Source: Citrobacter sp. Cu233
Lineage (GTDB): Bacteria > Pseudomonadota > Gammaproteobacteria > Enterobacterales > Enterobacteriaceae
Assembly (NCBI RefSeq): GCF_030332225.1
Contig: NZ_JAOWIF010000028.1
Coordinates: 496,001-560,000, forward strand
Length of the DNA stretch: 64,000 bases
Direction of reading: 5' to 3'
In this document: positions 1 through 64,000 of the stretch, in pieces
How positions within the stretch are numbered: the first letter of the stretch is position 1
How the letters are laid out: every line of letters begins with the position of its first letter
Notes under the pieces: model-generated
What the model saw: only the letters and a program-made list of their open reading frames with translations
Told to the model about the DNA's origin: nothing
Databases searched by the model: none
Program-made: the position numbers and the translations under genes

Positions 1-720
1 CAGGGTTATGTCGAAGGTATCTGGCAGATTTGGCAAAAGCAACGGGCGGAAGACCAGGGTGAATCGTTCGAGCCACTGATCGATGTGCAGACTCGATACT
101 GGTTCAACCCGGCGGCCATCAGCCAGCATTTTATTATCCCTGGGGCGGTCACTATCATTATGACGGTCATTGGCGCGATCCTCACCTCGCTGGTGGTGGC
201 GCGTGAGTGGGAGCGCGGAACCATGGAAGCGTTGCTGTCAACCGAAGTGACTCGCGTGGAGTTGCTGCTGTGTAAGCTTATCCCCTATTACTTTCTTGGC
301 ATGCTGGCGATGCTGCTGTGTATGTTGGTGTCGGTATTTATTCTGGGCGTGCCGTATCGCGGTTCGTTACTGATCCTGTTTTTTATCACCAGCCTGTTTC
401 TGCTCAGTACGCTTGGCATGGGATTGCTGATCTCCACCATTACCCGCAATCAGTTTAACGCCGCACAGGTGGCGCTGAACGCCGCCTTCCTGCCTTCAAT
501 TATGTTGTCGGGATTTATCTTTCAGATAGACAGCATGCCGGCGATTATCCGCGCGGTGACTTACATTATTCCCGCACGCTATTTCGTCAGTACGTTGCAA
601 AGCCTGTTTCTGGCGGGAAATATTCCGGTGGTGCTGATTATCAACGTGCTGTTTTTAATCGCTTCGGCGGTAATGTTTATTGGTCTGACGTGGCTTAAAA
701 CCAAACGTCGGTTGGATTAA
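1..720 (+). CDS. ybhS: YbhS, ABC-2 type exporter permease (5' end outside window)
   Basis: The frame is open from the first base and ends at TAA 718-720, giving the C-terminal 239 residues of a protein that is about 377 residues in E. coli. The visible part has the ABC-2 permease layout: a large external segment, then about five hydrophobic helices with the family pattern [16 protein letters not shown] after the first one. YbhS and YbhR form the membrane dimer of the YbhFSR exporter, linked in E. coli to drug and cation efflux. ybhR follows after 10 bases, so the two are co-transcribed. Only the start is missing; nothing suggests a broken gene. Confidence 0.93.
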
Positions 721-730
721 GGGGACTGGC

Positions 731-1837
731 ATGTTTCATCGCTTATGGACATTAATTCGCAAAGAGCTGCAATCGCTGCTGCGTGAGCCGCAAACGCGGG
801 CCATTCTGATTTTACCGGTACTGATTCAGGTCATTCTGTTCCCGTTCGCCGCAACGCTGGAAGTCACTAACGCCACTATCGCTATCTATAACGAAGATAA
901 CGGTAAACACTCGGTTGAATTAACCCAGCGTTTTGCCCGCGCCAGCGCCTTTACCCATATTCTGCTGCTGAAAAGCCCACAGGAAATCCAACCCACCATC
1001 GACACGCAAAAAGCACTACTGCTGGTGCGCTTCCCGGCAGACTTCTCGCGTAATCTGGATACTTTCCAACAAGCACCCATGCAGCTAATTCTCGATGGGC
1101 GCAACTCCAACAGCGCGCAGATTGCAGCGAATTATCTGCAGCAGATCGTTAAGGAGTATCAGCAGGAGCTGATGGAAGGCAAACCGAAACCGAACAACAG
1201 CGAGCTGGTCGTGCGTAACTGGTATAACCCGAATCTGGATTACAAATGGTTCGTCGTTCCGTCGCTGATCGCTATGATCACCACCATCGGCGTGATGATC
1301 GTCACCTCACTGTCGGTCGCCCGCGAACGCGAACAGGGCACACTTGATCAACTGCTGGTTTCCCCACTGACGACCTGGCAGATTTTCATCGGTAAAGCCG
1401 TGCCAGCACTCATTGTTGCCACCTTTCAGGCCACTATCGTACTGGCAATCGGCATCTGGGCCTATCACATCCCGTTTGCAGGTTCACTGGGTTTGTTCTA
1501 CTTCACAATGGTGATTTACGGGTTGTCGTTGGTGGGATTTGGCTTGCTGATTTCGTCACTGTGCGCGACGCAGCAGCAGGCTTTTATCGGCGTCTTTGTC
1601 TTTATGATGCCGGCGATTTTGCTGTCCGGATATGTCTCTCCGGTCGAAAATATGCCGGTATGGTTACAAAACCTGACGTGGATAAACCCGATCCGTCACT
1701 TTACGGACATCACAAAACAGATTTACCTGAAGGATGCGAGTCTGAAGATTGTCTGGGGAAGTTTGTGGCCGCTATTGGTAATAGCGGCCACAACAGGCTC
1801 AGCGGCGTATGCGATGTTTAGACGCAAAGTGATGTAA
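731..1837 (+). CDS. ybhR: YbhR, ABC-2 type exporter permease
   Basis: This 368-residue protein has the same length as E. coli YbhR. An N-terminal membrane helix (about residues 20-42) is followed by an extracytoplasmic domain (about 45-175) and a block of about five helices with [18 protein letters not shown], the ABC-2 signature. It is the partner subunit of YbhS just upstream, and the ATPase YbhF would lie beyond the window edge. A GGGG-rich ribosome-binding stretch precedes the ATG. The last 39 bases overlap tail-to-tail with ybhQ on the other strand. Confidence 0.95.
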
Positions 1838-2209
1838 CTTTTTCTCTTTCGTCAACAACGAGACCACTGCGGGTCCGGCAAGGACAGCCAGCCCCGCCAG
1901 CGCCAGTAACACGTTGTTTTGCAGCACACGCGACAGCAGCCACAGTACGATCATTGCCGCACCGAAATACCACGTGGTCGTCAGCTCTTCCAGCACATCC
2001 GCCACATCACGCCAGCGCTGTTCATGGTGACGTTGCAATGCCAGCATTAAGATAACCGTTACGCCATACACGACGCATAATCCCAGGCCGACGTGCACCA
2101 ACTTGCCGCTCATCCAGCCCATTACCAGCAACGCCACTACCAGTAAATGCAACACAATCTGCCAGCAACTTAGACCCGTTGCGACACGAACACGTTGTTG
2201 CCACCTCAT
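1799..2209 (-). CDS. ybhQ: YbhQ, small inner-membrane protein
   Basis: The protein has 136 residues, equal to E. coli YbhQ, and is recognisable along its length ([21 protein letters not shown] at the start, [12 protein letters not shown] at the end). About four hydrophobic helices fill most of the chain, with a short charged loop ([17 protein letters not shown]) in the middle. Function is unknown in the family. It converges on ybhR, sharing 39 bases at the 3' ends, so neither gene has its own terminator there. ybhP starts divergently about 190 bases away. Confidence 0.9.
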
Positions 2210-2399
2210 GGCTTTTCTCCTGAAGGATTTTTAACTAATTATTCAGAGTACCGGACTTTCCGGAAAATTCCGCAACACCGCATCTTTTTGTGACGGCGAC
2301 TACACTATTTATTTCGCCACAGAATTCGCGATGCGGTCAAACCCCCGCATCCCGAAGGATGACGGAGAGAGTCAGGAAAGTGACGCCAACGGGAGAATC

Positions 2400-3161
2400 A
2401 TGAGCGAATCAGCAGATCGATTTTCATTCAATGTGCTCACCATTAATACTCACAAGGGTTTCACCGCCTTTAACAGACGCTTTATTTTGCCCGAGCTGCG
2501 GGATGCCGTCAGGGCAATTGGCGCAGATATTGTGTGCCTGCAGGAGGTGCTGGGCGCTCACGACGAACACTCACTGCAGATAGAAAACTGGCCGGATACC
2601 AGCCACTACGAGTTTCTGGCCGACACCATGTGGCGCGATTTCGCCTACGGGCGCAATGCCGTGTATCCACAAGGACATCACGGCAATGCCGTGCTATCGC
2701 GTTACCCCATTGAACATTATGAAAACCGTGATGTATCCGTAGGCACGAGTGAAAAACGTGGTGTGCTTTACTGCCGCATTATGCCGCCGATGCTGTCCCG
2801 CCCGATTCATGTGATGTGCGTCCACCTCGGTTTGCGTGAAGCCCATCGCCAGGCACAGCTCAGCATGCTGGCAAATTGGGTCAATGCCCTGCCCGACACG
2901 GACCCCGTGGTGGTTGCTGGCGATTTTAACGACTGGCGACAACAGGCAAATTATCCGTTGAAAAGCCAGGCCGGTCTTGACGAGATTTTTACTCGCGCTC
3001 ACGGCCGCCCGGCACGAACTTTCCCGGTGCGATGTCCTCTACTGCGCCTCGACAGAATCTATGTAAAAAATGCTAACGCCAGTACACCAGCCGCGCTGGC
3101 GCTGCAACACTGGCGACATTTGTCCGATCATGCCCCCCTGAGCGCGGAGATTCGTGTATGA
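2400..3161 (+). CDS. ybhP: YbhP, endonuclease/exonuclease/phosphatase-family protein
   Basis: The ATG at 2400, preceded by GGGAGA, gives 253 residues, the same as E. coli YbhP; a longer frame from 2331 has no comparable ribosome site. The fold is the EEP (DNase I-like) superfamily: LTINTHKG near residue 15, CLQEV for the metal-binding Glu, a VAGDFNDW motif, and the terminal [11 protein letters not shown] with the catalytic Asp-His pair. Substrate is not established; linkage to clsB suggests lipid phosphodiester chemistry, which is inference. It overlaps clsB by four bases (ATGA), so the two are translationally coupled. Confidence 0.93.
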
Positions 3162-4399
3162 AAACAGGCTGGCGTGAAGGCAATCAAATTCAGCTACTGG
3201 AAAACGGCGATCAGTACTATCCCGCCGTATTTCACGCGATTAAACACGCGGAGCAAAAAATCATTCTGGAGACCTTTATCTGGTTTGAAGATGAGGTAGG
3301 GAAACAGCTACATGCCGCACTGCTCGCTGCCGCGCACCGCGGGATCGCCGCAGAGGTGTTGCTCGACGGCTACGGCTCACCTGACCTCAGCGATCGCTTT
3401 GTCGAAGAGTTAACCGCGGCAGGTATTGTTTTCCGTTATTACGATCCGCGCCCACGTCTGTTCGGGATGCGTACCAATCTGTTTCGCCGGATGCATCGCA
3501 AAATTGTGGTCATTGACGATCGCATCGCCTTCGTCGGCGGCATTAATTACTCCGCCGAACACATGTCTGACTACGGGCCGGAAGCCAAGCAAGATTACGC
3601 GGTGTGTGTTGAAGGTCCGATTGTGGTTGATATTCTTACATTCGTGCTGGGGAACCTGCCGGGACAAAGCGCCGTACGCCGCTGGTGGCCACGCCATCAC
3701 CGGGCAGTCGAAAACCATCGCCCCGGTGAAGCGCAGGCGCTGTTCATCTGGCGTGATAACGAGGAACATCGTGATGATATTGAACGTCATTATTTGAAAA
3801 TGCTTGCTCAGGCAAAACGGGAAGTGATTATTGCCAATGCCTATTTCTTCCCCGGTTATCGTCTGTTGCATGCACTACGTAAAGCAGCACGACGCGGCGT
3901 ACGGGTAAAACTCATCGTTCAGGGCGAGCCTGATATGCCCATTGTGAAAGTGGGCGCCCGGCTGCTGTATCACTATCTGGTGAAAGGGGGCGTCCACGTC
4001 TACGAATATCACCGCAAGCCGCTGCATGGCAAAGTGGCGCTGATGGACGATCACTGGGCTACTGTCGGCTCCAGCAATCTTGACCCGCTCAGTCTGTCGC
4101 TGAATCTGGAAGCCAATCTCATTATTCACGACCGTGCTTTTAATCAGATCCTGCGCGACAACCTGAATCCAATTATTGCAGATGACTGTCAGCGAATTGA
4201 TGAATCAATGTTACCCAGACGTACCTGGTGGAACCTGACCAAAAGCGTATTGGCATTTCACTTTTTACGCCACTTCCCGGCACTGGTCGGTTGGCTACCG
4301 GCACACACTCCACGCCTGACGGAAGTGGAGCCGCCAGCACAACCCGCGATCGAAACACAAGATCGCATTCAAACCGAGGATGCAGGAGGAAAAAGCTGA
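3158..4399 (+). CDS. clsB: Cardiolipin synthase B
   Basis: The 413-residue protein matches E. coli ClsB (YbhO) in length. Two phospholipase-D HKD motifs are present: [16 protein letters not shown] from His113 and [18 protein letters not shown] from His290. They perform phosphatidyl transfer through a covalent phospho-histidine intermediate, making cardiolipin from two phosphatidylglycerols at the inner membrane. A hydrophobic patch near the C terminus fits membrane association. In E. coli the next genes are ybhN and ybhM; here only a very short remnant follows the stop, so clsB appears to be the last gene of the unit. Confidence 0.96.
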
Positions 4400-4462
4400 T
4401 GGCGAAGTCGGTCGAAAACGCGGCGGGTAAAAAACGAGGAGACGATGGCTAAATCATCGTGA
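4399..4462 (+). pseudogene. ybhN: Remnant of ybhN start region
   Basis: Directly at the clsB stop lies a strong ribosome site (AGGAGG) and ATG 4399, which opens only 17 codons ([17 protein letters not shown]). A second GAGGAG-ATG at 4445 reads MAKSS and stops at 4462. E. coli YbhN begins MSKS and, from memory, the Salmonella one begins MAKS, so one or both starts look like the beginning of ybhN with the remaining ~310 codons gone. After 4462 the sequence runs straight into a REP element and then ybhL; ybhM, which lies between in E. coli, is also missing. A translated 17-residue peptide cannot be excluded. Confidence 0.5.
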
Positions 4463-4468
4463 CGTTAG

Positions 4469-4550
4469 TGCCGGATGCGGCTTAACACCTTATCCGGCCT
4501 ACTTTCGTTGCAGAACCGTGGGCCGGACAGGCACTACCCCATCCGGCGAC
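4469..4550. repeat. REP/BIME palindromes between clsB and ybhL
   Basis: GTGCCGGATGCGG ... TTATCCGGCCTAC (4469-4502) is a standard REP palindrome, followed by a second, degenerate unit (GGCCGGACAGG ... CCCCATCCGGCGAC). It sits between the convergent clsB and ybhL ends and marks the place where ybhN and ybhM would be. Confidence 0.85.
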
Positions 4551-4555
4551 AAGAA

Positions 4556-5260
4556 TTAGCGGCGATTACCGAAAATACGCAGCAGCATCAGGAACAGGTT
4601 AATAAAGTCCAGATACAGCGTTAACGCCCCGAGGATCGCGTATTTACGCAGGTTGGAACTGTCGCGCAGATCAATCTGTTCGCCAATATTTTTCAGCTTC
4701 TGCGTGTCATAGGCGGTCAGGCCAACAAACACTATCACCCCAATGTAGGTCACCGCCCACATCAGCGCTTCGCTCTTCAGCCAGAAGTTAACCAACGAGG
4801 CCAGAACGATACCAATTAACGCCATAAACAGCATGTTGCCAAAACCGCTGAGATCGCGTTTAGTGGTGTATCCGTACAGGCTCATGATACCGAACATCCC
4901 GCCGGTAACCACGAAGGTGCTGGCGATAGACGAGTAGGTATAAACGATAAAAATACTCGATAGCGTCAGCCCGGTTAATGCCGAATAGAGCATAAACAGC
5001 GTCGTTGCCATTCCAGCACTGAGCTTTTGCACCATTCCCGACAGGACAAATACCAGCGCCAGTTGTGCAATGATCAGCCCAAAGAAGGTAATTTTGCTGG
5101 AAAAGACAAACATCATCACCGCAGGCGTATTCGCCGCATACCATGCAATAAACGCCGTCAGTAACAACCCACAGGTCATCCAGCCGTAGACCTGCGCCAT
5201 GTAGGTTTGCAGGCCGGAACGGGCCTGCACAATAGAATCGGATCGTGGGAATCGGTCCAT
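4556..5260 (-). CDS. ybhL: YbhL, BAX inhibitor-1 family membrane protein
   Basis: The 234-residue protein equals E. coli YbhL. A short polar N terminus (MDRFPRSDSIVQARSGLQTYMAQV) leads into seven hydrophobic helices. The BI-1 C-terminal signature is visible: DTQKLKNIGEQIDL followed by KYAILGALTLYLDFINLFLMLLRIFG, with the conserved Asp residues thought to gate calcium or proton leak in relatives. The physiological role in enterics is unknown. An AGGAGATTGTC ribosome site precedes the start. It is transcribed alone, in the same direction as moaA-E. Confidence 0.93.
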   Translation of the reverse strand: MDRFPRSDSIVQARSGLQTYMAQVYGWMTCGLLLTAFIAWYAANTPAVMMFVFSSKITFFGLIIAQLALVFVLSGMVQKLSAGMATTLFMLYSALTGLTLSSIFIVYTYSSIASTFVVTGGMFGIMSLYGYTTKRDLSGFGNMLFMALIGIVLASLVNFWLKSEALMWAVTYIGVIVFVGLTAYDTQKLKNIGEQIDLRDSSNLRKYAILGALTLYLDFINLFLMLLRIFGNRR

Positions 5261-5301
5261 GACAATCTCCTGAGTCAGTATGTGCCTAAACCAATTGTAC
5301 T

Positions 5302-5754
5302 CTACCAGCGTTTTGCTGCTTGCTTATCGCTGTCGCGGGCGTCAACCCAACGTTCACCTTCTGGCGTGGCTTCACGTTTCCAGAACGGCGCACGCGTTTT
5401 CAGGTAATCCATAATGAACTGCCCGGCATCAAACGCGCTACTACGATGTGCACTGGTCACACCGACAAAAACAATTTCATCGCCCGGCCACAGTTCGCCA
5501 ATACGGTGGATCACCGTCACACGGCCCAGCGGCCAGCGCTCACGTGCCTCATCGACGATTTCAGCCAGCGCTTTTTCGGTCATGCCTGGGTAATGCTCCA
5601 GCGTCAACGCCTGCACGCTGTCACCCAGATTGTGATTACGAACTTTACCGGTAAAAGTGACCACCGCGCCGTCTTCATCGCGCCCGGCAAGCCAGGGGTA
5701 CTCGTCACCAACGCTAAATGGCGCATGCCCAACAACAATTCGCGTTTCAGCCAT
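5302..5754 (-). CDS. moaE: Molybdopterin synthase, large (catalytic) subunit MoaE
   Basis: MoaE (150 residues, as in E. coli) forms the heterotetrameric molybdopterin synthase with MoaD and converts cyclic pyranopterin monophosphate to molybdopterin using MoaD thiocarboxylate sulfur. Family landmarks include VTFTGKVRNHN, the VIHRIGEL segment, the VTSAHRSSAFDA block with conserved His-Arg, and the LKTRAPFWKRE lysine motif near residue 120. It is the last gene of moaABCDE, one base after the moaD stop. No clear terminator is seen before ybhL. Confidence 0.96.
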   Translation of the reverse strand: MAETRIVVGHAPFSVGDEYPWLAGRDEDGAVVTFTGKVRNHNLGDSVQALTLEHYPGMTEKALAEIVDEARERWPLGRVTVIHRIGELWPGDEIVFVGVTSAHRSSAFDAGQFIMDYLKTRAPFWKREATPEGERWVDARDSDKQAAKRW

Positions 5755-5755
5755 T

Positions 5756-6001
5756 TTAGCCTCCGGTCACTGGCGGGAAGAAAGCCACTTCATCACCCGC
5801 CCTGAGAGGATGATCAAAGCTGACCAGCGTCTGGTTTACCGCCGCCAGTAGCTTGCCATCTTCCAGCGCCAGCGCCCAACGATCGCCTTTGCCCGCCAGA
5901 TACTGGCGCAGTGCTTCTACCGTTGGAAATTCAGCCGTCACCTCTAGCGCATCGGTGTTGACCAGTTCTCGCACCTGGGCAAAGAAAAGAACCTTAATCA
6001 T
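5756..6001 (-). CDS. moaD: Molybdopterin synthase, sulfur-carrier subunit MoaD
   Basis: Starting at ATG 6001 the protein has 81 residues, identical in length to E. coli MoaD; the longer open frame to 6064 runs into moaC and is rejected. It is a ubiquitin-like sulfur carrier ending in Gly-Gly, the site of thiocarboxylation after adenylation by MoeB. The end [12 protein letters not shown] is typical. The start lies inside the end of moaC (8-base overlap), indicating translational coupling. Confidence 0.96.
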
Positions 6002-6479
6002 GTGCATCCACCTTAAAATCCCCCGACTTGCCGCCGCTTTTTGCCAGCAGACGTACCGGACCAATCACCATATCCTTTTGTACGGCTTTGCACATGTCGT
6101 AAATGGTCAACGCCGCTACGGAAGCCGCCGTTAATGCTTCCATTTCAACGCCAGTTTTTCCCGTCAGCCGACATAGTGTTTCAATGCGGACACGGTTTTG
6201 CTCCGGTTCAGCCAGCAGGTTGACTTCAACCTTGCTGAGCATCAGCGGATGGCACAGCGGGATCAGGTCCCAGGTACGTTTGGCCGCCTGAATACCCGCA
6301 ATGCGGGCCGTAGCGAAAACATCACCTTTATGATGACTGCCATCGATAATCATCGCCAGCGTTTCACTGCGCATGGTCACGAATGCTTCAGCTCGCGCCT
6401 CGCGTACAGTCTCAGCTTTGGCAGAAACATCCACCATGTGCGCTTCGCCAGCGGCATTAATATGGGTTAATTGCGACAT
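5994..6479 (-). CDS. moaC: Cyclic pyranopterin monophosphate synthase MoaC
   Basis: A 161-residue protein, full length for MoaC. It converts 3',8-cyclo-7,8-dihydro-GTP, made by MoaA, into cyclic pyranopterin monophosphate. Conserved blocks are visible: [50 protein letters not shown] and KSGGKSGDF near the end with the active-site lysines. It sits two bases after moaB and overlaps moaD by eight bases. Confidence 0.97.
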
Positions 6480-6481
6480 AC

Positions 6482-6994
6482 TTATTTCTTCAAATGTGGG
6501 TGGAAGTTACACGGACGTGTACGGGCATCGAGCTGCGGCGCAATAATATTTTCCCAGGCGGTACGACACGCTTTGGTCGACCCTGGCATGGCGAAAATCA
6601 GCGTCTTATTTGCCACCCCGGCAACCGCACGAGACTGCAGCGTCGCCGTACCAATCTCTTCAAAGGAGAGCATGCGGAACACTTCGCCGAAGCCTTCGAC
6701 TTCTCTGTCAAACAGTGGCAGCAGCGCTTCCGGTGCCTGATCGCCTTCGGTTAAACCGGTACCACCGGTAATGAGCACCACTTGCACATCGTCACTGGCA
6801 ATCCACGCTGAAACCTGGGCGCGAATCGCATAGCGGTTCTCTTTGACAATCGCCTTATCAACAATCTGATGACCCGCTTCCAGCGCAGAGTCGCGCAGAT
6901 AATGGCCGGAAGTGTCGTCATCTTCGCCTCGACGGCTGGAAACGGTAAGAATAGCAATGCGTGTCGGGATAAATTCAGCGCTTACCTGACTCAT
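6482..6994 (-). CDS. moaB: MoaB, molybdopterin-biosynthesis MogA-like protein
   Basis: At 170 residues this is a full-length MoaB of the MoaB/Mog fold. [21 protein letters not shown] is the molybdopterin-binding GGTG motif and [14 protein letters not shown] is the second family block. E. coli MoaB is related to the adenylyltransferase Mog, but its own activity is not needed under most conditions. It lies between moaA (19-base gap) and moaC (two-base gap) in the operon. Confidence 0.95.
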
Positions 6995-7013
6995 GAGAAA
7001 CTCCTTTTAGCGA

Positions 7014-8003
7014 TCAGCCGCCAATGTAAGATAAGTTTTGCGTAATACCGGTATTATTCTGATGCAGGAAATGGGTCTGCTTTTTCTCCAGCAACGCGGC
7101 AGAGATACGTTCTTCAAGCGCAGACTGCTGGGCGTCGTCTGTCAGCAAATCACGCAAGTTCACCCCGCCTTCACCAAATAAACACAGATGAAGTTTGCCG
7201 ACGGATGAAACACGCAGGCGATTGCAGGTGGCGCAGAAGTCTTTCTCATAAGGCATGATAAGACCAATTTCACCGGCATAATCAGGATGACAGAAAACCT
7301 GAGCCGGACCGTCGCTGCGCTGGCGTAACTGGTGGATCCAGCCGCGCTTGAGCAGTTCATCGCGCAGTACCTGCCCGGAGATATGGTGTTTGCGAAAGAG
7401 AGAGCTGCCCTCACCCGTTTCCATCAGTTCAATAAAACGTAGCTGAATCGGCCGCGGTTGAACCCAGGCCAGGAAGGTATCCAGTTGATGATGGTTTACA
7501 TCGCGCATCAACACGGTGTTGACTTTCACTTTTTCAAAACCGGCATCGAAGGCGGCGTCAATCCCCGCCATCACCTGCTGAAACTTATCCTGCCCGGTAA
7601 TAGCGTGAAACTGACGGGCATCGAGACTGTCGACGCTGACGTTGAGTGCCGTCAGCCCGGCATCGCGCCATGCAGCAGCATCGCGCGCCAGACGATAACC
7701 ATTGGTGGTTACCGCAATCTGACGGATAGCGTCGTTTTCACGTACAGCAGCAATAATGTCGGTAAAATCGCGACGCAGTGACGGTTCGCCACCTGTCAGA
7801 CGCACCTTTTCCGTTCCCAGACTGGCGAACGCACGTGTGACGCGGCGAATTTCATCAACGGTCAGAAAGCCGTTATTAGTCACGCCACCAGGCTTATAGC
7901 CATCTGGCAGACAGTAGGTGCAACGAAAGTTACACACATCGGTAATCGACAAACGCAAGTAGTAAAACTTACGCGCGAATGCATCGGTAAGTTGAGAGCC
8001 CAT
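7014..8003 (-). CDS. moaA: GTP 3',8-cyclase MoaA (radical SAM)
   Basis: Starting at ATG 8003 ([15 protein letters not shown]) gives 329 residues, the usual length. An in-frame ATG at 8069 would add 22 codons, but that stretch is the riboswitch leader, so the short start is chosen. The radical-SAM cluster CNFRCTYC is at residues 24-31; a second Fe-S site is in [18 protein letters not shown] near residues 257-274; the chain ends in the conserved Gly-Gly. It makes the cyclic dihydro-GTP intermediate, the first step of molybdenum cofactor synthesis. First gene of moaABCDE. Confidence 0.97.
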
Positions 8004-8011
8004 GTACACCT

Positions 8012-8115
8012 TTCCAAATACGGGAGGCGAAGTCATTTCTTCCTGCGCCCTGGTGACAATCGTATTCACGTATCGTCACGGCCAAAGCACCGTATCATTT
8101 GACCCAGGTGCAGAG
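8012..8115 (-). ncRNA. Moco riboswitch in the moaA leader
   Basis: The 5' leader of moaA can fold like the Moco RNA motif known from E. coli moaA. On the minus strand ATACGG (8090-8095 region) pairs with CCGTAT (8018-8023), enclosing a GTGACGAT/ATTGTCAC hairpin and a GAAG/CTTC hairpin. The CTCTGCACCTGGGTCA entry sequence and the AAAGGTGTACATG exit overlapping the ribosome site are kept. In E. coli this element lowers moa expression when cofactor is plentiful. The identification is by sequence memory and hand folding. Confidence 0.85.
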
Positions 8116-8202
8116 GCTAGAGTGTTTATACTCGTCATGCTTTGAGTACATTGTGGTTATGCCGATACTAGCGTGTAAATGACACTTTTGCCATGTACAC
8201 TT

Positions 8203-8228
8203 TCGCTGTATAAACATGTATATAGCGA
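8203..8228. promoter_or_regulatory. ModE-type operator upstream of moaA
   Basis: TCGCTGTATA - six bases - TATATAGCGA forms a 10-base inverted repeat with one mismatch, the layout of ModE-molybdate sites. It lies about 90 bases before the riboswitch. ModE is known to activate moaA in E. coli, and the site matches in spacing the second one found here before modA. Confidence 0.75.
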
Positions 8229-8364
8229 CATGATCGTGCAATTTCGCTACAGAATAAGCAAAAACCATGGTTTTGCATTGATATACATCATCTTGCTATC
8301 AGGTGGATGTCGTCAGAAAGGGGTAGATCGCAGAAAATTATTTTCTGCGATGACGACTGGATAA

Positions 8365-9333
<969 letters not shown>

Positions 9334-9340
9334 ACGTATT

Positions 9341-9390
9341 TGCCTGATGCGCTTATAGGCCGGATAAGGGATTTATCCCGCATCCGGAAC
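9341..9390. repeat. REP palindrome between ybhK and uvrB
   Basis: A degenerate REP unit (TGCCTGATGCGC...GGCCGGATAAGGG followed by CCCGCATCCGG) fills the space between the convergent ybhK and uvrB ends and may act as the 3' boundary for both transcripts. Confidence 0.75.
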
Positions 9391-9394
9391 ACGC

Positions 9395-11416
9395 TTACGA
9401 TGCCGCGATAAACAACTCACGCAACTGATGCAACTGGTCACGGATCTGGGCGGCCTCTTCGAACTCAAGGTTCTGCGCATGCTGCATCATCTGACCTTCT
9501 AACTCGTGAATCTTCTGCTGCAGCGCTTTCGGCGTCATATCCAGCTCAACAACCTCGGATTTCGCCCCGGCACGCGACTTCCCTTTGCCTTTCGCTTTGG
9601 TCTTCGCAATATTCTGACCCAACGCCAGAATATCAACGACTTTCTTGTTCAGCCCCTGTGGCGTAATACCGTGCTCTTCGTTATACAGTTGCTGCTTCTC
9701 GCGACGACGTTCGGTCTCACCAATGGCCTTCGCCATCGATGCGGTAATTTTATCGCCGTAGAGAATCGCTTTACCGTTGATGTTACGTGCCGCTCGACCG
9801 ATGGTCTGGATAAGCGATCGTTCCGAACGCAGGAACCCTTCTTTGTCCGCATCCAGAATCGCCACCAGAGAGACCTCTGGCATGTCCAGGCCTTCTCGTA
9901 ACAGGTTGATACCCACCAGCACGTCAAACTCGCCCAGGCGCAAATCACGAATGATTTCCATGCGTTCCACGGTATCAATGTCGGAGTGCAAATAGCGCAC
10001 CCGCTCGCCGTGTTCTTCGAGATATTCAGTGAGGTCCTCTGCCATCCGTTTCGTGAGTGTCGTCACCAGCACGCGTTCGTTAATCGCCGCGCGAGTGCGG
10101 ATCTCAGACAGCAGGTCATCAACCTGTGTTGCGACCGGACGAACTTCAATTACCGGATCCAGCAGCCCGGTTGGTCGCACCACCTGATCGACCACGTCAT
10201 CACCGGATTTCTCCAGCTCATAATTGCCCGGTGTCGCTGAAACATAAATGGTTTGCGGTGCCAGCGCCTCGAACTCTTCAAACTTCAGCGGACGGTTATC
10301 CAGCGCCGACGGCAGACGGAATCCATATTCAACCAGCGTCTCTTTTCGTGCCCGGTCGCCGCGGTACATCCCACCAATTTGCGGAATCGTTACGTGGGAT
10401 TCATCCACCACCAACAGACCATCGGCAGGCAGGTAATCAAACAGCGTCGGCGGCGGCTCGCCCGGACCGCGTCCGGACAGATAGCGTGAATAGTTTTCAA
10501 TACCCGAGCAGTAACCCAGCTCGTTCATCATTTCCAGATCGAACTGCGTACGCTGGCTTAAACGCTGTTCTTCCACCAGCTTGTTGTTCGCCAGCAGGAT
10601 TTTGCGGCGGTCCGCCAGCTCAACTTTAATTTCTTCCATTGCCTGCACAATACGTTCGCGCGGCGTCACGTAGTGGGTTTTCGGGTAAATGGTGAAGCGC
10701 GAAATAGTGGATTCAACCTGCCCGGTTAGCGGGTCGAACAGCGACAAGCGCTCAACTTCTTCATCAAACAACTCGACGCGCAGTGCAATATCGTCAGATT
10801 CGGCTGGAAAGATGTCGATCACCTCACCACGCACACGGAACGTCCCGCGCTGGAATGCCTGATCGTTACGCGTGTATTGCAGCTCAGCAAGCCGACGCAG
10901 GATCGCGCGCTGGTCGATAATCATCCCCACCGTCAGGTGCAGCATCATCTTCAGATACAGATCCGGATCGCCCAAACCATAGATCGCGGAAACTGAGGCC
11001 ACCACCACCACATCCCGCCGTTCAAGCAGGGCTTTGGTCGCCGACAAACGCATCTGTTCAATGTGTTCGTTTACCGACGCATCTTTCTCGATAAACGTAT
11101 CAGAGCTCGGGACATAAGCTTCCGGCTGATAATAGTCGTAGTAGGAGACGAAATATTCCACTGCGTTATCCGGGAAAAACTCTTTCATCTCGCCGTACAA
11201 CTGGGCTGCGAGGGTCTTGTTAGGGGCCAGCACCATAGTCGGACGCTGTAAGTCCGCAATCACGTTGGCGATAGTGAATGTCTTCCCCGACCCCGTCACC
11301 CCGAGCAGCGTCTGATGCGCCAGACCATCCTCCAGCCCTTCTTCCAGGCGACGAATCGCCTCAGGCTGATCGCCAGAGGGTTTAAAAGCGGAATTCAGTT
11401 TGAAAGGTTTACTCAT
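9395..11416 (-). CDS. uvrB: Excinuclease ABC subunit B (UvrB)
   Basis: The 673-residue protein equals E. coli UvrB. It is the damage-verifying helicase of nucleotide excision repair, loaded by UvrA and recruiting UvrC. Walker A GVTGSGKT lies near residues 39-46, the beta-hairpin [10 protein letters not shown] near 92-101, the DESH box near 338, and helicase motif [11 protein letters not shown] near 540. The C-terminal UVR domain (about 630-665) binds UvrC. A LexA box 74 bases upstream predicts SOS induction. Confidence 0.98.
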
Positions 11417-11489
11417 GGGCAGCTACCTGAAGCAATGGGCGGGCAGGTGTGTAATTTTACTCGCAGCAGTATATTTTGCCAGTAAAATA

Positions 11490-11509
11490 TACTGGATGAA
11501 AAAACAGTA
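11490..11509. promoter_or_regulatory. LexA (SOS) box of uvrB
   Basis: TACTGGATGAAAAAACAGTA keeps the full TACTG-N10-CAGTA pattern and sits in the uvrB promoter region, as in E. coli. Confidence 0.93.
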
Positions 11510-11810
11510 ACGCATCAGATTATTTCTGTTACGCCGTCAGGAAGCCCGTCATAGCAGGCTAAAATTTTGGCACTGGCGAGATAAAACACCAGTAAAAATG
11601 TGTTATCCCCAAACCAATGACTTTTTTAACATTTGTCAAGACGGCAGATGAAAGTTTTATGGCAACGCATGACGCTTCTGCGACAGCCATTGCTTTTATC
11701 TAACATTCTGAATTTCAATAACTATTCTCTCGAGCCGTCTTTCGCATCAATTTAGTCGCAGGCCGCGTCTTCTCTCGCTTACATTGTGTTTTCTAACTCT
11801 AATACACAAG

Positions 11811-11835
11811 GTTATCCACAGGAATAGTGGATAAC
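11811..11835. promoter_or_regulatory. DnaA box within a perfect inverted repeat, upstream of uvrB
   Basis: TTATCCACA at 11812-11820 is a perfect DnaA box. It is part of the inverted repeat GTTATCCAC - 7 bases - GTGGATAAC. A near match, TTATCCCCA, lies at 11603-11611. DnaA binding upstream of uvrB has been described in E. coli. No gene is seen in 11417-12184: a short open frame at 11827-12051 lacks coding character. Confidence 0.6.
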
Positions 11836-12012
11836 TGCCTCCAGCCCGTGCTGACTGCCGCCTGGCAAAAACACCGACTTGCACTTTTCGGGTGGGATAA
11901 AAAAAAATTATCGCCATTTTTTTATATTTATCAGCTAACGCAGCCCTGGACGCAGCCGAGATCTTGCTCGCATTTTCACCATTTCCCTGCCTGCACCATC
12001 CCGACGCGACCA

Positions 12013-12029
12013 GGCACTGGCAATGTGCA
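12013..12029. promoter_or_regulatory. Possible NtrC site upstream of the orphan ABC gene
   Basis: GGCACTGGCAATGTGCA matches the NtrC pattern TGCAC-N7-GTGCA at nine of ten conserved bases, about 95 bases upstream of a sigma54-type promoter. A weaker half-conserved copy (TGCAC ... GTGGG) lies at 11880-11896. Confidence 0.45.
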
Positions 12030-12112
12030 CAAAATCAAGTCAGGTCGTTAAAAGCCAGACATCACTGCCGGTAGATCACGCTATCCCGCTGTTTTTCGTG
12101 TAGTTCCCATTT

Positions 12113-12130
12113 CTGGCAAGAGATTTGCAA
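12113..12130 (+). promoter_or_regulatory. Sigma54-type promoter for the orphan ABC ATPase
   Basis: CTGGCAAGAGATTTGCAA fits the -24/-12 consensus (YTGGCACGRNNNTTGCW) with a single mismatch and the correct GG-to-GC spacing. It lies about 55 bases before the start codon on the gene's strand. Confidence 0.6.
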
Positions 12131-12184
12131 TTTTCTTCTGCTCCCCGGCCTGTCGGGCGGATAACATCATGATGGAGAAAACCT

Positions 12185-12907
12185 ATGTTGAGTCTTCGTG
12201 CGGTGAATCACTATTACGGTAACCAGCACACGCTATGGGATGTGGATCTCGACCTGCAACCCGGCAAGTGTACCGGTGTGCTGGGACTTCCGGGGATGGG
12301 GAAAACAACGCTGGCCAATTGCATCATCGGCACTTTGCCGATTGAAAGCGGTACGATGGTCTGGTATCAGGCTGGGGCACCACCGTGCGATCTGCGGCCA
12401 ATGGCAATGGTCAACCGTATCGCCCTGGGTATTCGCTATGTCTCACAAGAACGGCGTATTTTTTCGCAGCTGACAGTCGAGGAAAACCTGCATATTGCGC
12501 GTAAAGCGATCGGGGAAAACGAGGCGATGAGCGGCAGCGATATATACCGCCTCTTCCCACAGTTGTACAGTCTGCGTCAGACCAAAGGGGGGGTCTTATC
12601 AGAGGATGATCAGCACCAGCTCGCGCTCGCCAGCGCACTGGTTACACGCCCACGCCTGCTGATCCTCGATGAGCCTACGCGAGGCACGGGCCAGGCGTAT
12701 GTTCACAAATTGGGCAATCTGATCGTACGCCTGAGCCAGGAGTTGGGTATCGCCATTATGCTCGCAGAACAAAGCCTGCCGTTTATTCGTCGGGTCGCGG
12801 ATTGCTATTGCCTGTTACATCGCGGACGCAATGTGGCCCAGGGACAACTGGCGCAGCTCAACGACCCGTTTCTTAACGACTGGATGGCACCAGAGGCAAA
12901 ACGCTAA
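12185..12907 (+). CDS. Orphan UrtE/LivF-like ABC transporter ATPase
   Basis: The 240-residue protein resembles urea/branched-chain amino acid transporter ATPases (UrtE, LivF) along its whole length: HYYGNQHTLWDVDLDL, Walker A GLPGMGKTT, Q-loop YVSQERRIFSQLTVEENL, Walker B LLILDEPTRG, and LAEQSLPFIRRVADCYCLLHRGR. The signature motif reads LSEDDQHQLA instead of LSGGQ, so catalytic coupling may be altered. No permease or binding protein accompanies it. GGAGAAAACCT precedes the ATG, and a sigma54-type promoter with a possible NtrC site lies upstream, suggesting nitrogen-limitation control. E. coli has no gene here. The 3' end overlaps bioD by 35 bases, tail to tail. Confidence 0.8.
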   Translation: MLSLRAVNHYYGNQHTLWDVDLDLQPGKCTGVLGLPGMGKTTLANCIIGTLPIESGTMVWYQAGAPPCDLRPMAMVNRIALGIRYVSQERRIFSQLTVEENLHIARKAIGENEAMSGSDIYRLFPQLYSLRQTKGGVLSEDDQHQLALASALVTRPRLLILDEPTRGTGQAYVHKLGNLIVRLSQELGIAIMLAEQSLPFIRRVADCYCLLHRGRNVAQGQLAQLNDPFLNDWMAPEAKR

Positions 12908-13571
12908 GGTCGAGATAGTGACCTGTCGTTGCGCGTTCTGGCTCGTCTTCCAGCCAGGGAATTTCCCCCAGCAGCGGGGCCGGAATCGCGCGCTTCAGCG
13001 TTGCCATATATTCAGCATGGCGTTTCCCTGGTGGAGCCACATCATTGGCGACCCACCCCGCCAGCGTCAACCCCGCCTGTTGTACCGCTTGCGCAGTCAG
13101 AATGGCATGGTTGATACAACCAAGCTTGACGCCAACCACCAGAATCACCGGAAGTTGTTCTGTTTGTACCCAGTCAGAAAAACTCAGCGTGGGTGAAAGC
13201 GGCGTAAACCAGCCGCCAGCGCCTTCCACCAGCACCCAGTCGGCTTGCATTTGCAGTGCCTGTAAACCAGCAGACATCACTGAAGCCAGAATCGGTCGCC
13301 CTTCATCAGCGCTGATGATATGCGGTGACGTGGGTTCGGCAAAGGTATAGGGATTGATTGCCGTATAATTCACTGCCACAGCGCTGTTGCGCTGCAAGGC
13401 AAGGGCATCAGAGTTTCGCAGGCCATCTGCCGTCATTTCACTCCCAGAGGCTACAGGCTTATAGCCGACCGTTCGATAACCCAATTGCCCCGCTGCCTGC
13501 AGTAGCGCACAGCTGGCGATGGTTTTACCAACCTCAGTGTCCGTCCCGGTGACAAAATACGTTCTGGTCAC
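12873..13571 (-). CDS. bioD: Dethiobiotin synthetase BioD
   Basis: This 232-residue protein is E. coli BioD-like with about seven extra C-terminal residues ([11 protein letters not shown] region). The P-loop GTDTEVGKT is at residues 8-16; [18 protein letters not shown] and [12 protein letters not shown] are the diaminopelargonate/ATP-binding motifs. It forms the ureido ring of dethiobiotin from DAPA, CO2 and ATP. Its start lies 38 bases inside bioC, and its 3' end runs 35 bases into the convergent orphan ABC gene, so the extension and overlap go together. Confidence 0.96.
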
Positions 13572-14319
13572 GTTGAATTACTCCTAAAAAAAGTTGATAC
13601 GTCAGCGGGTATTTTCCCTGCACAGAGGGCCAGGCTAACTGTAACTGCTGCAGCTGTGAACGGGTCAGTACGCGCTGCTCGCGTCCATCATGGAGATGCG
13701 TCGCACCGATCCCTTTGAGCGAGCGCATGGCGCTCAATGCGTCGTCAAACCACAGTGTCACCGTATGAAGCTGATACTCGACGTCCCAGCCATGCAGAGC
13801 CTTTTCAAGTTGCTCCACGGGCAAGAAACGGTTGATGTGCTCCCGGTCATCCACCGCCTGCCACGCCCGGCGTAATTCCGGCATCGAGCCGTGCGCCAGC
13901 GTACTAAATGCCACCGTGCCTCCGGGGCGCACAACCCGGCAAAGCTCGTTTAACGCCCCGCGTAAATTATCGCACCACTGAACCGCCAGATTGCTCCATG
14001 CCAGGTCAAAAGTGGCGGCGTTTTGTGGGATGGCTTCAATATCCGCCAGCAGATAGTGGTGGGCGGCATTTTGCCGCTGTGCCTCTGCCAGCATTTGTTC
14101 AGAAAGATCCAGTGCGCTGACTTCGCTTCCCTGCTCACGCCAGTAGCGACTCATGCGCCCAGGGCCGCACCCCGCATCCAGTACCCGTGGGAAATCCCGT
14201 TCGCCAAGCAGCGTCAGCAAGGCATCGGCGCTTTGGCACTGTAGCCCGGCATGTTGTTCATAATGGGAAGCGGCGCGCCCAAAGGCGGCAGCAATGGCCT
14301 GTTTATTGACCTGTGCCAT
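13534..14319 (-). CDS. bioC: Malonyl-ACP O-methyltransferase BioC
   Basis: The ATG at 14319 ([24 protein letters not shown]) gives 261 residues, ten more than E. coli BioC. The SAM-binding motif is [26 protein letters not shown] and [12 protein letters not shown] are the later class I methyltransferase motifs. BioC methylates malonyl-ACP so that the fatty-acid cycle can build the pimeloyl chain. The tail beyond LGVIQRD is the extra part and creates a 38-base overlap with bioD; at the 5' end it overlaps bioF by 17 bases. Confidence 0.95.
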
Positions 14320-15460
14320 GCAGCACCTCCAGTAAACGGTCGATATCCTGGCATTCATGAGCCTGCGTCAGCGTCAGCCGTAATCTGGCGGTGCCGACCG
14401 GTACCGTAGGAGGCCGGATAGCTGTCACCCAACAACCTTGAGCGCGTAAAGCTTCCGCCAGTTGCAGCGCTTTATGATTATCGCCCACGATCAATGGCTG
14501 GATGGCACTGTCCGAATTTGCCAGCGTGAAATCCGGAATGTCCAGGCCGGCACGAAAACGTTGGATCAACATCGCCAGTTTTTCCCGGCGTTCATCGCCC
14601 TCACGACTGCGGATCACCGCCAGCGCAGCACGTAAGGCCTGCGCCTGCGCCGGAGGCATACTGGTGCTGTAGATCAGATGACGGGCAAACTGCAGCAGAT
14701 AGTCAGCCACACTGTCAGAACACAGTATTGCCGCACCGCTGACGCCAAATCCTTTTCCGAACGTCACCACCAGCAACTCGGGCTTAACCTGCTGTTGCCA
14801 GCACGATCCGCGACCTTCTTCACCAGTGACGCCAATACCGTGCGCATCATCCACCAGCAACCAGGCCCCCTGGCGTTGCGCTGCGGCATGGATATCCGCC
14901 AGCGGCGCGCTATCGCCATCCATGCTGAACACGCCTTCGGTCACCACAAACTGTTGTCCCGGACAGGGGGCAGACAGCAGACGAGCCAGATGTTGCGGGT
15001 CGTTATGGGGAAAACGGCGTAACGCGGCGGGACTCAGGCTGGCCGCTTCCAGCAACGAAGCGTGGCTGAGGCGGTCGGCGACAATCCGGTCATCTTTGCC
15101 CATCAACGCGGTGATCACCGCCTGGTTGGCAGCAAAGCCGGAGATGAACAGCAATGCGCGTGAATAACCCAGCCATTGCGCTAACTCCTCTTCCAGCGCC
15201 TGATGCGCAATGGAATAACCGCTGACGTGACCAGAGCCGCCGCTGCCGACGCCAAACCGTTCTGCCCCCTGCTGCCACGCGCACACAATCTGCGGATGGT
15301 GACTTAGCCCAAGGTAATCATTGCTGGAAAAATTCAGATACTGACGACCGTCGGCCTGCAGCCAGCGCCCGGCTCCCTGCGTCACTGCATAACGCCGACG
15401 CAGGGCATCGGCAGAACGACGCGCCGCCAGCGCATCGTCAATTTTTTGCTGCCAGGTCAT
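14303..15460 (-). CDS. bioF: 8-amino-7-oxononanoate synthase BioF
   Basis: A 385-residue PLP enzyme of the alpha-oxoamine synthase family, joining pimeloyl-ACP and alanine. The PLP lysine is in [32 protein letters not shown] contributes the Asp that contacts the pyridine nitrogen; [11 protein letters not shown] is the N-terminal family motif. It starts within a four-base overlap with bioB, and its last 17 bases overlap bioC, so bioBFCD is a tightly coupled unit. Confidence 0.97.
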
Positions 15461-16497
15461 ACGGTGGCCGCGTTGTAGTAGTCGTCGGTATCCGGCGTGC
15501 GCAGGGCCTGTTCCAGGCGCTGTTGCTGTTCGTTATCGCCCGCCAGCACTGCCGTTTGCTGTGGATTCAGACCCAGCTTGCGAAACAGCAGCAGGTCTTT
15601 ATCTTCGTTTGGATTCGGCGTAGTCAGCAGTTTGCAGCCGTAGAAAATCGAGTTGGCCCCGGCCATAAAACACATTGCCTGGGTCTGTTCGTTCATCTGT
15701 TCGCGTCCTGCGGAAAGGCGCACGTACGAGGTCGGCATCATGATGCGGGCCACCGCGATGGTGCGGATAAAATCAAACGCATCCACATCGTCGTTATCCG
15801 CCAGCGGCGTGCCTTTTACTTTCACCAGCATGTTGATGGGCACGCTTTCCGGCGGCGTGGGCAGGTTCGCCAGTTGCAGCAGTAAACCGGCACGGTCAGT
15901 AACCGTTTCACCTAAGCCGACGATGCCACCTGAGCAGACTTTAATCCCCGCTTCACGCACTTTATCCAGCGTATCAAGTCGCTCCTGGTAGGAACGGGTG
16001 GTGATGATATTGCCGTAGAACTCCGGCGAGGTATCGAGGTTGTGATTGTAGTAGTCGAGACCCGCGCTGGCCAGACGTTGCGCCTGCGTTTCGTCCAACG
16101 TACCCAGCGTCATACAGGTTTCCAGCCCCAGTTCTTTTACGCCCTGGACCATCTGCTCCAGGTAAGGCATATCGCGTTCATGCGGATTCTTCCACGCAGC
16201 CCCCATGCAAAACCGCGTTGAACCGGCCTGTTTCGCCTTACGCGCAGAGTCCAGAACCTGCTCAACTTCCATCAGACGCTCGGTTTCCAGACCGGTTTTA
16301 TAGCGGGAACTTTGCGGGCAGTATTTGCAATCTTCCGGACAGGCGCCGGTTTTAATCGACAGCAGTGTACTCACCTGTACCTGCCGCGGATCAAAATGCT
16401 GACGGTGCACCTGTTGCGCTTCAAACAGCAGATCCAGCAGGGGTTTTTCAAATAATTCGGTGACTTGCGACATTGTCCAGCGAGAAATGTGGGCCAT
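15457..16497 (-). CDS. bioB: Biotin synthase BioB (radical SAM)
   Basis: The 346-residue protein matches E. coli BioB in length. CPEDCKYC near residues 53-60 carries the radical-SAM cluster; the auxiliary cluster ligands are in FCMGAAW and MTLG regions, and the conserved YVRLSAGRE holds its arginine ligand. BioB inserts sulfur into dethiobiotin, the last step of the pathway. It is the first gene of bioBFCD, transcribed away from bioA from the shared BirA-controlled region. Confidence 0.98.
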
Positions 16498-16532
16498 ATT
16501 GATATACGTTTCATTGTGAGTTTCGTGTAGAC

Positions 16533-16566
16533 TCGTAAACCTAAATCTTTTTAATTTGGTTTACAA
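16533..16566. promoter_or_regulatory. BirA (bio) operator between bioB and bioA
   Basis: TCGTAAACC and GGTTTACAA are inverted half-sites separated by 16 bases, one mismatch from the TTGTAAACC-N16-GGTTTACAA consensus. Holo-BirA bound here represses both divergent bio transcripts when biotin is plentiful. Confidence 0.93.
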
Positions 16567-16573
16567 GTCGATT

Positions 16574-17863
16574 ATGACAACGGACGATATTGCTTTTGAC
16601 CAACGCCATATCTGGCATCCCTACACCTCTATGACCTCCCCTTTGCCGGTTTACCCGGTGGCACGCGCCGAAGGTTGCGAACTGATTTTAGCCAGCGGTG
16701 AAAGACTGATTGACGGCATGTCATCCTGGTGGGCGGCGATCCACGGCTACAATCACCCGCAGTTGAACGCCGCGATGAAAACGCAGATTGATGCCATGTC
16801 ACATGTGATGTTTGGCGGTATTACCCATGCGCCGGCCATTACGTTGTGTCGTCAGTTGGTGGATATGACACCCAAGGCGCTGGAGTGCGTTTTTCTCGCG
16901 GATTCAGGTTCGGTTGCCGTCGAAGTGGCAATGAAAATGGCACTGCAATACTGGCAGGCAAAAGGCGAAGCGCGCCAGCGTTTCCTGACGTTTCGTAATG
17001 GCTATCACGGTGACACCTTCGGCGCCATGTCGGTCTGCGATCCCGACAACTCAATGCACAGCCTGTGGAAGGGTTACCTGCCAGAAAACCTGTTCGCCCC
17101 CGCCCCGCAGAGCCGCATGAACGGTGAGTGGGATGAACTGGATATGGTGCCATTTGCCCGCCTGATGGCCGCGCATCGCCACGAGATAGCGGCGGTGATC
17201 CTCGAGCCGATTGTGCAAGGTGCAGGCGGTATGCGTATGTATCACCCCGAATGGCTGAAGCGTATTCGTAAGATGTGTGACCGTGAAGGTATCCTGTTGA
17301 TTGCCGATGAAATCGCCACCGGTTTTGGTCGCACGGGTAAGCTGTTTGCCTGTGAACATGCCGGCATTACGCCGGATATACTGTGCCTCGGCAAAGCGTT
17401 AACTGGCGGCACGATGACCCTTTCCGCAACGCTCACCACGCGCCAGGTGGCGGAAACCATCAGCAACGGTGATGCTGGCTGCTTTATGCACGGCCCGACC
17501 TTTATGGGTAATCCGCTGGCCTGCGCCGTCGCCTCGGCCAGCCTGTCCCTGCTGGAATCGGGCGAGTGGCGCACGCAGGTTGCCGCAATCGAAGCCCAGC
17601 TACGTGCCGAACTGGTCCCCGCAGCAGATTCCGACTATGTCACCGACGTGCGGGTGCTTGGCGCCATTGGTGTCATTGAAACTACGCGTCCGGTGAATAT
17701 GGCCGCATTACAGAAGTTCTTTGTTGAACAAGGCGTGTGGATACGGCCATTTGGCAAACTCATCTACCTGATGCCGCCGTACATTATCCAGCCAGATCAA
17801 CTGCGTCGCCTGACAAAGGCCGTGAACGATGCTGTGCGCAATGAAACATTTTTTAGTGAATAA
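16574..17863 (+). CDS. bioA: DAPA aminotransferase BioA
   Basis: The ATG at 16574 ([20 protein letters not shown]) gives 429 residues as in E. coli; an in-frame upstream start at 16556 falls in the operator and is rejected. BioA is a class III PLP aminotransferase using SAM as amino donor to make 7,8-diaminopelargonate. The PLP lysine lies in [18 protein letters not shown] near residue 274; [15 protein letters not shown] supplies the cofactor aspartate. Single gene, divergent from bioBFCD. Confidence 0.98.
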
Positions 17864-17920
17864 TCAGCGGTAAGTTATGAGGTTTCTGGCTACACTTTTT
17901 GGCTAACGAGAGGAGTCAGC

Positions 17921-18397
17921 ATGAAATTAATCAGCAACGATCTGCGCGATGGGGAAAAGCTACCACATCGTCATGTCTTTAACGGCATGGGATATGACGG
18001 GGACAATATTTCCCCACATCTGGCGTGGGACGATGTACCCGCCGGGACCAAAAGCTTTGTCGTAACCTGTTACGATCCTGATGCGCCAACCGGCTCCGGC
18101 TGGTGGCATTGGGTGGTGGTTAACCTGCCTGCAGATACCCGGGTTTTACCACAAGGGTACGGCTCCGGGCTGGTTGCGCTACCGGAAGGCGTGCTGCAAA
18201 CGCGCACGGATTTTGGTAAAGCAGGCTACGGCGGTGCGGCGCCACCGAAAGGCGAAACGCATCGCTATATCTTTACGGTTCACGCGCTGGATGTGGAGCG
18301 TCTTGATGTCGATGAGGGCGCCAGCGGAGCGATGGTCGGATTTAACGTCCATTTTCATTCGCTCGCCAGCGCGTCGATTACCGCGATGTTCAGTTAA
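17921..18397 (+). CDS. ybhB: YbhB, PEBP/RKIP-family protein
   Basis: The 158-residue protein equals E. coli YbhB. It has the phosphatidylethanolamine-binding-protein motifs: the DPDAPTGSGWWHWVVVNLP pocket and GYGGAAPPKGETHRYIFTVHAL. E. coli YbhB is cytosolic and its ligand is uncertain. GAGAGGAG precedes the ATG. In E. coli the next gene towards gal is ybhC across attB-lambda; here the hut cluster lies between. Confidence 0.94.
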   Translation: MKLISNDLRDGEKLPHRHVFNGMGYDGDNISPHLAWDDVPAGTKSFVVTCYDPDAPTGSGWWHWVVVNLPADTRVLPQGYGSGLVALPEGVLQTRTDFGKAGYGGAAPPKGETHRYIFTVHALDVERLDVDEGASGAMVGFNVHFHSLASASITAMFS

Positions 18398-18406
18398 GCT
18401 GTGCTG

Positions 18407-18443
18407 TGCCGGATGGCGACGCGATGCGTCTTATCCGGCCGAC
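18407..18443. repeat. REP palindrome between ybhB and hutH
   Basis: TGCCGGATGGCGACGCGATGCGTCTTATCCGGCC is a near-perfect REP palindrome, printed here only by its ends: TGCCGGATGGCG and CTTATCCGGCC. It separates the convergent ybhB and hutH ends. Confidence 0.85.
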
Positions 18444-18458
18444 AAAGCAAGGCGTTAT

Positions 18459-19979
18459 TTACAGAAACTCGGGCACCAGCTTCAGCAAGGTTCCCTGTGC
18501 TAGTAGTTCGGTCGCACACTCGATATCCGGGGCGAAAAAACGGTCCTGGGTATAGTGTGAAACCTGCTCACGCAGCGTCTGACGCGCCTGCTCCAGTAGC
18601 GGGCTTGAGGTTAATCCTTCACGTAGATCGATCCCCTGACAAGCCGCCAGCCACTCCACAGCAATCACGCCACGCGTATTCGCCGCCATCTCCCACAGTC
18701 TACGACCTGCTGCAGGTGCCATTGAGACATGATCTTCCTGATTTGCTGACGTTGGTAAACTGTCCACGCTGTGCGGGTGCGCGAGTGCTTTATTTTCGCT
18801 CGCCAGCGCAGCTGCGGTTACCTGGGCAATCATAAAGCCGGAGTTAACCCCACCATTTTTCACCAGGAAAGGCGGCAGTTGCGACATGTGTTTATCCATC
18901 ATCAGCGCAATACGCCGCTCGGATAACGCCCCGATTTCGGCAATCGCCAGCGCCAGATTATCCGCTGCCATCGCCACCGGTTCCGCATGGAAGTTACCAC
19001 CAGAAATAACATCACCTTCTTCGGCAAACACCAGCGGGTTGTCCGACACGGCGTTGGCCTCCACCAGCAACACCTCCATCACCTGGCGCATTTGTGTCAG
19101 ACACGCGCCCATCACCTGAGGCTGGCAGCGCAGAGAATAGGGGTCCTGCACTTTTTCACAGTTATGATGTGACTGTGAAAGCGCGCTGGAGTCGGTCAGC
19201 ACATGGCGATACAGCGTTGCGGCGTCAATCTGCCCACGTTGTCCTCGCGCAGCGTGAATGCGGGCGTCAAACGGACGACGGGAACCCAGTACCGCTTCAG
19301 TGGTGAGCGCCCCGCACACCGTCGCAGACGCAAACAGCTCCTGCGCCTCAATCAACCCACGTAATGCAAAGGCGGTGGACGCCTGGGTGCCGTTCAGCAA
19401 CGCCAGCCCTTCTTTTGCCTCCAGCGTAATCGGCTCCAGTCCGGCCTTCTTCAGCGCATCTGTCGCCGGGAGCCATTCCCCCTGCCAGCGCGCCTTGCCT
19501 TCTCCCAGCAACGTCAGCGACATATGCGCCAGCGGAGCCAGGTCGCCCGATGCCCCCACCGATCCTTTCGCCGGAATTAGCGGGTACACCCCGGCGTTGA
19601 CCAGCGCAATCAGCGCTTCAATGACGCTCAGGCGAATACCGGAAAAACCACGCGCCAGGCTGTTAATTTTCAGCACCATAATCAGGCGCACCATCGCATC
19701 ATCTAACGCTTCGCCTACGCCTGCTGCATGAGACAATACCAGCGAACGCTGTAAATTTTGCAGATCGTCAGTCGCGATACGTGTCTGAGCCAGCAGCCCA
19801 AACCCGGTATTAATGCCATACGCCGTGCGGCCTTCCGCGACAATGCTATTGACGCAGGCGACACTTGCATTAATTGCGTCAATCGCACTGGCATCGAGTC
19901 TCAGTTGAACCGGCTGCTGCCAGATATCGCGCAACTGCGCAAAGCTTAGGTGGCCAGGCGTTAAGGTAATTGTGTTCAT
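18459..19979 (-). CDS. hutH: Histidine ammonia-lyase HutH
   Basis: Starting at ATG 19979 ([18 protein letters not shown]) gives 506 residues, the Salmonella length; the frame runs nine codons further upstream into hut[13 protein letters not shown] carries the Ala143-Ser144-Gly145 that cyclises into the MIO electrophile. YGINTGFG and [10 protein letters not shown] are further active-site blocks. It deaminates histidine to urocanate. It follows hutU by one base, and the pair forms the hutUH transcript. Confidence 0.97.
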
Positions 19980-19980
19980 A

Positions 19981-21666
19981 TCAGCGTTTCCCCTGCGTGG
20001 CGGCAATCATCGGCAAATTCAGCCCTTCTTCGACGGCGCATTCCACAGCAATGTCATACCCGGCATCGGCATGGCGCATGACGCCTGTCGCCGGATCGTT
20101 ATGCAATACCCGCGCGATACGCGCAGCGGCTTCATCGGTACCGTCGCACACAATGACCATCCCTGCATGCTGGGAGAAGCCCATGCCGACCCCGCCGCCA
20201 TGATGCAGCGACACCCAAGTCGCGCCGCTGGCGGTATTGAGCAGTGCGTTCAGCAGCGGCCAGTCGGAGACAGCGTCAGAACCGTCGCGCATCGCTTCGG
20301 TTTCGCGGTTCGGGCTGGCAACAGAGCCTGAATCCAGATGGTCACGGCCAATGACGATAGGTGCAGACACTTCACCGCTGCGCACCATCTCATTAAATGC
20401 CAGACCCAGCTTTTGTCGCCATTCCAGACCAACCCAACAGATACGTGCCGGTAAGCCCTGGAAGTTAATCCGCTCACGTGCCATGTCCAGCCAGTGGTGC
20501 AGATGCTTATCATCAGCCACGATCTCTTTCACTTTGGCATCGGTCTTATAAATATCCTGCGGATCGCCGGAAAGCGCCACCCAGCGGAAAGGGCCAATGC
20601 CGCGGCAGAACAACGGACGAATATAAGCAGGCACAAACCCTGGGAAATCAAAGGCGTTTTCCACCCCCATCTCTTTGGCCATCTGGCGAATGTTATTACC
20701 GTAATCAAACGTCGGTACGCCCATTTTGCTAAACGCCAGCATCGCCTCAACATGCGTCGCCATTGAACGTTTTGCCGCCTGTACCGTACCCTGTGGATCG
20801 GACACCGCTTTCGCCTGATACTCTTCCCAGCGCCAGCCGGACGGCAGGTAACCGTGCAGCGGATCGTGGGCGCTGGTCTGGTCAGTGACCATATCCGGGC
20901 GCACGCCACGCTTCACCAGTTCCGGCACAATGTCTGCCGCGTTCGCACACAGCGCAATAGAAACGGCTTTACCCTCGCAGGTGTATTTGTCGATACGCGC
21001 CAAAGCGTCGTCCAGTGAGGTGGCCTGCTCATCCACGTAACGGGTACGCAGACGGAAATCAATGCGGCTTTGCTGGCATTCAATATTCAGAGAACACGCG
21101 CCCGCCAGCGTTGCAGCGAGCGGCTGCGCGCCACCCATGCCCCCCAGCCCGGCGGTCAGAACCCAGCGTCCACTCAGGTTCCCCTGATAATGCTGACGTC
21201 CGGCCTCAACGAAGGTTTCATAAGTGCCCTGTACGATGCCCTGACTGCCGATGTAGATCCAGCTCCCGGCCGTCATCTGGCCATACATCGCCAGACCTTT
21301 GGCGTCCAGCTCGTTAAAGTGTTCCCAGGTCGCCCAGTGCGGCACCAGGTTGGAGTTGGCAATCAACACGCGTGGCGCATTGTCATGAGTTTTGAACACG
21401 CCGACCGGTTTCCCGGACTGAACCAGCAGGGTTTCATCAGATTCCAGTTGGGTCAGTGCCTTGACGATGGCGTCATAGCATTCCCAGTCACGCGCTGCAC
21501 GGCCAATCCCACCGTACACTACCAACTCATGCGGATTTTCCGCCACATCAGGATCCAGATTGTTCATTAACATGCGCAGCGGCGCTTCGGTCAGCCAGCT
21601 TTTGGCCGTTAAGGTAGTGCCTCGTGGGGCACGAATATCCTGCTGACGATACTTGCTGTGAGACAT
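19981..21666 (-). CDS. hutU: Urocanate hydratase HutU
   Basis: ATG 21666 ([19 protein letters not shown]) gives 561 residues; an upstream start at 21729 would cover the operator region and is rejected. Urocanase uses tightly bound NAD+; the [18 protein letters not shown] dinucleotide motif and the [18 protein letters not shown] block are present. It hydrates urocanate to imidazolonepropionate. AGGAGTGCTCT precedes the start, and a HutC-type palindrome lies 46 bases upstream, so hutUH has its own promoter. Confidence 0.97.
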
Positions 21667-21711
21667 GGTAGAGCACTCCTCGCGAACGTTCGGACAGATA
21701 AGTAACATATA

Positions 21712-21725
21712 CTTGTCTATACAAG
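21712..21725. promoter_or_regulatory. HutC operator of hutUH
   Basis: CTTGTCTATACAAG is an inverted repeat (CTTGT-CTAT-ACAAG), the form expected for the GntR-family repressor HutC, which releases DNA when urocanate binds. It lies between hutC and hutU in the hutU promoter region. Confidence 0.8.
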
Positions 21726-21803
21726 CCATCGCAAGGTTGAATTTAACAATTAAGATACATTTTTATTATATTGCGTCAGCAATCACGGTTTTCATCTCCT
21801 GCA

Positions 21804-22529
21804 TCAGGACATGAAACGCCCCTGCAGACGGTAGCGGGAACCTGGGAAAAGTAGGCGGGCATGAGAGACAATAGAAGACGCCGACCAGGTCTTCCGGCGG
21901 ATCAACAGGCAGGGATCGTGCTCTTTGATATGTAACAGCGCACACTCTTCCGCGCTGGCGCGTACCGCTTCGACAATATGTTCCCCTTCCGTCAAAGGGG
22001 CGATGAGTGACAGGTAAGCATGCGGCGTGGTCTGGCTGTAATCCTGCAACAGATACTCCGGCACAATCTCCGCATTCACGCAGCGATCTTCAATCTGCAC
22101 CGGCAGCTCATTCTCATAGTGCACCATGACGGAGTGAAAAATGGGGGTACCTTCTTTGACGTTTAATGCCGTGGCCTGCTGCGCGTTTGCCCGGGTTCTT
22201 TCCAGCGTCAGGACCTCACATCGATGCTGATGCTGGCGCGCATTAATTTCATCCGCGATGCTGCGAATTTCGAACAGCGCGGACTGACCTTTAGGTTCGG
22301 CGACAAATGTTCCCACCCCTTGCAAACGCACCAGTAATCCTTCATCCGTTAGCTCACGCAGCGCCCGGTTGATCGTCATACGGCTAAAACCATACTGCGC
22401 CACCAGTTCCGCCTCCGATGGGATACGATCGTGAGGTTGCCAGATACCGCTGGAAATCTTCTCACTGATCTCCATTTTGACCTTTTCGTAAAAAGGAGCC
22501 GGAGCAGTTTGGGGGCGGGTTCGGTGCAT
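21804..22529 (-). CDS. hutC: Histidine utilisation repressor HutC (GntR family)
   Basis: A 241-residue GntR/HutC-subfamily regulator. The winged helix occupies about residues 15-80 (YEKVKMEISEKISSGIW, IPSEAELVAQYGFSRMTINRALREL, LVRLQGVGTFVAEPK). The UTRA ligand-binding domain fills the rest and senses urocanate. It is the third gene of hutIGC, so it represses its own operon as well as hutUH. Two CTTGT-type palindromes in front of hutU and hutI are its likely targets. Confidence 0.95.
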   Translation of the reverse strand: MHRTRPQTAPAPFYEKVKMEISEKISSGIWQPHDRIPSEAELVAQYGFSRMTINRALRELTDEGLLVRLQGVGTFVAEPKGQSALFEIRSIADEINARQHQHRCEVLTLERTRANAQQATALNVKEGTPIFHSVMVHYENELPVQIEDRCVNAEIVPEYLLQDYSQTTPHAYLSLIAPLTEGEHIVEAVRASAEECALLHIKEHDPCLLIRRKTWSASSIVSHARLLFPGSRYRLQGRFMS

Positions 22530-22615
22530 TCGTTAGCCTTCCTTAAGCTGAGAATTTTAATAGGTGCAGTTTACAGGTATAACCTGGACCTGATAAGCGC
22601 ATAACCTCAGGCATA

Positions 22616-23557
22616 TCAGTGCCACCAGTGTGCAATTTGCCAACCTAATCGCGCCGCAACGCGCGCCGCCCTGCCATCATCATCAAAACGCGGGTTAAAC
22701 TCAACCATATCCACCGCCTGTAATTTACCGCTGCGACAAAGGGGTTCAATGAGCCCCAACAACGCCGCCAGCGGAACACCCAACGCGGCAGGCGCGGATA
22801 CGGCCGGCATTTCCCACACCGGTAACACGTCAAGATCGATAGTCAGATAGATGACATCCATGTTTGCAACAAATTGCGCCAGCTGCGCCTGCGCCGTATG
22901 ACAGTGCAGATCTTCCACCACAGTAACCCCCAGCCGCTGCGCCTCATCCCACAGCGCCTGGGTATTCGCTGCCCGACTGACGCCCACGCAGGCGTAATGA
23001 AATTCACGCTGCTGTTGCTCACAGAGGTGCGCCAGTTGACGAAACGGCGTACCGGATGTGGGTTGTTCGGCGTAGCGTAGATCCAGGTGCGCATCGAGAT
23101 TAACAATTCCCACTTTGGCCTGCGGGAATGCATCCAACACCCCTGCACCATGAGCAAATGCCGTTTCGTGTCCCCCGCCCAACACGAAGGTACGCATATC
23201 CGCCCGCAGACAACGCTGCACCGCTATGCGCAGCGCCTGCTGAGCACCTTCAAGGTCGGGAGCCTGGGCCACAATGTTTCCCAAATCCACCAACCGTTGA
23301 TGGCCCGCGTGACTGGCTAAATTGGCCAGAGCTTTACGCAGCGCATCGGGCGCACCAGCCGCCCCCATACGCCCCTGATTGCGCTTTACACCTTCATCAC
23401 AGGCAAATCCGAGCAACGCAATCTGCTCTTGGTACATTTCCGGTGTAAATGCCGGGCTAAGCGAAATGGTCTGAAACAGACGCAGCGCATTCGGCGACTC
23501 GGCGCGGTCATCACGCCCCTGCCAGAGCGCAGGAGAAGCGGGTTGCCAGTGAGTCAT
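22616..23557 (-). CDS. hutG: Formimidoylglutamase HutG
   Basis: The 313-residue protein is of the arginase/ureohydrolase superfamily and matches Salmonella HutG in length. Manganese-binding motifs are present: [23 protein letters not shown] and LTIDLDVLP. It hydrolyses N-formimidoyl-glutamate to glutamate and formamide, the last step of the pathway. Its start overlaps the hutI stop by four bases. The 86-base gap to hutC has no terminator. Confidence 0.96.
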
Positions 23558-24777
23558 GATGGTTGCCCTCTGAATACGCGTTGATAGATTGGGTTGCGAC
23601 CAGGTTCATAGAGAATTTCGACCGGTAATTGTGCGTCCCACACCACAAAGTCGGCCACAAACCCGGCTTTCAGTTGTCCATGAGTGGCGTGACGACCCAG
23701 CGCGCGGGCAGCATGACGCGTGACCCCTGCCCATGCCTCTTCCGGCGTTAAGCCAAACTGTACACAGGCCATATTCATCGCCCAGTGCAGGCTAATAAAC
23801 GGGCTGGTGCCTGGGTTGTAGTCGGTCGCCACCGCCATCGGAACCTGATACTGACGTAATAACTCAACTGGCGGACGCTGTTTCTCTTTGAGGAAATAAA
23901 AAGCGCCGGGCAATAACACACCAACCGTACCGTTTTGGCTCATCGCCGCTACGCCCGCTTCATCCAGATATTCAATGTGATCGGCTGATAATCCGTGGTA
24001 GCGGCTAACCAGTTGCGTCCCGCCCAGTAATGACAGTTGTTCGACATGGCCTTTAACCGGGATACCCAACGCCTGCGCGGCCTGAAATACGCGTTCGCTC
24101 TGCGCCAGCGTAAAGCCCACGGTTTCACAGAACAGGTCAACGGTTTCAAACAATCCCTGTTCCCACAACTGCGGCAAAATCGTTTCGCAAACCAGCGCAA
24201 TATAGCTATCAGGATCATCGCGATACTGGGTCGGTGTGGCATGTGCAGCTAACAGCGTTGGGCTTATTTCGACGGTGTTTTCTGCCGCCAGCGCAGCCAC
24301 GACGCGTAAAATTTTCTCTTCTGTCGTCAAATCCAGGCCGTAGCCCGATTTGATTTCCAGCAACGTAACGCCTTCTTTGATCAACCGTTCCATTCGCCCC
24401 TGCGCCAGCTGTAAGAGCTGCTCATCGGAGGCGCTGCGCGTCGCCGTAACGGTGGCATTGATCCCTCCCCCCTGAGCACTGATCTGTTGGTATGAAACGC
24501 CGTTTAGCCGCTGTTCCCATTCACCTGCACGATTACCACCAAACACCAGGTGCGTATGGCAATCAATCAGACCCGGCGTAATCAACCGCCCTTGCATATC
24601 AAGGGTATTATCGTGTGTAAGGTATAACGACGACTCAGGCACAATGGCCCGAATCTTACCCTGACGGACGATCAACGCATGGTCATCCACCAGCCCATAC
24701 GAAGTATCACGTTCAGTATCCATGGTCGCCAGGCGGACATTACGCCAGATAACATCATCAGGGAAAAATTGCTGCAT
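23554..24777 (-). CDS. hutI: Imidazolonepropionase HutI
   Basis: ATG 24777 ([20 protein letters not shown]) gives 407 residues, the Salmonella length; another start four codons upstream is less likely. It is an amidohydrolase-superfamily metal enzyme: [15 protein letters not shown] binds the metal, followed by [26 protein letters not shown] and [10 protein letters not shown]. It opens the imidazolone ring to formimidoylglutamate. It is the first gene of hutIGC. Confidence 0.97.
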
Positions 24778-24798
24778 TCGACTCACCACTTGTCATAG

Positions 24799-24812
24799 GT
24801 TGTATAGACATT
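24799..24812. promoter_or_regulatory. Second HutC-like operator, upstream of hutI
   Basis: GTTGTATAGACATT agrees with the reverse of the hutU operator (CTTGTATAGACAAG) at 11 of 14 positions and lies 22 bases before hutI. Its weaker symmetry would fit looser repression of hutIGC. Confidence 0.6.
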
Positions 24813-24944
24813 TATTTTGCATCCTGTGGATGTTGTCAACCTGAAGGACCGAAATTGTTATCTAATTGTGATATAAGGACTCTCTACACCCGACATTGCT
24901 GCTATAAAAAACAACTTTTTACCTTTTCGCCTTCCCGTTTCGCT

Positions 24945-24965
24945 CAACTTAGTATAAAAAAGCAG
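24945..24965. other. Bacteriophage lambda attB-like site (unoccupied)
   Basis: The 15-base core TTAGTATAAAAAAGC at 24949-24963 is identical to the lambda attachment core (reverse strand GCTTTTTTATACTAA), and the flanks CAAC...AG differ from the 21-base E. coli attB at one base. As in E. coli it lies just upstream of ybhC. No attL/attR duplicate or phage gene is present. Confidence 0.88.
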
Positions 24966-25001
24966 GCTTCAATGGATAACTTTCAAAGCCCGGAGCAACC
25001 T

Positions 25002-26285
25002 GTGAACATTTCATCAGTTTCCCGTCTGGCGCTGGCAATGGCTTTTGGCGTGACGCTGACAGCCTGTAGCTCTACACCGCCCGATCAAATTCCTTCCGAT
25101 CAGACCGCGCCAGGAACGTCTATGCGCCCGATTCTGTCGGCAAATGAAGCGAAAAATTTTGTCGCTGCACACTATTTTTCTGCCCTGACGCCAAACACTG
25201 CGCCATGGAGTCCTTCCGCGATTTCTCTGCCCGCCCAGCCTGACTTTGTCGTCGGCCCGGCAGGAACTCAAGGCGTTACCCATACCAGTATTCAGGCGGC
25301 AGTGGATGCGGCAATCATAAAACGCACCAATAAGCGTCAGTACATCGCCATCATGCCTGGCGAGTATCAGGGCACAGTCTATATCCCGGCGGCGACAGGA
25401 AGCCTGACGCTCTACGGTATGGGCGAAAAACCGCTTGATGTGAAAATTGGCCAGGCTATTGATGGCGAAATGAGCACCGCAGACTGGCGTCGTACGGTGA
25501 ACCCTGGCGGTAAATATATGCCGGGTAAACCTGCGTGGTATATGTATGATAATTGCCAGAATAAGCGTGGCACAAACATCGGCGTGATGTGTTCTGCGGT
25601 TGTCTGGTCGCAAAACAATGGTCTGCAGTTGCAGAACCTGACCATCGAAAATAACCTCGGTGACAGCGTTGATGCGGGTAACCACCCGGCCGTCGCACTG
25701 CGTACCGATGGCGATAAAGTGCAAATCGACAAGGTCAACATTCTGGGACGTCAGAACACCTTCTTCGTGACCAATAGCGGCGTACAAAACCGTCTGGAAA
25801 ACGATCGTCAGCCGCGTACGCTGGTGACTAACAGCTACATTGAAGGTGATGTGGATATGGTTTCTGGTCGCGGTGCTGTCGTGTTCGATAACACCGATTT
25901 CCGCGTAGTAAACTCCCGCACCCAGCAGGAAGCCTACGTATTTGCGCCAGCAACCCTGTCGAACATTTACTACGGTTTCCTCGCCACCAATAGCCGCTTT
26001 ACCGCAGCAGGCGATGGCGTGGCGCAGTTGGGCCGTTCGCTGGATGTCGATGCTAACACCAATGGTCAGGTTGTTATTCGCGACAGTGTGATCAATGAAG
26101 GCTTTAACATGGCAAAACCCTGGGCTGACAGCGTTATCTCAAAACGTCCGTTTGCAGGGAACACCGGTGCGGAAGATGACAAAGGTGAAATTCAACGTAA
26201 CCTGAATGACACCAACTTTAACCGCATGTGGGAATACAACAACCGTGGTATCGGTAGCAAAGTGGTTGCCGTACCTAAGCAGTAA
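25002..26285 (+). CDS. ybhC: YbhC, outer-membrane lipoprotein of the pectinesterase family
   Basis: The GTG at 25002, eight bases after CGGAG, gives 427 residues, equal to E. coli YbhC. Longer in-frame ATGs at 24855 and 24972 would read through the lambda att site and bury the signal peptide. The lipobox LTAC follows a hydrophobic segment (SVSRLALAMAFGVT). The rest is a right-handed beta-helix with pectin methylesterase motifs (GNHPAVALRTDGD, GRQNTFF, YIEGDVDMVSGRGAVVFDN). E. coli YbhC acts as an acyl-CoA thioesterase rather than on pectin, so the natural substrate is open. Confidence 0.93.
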   Translation: MNISSVSRLALAMAFGVTLTACSSTPPDQIPSDQTAPGTSMRPILSANEAKNFVAAHYFSALTPNTAPWSPSAISLPAQPDFVVGPAGTQGVTHTSIQAAVDAAIIKRTNKRQYIAIMPGEYQGTVYIPAATGSLTLYGMGEKPLDVKIGQAIDGEMSTADWRRTVNPGGKYMPGKPAWYMYDNCQNKRGTNIGVMCSAVVWSQNNGLQLQNLTIENNLGDSVDAGNHPAVALRTDGDKVQIDKVNILGRQNTFFVTNSGVQNRLENDRQPRTLVTNSYIEGDVDMVSGRGAVVFDNTDFRVVNSRTQQEAYVFAPATLSNIYYGFLATNSRFTAAGDGVAQLGRSLDVDANTNGQVVIRDSVINEGFNMAKPWADSVISKRPFAGNTGAEDDKGEIQRNLNDTNFNRMWEYNNRGIGSKVVAVPKQ

Positions 26286-26304
26286 GCGTCATCCCCTTAG
26301 GCAG

Positions 26305-26368
26305 GCCCGGTAAGCGCATGCGCCGACCGGGCAGTGTGCCGGACAGTGGTTTACCTGCCCTGTCCGGC
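26305..26368. repeat. Two hairpins between ybhC and pgl
   Basis: GCCCGG...CCGGGC (26305-26332) and GCCGGACAG...CTGTCCGGC (26338-26368) are two stable inverted repeats between the convergent ybhC and pgl ends. The second resembles half of a REP unit. They probably serve as 3' boundaries. Confidence 0.65.
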
Positions 26369-26387
26369 CTGCAAAACGAAAAACGAA

Positions 26388-27431
<1,044 letters not shown>

Positions 27432-27547
27432 CTAAGGTAGACGCTTTTAACGGTGAATGCTTAATTAAGGCTCAGAATTTTGTCCGACTGCCGACTCGGT
27501 GTACCATGCCAAAAGACACAATTCTCAACCTTAATCTGGAATAACTG

Positions 27548-28366
27548 ATGACCACTCGCGTGATTGCCCTAGATTTAGACGGTACGTTGTTGACCCCGAA
27601 AAAAACCTTGCTGCCCTCCTCTCTCGAAGCGCTCTCACGCGCCAGAGAAGCCGGCTATCAACTTATCATTGTCACGGGCCGCCATCACGTTGCTATTCAT
27701 CCTTTTTATCAGGCACTGGCGCTGGATACACCTGCAATTTGCTGCAATGGCACTTACTTGTATGATTATCAGGCAAAAAAGGTACTGGAATCCGATCCCC
27801 TTCCGGTTAACCAGGCGTTGCAGCTGATCGACATGCTGGAGGCTCATCAGATCCACGGTCTGATGTATGTGGATGACGCGATGCTGTATGAACGCCCGAC
27901 CGGGCATGTCGTGCGTACTGCAAACTGGGCGCAAACTCTGCCGCCGGAACAGCGCCCTACCTTCACTCAGGTTCCGTCTCTGGCACAGGCCGCGCATGAC
28001 GTTAATGCCGTGTGGAAATTTGCCCTGACTGACGAAGATATTCCAAAGCTGCAGCAGTTTGGTAAACATGTTGAACAGCAGTTGGGGCTCGAGTGTGAGT
28101 GGTCCTGGCACGATCAGGTCGACGTGGCCCGCAAAGGCAACAGCAAAGGAAGACGCCTTGCCCAGTGGATTGAAGCGCAAGGCGGGTCAATGGAGAATGT
28201 CATCGCCTTTGGTGACAACTTTAATGATATCAGTATGCTGGAAGCCGCGGGTACCGGTGTGGCGATGGGAAATGCCGATGATGCAGTCAAAGCCCGCGCC
28301 AATATTGTCATTGGCGACAATACCACCGACAGTATCGCCAAATTTATCTATTCTCAGTTGCTGTAA
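27548..28366 (+). CDS. ybhA: YbhA, HAD-family pyridoxal phosphate phosphatase
   Basis: The 272-residue protein equals E. coli YbhA. HAD motifs: catalytic DLDGT with Asp9 and Asp11, motif II TGR, and GDNFNDISMLEAAGTGVAMGNA near the C terminus. A Cof-type (C2B) cap lies between about residues 85 and 185. E. coli YbhA removes phosphate from PLP and other sugar phosphates. Its stop codon abuts the modC stop directly, with no intergenic base. Confidence 0.95.
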   Translation: MTTRVIALDLDGTLLTPKKTLLPSSLEALSRAREAGYQLIIVTGRHHVAIHPFYQALALDTPAICCNGTYLYDYQAKKVLESDPLPVNQALQLIDMLEAHQIHGLMYVDDAMLYERPTGHVVRTANWAQTLPPEQRPTFTQVPSLAQAAHDVNAVWKFALTDEDIPKLQQFGKHVEQQLGLECEWSWHDQVDVARKGNSKGRRLAQWIEAQGGSMENVIAFGDNFNDISMLEAAGTGVAMGNADDAVKARANIVIGDNTTDSIAKFIYSQLL

Positions 28367-29425
28367 TCAGGCGGTAATCGACACGCTCTTAATTTGGGCG
28401 TACAACCACAGGCCAGGCTTGATGCCAAGTTCATCCCTGGCCCATGGGCTGATTCTCGCCCACAGCGTTTTCCCGCCGACCTCAAGCTGTACTTCTACCT
28501 GTCCGTTGTCGTCATAGCATGACGCCACCTTTGCCCGTAGTACGTTACGAATACTGGTCTGCTGCGGCGGTTGTAATACCAGCGAAACATCAGATGCCTG
28601 AATCCGGATACGCAATGCGGTTTGCAGCGGTTTATCCAGCTTATTGACCCACAGATGCTGATCGCCCAGCGCCAGCGCTGTCATCGCATAATGCGGGTGA
28701 TGCTCCAGTACGTTAACTTTCAGTATGCTGCTCTGCTGCTCTTTCGGTAGCCAGGGATGCATCACGCTGCTCCCCCAGACATCCTCCAGTGAGCCAAACG
28801 CTTTCACCTGCCCATTTTCCAACACCATCACTTTATCGGCCAGATGCAAAATCTCATCAAGCGAATGGCTGACATACAACATGGGAATATTAATTTCGCG
28901 CGCCAGCCGCTGCAGATAAGGCAACAACTCACGTTTACGTGGAATGTCCAGCGAGGCTAACGGCTCATCGAGCAGCAACAATTCAGGTGCGGTCAGTAAC
29001 GCGCGACCAATAGCAACACGCTGTTTTTCACCGCCAGAAAGGCCTCCGGGTAGACGGTCGAGCAAAGGCTCAATGCCCAGCAATGCCACCAGCTTATCAA
29101 ACTGCCCGGCCATGCTTTTCGCCATGCCATAACGCAGATTCCCACGCACTTTATAATGCGGGAACAGACGCGCATCCTGAAAAACATAGCCCACCCGGCG
29201 TTTTTCAGGCGTCAGGCAGATACCGTTTTCAACGTCATTCAGTACCCGACCGTTGAGCACAATGCGCCCGGACTGTGGTTGGGTCAGACCACTGATAGCA
29301 TTAATCAGCGACGTTTTTCCCGCGCCAGAGACACCAAAAATAGCGGTAATACCGCTGGCTGGCAGCGTTTCGTTGAGCGTCAGACAGTGGGTTCCCAGCG
29401 TCTGGGAGAAATGAAGTTCCAGCAT
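28367..29425 (-). CDS. modC: Molybdate ABC transporter ATPase ModC
   Basis: At 352 residues it matches E. coli ModC. Walker [10 protein letters not shown] is at residues 31-39, the signature [16 protein letters not shown] near 130, Walker [13 protein letters not shown], and H-loop YVSHSLDE. The C-terminal Mop/TOBE domain (about 290-352) binds molybdate and can modulate transport. It is the third gene of modABC, two bases after modB. Confidence 0.97.
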
Positions 29426-29427
29426 GA

Positions 29428-30117
29428 TTATCGCCCCGTCCGCTCACGGCTAATTCGCGCCAGCCACTCAGAAATGAGCAGCGAAATCAGCGCCAGCACA
29501 ATAGAAATAATGCATAACCTTGCCGCCGCACTTTCGCCGCCAGGCGTCTGGATGAGAGTGTACATTGCCGAAGGAATGGTGCGCGTTTCGCCCGGGATAT
29601 TAGAAACAAAAGTAATGGTTGCGCCGAATTCACCGAGTGAACGCGCGAACGCCAGCACCGTACCGACAATTATGCCAGGCAGCATCAACGGTAAGGTAAT
29701 GGTCATGAATACGCGCCAGCGCCCGGCCCCCAGCGTGCGGGCGGCCTGCTCCAGCTTGACGTCCACCCCTTCGAGCGCCAGACGTATTGCCCGCACCATA
29801 AGAGGAAAAGACATCACCGCCGCGGCCAGAACCGCGCCACGCCAGCTAAAGGCAAAGGTGATGCCAAACCAGTCGTACAGCCATTCGCCAATAAATCCGC
29901 GCCGCCCCATAGCCACCAGCAGCAGGTACCCCACCACGACGGGAGGCAGTACCAGCGGCAAGTGCAGCACGCTGTCGAGCAACGCTTTGCCCGGGAACTT
30001 ACAGCGTACCAGTAACCAGGCAAAGAAGATCCCAAACGGCAGGCTAAACAACACGGCCAGGGAAGAAACTTTCAGGCTAAGTAAGACAGCCTGCCATTCT
30101 GGATCAGTGAGTATCAT
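29428..30117 (-). CDS. modB: Molybdate ABC transporter permease ModB
   Basis: A 229-residue inner-membrane permease with about five helices. The cytoplasmic EAA loop that contacts ModC is [28 protein letters not shown]. Start and modA stop share one base (TAATG), so translation is coupled. Confidence 0.97.
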
Positions 30118-30890
30118 TACTTGGTCGTAAATCCATAACGTTTGAAGATTTCAGAAGCCTGCGGTCCCTTCAGGTAATCATAGAACGCGCTGACCGTTGC
30201 GTTGGCGTGCCCATCAACAATCGCGATAGGGTATTCCACTTTTTTATGTGAGTCTTCCGGGAAGGTCGCCACAACTTTTACGCCTTTGCTGGCTACGGCA
30301 TCAGAACCATAGACAATACCCAGCGGGGCTTCGTTACGTTCAACCAGCGCCAATGCGCCACGAACATCTTCAGCCGGAGCCAGTTTCGGCGCCAGGGTAT
30401 CCCATGCGCCCAATTTCTGCAGCGCTTCTTTCGCGTAAATACCTGCCGGAACATGTTCCGGGTCACCCACGGCCAGACGCCCGCCGTTCAACAGGCTGGT
30501 CCAGTTGGTTTTGCTGTCGATGGTGAAGTCTTTCTGTGCACTGGCTTTCGGAGCGACAACGACCAGGCTGTTACCGAGCAGCGTTTTGCGCGTTGCGGTA
30601 TCGATAGACTTTTTGTCTACCGCGTAATCCATCCATTTCTGATCGGCTGAAATAAACAGATCGGCGGGTGCGCCTGCTTCAATCTGGCGTGCCAGCGTAG
30701 AAGAAGAGGCAAAAGAGGAGACAACATCAACATTCTTCTCTTTTTTATATTCTGCGGCAATGTCCTGCATCGCGTTCGTTAACGACGCCGCTGCAAACAC
30801 TGTGATTTTACCTTCATCCGCCAGTGCATGTCCGGCAACAGAAAGAGAAAGTGTTGCCCCTGCAAACAAGCGTAACCATGTACGTGCCAT
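30117..30890 (-). CDS. modA: Periplasmic molybdate-binding protein ModA
   Basis: The 257-residue precursor has a signal peptide (MARTWLRLFAGATLSLSVAGHALA, cleavage near residue 24) and the oxyanion-binding fold. FAAASLTNAMQDIA and SSFASSSTLARQIEAGAPADLFISAD are ligand-pocket segments. It delivers molybdate or tungstate to ModBC. A ModE operator sits 18 bases upstream, so expression should fall when molybdate is sufficient. AGGAG precedes the ATG. Confidence 0.97.
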   Translation of the reverse strand: MARTWLRLFAGATLSLSVAGHALADEGKITVFAAASLTNAMQDIAAEYKKEKNVDVVSSFASSSTLARQIEAGAPADLFISADQKWMDYAVDKKSIDTATRKTLLGNSLVVVAPKASAQKDFTIDSKTNWTSLLNGGRLAVGDPEHVPAGIYAKEALQKLGAWDTLAPKLAPAEDVRGALALVERNEAPLGIVYGSDAVASKGVKVVATFPEDSHKKVEYPIAIVDGHANATVSAFYDYLKGPQASEIFKRYGFTTK

Positions 30891-30908
30891 CTGTAACTCC
30901 TTTGAGTT

Positions 30909-30934
30909 TCGTTATGTAGGCGCAAATATAACGA
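30909..30934. promoter_or_regulatory. ModE operator of modABC
   Basis: TCGTTATGTA - six bases - AATATAACGA is an inverted repeat of the ModE type, overlapping the expected modA promoter. It has the same 10-6-10 layout as the site before moaA. Confidence 0.88.
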
Positions 30935-31045
30935 TTAAATCAGGATTTTCCCAGTGGTTATTACTACCAATTAGAGGTTACACAAAGAAAATATCGGCAG
31001 GGAAAGCAGGATCTTGAGGAACTAACGCAGTTGGATAATGAGCAA

Positions 31046-31072
31046 TAAAAAACGCCCGGCTAAGCGGGCGTT
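31046..31072 (-). terminator. Intrinsic terminator after acrZ
   Basis: On the minus strand AACGCCCG-loop-CGGGCGTT is followed by a run of T. It ends the acrZ transcript before the modA promoter. Confidence 0.9.
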
Positions 31073-31079
31073 CGGGGAA

Positions 31080-31250
<171 letters not shown>

Positions 31251-31359
31251 TTAGTTGTATTCTAACCACATAACACAGAAAAGCACTCCCCTTTTGTGCG
31301 GTCGGCTTTGCTCAGGCGCGGTTTTCCGTCACAATACCCTTTTTTGCCAGGAGCTTGTT

Positions 31360-32148
31360 ATGCAGGCCGAAATCCTACTTACACTGAAACTTCAGCAAAA
31401 ACTGTTTGCCGATCCCCGCCGTATTTCTCTGCTTAAGCACATTGCGCTTTCCGGCTCCATCAGTCAGGGCGCGAAGGATGCAGGTATCAGTTATAAAAGC
31501 GCCTGGGACGCGATTAACGAAATGAACCAGCTTAGTGAGCAGACGCTGGTAGAGCGCGCCACCGGTGGCAAAGGGGGCGGCGGTGCAGTGTTAACCCGCT
31601 ACGGCCAACGCCTGATTCAGTTATACGATCTGCTGGCGCAAATTCAGCAAAAAGCCTTCGATGTCCTGAGCGATGACGATGCGGTTCCACTCAATAGCCT
31701 GCTGGCGGCCATCTCCCGCTTCTCGCTGCAAACCAGTGCGCGTAACCAATGGTTTGGCACCATCACCGCACGCGACCACGATCAGGTTCAACAGCATGTT
31801 GACGTCCTGCTGGCCGATGGCGAAACCCGGCTGAAAGTCGCGATTACCGCGCAGAGCGGTGAACGTCTGGGACTTGATGAAGGCAAAGAAGTCTTGATCC
31901 TGTTGAAAGCGCCGTGGGTGGGGATCACCCAGGATGATGCTATCGCTCAGGCCGCCGATAACCAATTGCAAGGCACCATCAGCCATATTGAACGCGGGAG
32001 CGAGCAGTGTGAAGTGTTAATGACCTTACCGGATGGACAAACGCTGTGCGCCACCGTTCCGACTGACGATGCGCTATCACTACAAGAAGGCGCGAATGTC
32101 ACTGCATATTTCAACGCGGACAGAGTGATTATCGCAACGCTGTGCTAA
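31360..32148 (+). CDS. modE: Molybdate-responsive regulator ModE
   Basis: ATG 31360, after CAGGAG, gives 262 residues as in E. coli. An N-terminal winged helix (about 1-110; LKHIALSGSISQGAKDAGISYKSAWDAI) is followed by the SARNQWFGTI motif and two Mop domains that bind molybdate at the dimer interface. It represses modABC and activates moaA. The two palindromes described at modA and moaA are its expected targets. Confidence 0.97.
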   Translation: MQAEILLTLKLQQKLFADPRRISLLKHIALSGSISQGAKDAGISYKSAWDAINEMNQLSEQTLVERATGGKGGGGAVLTRYGQRLIQLYDLLAQIQQKAFDVLSDDDAVPLNSLLAAISRFSLQTSARNQWFGTITARDHDQVQQHVDVLLADGETRLKVAITAQSGERLGLDEGKEVLILLKAPWVGITQDDAIAQAADNQLQGTISHIERGSEQCEVLMTLPDGQTLCATVPTDDALSLQEGANVTAYFNADRVIIATLC

Positions 32149-32164
32149 ATCTTGAAGCCCGCTT

Positions 32165-32233
32165 CGCCTGATGGCGCTGCGCTTATCAGGCTACGTTCAG
32201 GCCGGATAAGGTACCCGCGCCGCCATCCGGCAA
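32165..32233. repeat. REP pair between modE and modF
   Basis: Two REP-like units, GCCTGATGGCGCTGCGCTTATCAGGC-type and GGCCGGATAAGG...CGCCATCCGGC, lie in opposite orientation inside the modE-modF gap, suggesting a BIME that separates expression of the two genes. Confidence 0.8.
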
Positions 32234-32304
32234 CAAACGACATTGACATTCCCGCCCGGACAAAGTATCCCTGTCATTCATCGCTGCAAAAAATGGGATG
32301 CAAA

Positions 32305-33777
32305 ATGTCATCGTTGCAAATTTCGCAAGGCACGTTTCGTCTGAGTGATACCAAAACGCTTCAGTTGAATTCGTTGACGTTAAACGCGGGTGATAGCTGG
32401 GCGTTTGTGGGGTCTAACGGCAGCGGAAAATCCGCGCTGGCGCGTGCGCTCGCCGGAGAATTGCCGTTACTAAAAGGCGAACGCCACAGCCAGTTCACGC
32501 GTATAACCCGTCTCTCCTTTGAGCAGCTACAAAAGTTGGTCAGCGACGAATGGCAGCGTAACAACACCGATCTTCTGAGCCCAGGCGAAGACGATACCGG
32601 GCGCACCACTGCGGAAATTATTCAGGATGAGGTCAGCGATCCAGCTCGCTGTGCCGCCCTGGCGCAGCAGTTTGGTATCACCTCACTGCTCAGCAGACGT
32701 TTCAAATACCTTTCCACTGGCGAAACGCGGAAAACCCTGCTCTGTCAGGCACTGATGTCCGAACCCGATTTGCTGATCCTTGATGAACCATTTGACGGGC
32801 TGGATGTGGCTTCACGTCGCCAGTTGGCGGAGCTGCTCGCGGCGTTACATCAGGCCGGTTTTACGTTAGTGCTGGTGCTAAACCGCTTTGATGAGATCCC
32901 CGATTTTGTGCAATTTGCTGGCGTACTCGCCGATTGCACATTGACTGAAACCGGTGAAAAAACGGGTCTTCTGCAACAAGCGTTAATCGCCCAACTTGCC
33001 CACAGTGAACGGCTTGATGGTATCATCCTCCCCGAACCGGATGAACCTTCCGTACGCCGCATATTGTCTGAGAACGAACCGCGGATTATGCTCAACGACG
33101 GGGTCGTTTCCTATAACGATCGCCCTATTCTTCATCATCTGAGCTGGCGGGTAAACCCAGGGGAACACTGGCAGATTGTCGGTCCAAACGGGGCGGGAAA
33201 ATCAACGCTACTCAGTTTAATTACCGGCGATCATCCGCAGGGCTATAGCAATGATTTGACGCTGTTTGGCCGTCGTCGGGGTAGCGGCGAAACTATCTGG
33301 GATATTAAAAAGCACATTGGCTACGTCAGCAGCAGCCTGCATCTGGATTACCGGGTAAGCACCACGGTGCGTAACGTCATTCTCTCAGGCTACTTCGATT
33401 CAATCGGTATTTATCAGGCCGTATCAGACAGACAACACAAGCTGGTGCAACAGTGGCTAGACATTCTGGGAATGGATAAACGCACTGCAGACGCCCCTTT
33501 CCACAGCCTTTCCTGGGGGCAGCAGCGCCTGGCGCTGATCGTCCGCGCGTTAGTGAAACACCCTACGCTATTGATCCTTGATGAACCCTTGCAAGGGTTG
33601 GATCCGTTAAACCGCCAGTTGATCCGCCGCTTCGTTGATGTTCTGCTCGGCGAAGGCGAAACCCAACTGCTGTTTGTTTCTCACCATGCTGAAGATGCAC
33701 CAGCCTGCATTACCCACCGACTGGAGTTCGTACCAGAAAACGATATCTACACCTATCGGCAATCCTCCCTGCGTTAG
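32305..33777 (+). CDS. modF: ModF, tandem ABC ATPase of the molybdate region
   Basis: ATG 32305 (MSSLQISQGTFRLSDTKTL) gives 490 residues, like E. coli ModF. Two ABC cassettes are present. The first has GSNGSGKSA, LSTGETRKTLLCQAL and LLILDEPFDGLD; the second has GPNGAGKST, LSWGQQRLALIVRAL and LLILDEPLQGLD. Both signature motifs depart from LSGGQ (LSTGE, LSWGQ). There is no membrane domain; the role in molybdate use is unproven. An intrinsic terminator follows. Confidence 0.95.
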   Translation: MSSLQISQGTFRLSDTKTLQLNSLTLNAGDSWAFVGSNGSGKSALARALAGELPLLKGERHSQFTRITRLSFEQLQKLVSDEWQRNNTDLLSPGEDDTGRTTAEIIQDEVSDPARCAALAQQFGITSLLSRRFKYLSTGETRKTLLCQALMSEPDLLILDEPFDGLDVASRRQLAELLAALHQAGFTLVLVLNRFDEIPDFVQFAGVLADCTLTETGEKTGLLQQALIAQLAHSERLDGIILPEPDEPSVRRILSENEPRIMLNDGVVSYNDRPILHHLSWRVNPGEHWQIVGPNGAGKSTLLSLITGDHPQGYSNDLTLFGRRRGSGETIWDIKKHIGYVSSSLHLDYRVSTTVRNVILSGYFDSIGIYQAVSDRQHKLVQQWLDILGMDKRTADAPFHSLSWGQQRLALIVRALVKHPTLLILDEPLQGLDPLNRQLIRRFVDVLLGEGETQLLFVSHHAEDAPACITHRLEFVPENDIYTYRQSSLR

Positions 33778-33788
33778 TTTTCATACCA

Positions 33789-33812
33789 GGGCGCGTTAAT
33801 GCGCCCTTTTTT
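33789..33812 (+). terminator. Intrinsic terminator after modF
   Basis: GGGCGC-loop GTTAAT-GCGCCC followed by six T. Confidence 0.93.
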
Positions 33813-33902
33813 AGGCCTGATTTTTCAGATAAAAGCTGCGATCATTAAATAACAGAATGATTTAAAACCAAAAAACACAATTCAGGCGTTGAGAATCATC
33901 AT

Positions 33903-33918
33903 GTGTAAACGATTCCAC
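33903..33918. promoter_or_regulatory. External gal operator (GalR/GalS)
   Basis: GTGTAAACGATTCCAC matches the E. coli external operator O-E exactly and lies upstream of the gal promoters. Confidence 0.95.
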
Positions 33919-33919
33919 T

Positions 33920-33960
33920 AATTTATTCCATGTCACACTTTTCACAACTTTGTTATGCTA
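33920..33960 (+). promoter_or_regulatory. CRP site and gal promoters
   Basis: AATTTATTCCATGTCACACT (from 33920) corresponds to the E. coli gal CRP site. TATGCTA at 33954-33960 is the P2 -10 element. The overlapping P1 element reads TATCTT here where E. coli has TATGGT. Confidence 0.8.
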
Positions 33961-33996
33961 TCTTCATTACATGATATAGGCATAACGGAGCGAATT

Positions 33997-35013
33997 ATGA
34001 GAGTATTGGTTACAGGTGGTAGCGGTTACATTGGAAGCCACACGTGTGTACAGTTACTGAAAAACGGTCACGATGTCGTGATCCTTGATAACCTCTGCAA
34101 CAGTAAGCGCAGCGTACTGCCCGTTATTGAGCGTTTAGGTGGAAAACATCCGACCTTCGTCGAAGGTGATATCCGTAACGAAGCGCTGATCACCGAAATC
34201 CTGCACGATCATGCCATCGATACGGTCATCCACTTTGCCGGTCTGAAGGCCGTCGGCGAATCCGTGGCTAAGCCGCTGGAGTACTATGACAACAACGTCA
34301 ACGGCACTCTGCGTCTGGTTAATGCGATGCGCGCCGCCAACGTGAAAAACTTCATATTCAGCTCCTCCGCCACAGTCTATGGCGATCAGCCGCAAATTCC
34401 TTACGTTGAAAGCTTCCCGACCGGCACACCACAAAGTCCGTACGGCAAAAGTAAGCTGATGGTCGAGCAGATCCTGACCGATCTGCAAAAAGCACAACCT
34501 GAGTGGAGCATCGCGTTGCTACGCTATTTCAATCCGGTTGGCGCACATCCGTCAGGAGACATGGGCGAAGATCCGCAAGGTATCCCTAACAATCTGATGC
34601 CTTACATTGCACAGGTTGCCGTAGGCCGCCGTGAGTCTCTGGCCATATTTGGTAATGACTACCCTACCGAAGACGGTACCGGTGTTCGCGATTACATCCA
34701 CGTGATGGATCTTGCCGACGGTCACGTTGTCGCCATGGAAAAACTGGCAGGCAAGCAAGGGGTACATATTTACAACCTTGGCGCTGGCGTTGGTAGCAGC
34801 GTACTGGATGTGGTCAACGCCTTCAGCAAAGCGTGTGGTAAGCCAGTGAACTACCATTTTGCTCCGCGCCGCGACGGCGATCTGCCTGCCTACTGGGCTG
34901 ATGCCAGCAAAGCAGACCGCGAACTTAACTGGCGCGTGACGCGTACACTGGATGAAATGGCGCAAGATACCTGGCACTGGCAATCACGCCATCCACAGGG
35001 ATATTCGGATTAA
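33997..35013 (+). CDS. galE: UDP-glucose 4-epimerase GalE
   Basis: ATG 33997 gives 338 residues, the usual GalE length. It is an extended short-chain dehydrogenase: NAD-binding VTGGSGYIGSHT at the N terminus and catalytic YGKSK (Tyr149, Lys153), with SSSATVYGD supplying the active-site serine/threonine. It interconverts UDP-galactose and UDP-glucose. First gene of galETKM, controlled by two Gal operators and CRP. Confidence 0.98.
   Translation: MRVLVTGGSGYIGSHTCVQLLKNGHDVVILDNLCNSKRSVLPVIERLGGKHPTFVEGDIRNEALITEILHDHAIDTVIHFAGLKAVGESVAKPLEYYDNNVNGTLRLVNAMRAANVKNFIFSSSATVYGDQPQIPYVESFPTGTPQSPYGKSKLMVEQILTDLQKAQPEWSIALLRYFNPVGAHPSGDMGEDPQGIPNNLMPYIAQVAVGRRESLAIFGNDYPTEDGTGVRDYIHVMDLADGHVVAMEKLAGKQGVHIYNLGAGVGSSVLDVVNAFSKACGKPVNYHFAPRRDGDLPAYWADASKADRELNWRVTRTLDEMAQDTWHWQSRHPQGYSD
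34016..34031. promoter_or_regulatory. Internal gal operator within galE
   Basis: GTGGTAGCGGTTACAT lies within the first codons of galE and equals the E. coli internal operator O-I. With O-E, 113 bases away, it allows the GalR repression loop. Confidence 0.93.
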
Positions 35014-35022
35014 GGACACGTT

Positions 35023-36069
35023 ATGACGCAATTCAACCCTGTCGATCACCCACACCGCCGCTTTAACCCGCTCACCGGGCAGTGGATCCTCGTTTCGCCA
35101 CATCGTGCAAAACGCCCCTGGCAAGGGGCGCAGGAAACGCCATCTAAACAGGTTCTGCCCGCGCATGATCCGGACTGCTTCCTGTGTGCAGGCAATACAC
35201 GCGTTACCGGTGATAAAAACCCCGATTACACGGGAACCTACGTTTTTACCAACGATTTTGCCGCGCTGATGTCTGATACCCCGGATGCTCCCGATAGCCA
35301 CGACCCATTAATGCGTTGCCAGAGCGCACGCGGTACCAGCCGCGTGATTTGCTTCTCGCCCGATCATAGCAAAACGCTGCCAGAGCTCAGCGTACCCGCG
35401 CTGACCGAAATCGTGAAAACGTGGCAGGAACAAACCGCAGATTTAGGGAAAACCTATCCCTGGGTGCAGGTATTTGAGAATAAAGGTGCGGCGATGGGAT
35501 GTTCAAACCCGCACCCACACGGACAGATTTGGGCCAACAGTTTCCTGCCCAACGAAGCCGAACGTGAAGACCGTCTGCAAAAAGCGTACTTCGCTGAACA
35601 GGGCACACCAATGCTGCTGGATTATGTCCAGCGTGAACAGGCAGACGGCAGCCGTACGGTCGTAGAAACCGAGCACTGGCTGGCGGTTGTGCCTTACTGG
35701 GCCGCATGGCCGTTCGAAACGCTACTACTGCCGAAAACGCATGTGCTGCGTATTACCGATTTGACCGACGAACAGCGAACTGACCTGGCGCTGGCGTTGA
35801 AAAAACTGACCAGTCGTTATGACAACCTGTTCCAGTGCTCTTTCCCCTACTCTATGGGCTGGCACGGCGCACCGTTTAACGGCGAAGAGAATGACCACTG
35901 GCAGTTGCACGCACACTTTTATCCGCCGCTGCTGCGTTCCGCGACCGTACGTAAGTTTATGGTTGGTTACGAAATGCTGGCGGAGACCCAACGCGATCTG
36001 ACAGCAGAACAAGCGGCAGACCGTCTGCGTGCGGTCAGCGACACCCATTTTCGCGAATCCGGAGTTTAA
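35023..36069 (+). CDS. galT: Galactose-1-phosphate uridylyltransferase GalT
   Basis: The 348-residue protein equals E. coli Gal[11 protein letters not shown] carries the nucleophilic His of the HPH motif (about residue 166), and CFLCAGN near residue 52 gives two zinc-ligand cysteines. It transfers UMP from UDP-glucose to galactose-1-phosphate. GGACACGTT precedes the ATG, nine bases after galE. Confidence 0.98.
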
Positions 36070-36072
36070 ATA

Positions 36073-37221
36073 ATGAGTCTGAAAGAAAAAACACAATCTC
36101 TGTTTGCTGAATCGTTTGGCTACCCTGCCCCCCATACCATTCAGGCACCCGGCCGTGTAAACCTGATCGGCGAACACACTGATTATAATGACGGCTTCGT
36201 CCTGCCGTGCGCCATCGACTATCAAACGGTTATCAGTTGTGCCCCCCGCGATGATCGCACCGTTCGTGTGATTGCGGCGGATTACGAAAATCAGATAGAT
36301 GAGTTCTCGCTTGATGCGCCGATTATCGCCCACGAAACCCAGCAGTGGTCAAATTACGTGCGCGGCGTCGTGAAGCATCTGCAAAAACGCAATAACGCCT
36401 TTGGCGGCGCGGATCTGGTGATCAGTGGCAATGTGCCGCAAGGTGCGGGTTTAAGCTCTTCTGCTTCACTGGAAGTGGCCGTAGGTACCGTGTTCCAGCA
36501 ACTTTATCATCTGCCACTCGACGGTGCACAGATTGCCCTGAACGGCCAGGAAGCAGAAAACCAGTTTGTCGGCTGTAATTGCGGCATTATGGACCAGCTC
36601 ATCTCTGCACTGGGCAAGAAAGATCATGCGCTGCTGATTGACTGTCGTACGCTGGGCACCAAAGCGGTTTCCATGCCGGAAGGTGTGGCGGTGGTGATCA
36701 TCAACAGCAACTTTAAACGTACACTGGTTGGCAGTGAGTACAACACCCGTCGCGAACAGTGTGAAACCGGTGCGCGCTTCTTCCAACAACCCGCGCTGCG
36801 TGATGTCAGCCTTGAGGCCTTTAACGCGGTTGCACATGAACTGGATCCCATCGTTGCCAAACGTGTTCGCCATGTGATCACAGAAAACGCCCGCACGGTT
36901 GAAGCCGCAGCGGCTCTGGAGAAAGGCGACCTGCAACGTATGGGTCAGCTGATGGCTGAATCTCACGTTTCAATGCGCGATGATTTCGAAATCACCGTGC
37001 CACAAATTGATACGCTGGTCGAGATTGTGAAAGCAACTATCGGCGATCGGGGTGGCGTGCGCATGACGGGTGGCGGCTTCGGCGGCTGCATCGTGGCGCT
37101 GATCCCGCAAGATTTGGTTCCTGGCGTACAGCAAGCTGTCGCTGAACAGTACGAAGCGAAAACCGGTATCAAGGAAACCTTTTACGTCTGCAAACCTTCA
37201 CAAGGAGCCGGACAGTGCTAA
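36073..37221 (+). CDS. galK: Galactokinase GalK
   Basis: A 382-residue GHMP kinase. The galactokinase signature [19 protein letters not shown] is near residues 27-45, the phosphate loop [13 protein letters not shown] near 133, and [12 protein letters not shown]-type motif ([15 protein letters not shown]) near 335. It phosphorylates galactose with ATP. It begins three bases after galT and overlaps galM by seven bases. Confidence 0.98.
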
Positions 37222-38255
37222 ACGAAATTCCCGTAATGGCGCCCGATGGCCAACCCTTTCGTCTGCTCACCCTGCGTAATGACGCGGGGATGGTAGTCAC
37301 ACTGATGGATTGGGGCGCGACGCTGCTTTCTGCCCGTATCCCGCTTAATGATGGTAGCGTGCGAGAAGCATTACTCGGTTGCGCCAGCCCGGAGCAATAC
37401 CCACAACAGGCCGCATTTTTAGGCGCATCCATTGGCCGCTATGCTAACCGTATCGCAGACAGCCGTTATACCTATGCCGGTGAGACCGTTGCGTTACTGC
37501 CAAGCCAGGGTGACAACCAGTTACATGGCGGGCCGGACGGCTTCGATAAACGCCGCTGGCAGATAGTGAATCAAAATGATCGTCAGGTGCTGTTTGCCTT
37601 AACCTCTGACGATGGCGACCAGGGTTTTCCGGGTCACCTCTGCGCCACCGCGCAATATCGCCTGACCGATGATAACCGTATTTCGATTACCTACCGTGCG
37701 ACGGTGGATAAGCCCTGCCCGGTAAATCTGACGAATCACGTTTATTTCAATCTTGACGGCGACAAAACGGATATCCGTCAGCATACGCTACAGATTCTGG
37801 CCGATATGTACCTGCCGGTTGATGAAATGGGTATCCCGCATGACGGACTGAAACCCGTGGCTGGCACCTCGTTCGATTTCCGTGCACCTAAACGCATCGA
37901 CAGCGAATTTCTGGTCGATGACGATCAGCGCAAGGTGAAAGGTTACGATCACGCTTTCTTGTTGCAGGCGCAAGGCGACGCCCGCAAACCGGTCGCTATG
38001 GTTTGGTCCCAGGATAAAAAACTGCAAATGGAGGTATACACCTCTGCCCCGGCATTGCAGTTCTATTCCGGTAACTTCCTCGGCGGCACGCCATCCCGTG
38101 GGCCTGAAGTCTATGCTGACTGGCAAGGACTGGCGCTGGAAAGTGAGTTTCTGCCTGACAGCCCAAATCATCCGGAATGGCCGCAACCAGACTGCTTTCT
38201 GCGACCGGGTGAAGAGTACACCAGCCTGACCGAATACCGATTTATTCCAGCCTGA
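37215..38255 (+). CDS. galM: Aldose 1-epimerase GalM
   Basis: The start is GTG at 37215, with AAGGAG eight bases upstream, inside the galK end; it gives 346 residues as in E. coli. The galactose mutarotase fold shows [25 protein letters not shown], and [10 protein letters not shown], with the catalytic His and Glu in NHVYF and the C-terminal [14 protein letters not shown]. It equilibrates beta- and alpha-galactose for GalK. Last gene of the operon. Confidence 0.97.
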
Positions 38256-38265
38256 TCGTTAGCCG

Positions 38266-38290
38266 TGATGAGCCGAAACCCGGCTCGTCA
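38266..38290 (+). terminator. Hairpin after galM
   Basis: TGATGAGCCG-loop AAAC-CGGCTCGTCA forms a ten-pair stem ten bases after the galM stop. It lacks a clear T run, so termination may need Rho or the hairpin may mark the processed 3' end. Confidence 0.6.
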
Positions 38291-38431
38291 TAAATTCCCA
38301 CGCGGGATCCGCTCAAAACCACACCACTCAAAGACAAAATCGCAACCTTGAGTTCACAAGAACCTTACACTGCGCCGCTATTTTCGCTATGGTTATGCGT
38401 AAGCATTGCCGCTGGTGCATTACGGCAATAT

Positions 38432-38450
38432 AATGATAATTATTATCATT
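38432..38450. promoter_or_regulatory. Fur box upstream of gpmA
   Basis: AATGATAATTATTATCATT is a nearly perfect 19-base Fur-type inverted repeat 25 bases before gpmA. In E. coli gpmA is iron-regulated by Fur, matching this position. Confidence 0.85.
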
Positions 38451-38475
38451 CAATATGATTTATAGGAGTGAGTGT

Positions 38476-39228
38476 ATGGCTGTAACTAAGCTGGTTCTGG
38501 TACGTCACGGTGAAAGTCAGTGGAACAACGAAAACCGTTTTACCGGTTGGTATGATGTTGACCTGTCTGAGAAAGGCGTGGGCGAAGCAAAAGCGGCAGG
38601 TAAACTGCTGAAAGAGGAAGGCTACAGCTTCGATTTTGCTTATACCTCTGTGCTGAAACGTGCCATCCACACCCTGTGGAATGTCCTGGACGAACTGGAT
38701 CAGGCCTGGCTGCCCGTTGAGAAATCCTGGAAACTGAACGAACGTCATTACGGCGCGCTGCAGGGGCTGAACAAAGCCGAAACTGCCGAGAAATACGGTG
38801 ACGAGCAGGTTAAGCAATGGCGTCGTGGTTTTGCGGTAACCCCGCCGGAACTGACTAAAGATGACGAACGCTATCCGGGTCACGATCCGCGTTATGCCAA
38901 ACTTACGGACAAAGAACTGCCGGTCACCGAAAGCCTGGCACTGACTATCGATCGCGTTATCCCTTACTGGAATGAAACCATTCTGCCGCGCATGAAAAGC
39001 GGTGAGCGCGTCATTATTGCCGCTCACGGTAACTCCCTGCGTGCGCTGGTGAAATATCTGGATAATATGGGTGAAGATGAAATTCTTGAACTGAACATCC
39101 CGACGGGTGTACCGCTGGTGTATGAATTCGACGAAAACTTCAAGCCGATCAAGCATTACTATCTGGGTAACGCTGACGAGATCGCAGCAAAAGCTGCGGC
39201 CGTTGCCAACCAGGGTAAAGCGAAGTAA
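38476..39228 (+). CDS. gpmA: 2,3-bisphosphoglycerate-dependent phosphoglycerate mutase GpmA
   Basis: ATG 38476, after TAGGAG, gives 250 residues as in E. coli. [10 protein letters not shown] carries the phospho-histidine His11; the second active-site histidine is in [11 protein letters not shown] (about residue 184). It converts 3- to 2-phosphoglycerate in glycolysis. Single gene with a Fur box upstream and a bidirectional terminator shared with aroG. Confidence 0.98.
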
Positions 39229-39244
39229 TTTCTTCGTTGCACAT

Positions 39245-39274
39245 AAAAAAGCGCGGAGAATCCGCGCTTTTTTT
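39245..39274. terminator. Bidirectional terminator between gpmA and aroG
   Basis: A-run, GCGCGGA-GAA-TCCGCGC, then a T-run: symmetric, so it can end both convergent transcripts. Confidence 0.95.
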
Positions 39275-39295
39275 GTCTCTCTGCGGGGCTTGCTT

Positions 39296-40348
39296 TTAAC
39301 CCCGACGCGCTTTTACCGCATCCGCCAGCTGGCGCAGCACGGCATCGGTATCTTCCCAACCAATACAGGCATCAGTGATGCTCTTGCCGTAGGTCAGTGG
39401 TTCACCGCTATCCGGGTTCTGATTACCTTCGACCAGATGGCTTTCGATCATCACACCAATAATTGCTTTCTCGCCGCCGGCAACCTGTCCGCAGACATCT
39501 TTTGCAACATCCATCTGCTTTTTGAACTGCTTGCTGGAGTTGGCATGGCTAAAATCGATCATCACCTGCGCAGACAGACCCGCTTTGACCAGACCTTCTT
39601 TTACGTCTGCGACGTGCCGGGCGCTGTAGTTTGGTTCTTTGCCGCCACGCAGAATGATATGACAATCGCCGTTACCACTGGTATTCACAATGGCGGAGTG
39701 ACCCCATTTGGTCACGGACAGGAAGCAGTGTGGTGCTCCTGCGGCGTTAATAGCATCAATGGCAACTTTGATTGTGCCATCGGTACCGTTTTTAAAGCCA
39801 ACCGGACAGGAAAGACCAGACGCCAGTTCACGGTGCACCTGAGACTCAGTGGTGCGCGCGCCAATTGCGCCCCAGCTCATCAGATCCGCAAGATATTGCG
39901 GAGTGATCATATCCAGAAACTCACCCGCAGCCGGCAGACCACTGTCGTTGATATCCAACAGCAATTTACGTGCAATGCGCAGGCCGTCGTTGATCTGGAA
40001 GCTGTTGTCCATATGTGGATCGTTGATAAGCCCTTTCCAGCCGACGGTAGTACGCGGTTTTTCAAAGTAAACGCGCATGACGATTTCAAGCTCGCCTTTC
40101 AACTCTTCACGCAACGCCAGAAGACGTGCGGCATACTCTTTAGCGGCAGCTGGATCGTGAATTGAGCACGGCCCAATAACGACCAACAGACGATCGTCAT
40201 TTCCTTTCAGAATTTTATGAATCGCCTTACGGGCATGCGCCACCGTATTTGCGGCATTTTCAGTAGCGGGGAATTTTTCCAGCAGTGCAACCGGGGGCAA
40301 TAACTCGTTGATCTCTTTAATGCGTAAATCGTCGTTCTGATAATTCAT
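39296..40348 (-). CDS. aroG: Phe-sensitive DAHP synthase AroG
   Basis: ATG 40348 (MNYQNDDLRIKEINELLPP) gives 350 residues; the open frame extends 43 codons further but through the TyrR box region. The family motifs LLVVIGPCSIHDP, MRVYFEKPRTTVGWKGL, GARTTESQVHRELASGLSCPVGFKNGTDG and IDFSHANSSK are intact. It condenses PEP and erythrose-4-phosphate, the first step of the shikimate pathway, with phenylalanine feedback. Confidence 0.98.
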   Translation of the reverse strand: MNYQNDDLRIKEINELLPPVALLEKFPATENAANTVAHARKAIHKILKGNDDRLLVVIGPCSIHDPAAAKEYAARLLALREELKGELEIVMRVYFEKPRTTVGWKGLINDPHMDNSFQINDGLRIARKLLLDINDSGLPAAGEFLDMITPQYLADLMSWGAIGARTTESQVHRELASGLSCPVGFKNGTDGTIKVAIDAINAAGAPHCFLSVTKWGHSAIVNTSGNGDCHIILRGGKEPNYSARHVADVKEGLVKAGLSAQVMIDFSHANSSKQFKKQMDVAKDVCGQVAGGEKAIIGVMIESHLVEGNQNPDSGEPLTYGKSITDACIGWEDTDAVLRQLADAVKARRG

Positions 40349-40418
40349 GATTATTCCAGCGTAGCCATACTTATATAAATGAATGCAATCCCTCCAATCT
40401 ATATCTTCAGTCATAAAG

Positions 40419-40436
40419 TGTAAACGGGGTTTTACA
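40419..40436. promoter_or_regulatory. TyrR box upstream of aroG
   Basis: TGTAAACGGGGTTTTACA fits TGTAAA-N6-TTTACA exactly, 71 bases before the aroG start. It predicts repression by TyrR with aromatic amino acids. The rest of the 375-base gap to zitB holds no gene. Confidence 0.95.
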
Positions 40437-40723
40437 GTACGAACCGTGTTATCCCGGGAATAAGCAAAAAAACGCAAGAATGTAGCGAATAGTGAGATCC
40501 AGACTGCAAATCCCGACTGTAATTGCGGCTTTTATCATTATTTTCAAAATTCTGTGCTGACTATCGATACACATTGTGGATCTTTACCCACTGTACTGTA
40601 AGGCAACGCCCAATATTTACGTGGCTGATAGCGGGAGAATGGAAGCTCTCCTTTTTAATTTTATCCCCCCAAAAACGGTATGATGTCATACAGTAAAGGT
40701 GAGAATAACAAAGGGATGGCACA

Positions 40724-41665
40724 ATGGCGCACTCACATACTCATACTTCCCCCGACCAGCCAAAGGATAATAACGCCCGTCGACTGCTGTTCGCCTTCTG
40801 CATTACAGCGGGATTCATGCTGGTCGAAGTGGTGGGAGGGATACTTTCAGGCTCGCTGGCGCTGCTGGCTGATGCCGGACATATGCTCACTGACGCCGCA
40901 GCGCTGCTTTTTGCGCTGCTGGCCGTCCAGTTTTCCCGTCGACCGCCGACCATCCGACACACTTTCGGCTGGCTGAGGCTCACGACGCTGGCCGCATTTG
41001 TTAACGCTATTGCGTTGGTGGTGATCACGATTTTAATCGTCTGGGAAGCGATTGAGCGCTTCCATACGCCCCGTCCGGTCGCCGGCGGGATGATGATGGT
41101 TATCGCCGTTGCGGGTTTACTGGCTAACGTGCTCGCCTTCTGGGTTTTACATCGCGGCAGCGAAGAGAAAAACCTCAACGTTCGTGCCGCAGCACTGCAT
41201 GTTATGGGCGATTTGCTGGGCTCGGTCGGCGCGATCATTGCGGCACTGATCATTATCTGGACGGGCTGGACCCCTGCGGACCCTATTCTCTCTATTCTGG
41301 TTTCTGTTCTGGTGTTGCGCAGCGCCTGGCGCTTACTGAAAGACAGTGTGAATGAATTACTCGAGGGCGCGCCCCATGCGCTGGATATCGCCGCCCTACA
41401 GCGACATCTCAGCCGGGATATCCCCGAAGTTCGCAACGTGCACCATGTTCACGTCTGGATGGTGGGTGAAAAACCGGTCATGACGCTGCATGTTCAGGTA
41501 GTCCCGCCGCACGATCACGATGCGTTGCTGGAACGTATTCAGCACTTTCTTCTTCATCACTATCAAATTGAACACGCGACGATTCAGATGGAATACCAAC
41601 CATGTAATGGGCCGGACTGTCACCTGTATGAGGGACTGTCCGGCCATTCACATCACCATCACTAA
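40724..41665 (+). CDS. zitB: Zinc efflux transporter ZitB (CDF family)
   Basis: The 313-residue protein equals E. coli ZitB. It has a His-rich N terminus (MAHSHTHTS), six membrane helices with the metal-site pattern [12 protein letters not shown], and a second Asp-containing site in helix V ([12 protein letters not shown]). The C-terminal cytoplasmic domain ends in SGHSHHHH. It exports zinc in exchange for protons. The 3' end overlaps pnuC by four bases, tail to tail. Confidence 0.97.
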
Positions 41666-42381
41666 TGGGAAAACGCGCGTGAGCCACGTTCGCGCGCGCT
41701 GTTAATCCACATCCTGCTGCCGTTCAACGCGATCACCGTCAGAATCATGTATTCCAGCGACATGGCATACACCCCTTGCAGGGCAAAGATCACTACGCTG
41801 ATGATGTTAATGATCACCCACAATAGCCAGTTCTCGACGTATTTGCGCGTCATCAGGATCATCGCCACAATTGATAGCACCATCATGCAGGAATCCCAGA
41901 ACGGGAACGCATCCGGTTGCAATTCAGGTAATGCAACCTGTAATCCCAGTCCTTGCATGATAGTCACCGCAATGCGGGTGAGGAACGCAAACACCGGGTC
42001 GATGTACACGGTCATCAGACCAATTGCCACCACACAAGCCGTCAGCCAACCCAACGCTTTCGGCAACGGCAGCCAGCGAATTTTAAGTTCAGCCTCATGT
42101 TGGCTGGTCTGCCGGGACCAGGCGTACCAGCCATAGATATTGGCGGCAAAAAAGAACACCTGCAGCAGCAAGCTGGCGTAGAGTTGGATCTGAAAGAAGA
42201 TAATCGCAAACAGCGTGACGTTTATCAGACCAAAGAAGTAATTACTGATTTTCTCCATACTGGCGAGGCCAATACACAGTAACCCGGCGATAGTCCCCAC
42301 CGCTTCAATCCACGACAGATCGTACCCGCCTGCACCGATTGGAATATGTACCAGAATGTTCTGCGTGCTAAAAAAATCCAT
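41662..42381 (-). CDS. pnuC: Nicotinamide riboside transporter PnuC
   Basis: A 239-residue membrane protein with about seven helices, equal in length to E. coli PnuC. The WYAWSRQ region and the [17 protein letters not shown] helix are typical; aromatic residues there bind nicotinamide riboside. Uptake is facilitated diffusion trapped by NadR kinase. It lies 27 bases after nadA in the same direction, forming nadA-pnuC. Confidence 0.96.
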
Positions 42382-42408
42382 CTTTTCCCCCAGAGCGAAA
42401 CGCCTTAA

Positions 42409-43452
42409 TTAAGCTCGTAGTGTAGCCGCAAATTCCAGCATGCGGTTTAACGGCAGCAATGCACCTTCTCGCAGCGCGGCATCAACATGTATCTCATGAG
42501 CCACACCACCCTGCTCAAGTCCCTCAGCAATCGCCTTAAGGCCGTTCATTGCCATCCACGGACAGTGCGCACAGCTACGACACGTTGCACCTTCACCCGC
42601 CGTCGGGGCTTCAAGCAGCTCTTTATCCGGAACCGCTTGCTGCATTTTGTAAAAAATACCCCGATCGGTCGCCACAATCAGTTGCTTGTGCGGTAACGAT
42701 TTAGCGGCGCTGATTAACTGGCTGGTTGATCCCACCGCATCGGCCATATCAACGATAGACTGGGGGGATTCAGGGTGCACAAGTACGGCAGCGTCAGGAT
42801 ACAGCCCTTTCATGCGTGTTAATGCCTGGGTTTTAAATTCATCATGAACGATACAGGCACCCTGCCAGCAGAGAACATCCGCCCCCGTCTGTTTTTGCAC
42901 GTAATTGCCCAAGTGCTTGTCAGGGGCCCAAATGATTTTTTCCCCCAAGCTATCAAGGTGTTCAATCAGTTCGACGGCAATACTGGACGTCACGACCCAG
43001 TCAGCGCGCGCTTTAACTGCAGCCGACGTATTGGCATACACTACGACGGTGCGATCCGGATGCGCGTCGCAAAATGCGCTAAACGACTCAATCGGGCACC
43101 CCAGATCTAATGAACATTCAGCCTGTAAGGTTGGCATCAGGATGGTTTTTTCCGGGCTCAGAATTTTGGCTGTTTCCCCCATAAACCGGACTCCCGCAAC
43201 CAGCAACGTAGAGGCCGGATGTTTTGATCCGAACCGCGCCATCTCAAGCGAATCAGAGATACAGCCACCGGTTTCTTCGGCCAACTGCTGTATTTCAGGA
43301 TCGGTGTAATAGTGCGCGACCATGACGGCATCACGCTCTTTCAGCAGACGTTTAATTTTCTCTCGATAAAATTGCTTTTCATCCACACTCAACGGCGCAG
43401 GTTTTGGCGGAAACGGGTAGATTGCTGCTTCAGGATCAAACATCACGCTCAT
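42409..43452 (-). CDS. nadA: Quinolinate synthase NadA
   Basis: Starting [18 protein letters not shown] gives 347 residues; an ATG one codon upstream is also possible. The [4Fe-4S] cluster cysteines are in [11 protein letters not shown] (about 113), [12 protein letters not shown] (about 200) and [13 protein letters not shown] (about 297). It condenses iminoaspartate and dihydroxyacetone phosphate to quinolinate for NAD synthesis. A NadR-type site lies upstream. Confidence 0.97.
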
Positions 43453-43525
43453 CATGCTGTCTCGTTTTACTGGCTTAACGAAATAACCGAGTAAAAGCGT
43501 GACATACGCTATATTCGGTTATAAT

Positions 43526-43543
43526 TGTTTTGTATGCTAAACA
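43526..43543. promoter_or_regulatory. NadR box upstream of nadA
   Basis: TGTTTTGTATGCTAAACA matches TGTTTA-N6-TAAACA with one mismatch, 74 bases before nadA. It predicts repression of nadA-pnuC when NAD is high. Confidence 0.85.
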
Positions 43544-43590
43544 AGATAGCGGATTGGCGTAGAAAAGTCACAAGAAATGCGTGTGATGAA

Positions 43591-43620
43591 TGCCGGATGG
43601 TGACTAGCGTCTTATCAGGT
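43591..43620. repeat. Single REP unit between nadA and the tRNA operon
   Basis: TGCCGGATGGTGACTAGCGTCTTATCAGGT-type REP (ends TGCCGGATGG and CTTATCAGG), one degenerate copy. Confidence 0.7.
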
Positions 43621-43653
43621 CTGCAGGTTCGAATTTTATAAATCGCAGATAGC

Positions 43654-43680
43654 AAAAAGGCGCCTTTAGGGCGCCTTTTT
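43654..43680 (-). terminator. Intrinsic terminator of the tRNA operon
   Basis: AAAAAGGCGCC-TTTA-GGGCGCCTTTTT, directly after the last tRNA-Lys on the minus strand; its A/T-rich flanks make it usable in both directions. Confidence 0.92.
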
Positions 43681-43684
43681 ACAC

Positions 43685-43760
43685 TGGTGGGGCGTGCAGG
43701 ATTCGAACCTGCGACCAATTGATTAAAAGTCAACTGCTCTACCAACTGAGCTAACGCCCC
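43685..43760 (-). tRNA. tRNA-Lys (anticodon TTT), GGGGCG acceptor variant
   Basis: 76 bases including encoded CCA. Anticodon loop CTTTTAA, D-loop AGCTCAGTTGGTAGAGC and T-loop GGTTCGAATCC are canonical. The acceptor stem is GGGGCGT/ACGCCCC, a paired change from the usual GGGTCGT/ACGACCC. Last tRNA of the operon. Confidence 0.97.
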
Positions 43761-43792
43761 CATATGGGGTTTACTGCTTCAATTATTCAGGA

Positions 43793-43868
43793 TGGTGGGT
43801 CGTGCAGGATTCGAACCTGCGACCAATTGATTAAAAGTCAACTGCTCTACCAACTGAGCTAACGACCC
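43793..43868 (-). tRNA. tRNA-Lys (anticodon TTT)
   Basis: 76 bases with CCA, standard acceptor GGGTCGT/ACGACCC; body identical to the neighbouring tRNA-Lys copies. Confidence 0.97.
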
Positions 43869-43914
43869 GCTCGGATATCACCTGAAAATTTTTACTCGAC
43901 ACCAATATAAGAAT

Positions 43915-43990
43915 TGGTGGGGCGTGCAGGATTCGAACCTGCGACCAATTGATTAAAAGTCAACTGCTCTACCAACTGAGCTAACGCCCC
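43915..43990 (-). tRNA. tRNA-Lys (anticodon TTT), GGGGCG acceptor variant
   Basis: 76 bases with CCA; same compensated acceptor-stem variant as the copy at 43685. It lies three bases after tRNA-Val on the minus strand. Confidence 0.97.
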
Positions 43991-43993
43991 GAG

Positions 43994-44069
43994 TGGTGGG
44001 TGATGACGGGATCGAACCGCCGACCCCCTCCTTGTAAGGGAGGTGCTCTCCCAGCTGAGCTAATCACCC
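43994..44069 (-). tRNA. tRNA-Val (anticodon TAC)
   Basis: 76 bases with CCA: GGGTGATTAGCTCAGCTGGG start, CCTTACAAGG anticodon arm and GGTTCGATCCC T-loop. Second mature tRNA of the operon. Confidence 0.97.
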
Positions 44070-44095
44070 GATACTACGCTGGATACTGCATTAAG

Positions 44096-44113
44096 TGGTG
44101 GGTCGTGCAGGAT
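44096..44113 (-). repeat. 3'-end fragment of tRNA-Lys inside the operon spacer
   Basis: Eighteen bases (minus strand ATCCTGCACGACCCACCA) equal the last 18 bases of the tRNA-Lys gene at 44198, CCA included, but the rest of the tRNA is absent. The 84 bases between the fragment and the intact gene hold short GC-rich hairpins (CCCTGACGGG, GTTGCTCTCGCAAC). It resembles the tRNA-end repeats known from the E. coli tyrT (rtT) operon. Confidence 0.85.
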
Positions 44114-44197
44114 GACTCGACTTCGTCTCGCCCTGACGGGCCGTTGCTCTCGCAACGTTATCCTTCACGTTTTACTATCGCGTTCCACCAGAACGAT

Positions 44198-44273
44198 TGG
44201 TGGGTCGTGCAGGATTCGAACCTGCGACCAATTGATTAAAAGTCAACTGCTCTACCAACTGAGCTAACGACCC
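44198..44273 (-). tRNA. tRNA-Lys (anticodon TTT), first gene of the operon
   Basis: 76 bases with CCA and the standard GGGTCGT acceptor. It is the first tRNA after the promoter; in E. coli this position is lysT. Confidence 0.97.
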
Positions 44274-44323
44274 ACTTTTGCGCTGCTTTTGGTTTGTTTG
44301 ATATCCCTTGGCAACGGCGGCAT

Positions 44324-44351
44324 ATATTACTGATTTCAGATTTTAGCGCAA
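44324..44351 (-). promoter_or_regulatory. Promoter of the Lys/Val tRNA operon
   Basis: On the minus strand TTGCGC - 16 bases - TAATAT, followed by a GC-rich ATGCCGCCG discriminator, typical of stringently controlled stable-RNA promoters, about 50 bases before the first tRNA. Confidence 0.7.
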
Positions 44352-44397
44352 CAAAAATTTCGATGTAAATGACTCAACTGCTTAGGAATCACACGAC

Positions 44398-44427
44398 GCG
44401 ACCAGAAATAACACGATTTCTGGTCGC
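44398..44427. terminator. Hairpin after cpoB
   Basis: GCGACCAGAAAT-AACACG-ATTTCTGGTCGC is a perfect 12-pair inverted repeat just past the cpoB stop. There is no T run, so it is a likely mRNA end or processing signal rather than a standard terminator. Confidence 0.6.
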
Positions 44428-44437
44428 ATGGTGTGCA

Positions 44438-45226
44438 TTACATCGCGCCAAGACGTTTTTGCGCTTGTTTCGCGCCATCAGTACCAGGGTATTTAGTGAT
44501 AACCTGCTGATAAACCGCTTTCGCTTTTGCTGTGTCACCTTTGTCCTGCATGATGACGCCGACTTTATACATCGCGTCTGCAGCCTTCGGTGATTTGGGG
44601 AAGTTTTTAACTACGGATGCAAAATAGAACGCTGCATCATCTTTTTTACCCTTGTTGTAATTCAACTGACCGAGCCAGTAATTCGCATTTGGCAGGTAAG
44701 TAGAATCCGGGTACTTTTTGATGAAGTTCTGAAATGCAACGATCGCATCATCCTGACGGGATTTATCCTGTACCAGAGCGATTGCCGCATTGTAATCAGT
44801 ATTCGCATCGCCAGTTTGCGCCGGAGCGCCTGACGAGGCTGCAGCACCCGCATCGGGTGCTGGGGTTGCCGCCCCGCTCTGATCGCCAGTCGCAGATTGC
44901 GCCGCAGGCGCGCTACCGCTGCCGAGATTATTCATCTGCAGCAATATCTGTTTTTGGCGTTCAACAACCTGATTCAGCTGATACTGACTTTCCTGAATTT
45001 GACCACGCAGGGCATCAATATCGGACTGATTATCGGAGAGTTGTTGCTGGAGTTGGGTTAAAAGCTGACTGTGAGCGTTAGAAATACGCTCGAGTTGAGT
45101 GACGCGGTCTTCGACCGAGCCTGAGCCGACACTACTGATTGGCGCCTGAGCAAAAGCGGCCCAGGGGGCCGCTATGCCAACCAGTAACGACAGACTCAAC
45201 AAGTGATGTCTGAAGTTACTGCTCAT
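44438..45226 (-). CDS. cpoB: CpoB (YbgF), periplasmic coordinator of Tol and PBP1B
   Basis: A 262-residue precursor. The signal peptide ends at AAFAQA (cleavage near residue 26). A trimerising coiled coil (about 38-100; VTQLERISNAHSQLLTQLQQQL) leads through an Ala/Gly-rich linker to C-terminal TPR repeats (about 140-262; YPDSTYLPNANYWLGQLNYNKGKKDDA and later copies). It links peptidoglycan synthesis to outer-membrane constriction. Last gene of the tol-pal unit. Confidence 0.96.
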   Translation of the reverse strand: MSSNFRHHLLSLSLLVGIAAPWAAFAQAPISSVGSGSVEDRVTQLERISNAHSQLLTQLQQQLSDNQSDIDALRGQIQESQYQLNQVVERQKQILLQMNNLGSGSAPAAQSATGDQSGAATPAPDAGAAASSGAPAQTGDANTDYNAAIALVQDKSRQDDAIVAFQNFIKKYPDSTYLPNANYWLGQLNYNKGKKDDAAFYFASVVKNFPKSPKAADAMYKVGVIMQDKGDTAKAKAVYQQVITKYPGTDGAKQAQKRLGAM

Positions 45227-45235
45227 GCAATTCTC

Positions 45236-45778
<543 letters not shown>

Positions 45779-45788
45779 TTATTTATTA

Positions 45789-47081
45789 TCACAGATACGG
45801 CGACCAGGCAGGGAATTTAACCTGTCCATCAGTTGCCGGAAGACGCGCTTTGAAACGCCCATCTGTAGAAACCAAATTCAGCACGGATCCCATCCCCTGA
45901 GAAGAGCTGTAGATTACCATAGTGCCGTTAGGTGCCAGACTTGGCGTTTCGTCCAGGAACGTTGACGACAGAACTTGTACGCCACCCGCTACCAGATCTT
46001 GTTTGGCAATGTGCTGCTGACCATTCGCCGAGCTTACCATTACCATAAACTTACCGTCGCTGCTGACATCAGCATCCTGGTTTTGCGAACCTTCCCAGGT
46101 AATACGCTGCGGAGCACCGCCGTTGACGTTAACTTTATACACCTGCGGACGACCGGCCTGGTCAGACGTAAAGGCCAGGTTTTGGCTGTCCGGGAACCAG
46201 GTAGGTTCCGTGTTGTTGCTACGACCATCAGTGACCTGACGGATCTGACCGGAGCCAATGTCCATAACGTACAGGTTCAGGCTACCGGTTTTAGACAGTG
46301 CAAACGCCAGCTTGCTGCCATCCGGAGAAAATGCTGGTGCACCGTTGTGACGCGGGAACGAAGCAACCTGACGCACTGCACCGTTGGACAACGTCTGAAT
46401 AACCAGCGCTGAACGACCGCTTTCGAAGGTAACGTAGGCCAGTTTAGAACCGTCCGGAGACCACGCCGGAGACATCAACGGCTGCGGAGAGCGGTGAACG
46501 ACAAACTGGTTGTAACCATCGTAGTCAGACACACGTAATTCGTACGGGAACTGACCACCGTTCGTCTGAACAACATACGCGATACGGGTACGGAATGCGC
46601 CCTTAATACCGGTCAGTTTTTCAAATACTTCGTCACTTGCAGTATGGCCCGCATAACGCAGCCACTGCTTGTTCACTTTATAGGTGTTCTGTGCCAGTAC
46701 GGTACCCGGTGCGCCACCGGTATCAACCAGTTGATATGCAACGCTATAGGAACCATCCGGATTTGGCGTAACCTGGCCTACCACGACGGCATCAATACCC
46801 AGAGCGGACCATGCAGCAGGCTGAACTTCAGCCGCAGTCCCCGGCTGCTGAGGCAGACGAGATCTGTCTAGTGGGTTAAATTTACCGCTGTTACGCAGGT
46901 CAGCACCGACGATACCACCGATATCTTCAGGTGCAGCGCCCGGCCCTGCCCACTGGAACGGGACAACACCAATCGGGCGTGCCGAGTCTACCCCTTGGGT
47001 GATCTCGATACGTACTTCTGCATGCAGCACTGCTGCCCACAGCATCAGAAAACCAAATGCTACTCGTAATGCCTGCTTCAT
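45789..47081 (-). CDS. tolB: Tol-Pal translocation protein TolB
   Basis: Starting at the second of two adjacent ATGs (47081) gives 430 residues, the E. coli length, with better spacing to GGGAGA. A signal peptide (to about Ala21, LHAEV) is followed by an N-terminal domain and a six-bladed propeller with repeats such as [38 protein letters not shown] and [16 protein letters not shown]. It shuttles between Pal and TolA in the periplasm. Confidence 0.97.
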
Positions 47082-47209
47082 CATATCTCCCTTATCTGGA
47101 CGGCACGCCCACGATAATTTAGCAGAATGTTAACAAACTCAAATACACAAAACTACCAGAACTCTGTCTCAACCTTAGACCGTTTCCCCTGAATTCTCAG
47201 GGGGCCTTA

Positions 47210-48478
47210 TTACAGTTTAAAGTCCAGTTTGGCATCTTTTACTTTTTCATAAACAGCCTGGCTAGGCGGTTTAGGAATTCTGGCTGTTTTCGCAGCCGTC
47301 AGCGCAGCCTGGCACAATGCCGGATCGCCGCCCTCTTCGGTCACATCCAGTAACAGACCATCGGGTGCTAACTTGATATGTAATACGCAAGATTTCCCTG
47401 CATATAAATCGGCACCATACAAACGGCTCTGGATTGCATTACGAATTTGAGATGCGTAAGCACTGATATCAGCACCAGATGCACCGCCATTTGCACCACT
47501 TGTACCACTATCTTTCGCCGGTTGGCCGTTTCCTTTCGCCCCACCGCCTGATTTCGGCGCATTCTTACCGGAGCTTAAGTCACCTAATAAGTCGTCAACA
47601 CCCGAAGCGGCAGCAGCTTTTTCGGCGGCGGCTTTTTTCGCGGCGGCGGCTTTATCGGCAGCGGCTTTCTTATCTGCTGCGGCTTTTTCAGCGGCAGCTT
47701 TCTTATCTGCAGCGGCTTTTTCGGCGGCGGCTTTCTTCTCTGCAGCCGCTTTTTCAGCAGCGGCAGCTTTCGCGGCAGCCGCTTTTTCGGCAGCAGCAGC
47801 GGCTTTCTCAGCGGCAGCTTTTTCAGCCGCAGCTTGTTTAGCGGCTTCAGCCTGCGCTTTCTTCGCGGCGTCTGCGGCGGCCTTGGCAGCCTGCGCCTCA
47901 GCAACCTTCTTAGCATCGGCAGCCGCTTTTGCAGCTTCAGCTTCTGCTTTCTTCTGGGCATCAGCAGCGGCTTTCTTCGCAGCATCAGCCGCCTGTTTCG
48001 CCTGAGCATCTGCTTTGGCTTTCGCGTCTGCAGCAGCCTTCGCCGCAGCCTCTTCAGCCTGTTTTTGTTGCTCCTGTGCTTTCGCCGCAGCGGCTTCAGC
48101 CTGTTTCTGCTGTTCCGCCTGCTCGCGCACTTTTTCCTGCGCCGCTAAACGTTCTTTCTCCAGCTGTTTCAGACGCTCTTGCTCTGCCGCCTGCTTCTCT
48201 CGAAGCTCCTCGGCCTGCTGCTGCGCCTGTTTCTCACGCTGTTCTTCTGCACGTTTCGCACTTGCCTGCTGTTGCTGCTGCCTGTCGTACTGTTGAACAA
48301 CAGCACCAGGATCGACCATAACAGCGTCGATGGACGAGCCACCACCACCGCCGGCTGAAGCATCAATGTGCTCATCGAACGAACTCCAGATCAGTGCCGC
48401 AAATAAAATGACATGCAGCACCGCTGAAATAATTATCGCCCTTTTGAGCTTGTCGTTTTGTTCGGTTGCCTTTGACAC
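47210..48478 (-). CDS. tolA: TolA, envelope-spanning Tol protein
   Basis: 422 residues, one more than E. coli. Domain I: cytoplasmic start and one membrane helix with the SHLS-like VLHVILFAALIW (about 14-34). Domain II: a very long helix (about 65-290) rich in Ala, Lys, Glu and Gln with tandem KKAAAEKAAADKKAAAEKAA repeats. A Gly/Ser linker leads to globular domain III (about 325-422; YASQIRNAIQSRLYGADLY) that binds TolB, colicins and phage proteins. The repeat DNA produces long non-coding open frames on both strands. Confidence 0.96.
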   Translation of the reverse strand: MSKATEQNDKLKRAIIISAVLHVILFAALIWSSFDEHIDASAGGGGGSSIDAVMVDPGAVVQQYDRQQQQQASAKRAEEQREKQAQQQAEELREKQAAEQERLKQLEKERLAAQEKVREQAEQQKQAEAAAAKAQEQQKQAEEAAAKAAADAKAKADAQAKQAADAAKKAAADAQKKAEAEAAKAAADAKKVAEAQAAKAAADAAKKAQAEAAKQAAAEKAAAEKAAAAAEKAAAAKAAAAEKAAAEKKAAAEKAAADKKAAAEKAAADKKAAADKAAAAKKAAAEKAAAASGVDDLLGDLSSGKNAPKSGGGAKGNGQPAKDSGTSGANGGASGADISAYASQIRNAIQSRLYGADLYAGKSCVLHIKLAPDGLLLDVTEEGGDPALCQAALTAAKTARIPKPPSQAVYEKVKDAKLDFKL

Positions 48479-48542
48479 TCTCGGTTCCCAAAAAACTGTT
48501 CGCCTGTTACGCGCTATCTTTCAAGCCAGGAATACGCAGACA

Positions 48543-48971
48543 TCAGATTGGCTGCGTCATTAAGCCAACCGATTTCACGCCTGCACTGTGTAACAAGTTC
48601 AGCGCTTTAATTATTTCATCATAAGGCACGTCTTTCGCACCACCGATTAAAAATACCGTTTTCGGGTTGGCCTGCAGACGGCTCTTCGCTTCCGCGATAA
48701 CCTGCTCTGGTGGCAGTTGATCCATCCTGTCTTTTTCAACCACCACGCTGTATTGCCCAACACCGGAAACTTCAATAATGACCGGTGGTTCGTCATTGCT
48801 ACTGACGGCTTGCGACTCAGTCGCATCCGGCAGGTCGACTTCCACGCTCTGTGTAATGATTGGCGCTGTTGCCATAAAGATCAGCAGCAGAACCAGCAGT
48901 ACGTCGAGCAACGGTACAATATTGATTTCGGACTTGAGTTCGCGACGACCTCGTCCACGCGTTCTGGCCAT
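48543..48971 (-). CDS. tolR: TolR, Tol proton-channel subunit
   Basis: 142 residues as in E. coli. One N-terminal membrane helix (about 17-37; INIVPLLDVLLVLLLIFMATAPII) contains the essential proton-carrying Asp23. The rest is a periplasmic domain that contacts peptidoglycan. It follows tolQ by three bases and precedes tolA by 64. Confidence 0.98.
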   Translation of the reverse strand: MARTRGRGRRELKSEINIVPLLDVLLVLLLIFMATAPIITQSVEVDLPDATESQAVSSNDEPPVIIEVSGVGQYSVVVEKDRMDQLPPEQVIAEAKSRLQANPKTVFLIGGAKDVPYDEIIKALNLLHSAGVKSVGLMTQPI

Positions 48972-48974
48972 GGT

Positions 48975-50068
<1,094 letters not shown>

Positions 50069-50276
50069 TCTTACTGCCTCTTTGTTGGCTTCGTCCACTC
50101 ACACCAGTCGCTTATCTTTGTAAACGCCAGGTGACTCGCGTTCTTGCCGCCGCGATGCTTCAAGAATGTCGTTGTATATCGCGCTGTCTTCACTGTACAT
50201 CCCGGTAGTGCTTTCAAACTTCGCTACTATACGCGCGGGATTGATGCTTTGGAATGGGGGAAAGTAAACGGAGAGT

Positions 50277-50306
50277 AAAAAATTATGGGCTTATGCAAGC
50301 CCATAA
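50277..50306 (-). terminator. Terminator of the cydABX-ybgE operon
   Basis: On the minus strand TTATGGGCTTGC..GCATAAGCCCATAA-type stem (arms TTATGGGCTT / AAGCCCATAA) ends in TTTTTT, 22 bases after ybgE. Confidence 0.92.
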
Positions 50307-50327
50307 ATATTTAAGGATGTTTCTTAT

Positions 50328-50621
50328 TCAAAAGAAGAAGAAAATCAGACCAACAACGAGGACGATATCTGCGATCAGCGGGCAGAAGATGCCCTGCCAG
50401 TGCACCGCACGAGGACGGAACCCAACGCCATGAATGACGCCAGTGCAGACCGCCCACATCAGCAGGAAGCCATGCCAGATCTCAAGCTCACTGGTTTTGG
50501 CCGCGAAACGTGACGGATCCCAGAATATGCAGCCAGCCAACACGATTGCCAGCACAAAGGAAAGCGCCCGCAAGGGGCGCTTATCCATCGCGTTGTATAC
50601 CATCGCGATAATGTTGGTCAT
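50328..50621 (-). CDS. ybgE: YbgE, cyd-operon membrane protein
   Basis: ATG 50621 gives 97 residues like E. coli YbgE. Three hydrophobic helices (about 17-35, 48-66, 76-97), ending in GLIFFFF. Family YbgE/cyd operon; function not established. Its start shares one base with the cydX stop (TGATG). Confidence 0.94.
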   Translation of the reverse strand: MTNIIAMVYNAMDKRPLRALSFVLAIVLAGCIFWDPSRFAAKTSELEIWHGFLLMWAVCTGVIHGVGFRPRAVHWQGIFCPLIADIVLVVGLIFFFF

Positions 50622-50734
50622 CAACTTTCTTCTTGTCCGGCTTTGCCTGATTCAACGTGCTCAAGCGCCAGTGCTGTGATTATCCCAAATGCACAGGCAA
50701 GAAGCGTTCCCAAAATCCATGCGAAATACCACAT
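50621..50734 (-). CDS. cydX: CydX, small subunit of cytochrome bd-I
   Basis: A 37-codon gene: MWYFAWILGTLLACAFGIIT then ALALEHVESGKAGQEES. It has a single membrane helix that stabilises the haems of cytochrome bd oxidase next to CydA. Residues Trp6 and Glu25 of the family are kept. AAGGAGC precedes the ATG; it lies 14 bases after cydB. Confidence 0.97.
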   Translation of the reverse strand: MWYFAWILGTLLACAFGIITALALEHVESGKAGQEES

Positions 50735-50748
50735 TTTTAGCTCCTTAC

Positions 50749-51888
50749 TTAGTACAGAGAGTGGGTGTTGCTTTCAATATCTTCTTTAGTGATGCGACCG
50801 AACATCTTCCAGTAACACCAGCTGGTGTAGAGCAGGATAATCGGTACAAACACTGCCGCAACCCAGGTCATCAGGTTCAATGTTCTCTGGCTGGAGGTGG
50901 CATCCCACATGGTCAGACTTGCATTCATCATGGTGCTGGACGGCATCACAAACGGGAACATTGCGATACCGGCAGTCAGGATGATGCAGGCTAACGTCAG
51001 TGAGGAGAAGATGAACGCCCAGGCCCCTTTCTCCATACGAGAGGTCAGAATGGTCAGCAACGGCAGAACCACGCCCAACGCCGGAACCAGCCACAGGCCA
51101 GGTGCTTTGTTAAAGTTCACCATCCAGGCGCCCGCTTCACGCACCACTTCTTTGGTCATCGGGTTAGAGGCCGCGTGGTGATCCAGTGCGGAAGTCACAA
51201 CATAACCATCAATACCGTAAATAACCCAAACACCGGCCAGTGCGAAGCAAACCAGCGTCACCAGCGCCGCCACCTGTGAGGTGGTACGTGCACGCAGGTG
51301 TAGTTCGCCTACGGTACGCATCTGCAGATAGGTTGCGCCCTGAGTGATGATCATCCCTACGCTCACAATCCCTGCCAGCAGACCAAACGGATTCAGCAAC
51401 TGGAAGAAGTTACCGGTGTAGTACAAGCGCATGTACTCATCCATGTGGAACGGAACACCTTGCAGCAGATTGCCAAACGCAACGCCGATAACCAGCGGCG
51501 GAACGAAGCTACCAATGAAGATGCCCCAGTCCCACATGTTGCGCCAGCGCATATCTTCAATCTTGGAGCGGTAATCGAAACCGACCGGACGGAAGAACAA
51601 TGACGCCAGTACCAGGATCATCGCCACGTAGAAACCGGAGAACGCAGCAGCGTACACCATCGGCCATGCAGCGAACAGTGCGCCACCCGCGGTGATAAGC
51701 CATACCTGGTTACCGTCCCAGTGCGGGGCGATGGAGTTAATCATAATTCGACGCTCGGTATCATTACGACCGAGGAAACGGGTGAGCATGCCCACCCCCA
51801 TGTCGAAGCCATCAGTGACCGCAAAACCAATCAGCAGAATGCCAACCAGCAGCCACCAGATAAAACGCAATACTTCATAATCGATCAT
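50749..51888 (-). CDS. cydB: Cytochrome bd-I ubiquinol oxidase subunit II CydB
   Basis: 379 residues as in E. coli. About eight to nine membrane helices starting IWWLLVGILLIGFAVTDGFDMGVG; the conserved WDGNQVWLITAGGALFAAWP near residue 57 includes residues of the proton path. Pairs with CydA to reduce oxygen at low tension. It begins 15 bases after cydA. Confidence 0.98.
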   Translation of the reverse strand: MIDYEVLRFIWWLLVGILLIGFAVTDGFDMGVGMLTRFLGRNDTERRIMINSIAPHWDGNQVWLITAGGALFAAWPMVYAAAFSGFYVAMILVLASLFFRPVGFDYRSKIEDMRWRNMWDWGIFIGSFVPPLVIGVAFGNLLQGVPFHMDEYMRLYYTGNFFQLLNPFGLLAGIVSVGMIITQGATYLQMRTVGELHLRARTTSQVAALVTLVCFALAGVWVIYGIDGYVVTSALDHHAASNPMTKEVVREAGAWMVNFNKAPGLWLVPALGVVLPLLTILTSRMEKGAWAFIFSSLTLACIILTAGIAMFPFVMPSSTMMNASLTMWDATSSQRTLNLMTWVAAVFVPIILLYTSWCYWKMFGRITKEDIESNTHSLY

Positions 51889-51903
51889 TTGACGACTCCT
51901 GTC

Positions 51904-53472
51904 TTAGCGTGCCGGCTGAGTAGTCACAGTAGACTGCTCGTAGTGATAACGACCGGTTTTCAGGCTACTCGGCCCAAGGCGTGCGAACTTGAACATCAGG
52001 TACAGTTCAGCCACCAGGAACAGGGTATACAGGCCGCAAATCAACAGCATCGAGAAGATGAGATCACCCGCAGTCAGCGACGAGTTCGCCACGGCTGTCG
52101 GTAACACTTCACCAATCGCCCACGGCTGACGGCCATATTCTGCGACAAACCAGCCAGATTCAATGGCAATCCACGGCAGCGGGATAGCATACAGCGCAGT
52201 ACGCAGCAGCCATTTTTTCTCGCCGATACGATTACGAATCACGGTCCAGAAGGACACAGCGATGATAGCCAGCATCAGGATGCCGCACGCCACCATAATA
52301 CGGAATGCGAAGTACAGCGGTGCAACACGAGGGATAGAGTCTTTCGTGGCTTGCTGGATTTGCGCTTCAGTCGCATCGGTCACTTTATCTGTATAACGTT
52401 TCAGCAGCAGACCATATCCCAGATCTTTCTTCATGCTGTTGAACTGGTCGCGAACAGCCTGATCGGTAGAGCCTGCACGCAGTTCTTCCAGCAGCTGGTA
52501 CGCTTTCATCCCGTTACGGATACGCTCTTCGTGCTGCACCATCAGATCTTTCAGACCAATGACCGGTGTATCAACGGAGCGGGTAGCGATGATACCCAAC
52601 GCATAAGGAATTTGAATCGCAAAATGGTTTTCCTGCGCATCCTGGTCCGGAATACCGAACAGCGTAAAGGATGCCGGTGCAGGTTGGGTTTCCCACTCGG
52701 CTTCAATAGCAGCAAGTTTGGTTTTCTGCACGTCGCCCATTTCGTAACCAGATTCATCACCCAGAACGATAACAGACAGAATGGCAGCCATACCAAAGCT
52801 GGCAGCGATAGCAAAAGAACGTTTAGCAAACGCGAAGTCACGACCGCGCAGCATATAGTAGGAGCTGATACCCAGAACGAACATCGCGCCACAAACATAA
52901 CCAGAAGCCACAGTGTGAACAAATTTCACCTGAGCAACCGGGTTGAGCACCAGTTCAGAGAAGCTCAGCATCTCCATACGCATGGTTTCAAAGTTGAAAT
53001 CCGCAGCGATAGGGTTTTGCATCCAGCCGTTCGCAACCAGAATCCACAGTGCGGACAGGTTAGAACCCAGCGCCACCAGCCAGGTGACACACATATGCTG
53101 GACTTTACCCAAACGGTCCCAGCCGAAGAAGAACAGACCTACAAAGGTGGATTCGAGGAAGAAGGCCATCAAACCTTCAATCGCCAGCGGTGCACCGAAA
53201 ATATCCCCTACATAGTGGGAATAGTAAGACCAGTTAGTCCCGAACTGGAACTCCATGGTCAGACCGGTTGCCACACCCAGAGCGAAGTTGATACCAAACA
53301 ACTTGCCCCAGAACTTGGTCATATCTTTATAAATCTGTTTGCCGGAAAGGACGTAGACCGTTTCCATGATGGCCAACAAGAACGCCATACCGAGCGTTAG
53401 TGGCACAAACAGGAAGTGGTACATCGCGGTCAAGGCAAACTGTAAGCGCGACAGTTCGACTATATCTAACAT
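51904..53472 (-). CDS. cydA: Cytochrome bd-I ubiquinol oxidase subunit I CydA
   Basis: The second of two adjacent ATGs (53472) gives 522 residues as in E. coli and better spacing to AAGGAG. Haem ligands are present: His19 ([15 protein letters not shown]), His186 ([12 protein letters not shown]) and Met393 ([11 protein letters not shown]). The [12 protein letters not shown] block and the Q-loop (about 245-320) bind quinol. First gene of cydABX-ybgE, with FNR-type sites upstream. Confidence 0.98.
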
Positions 53473-53714
53473 CATGACTCCTTGCTCATCGCATGAAGAC
53501 TCCGAGAGTGAACCCCGTTAGAAAGGGTCACACGCATGCCCCAATACAAATTTATTTGCTTCCTTCCCCCGCTGCTCTTTCTTCTCATTTGAAGAAAGGA
53601 CAATGATGAAAAGTTACAAACATGTTAATAAAACACTCAAATTGATCCCGCAATTATATTACGCCGTAAAATCCTTACAATAAACAGGTTTTTATCGAGG
53701 TAAATTTGCATTTT

Positions 53715-53728
53715 TCGATAGTGATCAA
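53715..53728. promoter_or_regulatory. FNR-like site upstream of cydA
   Basis: TCGATAGTGATCAA matches TTGAT-N4-ATCAA with one mismatch, about 245 bases before cydA. Confidence 0.55.
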
Positions 53729-53811
53729 TTTATAGCTAATTTATCACCTTCAGACCAATTTGATCTGCAGCAATTTAACCTCATTTGATGATGTTTACCA
53801 AGTTTTAAACA

Positions 53812-53825
53812 TTGATTTAAATCAA
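53812..53825. promoter_or_regulatory. FNR site upstream of cydA
   Basis: TTGATTTAAATCAA is a perfect FNR palindrome, about 340 bases before cydA. FNR and ArcA control cydAB in E. coli; surrounding TTAA-rich DNA could hold ArcA boxes. Confidence 0.75.
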
Positions 53826-54115
53826 TTTTCAATTTTAATGTTAATAGTGTTTATCGCTAGTGCGACTAGTGAACACCATGTTAACGATATGTTTTTCAAT
53901 GAGTAATTGCCGTTACTACAAATGATAGGATATTTATTTAAATCTACACGATCTTTTAACCAGTCAGGCAGACAAAATTATGGACAGATAAAGAGTCACT
54001 CTTGCTGGGTAGCTCACAGTTTTTTGTTTAGCAAGTCCTGCAATCATTATTTAATACAAATTATTCATTTTAAATTTACTTATAATTAACACCGCAATGT
54101 AACTATCTCAACCGG

Positions 54116-54187
54116 AAGCGAAGCGGCTAACATTGACCAACGCCCTGAGCTTTGGCGATCTCTCAGCAGAGACCTGCCGTTTCGCTT
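54116..54187. ncRNA. Candidate structured RNA element between cydA and glmS
   Basis: AAGCGAAGCGGC (54116-54127) pairs with GCCGTTTCGCTT (54176-54187) over 12 pairs with one wobble, enclosing two hairpins, CGCC...GGCG and TCTCT-CAGC-AGAGA, so the element can form a three-way junction. It is GC-richer than its surroundings. It contains AGACCTGCC, the core of the B12 box of cobalamin riboswitches, although the canonical riboswitch parts are not recognisable. It lies about 500 bases upstream of glmS. Strand and function are unknown; I do not recognise the family. Confidence 0.4.
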
Positions 54188-54690
54188 AAATCATCATTAT
54201 AAGTTATCACTCCCACCACAACATCGCTTCTGTGCCAAAGAATAAATATATCACGAACAATTCATTATCATTTTTATCTTAAATTTAACAAAAAATATTT
54301 ACGACATATAAGATTAATAAATAAAAAACCGTTATGCCGTTCACAATTTATTTAGCGAATATCATTTTCGAAATTATTAAAAACGCCACAAATAAAGCCC
54401 GCAACACAAAATAAGATTTTGATCACAAACATGGCAAGTTGTTTATTACGCAATTCGCTAATAAATAAGGTAACCAATAGAAACTAATTTATAACATACT
54501 GATTTAAATGCCTTTTTATAAAAATAAAATATAACAATCGTTTTATGCAGGATATTTTGAAAATAGATCAATTGCTTCCTTTTTCGCTTCCACAGAAACT
54601 CCAACCCTATTAAGAGGTTGTCACAATCCATGTTCTAAATATTAGAAATATTTTTTACTTATTGACCATCAGCCCTACAGAGGATTACCC

Positions 54691-55140
54691 ATGAAGAAAT
54701 CTACACTTGTTATTGGCGTCATCGGTGCTGACTGCCATGCAGTAGGCAATAAAGTTCTGGATCGCGTTTTTACTGCTCATGATTTTCACGTAATCAACCT
54801 CGGGGTGATGGTGAGCCAGGATGAATATATTGATGCCGCAATTGAAACAGGCGCCGATGCCATCGTGGTGTCCTCCATCTACGGCCACGGCGACATTGAC
54901 TGCCTCGGCCTGCGTGAGCGCTGCATTGAACGCGGCCTGGGCGACATTCTGCTGTATGTCGGCGGTAACCTTGTCGTGGGCAAACATGATTTTGCCGATG
55001 TCGAAGTGAAGTTTAAAGAAATGGGCTTCAACCGCGTTTTCGCCCCCAGCCATGACCTGGAAGATGTCTGCTCGCTTATCACTAACGATATTCACCAACA
55101 CAATGGCCTCGAACAGCGTTGCCTGGAAGAGGCCATCTGA
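54691..55140 (+). CDS. glmS: Glutamate mutase (methylaspartate mutase) sigma subunit
   Basis: A 149-residue B12-binding protein. The cobalamin signature D-x-H-x-x-G is at Asp14-His16-Gly19 in [27 protein letters not shown] and [10 protein letters not shown] are further nucleotide-loop motifs. With GlmE it moves the glycyl group of L-glutamate to give (2S,3S)-3-methylaspartate using adenosylcobalamin. Also called mutS in clostridia; not the glucosamine synthase GlmS. AGAGGA precedes the ATG. First gene of the cluster; its stop shares a base with glmL. Confidence 0.96.
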
Positions 55141-56534
55141 TGCAAACAGTTTCTGTCGATATCGGCTCGACATGGACCAAGGCAGCCCTCTTCGCACAGG
55201 AAGGAGAGGTGTTAACGCTGGTCAATCATGTCCTGACCCCAACCACCACACATCATCTGGCAGACGGTTTTTTTGCCAGCCTGAATCAGGTGCTGAATGT
55301 TGCCGATGCTCGCCCGTTACTGAAAAGTGGTGAAGTGCAGTTGAAGTACTCCTCCTCAGCCAAAGGTGGACTCGCTGTTGCAGCAATGGGGCTGGTGCCT
55401 TCCATTACGCTGGAATCGGCGAAAGTTACCGCTCACTCGGCAGGAGCGAAAATCGCGCAATATTATTCGTACAAGCTGAACCGTCATGACATCCAGGAGC
55501 TGGAATCCGTACCGCCAGATATCCTGTTGTTTACGGGTGGTACAGATGGCGGTGAAGAAAGCTATGGATTGGCCAATGCGCGTGCACTGGCGGATTCGAA
55601 GCTTGATTGCGCCATCATCTATGCCGGAAACCGTGATATTCAGGACGAAATACAAACGATTCTGGGCCACAAAGATCTGACCACGGTAGACAACATCCTG
55701 CCGGATCTCGATCACCCGAATCCGTTTGCCGCTCGTCAGGCCATTTGCGATGTGTTCTTGTCACGCATCGTAAAAGGTAAAGGTCTTGACGTCATCGTGG
55801 GTGAAACAGGCGAAGACCCCATGCCGACGCCGTGGACGGTGTATGAACTGGTAAAAGCAATTAGCGATTACGACAGCGCATGGAAGGAATTCATGCTGAT
55901 CGATATGGGTGGCGCCACCACGGATGTCTATTCAGCCAGCGCGAATACCCTCTCCCCCGATACTGTCCTGCATGGTGTCCCAGAACCTTTCGTCAAACGT
56001 ACCGTTGAAGGTGATTTGGGCATGCGCGTTTCCGCCGTCGTGGTGGGAGAAAGCACGCAGGAGATGGTGAAAGTTGTTTTCGCCCAACAGCCACAACGTG
56101 AGGAGGCGTTTTATCGCTACCTGCGCCATCTGGTTGGGCAGCCGGACTACCTGCCAGTCAACGAGGAAGAGAAATATTTCGACACTCTGTTAGCAGGTTT
56201 GTGCGTGGGCTATGCCGCTGAGCGCCACGCGGGCACTAAGAAGCAGGTTTGCACCTGCGTCGGTAACGTGGATTTACAGATGGGTCGCGATCTCACCACC
56301 GTACGGAAAGTTGTCGGTTCAGGGGGATGGCTCTCTCGCGCCAGCCAGTTCGATATCCATAACTGGCTCAAATACCGGGAGCTGGACGACCAGGGTAAAA
56401 GAATTCTGTTACCGAATCAGTTTGAGTATTACCGCGATTCATATGGCCTGCTCCCGCTACTGGCAAACGTCGCCAGGCTGTACCCGCAAGCCGCTGCTCG
56501 CACCAGCATTCAGTGTTTAACCCTACAAAACTAA
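55140..56534 (+). CDS. glmL: Glutamate mutase accessory protein GlmL/MutL
   Basis: ATG 55140 ([18 protein letters not shown]) gives 464 residues and overlaps the glmS stop as TGATG. The protein is of the ASKHA ATPase fold: VDIGSTWTKAALF near the N terminus is phosphate-1, FTGGTDGGEES and MLIDMGGATTDVYS are later nucleotide motifs. It is found between the two glutamate mutase subunit genes in many bacteria and probably reactivates the enzyme by exchanging damaged cobalamin, as in other B12 eliminases; that role is inference. Unrelated to the mismatch-repair MutL. Confidence 0.92.
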   Translation: MQTVSVDIGSTWTKAALFAQEGEVLTLVNHVLTPTTTHHLADGFFASLNQVLNVADARPLLKSGEVQLKYSSSAKGGLAVAAMGLVPSITLESAKVTAHSAGAKIAQYYSYKLNRHDIQELESVPPDILLFTGGTDGGEESYGLANARALADSKLDCAIIYAGNRDIQDEIQTILGHKDLTTVDNILPDLDHPNPFAARQAICDVFLSRIVKGKGLDVIVGETGEDPMPTPWTVYELVKAISDYDSAWKEFMLIDMGGATTDVYSASANTLSPDTVLHGVPEPFVKRTVEGDLGMRVSAVVVGESTQEMVKVVFAQQPQREEAFYRYLRHLVGQPDYLPVNEEEKYFDTLLAGLCVGYAAERHAGTKKQVCTCVGNVDLQMGRDLTTVRKVVGSGGWLSRASQFDIHNWLKYRELDDQGKRILLPNQFEYYRDSYGLLPLLANVARLYPQAAARTSIQCLTLQN

Positions 56535-56546
56535 AGGCAGCTACGA

Positions 56547-57992
56547 ATGGAACTTCGAAATAAAAAATTGACCCACGACGAATTCATGACCGAAAGGCAT
56601 CAGGTATTGCAAACCTGGGAAACCGGCAAAGACGTTGAGAACTTCGAAGATGGCGTGAAGTACCAGCAATCAATTCCAGACTCAAAGCGCTTCTCCCTCG
56701 CGCTGTTGAAGGCCGATCAAGAAGGTAAAACGCTGAGCCAGCCGCGTGCGGGCGTCGCACTCATGGATGAGCATATTGAGCTGCTTAAAACATTGCAGGA
56801 AGAATGTGACCTCCTGCCAAGTACAATCGATGCTTATACCCGTCTGAACCGCTATGAAGAAGCGGCTGTCGGGATCCAAAAATCTATCGAGGCGGGCACC
56901 TCCAAACTGAATGGTTTACCTGTCGTCAATCATGGGGTTGCTGCCTGCCGCCGTATGACTGAGTCGCTGGAAAAACCAATCCAGGTCCGCCACGGTACGC
57001 CAGATGCCCGTCTGCTGGCAGAAATCGCCATGGCCAGTGGTTTTACCAGCTACGAAGGCGGCGGTATCTCCTACAACATCCCTTACGCCAAACGCGTCAC
57101 CCTGGAAAAATCCATTCGTGACTGGCAGTACTGCGATCGCCTGATGGGACTGTACGAAGAAAATGGTATTCGCATCAACCGTGAACCGTTTGGCCCGTTG
57201 ACTGGCACCCTGATCCCCCCGTTTATGTCCCACTCGGTAGCGATTATCGAAGGTCTGCTGGCACTGGAACAAGGCGTGAAGTCTATTACCGTCGGTTACG
57301 GCCAGGTCGGTAGTTTGACTCAGGATATCGCCGCCATTCAGGCACTGCGTGAACTGTCCCACGAATACTTCCATAACCACGGCTTCGATGATTATGAGCT
57401 GAGTACCGTATTCCACCAGTGGATGGGCGGATTCCCGGAAGATGAAGCAAAAGCCTTCTCCGTTATCGCCTGGGGTGCTGCGGTTGCTGGCATGTCCGGT
57501 GCCACAAAAGTCATTACCAAGAGCCCGCATGAAGCCTTCGGCATCCCAACCGCCGCGGCTAACGCTCAGGGTCTTAAAGCGTCACGCCAGATGCTTAACA
57601 TGGTGAGCGACCAGAAGTTCCCGCAGTGCGCTGCCGTGGAACAGGAAGTCGAACTGATTAAGAGTGAAGTCCGCGCAGTACTGAAAAAAGTCTTCGAGCT
57701 GGGTAATGGCGACATTGCACGCGGTACGGTACTGGCCTTTGAAGCCGGTGTTCTGGATGTTCCCTTCGCCCCAGCCGCCTGCAACGCAGGCAAAATTCTG
57801 CCGGTGCGCGATAACACAGGTGCTATCCGTATTCTCGAAGCCGGTGCGGTTCCACTGCCGAAAGACATTCTCGCGCTGCACCACGACTACGTCTCAGAGC
57901 GCGCACATTTTGAAGGTCGCAAACCTTCTTTCCAGATGGTCATTGATGACATCAACGCCGTATCCCACAGTAAATTAATAGGAAGACCATAA
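56547..57992 (+). CDS. glmE: Glutamate mutase epsilon subunit
   Basis: 481 residues, close to the 483 of the Clostridium cochlearium subunit. It is the TIM-barrel catalytic subunit that binds glutamate and faces the cobalamin of GlmS; VNHGVAACRR, GFTSYEGGGISYNIPYAKRVTLEKSIRDWQYCDRL and HQWMGGFPEDEAKAF are family blocks with substrate arginines. It starts 12 bases after glmL and its TAA overlaps the mal ATG by one base. Confidence 0.96.
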   Translation: MELRNKKLTHDEFMTERHQVLQTWETGKDVENFEDGVKYQQSIPDSKRFSLALLKADQEGKTLSQPRAGVALMDEHIELLKTLQEECDLLPSTIDAYTRLNRYEEAAVGIQKSIEAGTSKLNGLPVVNHGVAACRRMTESLEKPIQVRHGTPDARLLAEIAMASGFTSYEGGGISYNIPYAKRVTLEKSIRDWQYCDRLMGLYEENGIRINREPFGPLTGTLIPPFMSHSVAIIEGLLALEQGVKSITVGYGQVGSLTQDIAAIQALRELSHEYFHNHGFDDYELSTVFHQWMGGFPEDEAKAFSVIAWGAAVAGMSGATKVITKSPHEAFGIPTAAANAQGLKASRQMLNMVSDQKFPQCAAVEQEVELIKSEVRAVLKKVFELGNGDIARGTVLAFEAGVLDVPFAPAACNAGKILPVRDNTGAIRILEAGAVPLPKDILALHHDYVSERAHFEGRKPSFQMVIDDINAVSHSKLIGRP

Positions 57993-59233
57993 TGAAAATT
58001 AAACAGGCCCTTTTCACCGCTGGCTACTCCTCATTTTATTTTGACGATCAGCAGGCCATCAAAAACGGCGCAGGTCATGACGGCTTTATCTATACCGGTG
58101 ATCCGGTAACGCCAGGCTTTACTTCTGTGCGTCAGGCAGGTGAATGCGTATCCGTACAGCTGGTTCTGGAAAACGGCGCGGTCGCAGTGGGTGATTGCGC
58201 GGCGGTGCAATATTCAGGTGCCGGCGGTCGTGATCCGCTGTTCCTGGCTGAGAACTTCATTCCGTTCCTCAACGATCACATCAAACCACTGCTGGAAGGT
58301 CGTGACGTTGATGCATTCCTGCCGAATGCCCGTTTCTTTGACCAACTGCGTATTGACGGCCATCTGCTGCATACCGCCGTTCGTTATGGTCTGTCTCAGG
58401 CACTGCTTGACGCGGCGGCACTGGCCACCGGTCGTCTGAAAACTGAAGTGGTATGCGACGAGTGGCAACTGCCGTGCGTACCGGAAGCCATTCCATTATT
58501 TGGTCAGAGTGGTGATGACCGCTATATCGCCGTCGACAAAATGATCCTCAAAGGTGTGGATGTCCTGCCGCATGCGCTGATCAACAACGTTGAAGAGAAG
58601 CTGGGCTTTAAAGGCGAAAAACTGCGTGAGTATGTGCGTTGGCTGTCCGACCGTATCTTAAGCCTGCGCACCAGCGAGCGTTATCACCCGACGCTACATA
58701 TCGATGTGTACGGCACGATCGGCCTGATTTTTGATATGGACCCAGTGCGCTGCGCCGAATACATCGCCAGCCTGGAAGCCGAAGCGCAAGGCCTGCCGCT
58801 GTACATTGAAGGTCCGGTTGATGCCGGCAACAAACCGGATCAGATCCGCATGTTGACCGCCATCACCAAAGAGCTGACCCGTCTGGGCTCCGGCGTGAAA
58901 ATCGTGGCTGATGAATGGTGTAACACCTATCAGGACATCGTGGACTTCACCGATGCGGGCAGCTGCCACATGGTGCAGATCAAAACCCCGGACCTGGGCG
59001 GTATTCACAACATCGTTGATGCGGTGCTGTATTGCAACAAACACGCCATGGAAGCTTATCAGGGCGGTACCTGCAACGAAACCGAGATCAGTGCTCGCAC
59101 CTGCGTCCACGTCGCACTGGCCGCACGTCCAATGCGCATGCTGGTAAAACCGGGTATGGGATTCGATGAAGGTCTCAACATCGTGTTTAACGAAATGAAC
59201 CGCACCATCGCGCTGTTGCAAACTAAGGATTAA
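57992..59233 (+). CDS. mal: Methylaspartate ammonia-lyase
   Basis: 413 residues. From memory it is almost identical to the structurally known C. amalonaticus enzyme. It is an enolase-superfamily lyase: metal ligands in the HIDVYGTIG (Asp238), YIEGPVD (Glu273) and VADEWCN (Asp307) regions, catalytic Lys331 in VQIKTPDLGG, and GGTCNET. It removes ammonia from 3-methylaspartate to give mesaconate. Second catabolic step after glutamate mutase, translationally coupled to glmE. Confidence 0.97.
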   Translation: MKIKQALFTAGYSSFYFDDQQAIKNGAGHDGFIYTGDPVTPGFTSVRQAGECVSVQLVLENGAVAVGDCAAVQYSGAGGRDPLFLAENFIPFLNDHIKPLLEGRDVDAFLPNARFFDQLRIDGHLLHTAVRYGLSQALLDAAALATGRLKTEVVCDEWQLPCVPEAIPLFGQSGDDRYIAVDKMILKGVDVLPHALINNVEEKLGFKGEKLREYVRWLSDRILSLRTSERYHPTLHIDVYGTIGLIFDMDPVRCAEYIASLEAEAQGLPLYIEGPVDAGNKPDQIRMLTAITKELTRLGSGVKIVADEWCNTYQDIVDFTDAGSCHMVQIKTPDLGGIHNIVDAVLYCNKHAMEAYQGGTCNETEISARTCVHVALAARPMRMLVKPGMGFDEGLNIVFNEMNRTIALLQTKD

Positions 59234-59236
59234 GAG

Positions 59237-60607
59237 ATGGCACGCACATTTAAGATCTTATCGCCTACGGCTATCCTGGGTTATGGCTTCCCGGAAGAGA
59301 GTTTTCGTAAAGCCATGGAAGAGTCACCGGATCTTATTGCTGTTGACGCAGGTTCCTCCGATCCGGGCCCCCACTACCTGGGGGCAGGTAAACCCTTCAC
59401 TGACAGGGCCGGGGTAAAACGCGATCTACGCTATATGATCGTGGCGGGCGTTAAGAACAACATCCCAGTGGTCATCGGTACCGCGGGTGGTTCCGGTGCT
59501 GCTCCGCATCTGGAGTGGTGCCGCCAGATAATCCATGAGATTGCCCAGGAAGAAAAACTGTCTTTCTCAATGGCGCTGATTCCGTCTGATGTTGATAAAG
59601 AAGTGGTTCACCAGGCACTGGATAACGGCAAAATCACCGCGCTGGATTTCGTGCCTGAGTTAACCCACGAAGCCATCGAAGACAGCACCTACATCGTCGC
59701 ACAGATGGGTGTCGAACCTTTCCAGCGTGCGCTGAAAGCGGGTGCACAGGTTGTTCTGGGCGGACGTGCTTACGATCCAGCCTGCTTCGCGGCGCTGCCC
59801 ATCATGCAAGGCTTTGATGAAGGTCTGGCGCTACACTGCGGTAAGATCCTTGAGTGTGCTGCCATTGCAGCAACCCCTGGCTCCGGCTCGGATTGCGCAA
59901 TGGGGATCATCGACGACAACGGCTTTACGCTGAAAGCGTTCAATCCAAAGCGTAAGTTCACCGAAACCTCCGCTGCGGCGCATACCTTGTACGAGAAGTC
60001 CGACCCGTACTTCCTGCCGGGACCGGGCGGCGTACTGAATCTGAAGGCATGTACTTTCACCGCAGTTAACGAAGGCGAAGTGTATGTCAGCGGTTCGCGT
60101 CATGAAGAAACGCCGTATGCGCTGAAACTGGAAGGCGCACGTCAGGTTGGCTTCCGCTGCCTGACTATCGCCGGGACGCGCGATCCGATAATGATTGCCG
60201 GTATCGACACCATTCTCGAAGAGGTACAGGCAAGCGTGGCACGTAACCTCTCACTGAATGATGACAGTATCCGCATGACGTTCCACCTCTACGGTAAGAA
60301 TGGCGTGATGGGCAATCATGAACCGATGAAAACCGCCGGTCATGAACTGGGGATTTTACTGGACGTCGTCGCGCCAACGCAGGATATCGCCAACAGCGTT
60401 TGCTCGCTGGTGCGCTCTACCCTACTGCACTACGGCTATGAAAATCGTATTGCGACCGCGGGCAACCTCGCTTTCCCATTCTCACCATCTGATATTCAGA
60501 GTGGGCCGGTGTATGAGTTCTCGATCTATCACCTGATTGAAGCAAGCGATGCACTGCGGTTTGATTTCCACATTGAGCAGGTGACGCCAGAAGGAGTTCA
60601 GGCATGA
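59237..60607 (+). CDS. AtuA-like (DUF1446) protein of the glutamate cluster
   Basis: 456 residues of the acyclic terpene utilisation AtuA family. Visible conserved stretches are VDAGSSDPGPHYLGAG near residue 36, IGTAGGSGAAPHLEW near 81, QVVLGGRAYDPACFAALP near 173 and GPGGVLNLKACTFTAVNEGEVYVSGSR near 255. No cofactor motif is certain. AtuA itself is needed for citronellol/geranyl catabolism but its reaction is not defined. The gene is three bases after mal and overlaps the DUF4387 gene by four bases, so the two products probably form a complex. Candidate roles are on mesaconate, citramalate or their CoA esters; this is inference. Confidence 0.88.
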   Translation: MARTFKILSPTAILGYGFPEESFRKAMEESPDLIAVDAGSSDPGPHYLGAGKPFTDRAGVKRDLRYMIVAGVKNNIPVVIGTAGGSGAAPHLEWCRQIIHEIAQEEKLSFSMALIPSDVDKEVVHQALDNGKITALDFVPELTHEAIEDSTYIVAQMGVEPFQRALKAGAQVVLGGRAYDPACFAALPIMQGFDEGLALHCGKILECAAIAATPGSGSDCAMGIIDDNGFTLKAFNPKRKFTETSAAAHTLYEKSDPYFLPGPGGVLNLKACTFTAVNEGEVYVSGSRHEETPYALKLEGARQVGFRCLTIAGTRDPIMIAGIDTILEEVQASVARNLSLNDDSIRMTFHLYGKNGVMGNHEPMKTAGHELGILLDVVAPTQDIANSVCSLVRSTLLHYGYENRIATAGNLAFPFSPSDIQSGPVYEFSIYHLIEASDALRFDFHIEQVTPEGVQA

Positions 60608-60921
60608 AACAGTCAATTTGTTCACTGGCGCAGGTCATTCGCTCCAAAAATGCCGGACCGTACGAACTGGTTTTAGATATTTTGTTTAAAACCCGGGAAG
60701 ACTATCAGCGAGTAAAGCGTTCGGAGCAATTAACTCCGCAGCTTATTGCTGGATTATATAATGTCGAACCTGACTTTATTCACAATATTGTCTGGTTTGA
60801 CCCCGCGAACGCAGTAAAAATTGTCATGCCGCGCGATATTATTTCCGGAAATGTCGGTGACAATGATGTTTATGGCGCACAGCAACACGCACCATTATTA
60901 AGTATTGAATTCGATCTGTAA
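60604..60921 (+). CDS. DUF4387 protein, partner of the AtuA-like protein
   Basis: A 105-residue soluble protein (MKQSICSLAQVIRSKNAGPYELVLDILF...). The SKNAGPYELVLDILFK pattern is the DUF4387 hallmark, a domain that occurs fused or next to AtuA-type proteins. No catalytic residues can be assigned. The ATGA overlap with the preceding gene implies coupled translation and equal amounts of both proteins. A 168-base gap with no clear terminator separates it from the carrier gene. Confidence 0.87.
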   Translation: MKQSICSLAQVIRSKNAGPYELVLDILFKTREDYQRVKRSEQLTPQLIAGLYNVEPDFIHNIVWFDPANAVKIVMPRDIISGNVGDNDVYGAQQHAPLLSIEFDL

Positions 60922-61089
60922 CAAAAAAACACAATAACAGCCATTGGAGCACAGAGTTCAGCTGTATCACAGTGCTTCGAATATTCATGCGGTTGGTCAC
61001 AACAGGCGTGCGTCTGAGCTGCTGTCCGGGCTCAGGCACACGCCACTCTACATTATTCCAATTACCAGCCTTTATCCGATGGAGTACAC

Positions 61090-62394
61090 ATGAAGAAAAT
61101 TAGTTTAACGAAGATGATCATATTAGGCCTGATACTCGGCATGATTGCCGGGGTGGCTATTAATAATATGGCCGCGGCTGAAACAGCAAAATCATATGCA
61201 CAGGATATTTCCATTTTCACCACTATATTCTTACGTATGGTGAAGATGATTATTGCGCCATTGGTTATTTCAACTCTGGTTGTCGGTATTGCCAAGATGG
61301 GCGATGCCAAAACGCTGGGGCGTATATTTTCTAAAACCTTTTTCCTGTTTATTTGTGCCTCACTGCTGTCGATCGCATTGGGTCTGGTTATCGTTAATAT
61401 CTTCCAGCCGGGCGCAGGCATCAACTTTGTTGCTCATGACGCAGGCGCTGTTGCCGCTGTTAAGTCAGAGCCGTTCACGCTGAAAGTCTTTATCTCACAT
61501 GCCGTACCAACCAGTATCGTTGACGCGATGGCGCGTAACGAAATCCTGCAGATCGTGGTGTTCTCCATTTTCCTTGGTTGCAGCCTGGCCGCAATCGGTG
61601 AAAAAGCCGAGCCTATCGTTAAGGTTCTGGATTCGCTGGTACACGTCATGCTGAAGCTGACAGGCTACGTCATGCTGTTTGCCCCACTGACCGTTTTCGC
61701 TGCTATTTCCGGCCTGATTGCCGAGCGAGGTCTGGGTGTAATGGTCAGCGCCGGTATCTTTATGGGCGAGTTCTACCTGACACTGGGCATGCTGTGGGCA
61801 ATTCTGATTGGCCTGTCGACACTCATTGTTGGTCCTTGCATCAGCCGCCTCACCAAATCCATCTTCGAACCGGCGCTGCTGGCCTTTACCACGTCCAGTT
61901 CTGAAGCGGCCTTCCCTGGCACGCTGGATAAGCTGGAAAAATTCGGTGTATCGTCAAAAATTGCCAGCTTCGTGCTGCCGATCGGTTACTCCTTTAACCT
62001 CGTCGGCTCCATGGCCTATTGCTCCTTTGCCACCGTCTTTATTGCCCAGGCGTGCAACATAGAACTGAGCATGGGCGAGCAAATCACCATGCTGCTGATC
62101 CTGATGCTGACCTCAAAAGGGATGGCGGGTGTGCCACGTGCATCCATGGTGGTTATTGCCGCTACGCTGAACCAGTTCAACATTCCGGAAGCCGGTTTGA
62201 TCCTGCTGATGGGCGTCGATCCGTTCCTGGATATGGGGCGTTCAGCCACTAACGTCATGAGTAATGCCATGGGGGCTGCCATTGTAGGTCGCTGGGAAGG
62301 TGAACACTTTGGTTCAGGCTGCCGCGGAACAGCACCCGTCAAAACACCGGAGCAAGAACGCCCGGTTACCGAAACAGAGGTCGCGTTGTCCTGA
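61090..62394 (+). CDS. DAACS-family dicarboxylate/glutamate:cation symporter
   Basis: 434 residues with the GltP/DctA layout: an N-terminal helix, MVKMIIAPLVISTLVVGIAKM, TTSSSEAAFPGTLDKLEKFGV (the serine-rich re-entrant hairpin), PIGYSFNLVGS and DPFLDMGRSATNVMSNAMGAAIV (substrate-binding helix 8, here with DMGRSATNV). Context predicts uptake of glutamate, or of a related dicarboxylate such as mesaconate. GGAGTACAC precedes the ATG. It is flanked on the 3' side by a REP pair. Confidence 0.92.
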   Translation: MKKISLTKMIILGLILGMIAGVAINNMAAAETAKSYAQDISIFTTIFLRMVKMIIAPLVISTLVVGIAKMGDAKTLGRIFSKTFFLFICASLLSIALGLVIVNIFQPGAGINFVAHDAGAVAAVKSEPFTLKVFISHAVPTSIVDAMARNEILQIVVFSIFLGCSLAAIGEKAEPIVKVLDSLVHVMLKLTGYVMLFAPLTVFAAISGLIAERGLGVMVSAGIFMGEFYLTLGMLWAILIGLSTLIVGPCISRLTKSIFEPALLAFTTSSSEAAFPGTLDKLEKFGVSSKIASFVLPIGYSFNLVGSMAYCSFATVFIAQACNIELSMGEQITMLLILMLTSKGMAGVPRASMVVIAATLNQFNIPEAGLILLMGVDPFLDMGRSATNVMSNAMGAAIVGRWEGEHFGSGCRGTAPVKTPEQERPVTETEVALS

Positions 62395-62405
62395 TACCCC
62401 GTTAT

Positions 62406-62490
62406 TGCCGGATGGCGCTTGCGCTTATCCGGCCTACATAACGTTTAACTATCCGTAAGCCGGATAAGGCGGTACGCCGCCATCCGGCAC
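62406..62490. repeat. REP pair between carrier and glutaminase
   Basis: TTGCCGGATGGCGC...CTTATCCGGCC and its inverse AAGCCGGATAAGGC...CGCCATCCGGC form a BIME of two oppositely oriented REP units within the operon. Confidence 0.92.
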
Positions 62491-62519
62491 CATGATGAGT
62501 ACCCCAACAGGATCGCACC

Positions 62520-63521
62520 ATGACTAAAACTCTTCCCGGCGTGAGTCTCTTTGTTTTCAGCGTCTTGTTTAGCTCTGCCTCATTCGCGCAAACCACGCCG
62601 GACTACGCAAGGCTAATAGAGCAGGCACATCAGAAATACAAAAGTAACAATGATGGAAAAGTCGCCGACTACATCCCTGCCCTGGCGAGCTACAGTCCCA
62701 ATAATTTTGCCATCACCGTTGCCACGGTAGACGGAAAAATCTACCAGGTGGGTGATGTTAAAAAGCCCTTCCCGATGGAGTCCCTGAGTAAAGTCTTCAC
62801 TATGGCGCTGGCCATGGAGCAGCACGGTCCTCAGGTGGTTCTGGATAAACTCGGGGCCAATGCCACCGGCATGCCATTTAATTCAGGTTTAGCCGTTGAA
62901 CTCACTAAAGGCGCGCCGGAAAACCCGCTGGTGAATGCAGGTGCAATGAGCACCGTCAGCCTGATTGAGGCCAAAGACAAAACCGATCGCTGGAACAAAA
63001 TCCTCGACAACCTGAATGTCTGGGCGGATGCCTCACTGACGGTCAACGAACCGGTATTCAAATCCGAGATGGAAACCAATCAGCACAACCAGGCACTGGC
63101 GAAGCTGATGGAGTCCTATAACAGTTTCTACGGCAACACAGAGGAAGCGGTCGAAATTTATACCCGCCAATGCTCAGTGGACATCACCGTTGAGCAACTG
63201 GCCAAAATGGGTGCCGTACTCGCGAACAAAGGCAAATCGCCCTTCAACGGTAAGCAGTTGCTGAATGAAAGCTATGTACCACAGGTGCTGGCTGAAATGG
63301 CCATTGCCGGACTGTACGACGGCAGCGGTAAATGGTTGTACAGCGTCGGTATTCCGGCGAAAAGCGGCGTTGGCGGCGGAATGGTTGCTGTTGTCCCGGG
63401 TGAATATGCCATTGCCGTCTATTCTCCGCCGTTGGACGAAGCCGGTAACAGCGTTCGTGCACAGAAAACTATCGAATATGTCGCTGACGCGACCAAAGCC
63501 AATGTCTTTTTAGCAAAATAA
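62520..63521 (+). CDS. Periplasmic glutaminase (serine-dependent, GlsA family)
   Basis: 333 residues. Unlike E. coli GlsA1/GlsA2, it starts with a signal peptide (LPGVSLFVFSVLFSSASFA, cleavage before Gln24), so the enzyme should act in the periplasm. The beta-lactamase-like core has S88-L-S-K91 (FPMESLSKVF), NPLVNAGAM, and SGVGGGMVAVVPG near residue 285. It converts glutamine to glutamate and ammonia, feeding the neighbouring carrier and glutamate mutase. REP elements lie on both sides, suggesting separately tuned mRNA stability. Confidence 0.93.
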   Translation: MTKTLPGVSLFVFSVLFSSASFAQTTPDYARLIEQAHQKYKSNNDGKVADYIPALASYSPNNFAITVATVDGKIYQVGDVKKPFPMESLSKVFTMALAMEQHGPQVVLDKLGANATGMPFNSGLAVELTKGAPENPLVNAGAMSTVSLIEAKDKTDRWNKILDNLNVWADASLTVNEPVFKSEMETNQHNQALAKLMESYNSFYGNTEEAVEIYTRQCSVDITVEQLAKMGAVLANKGKSPFNGKQLLNESYVPQVLAEMAIAGLYDGSGKWLYSVGIPAKSGVGGGMVAVVPGEYAIAVYSPPLDEAGNSVRAQKTIEYVADATKANVFLAK

Positions 63522-63525
63522 CGCT

Positions 63526-63590
63526 ATGCCGGATGGCGCTTTGCTCATCCGGCCTACGATTAGCACATTTATTTACGCCGTCATCCGGCA
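63526..63590. repeat. REP elements between glutaminase and fumarase genes
   Basis: ATGCCGGATGGCGC...CTCATCCGGCC followed by a partial inverted unit CGCCGTCATCCGGC. Confidence 0.88.
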
Positions 63591-63615
63591 AAAAATGAAG
63601 AGGTGAGAAGTAAAC

Positions 63616-64000
63616 ATGTCTAAACCATTTGTCTGGCAGGAGCTCTTTGTTCAGAGTAAAGATAATACCGAATATGAATTGCTCAGTAATCAACATATTA
63701 CTGTGACAGAGTTAGACGGAGAGGAAGTTATTAAGGTTGCGCCGGAAGCGTTAACCTTGTTAGCACAGCAGGCATTTTATGAGGCCTCTTTTTTCCTGCG
63801 CGCCGGACATTTGAAACAGATTGCCAGCATTTTACACGATCCACAGGCCAGCAGTAATGACAAGTATGTCGCATTACAGCTGCTGCGCAATGCCGAAGTC
63901 TCAGCCAAAGGCGTACTACCAAACTGCCAGGACACTGGTACCGCCACCATTGTCGCCAGCAAAGGCCAGCAGGTCTGGACCGGTGGCGATGATGCCGAAG
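63616..64000 (+). CDS. fumD: Class I fumarase / mesaconase, N-terminal part (cut by window end)
   Basis: From ATG 63616 (preceded by AGAGGTGAGAAG) 128 codons are visible; class I fumarases have about 550. [22 protein letters not shown] and [15 protein letters not shown] match FumA/FumB, with Cys104 as first ligand of the 4Fe-4S cluster. In E. coli O157:H7 the paralogue FumD in the equivalent cluster hydrates mesaconate to (S)-citramalate. Position makes that the likely role; ordinary fumarase activity is the alternative. Confidence 0.85.

Follow-up and report, generated by a model that had tools for sequence, protein, structure and literature searches.

An AtuA-like/DUF4387 gene pair in the methylaspartate operon of Citrobacter sp. 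Cu233 very probably encodes the citramalate lyase CmlAB

The gene pair and its match to a crystallised citramalate lyase

The window, the 64,000-nucleotide stretch of the Citrobacter sp. Cu233 genome analysed here, carries a methylaspartate operon on its forward strand (Table 1). Between mal, upstream, and the gene of an SDF-family symporter, downstream, lie two genes, hereafter cmlA and cmlB, whose reading frames overlap by 4 bp and share an ATGA. An initial annotation had already described two coupled genes between the ammonia-lyase and the carrier, and Pfam places their products in the AtuA family and DUF4387. PF07287 scored 73.9 bits in CmlA (curated cut-off 22.8) and was its sole Pfam match at E ≤ 0.01; PF14330 scored 135.3 bits in CmlB (curated cut-off 27). 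For glmL the start at 55140 is our choice, the listed open reading frame beginning at 55119 with TTG. The Mal protein of the window is near-identical to that of PDB 1kko, which we take to be the Citrobacter amalonaticus protein.

Table 1 Genes of the methylaspartate operon region in the window
Gene	Position	Strand	Product	Evidence
glmS (mutS)	54691..55140	+	Glutamate (methylaspartate) mutase subunit S, B12-binding	NCBIfam NF002612/TIGR01501 above cut-off
glmL (mutL)	55140..56534	+	Mutase accessory protein	NCBIfam TIGR01319/NF040745 above cut-off
glmE (mutE)	56547..57992	+	Methylaspartate mutase subunit E	NCBIfam TIGR01503 above cut-off
mal	57992..59233	+	Methylaspartate ammonia-lyase, mesaconate-forming	NCBIfam TIGR01502 above cut-off; PDB 1kko E 2.7e-280
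cmlA	59237..60607	+	AtuA family protein, 456 aa	Pfam PF07287 E 1.5e-20
cmlB	60604..60921	+	DUF4387 protein, 105 aa	Pfam PF14330 E 1.3e-39
	61090..62394	+	SDF-family dicarboxylate/amino-acid symporter	Pfam PF00375 E 6e-104
glsA	62520..63521	+	Glutaminase A (glutamate supply)	NCBIfam NF009020/TIGR03814 above cut-off
	63616..64000	+	Class I fumarase, 5' part; gene runs past window end	PF05681

One detail on which the initial annotation needs correction is the class I fumarase at the end of the window. In the whole genome, the complete enzyme comprises 550 aa (L002, 10616-12268) with both PF05681 and PF05683, and by homology it is of the FumD or mesaconase type, which would convert mesaconate to citramalate. 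Past the window, the rest of this gene is accompanied by genes for a CobO/BtuR (corrinoid) adenosyltransferase, a LysR protein, a tetrapyrrole methylase and a PocR-type regulator. The genes cmlA and cmlB are adjacent and stand in a methylaspartate operon together with a mesaconase-type fumarase, as expected of CmlAB. The source genome as a whole (4.79 Mb, 44 contigs) contains one AtuA match.

Each subunit had one strong sequence match in the PDB, which for both lay in entries 9erq and 9evf. CmlA aligned with 'Citramalate lyase, subunit A (cmlA)' over 456 of 456 residues at 97% identity (E = 0), and CmlB with 'Citramalate lyase, subunit B (cmlB)' over 104 of 105 residues at 95% identity (E 1.6e-65). 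Entry 9EVF, with a release date of 2025-10-08, is titled 'Citramalate lyase - ADP - pyruvate complex'. Together the two entries hold four chains of each subunit, consistent with a complex that contains both, as the initial annotation had supposed from the tight gene coupling. Because near-identical proteins have been crystallised as citramalate lyase, the pair is no longer a mystery: it is an already known enzyme rather than a new one, and the earlier label 'unknown function' falls away. On the names given by the PDB depositors, the pair very probably has lyase activity, and we consider it highly likely that the pair is CmlAB, an (S)-citramalate lyase of two subunits acting at the last step of the methylaspartate pathway. 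The citramalate lyase that the initial annotation found wanting in the window would then be the pair itself, and its suggestion of citramalate cleavage agrees both with these names and with the mutual replacement with CitDEF described below. No paper tying AtuA or DUF4387 to citramalate lyase was found in the literature covered, which includes few subscription journals.

In the proposed pathway, glutamate would be converted to 3-methylaspartate by GlmES with GlmL and B12, and Mal would form mesaconate from it. The FumD-type fumarase would then produce (S)-citramalate, which CmlAB would cleave to pyruvate and a C2 acid without acyl carrier protein (ACP) or CoA.

Linkage to mal and alternation with CitDEF

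We surveyed the genomic neighbourhood of the pair in a sample of 149 genomes of the family, counting true Mal at E < 1e-100. Mal-family matches at E ≤ 0.001 occurred in 96 of the 149 genomes and 17 exceeded the tool's cut-off; two matches to the Mal model (4e-6 and 7e-6) were taken for other enolase-superfamily enzymes and left out, so that 15 genomes were counted. DUF4387 was found in 14 genomes, all of which have Mal. The order glmS-glmL-glmE-mal-cmlA-cmlB-symporter, with cmlAB directly behind mal, was present at all 14 DUF4387 loci as judged by tblastn, which bears out the earlier assignment of the pair to the pathway. The FumD gene is less strictly linked to the operon than cmlAB: 11 of the 14 stretches contain a FumD-like gene, which lies on the opposite strand in one case, and the other three had none near the pair. 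Among 5426 E. coli genomes the pair gave matches in 1081, in 1078 of them over at least 80% of the query, and mal, counted separately, also in 1081; these E. coli versions of the pair are ~81% identical to the window at the DNA level. Because the order recurs in all 14 family genomes with DUF4387, together with the E. coli counts, the operon order is more than chance. A conjugative plasmid of Salmonella Macclesfield carries ten genes, from glmS to cobO, in the order of the window.

The corresponding reactions in E. coli O157:H7 have been studied (PMC4682846). According to the accessible part of that paper, FumD is a mesaconase that makes citramalate, and citramalate lyase activity was absent both from citrate-grown cells, in which citrate lyase activity was high, and from cells grown on acetate or propionate (isocitrate and methylisocitrate lyase); its authors called the fate of (S)-citramalate still unclear in 2015. 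In the same part of the paper, the authors state that they could find no condition in which E. coli ATCC 700728 expressed its genes for glutamate fermentation, and anaerobic growth of the strain was neither supported nor stimulated by glutamate; as far as this source goes, use of the pathway in that strain is unproven because the genes were not seen expressed and glutamate brought no growth benefit.

The source genome has a strong CitF match ~108 kb away, and CitF occurs in 12 of the 15 family genomes with Mal, so its citrate lyase CitDEF might be thought to cleave citramalate, leaving the AtuA/DUF4387 pair with a different role in the pathway. This is highly improbable. Three of the 14 family genomes with CmlAB (G076, G093 and G145) have no CitF match, and it is the pair, not citDEF, that stands in the cassette in all 14 loci and on the Salmonella plasmid. 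In the 20-kb operon region (L002), tblastn at E ≤ 1e-6 gave no match to CitF, CitE or CitD (the ACP). With the E. coli O157:H7 activities in the accessible part of PMC4682846 and the CmlAB genomes that have no CitF match, citrate lyase was rejected as the citramalate lyase.

Beyond the family sample, we examined 80 mal loci, the best 80 of 579 confirmed relatives, mostly from Clostridia and Fusobacteria. CitE/CitF accompanied mal at 66 of these 80 loci and CmlAB at three, no locus had both, and 11 had neither. At the three loci (L124, L145 and L147), CmlA and CmlB are encoded directly behind mal; their genomes have no CitF match anywhere, against two or three such matches in each of three control genomes. 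For the phylum of one of these CmlAB genomes (L145, an Oscillospiraceae MAG), 398 genomes were sampled, of which 92 contain DUF4387, 73 Mal and 28 CitF. DUF4387 and Mal occurred together in 60 genomes (Fisher p 1e-34), and the 73 Mal genomes divided into 55 with DUF4387 only, seven with CitF only, five with both and six with neither (Fisher p 5e-4); both p-values are optimistic, as the tests ignore genome kinship. Of the 60 genomes with DUF4387 and Mal, 50 have Mal upstream, on the same strand and no more than 8 kb away, and in 44 the distance is no more than 3 kb. Loci were fetched for 20 of the 92 DUF4387 genomes, picked from the 30 best-scoring: CmlA was beside CmlB in all 20, and mal was within the stretch in 16.

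One family genome, G133 (94% complete), is the only one sampled that has Mal but lacks DUF4387. Its locus (L041) reads glmS-glmL-glmE-mal-symporter, and the stretch lacks both cmlAB and fumD. It encodes two CitF proteins, one of which, 82% identical to E. coli CitF, belongs to an ordinary enterobacterial citrate lyase. The second, encoded in an extra citCDEF cluster on another contig, is 62% identical to a clostridial CitF from a mal cluster and 47% to E. coli CitF. In a FastTree phylogeny of 59 sequences, which did not include CitFs from clostridial genomes without mal, it nests in a 43-sequence clade (itself included) with mal-linked CitFs (support 0.934). In this one case, a lineage that lacks cmlAB seems to have gained the other, clostridial-type lyase. 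CmlAB and CitDEF avoid and apparently replace each other in genomes with mal. Two unrelated lyases seem to serve the methylaspartate pathway, the AtuA type being the commoner in the 398-genome sample.

This alternation also bears on the suggestion that the pair isomerises a mesaconate isomer or repairs a side product. The position of the genes would accord with such a role, but partners that alternate with CitDEF occupy a lyase step rather than a repair step, and we regard the suggestion as extremely unlikely.

Possible chemistry of CmlAB

As a leaving group, free acetate is very poor, and citrate lyase and the clostridial citramalate lyases use an ACP thioester instead. The cleavage of citrate by citrate lyase, to an oxo acid and acetate, is chemically parallel to that of citramalate. 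With ADP in the crystal, an acyl phosphate is the simplest alternative to the ACP thioester. ATP would phosphorylate the carboxylate of the leaving CH2-COO- group, a retro-aldol (retro-Claisen-type) cleavage would yield pyruvate, ADP and acetyl phosphate, and acetyl phosphate could be used by acetate kinase, with recovery of ATP, or by phosphotransacetylase. We put this ATP-dependent chemistry, suggested by the ADP ligand in 9EVF, at somewhat short of an even chance. CmlAB is linked to ATP solely through the mention of ADP in the 9EVF title; ADP in one crystal is not proof of ATP use. In Rhodococcus, a phosphate acyltransferase gene (PTA_PTB) lies directly upstream of a split AtuA, a single case that gives the acyl-phosphate idea one supporting lead.

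CmlAB may instead split free (S)-citramalate in a direct reaction through a metal-stabilised enolate, ADP being an inhibitor, effector or crystallisation ligand and not a product. Enzymes of the isocitrate lyase type do cut unactivated hydroxy acids, and the cassette would need no other ATP-linked gene. Acidic and histidine residues that could bind a metal are conserved: D37, D42, D180, E206, H249, E253, E299, E370 and H432 of CmlA are invariant in 11 sequences. Against direct cleavage, the PDB title names ADP together with pyruvate, AtuA stands alone among the Pfam matches of CmlA at E ≤ 0.01, and no isocitrate lyase appears among the 50 fold matches listed for CmlA, whose model is of modest confidence. 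In addition, four of eight fully conserved CmlB residues are basic (R13, K15, K72 and R77), which suits the binding of phosphate or carboxylate. To direct cleavage we nonetheless give a chance appreciably below even.

Conservation was assessed across 40 loci chosen by DUF4387 (14 enterobacterial, 23 from other Pseudomonadota, and L124, L145 and L147), many rows of which are close relatives. At least 95% conserved in this set were R13, S14, K15, G18, D25, K72, R77, G82 and D88 of CmlB and, among others, D37, G39, S40, D42, G81, G84, G87, G176, R177, D180, E206, H249, Y252, E253, K297, L298, E299, E370 and H432 of CmlA. CmlA K203, invariant in the 11 sequences, was kept in 85-95% of the 40 loci. 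An AtuA-like gene lies beside DUF4387 or is fused to it in all 14 enterobacterial and all 23 other loci, L058 being matched over a short stretch only, and two of the loci (L061 and L062) encode AtuA-like/DUF4387 fusions. The predicted structure of CmlA, built on four sequences, has modest confidence (mean pLDDT 64.7). In Foldseek searches with the models of either subunit, 9evf was the sole match at E ≤ 0.001. A scan of viral contigs for more CmlA sequences yielded one partial relative.

The initial annotation had also considered CoA activation of citramalate. Some AtuA proteins do adjoin acyl-CoA genes, which might suggest a role of the pair in CoA activation of citramalate or in the handling of citramalyl-CoA; however, neither a CoA-transferase nor a citramalyl-CoA lyase was found among the 14 operon and neighbouring proteins scanned, and the PDB title mentions ADP and pyruvate as ligands but no CoA. 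We judge this reading very unlikely. CoA activation was rejected on these grounds, and isomer processing and repair on the alternation with CitDEF.

Relatives of the pair and comparison with known systems

Pairs without mal, named by the initial annotation as a finding that would speak against a role in the pathway, do occur, but not among the 14 enterobacterial DUF4387 genomes. Among the 398 genomes sampled, 32 of the 92 with DUF4387 lack Mal, and Mal gave no match at E ≤ 1e-30 in any of the 23 DUF4387 genomes of non-enterobacterial Pseudomonadota, two of them <80% complete, with the model that detected Mal in the family sample. We read these pairs as a broader family with other substrates, or as parts of other citramalate routes, and the role proposed for the Citrobacter pair is not refuted by them. 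In a CmlA tree of 68 sequences, mal-linked proteins were not isolated: the smallest clade holding all 36 of them also contains 13 non-mal proteins (support 0.755). The long-branched fusions L061 and L062 fall in this clade, a placement that may be an artefact.

Among 30 chosen neighbours at 12 chromosomal loci of these non-enterobacterial Pseudomonadota, a carboxylate transporter of the TctABC, CitMHS, 2HCT or TRAP type was found beside the pair at six (L060, L062, L063, L064, L066 and L067), one of which also has an aconitase-family protein. The scanned neighbours at the other six (L049, L050, L055, L056, L059 and L061) included no such transporter. Carboxylate-transporter neighbours are also found on several plasmids. 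Relatives without mal also occur next to a class I fumarase on plasmids. In Klebsiella, where one plasmid was examined, genes for dehydrogenases and such a fumarase come after an AtuA-like gene of 56% identity and DUF4387. On a plasmid of Neorhizobium galegae bv. officinalis, a class I fumarase likewise follows the pair, and upstream lie genes for a ferredoxin-reductase-like protein, an aldehyde dehydrogenase, an aminotransferase, a ferredoxin, a ureohydrolase, a P450 and an alcohol dehydrogenase. These two clusters look like other routes entering at mesaconate. Other plasmid pairs adjoin TctC-type proteins, and a Methylobacterium pair has neither a TctC-type neighbour nor a class I fumarase.

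CmlA is homologous to AtuA at the profile level (hhalign probability 98.8%, E 4e-17, ~22% identity). In the six terpene-type AtuA systems scanned, PF07287 and PF23544 (AtuA_ferredoxin) are fused in three (L223, L224 and L226) and encoded by two genes in three (L227, L228 and L230); PF23544 had no Pfam match in the CmlA/CmlB pair. DUF4387 aligned colinearly and end to end with a seven-sequence PF23544 set over 96 columns, at P 2e-4 and an hhalign probability of only 46%, and an RS motif near the start of both is shared in this alignment. Our own DUF4387/PF23544 run reached a probability of 18%, with a score above those of all 200 column-shuffled profiles. Against two AtuA sequences, DUF4387 gave hhalign probabilities of 1.6%, in the wrong region, and 4.4%, which is weak. 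Given the CmlA/AtuA homology, the colinear DUF4387/PF23544 alignment and the same fused or split build, CmlAB is likely a split AtuA, with DUF4387 as the split-off C-terminal domain.

A tentative and rather doubtful extension is that CmlAB and the AtuA superfamily form one family of ATP-dependent lyases of tertiary or other beta-hydroxy acids, which would act via an acyl phosphate on the leaving carboxylate without CoA, ACP or biotin at that position. ADP and pyruvate in 9EVF, the Rhodococcus PTA_PTB gene and the carboxylate-transporter neighbours are supporting leads. If true, this would cover both AtuA with AtuA_ferredoxin and AtuA-like proteins with DUF4387, fused or split; AtuA with AtuA_ferredoxin would convert 3-hydroxy-3-isohexenylglutaryl-CoA to an oxoacyl-CoA in terpene degradation, CmlAB would turn citramalate into pyruvate and acetyl phosphate, and the divergent pairs beside TctABC, CitMHS, 2HCT and TRAP transporters would act on hydroxy di- or tricarboxylates.

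CmlAB would close a gap stated in print in 2015, the fate of citramalate in enterobacterial glutamate fermentation, as given in the accessible part of PMC4682846. Nor is the pair rare, given the DUF4387 counts in the 398-genome sample. Its database names, 'acyclic terpene utilization' and 'DUF4387', hide a probable citramalate lyase role and could be corrected. What remains of interest is the chemistry of CmlAB, its wide spread under misleading names and the family-level prediction, for which CmlAB may serve as a structural and chemical anchor in the AtuA superfamily; it also yields testable predictions for other pathways ending in mesaconate.

Among known systems, the closest is the two-chain CmlA/CmlB complex of PDB 9ERQ/9EVF, with which both subunits of the window align end to end and from which no difference was found. 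The ACP-dependent citramalate lyase of Clostridium tetanomorphum, of the CitDEF type found with mal at most of the best 80 loci, catalyses the step proposed for CmlAB but is built of unrelated proteins and needs an ACP with a prosthetic group together with CitC, CitX and CitG, which had no match in the operon region of the window. Citrate lyase CitDEF likewise belongs to a family unrelated to CmlAB, and citrate-grown E. coli O157:H7 had no citramalate lyase activity in the accessible part of PMC4682846. Terpene-type AtuA shares with CmlAB a homologous main domain, a small second domain to which DUF4387 aligned over its full length, and a proposed chemistry that releases acetate from a tertiary beta-hydroxy acid. 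Unlike CmlAB, it carries PF23544, fused or split in equal numbers among the systems scanned, and its examples lie among acyl-CoA or biotin-carboxylase genes.

A plasmid-borne cassette, gene pairs on other plasmids and a candidate galegine pathway

All ten cassette genes, from glmS to cobO, are found on the conjugative IncFIB plasmid NZ_CP022118.1 of Salmonella Macclesfield, arranged in the same order as in the window. The cassette can therefore be mobile, as it is complete on a conjugative plasmid. CmlA, the AtuA-like half of the very probable citramalate lyase CmlAB, also had matches in 12 Klebsiella plasmid records. Gene content was read from one of these, NZ_MK104259.1, which carries genes for LysR, AtuA-like, DUF4387, aldehyde and alcohol dehydrogenase and class I fumarase proteins.

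A further pair lies on plasmid pHAMBI1141b of Neorhizobium galegae bv. officinalis HAMBI 1141. The gene run encodes, in order, an APC permease, a ferredoxin-reductase-like protein, an aldehyde dehydrogenase, a class III aminotransferase, a 2Fe-2S ferredoxin, an agmatinase-like ureohydrolase, a P450 and an alcohol dehydrogenase, and ends with AtuA-like, DUF4387 and class I fumarase genes. Galegine is a prenylguanidine of Galega officinalis, the host plant of N. galegae, and the run would fit a pathway for this compound. In such a route, guanidine removal and deamination would be followed by oxidation of both ends to give mesaconate, with fumarase and CmlAB as the closing steps. The bv. orientalis plasmid pHAMBI540a, which is present in the plasmid collection, was absent among the 60 listed of the 76 records matching the pHAMBI1141b AtuA-like protein. 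A literature search on this topic listed one paper, of phytochemical content.

Further genes and RNA elements

The genes just past the window end adjoin the operon of the B12-dependent mutase and apparently serve its cofactor supply and regulation. In three mal loci with CmlAB, the pair is followed by a gene for a P-loop-like protein of ~310–330 amino acids, for which no clear family was found, its only matches, to nSTAND1 or tRNA_SAD, being sub-threshold. Relatives of this protein occur in 19 of the 80 mal loci (the best 80 of 579), some of them with CitDEF. In Rhodococcus gordoniae, a phosphate acetyl/butyryl transferase gene lies directly upstream of a split AtuA and AtuA_ferredoxin pair. 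Two RNA matches in the window, to a Moco riboswitch and to RtT RNA, are ordinary features, and the latter overlaps the tRNA-Lys/tRNA-Val cluster.

Coordinates of the features described (window or fetched locus)
Feature	Location	Strand	Remark
Moco riboswitch	window 7991-8136	-	Rfam, score far over threshold
RtT RNA	window 44096-44266	-	Rfam, barely over threshold
Corrinoid adenosyltransferase, tetrapyrrole methylase, PocR-type regulator	L002 12278-16046		operon region
Salmonella cassette	L219 3458-14602		NZ_CP022118.1
Klebsiella genes	L221 1204-10300		NZ_MK104259.1
Neorhizobium gene run	L220 8963-22435		NZ_HG938357.1, ~29.0-42.4 kb
P-loop-like protein	L124 13064-14008		directly 3' of cmlAB
P-loop-like protein	L145 13104-14033		directly 3' of cmlAB
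P-loop-like protein	L147 12982-13977		directly 3' of cmlAB
Transferase and split AtuA	L228 999-3705		NZ_CP101468.1
Second citCDEF	L160 8136-11906		G133 contig 16

A second citCDEF set in a genome without DUF4387

Within the family sample, G133 is the sole mal-positive genome without DUF4387. This genome carries a second, divergent citCDEF set, which is likely a natural replacement for CmlAB; its nearest relatives are the lyase genes of clostridial mal clusters.
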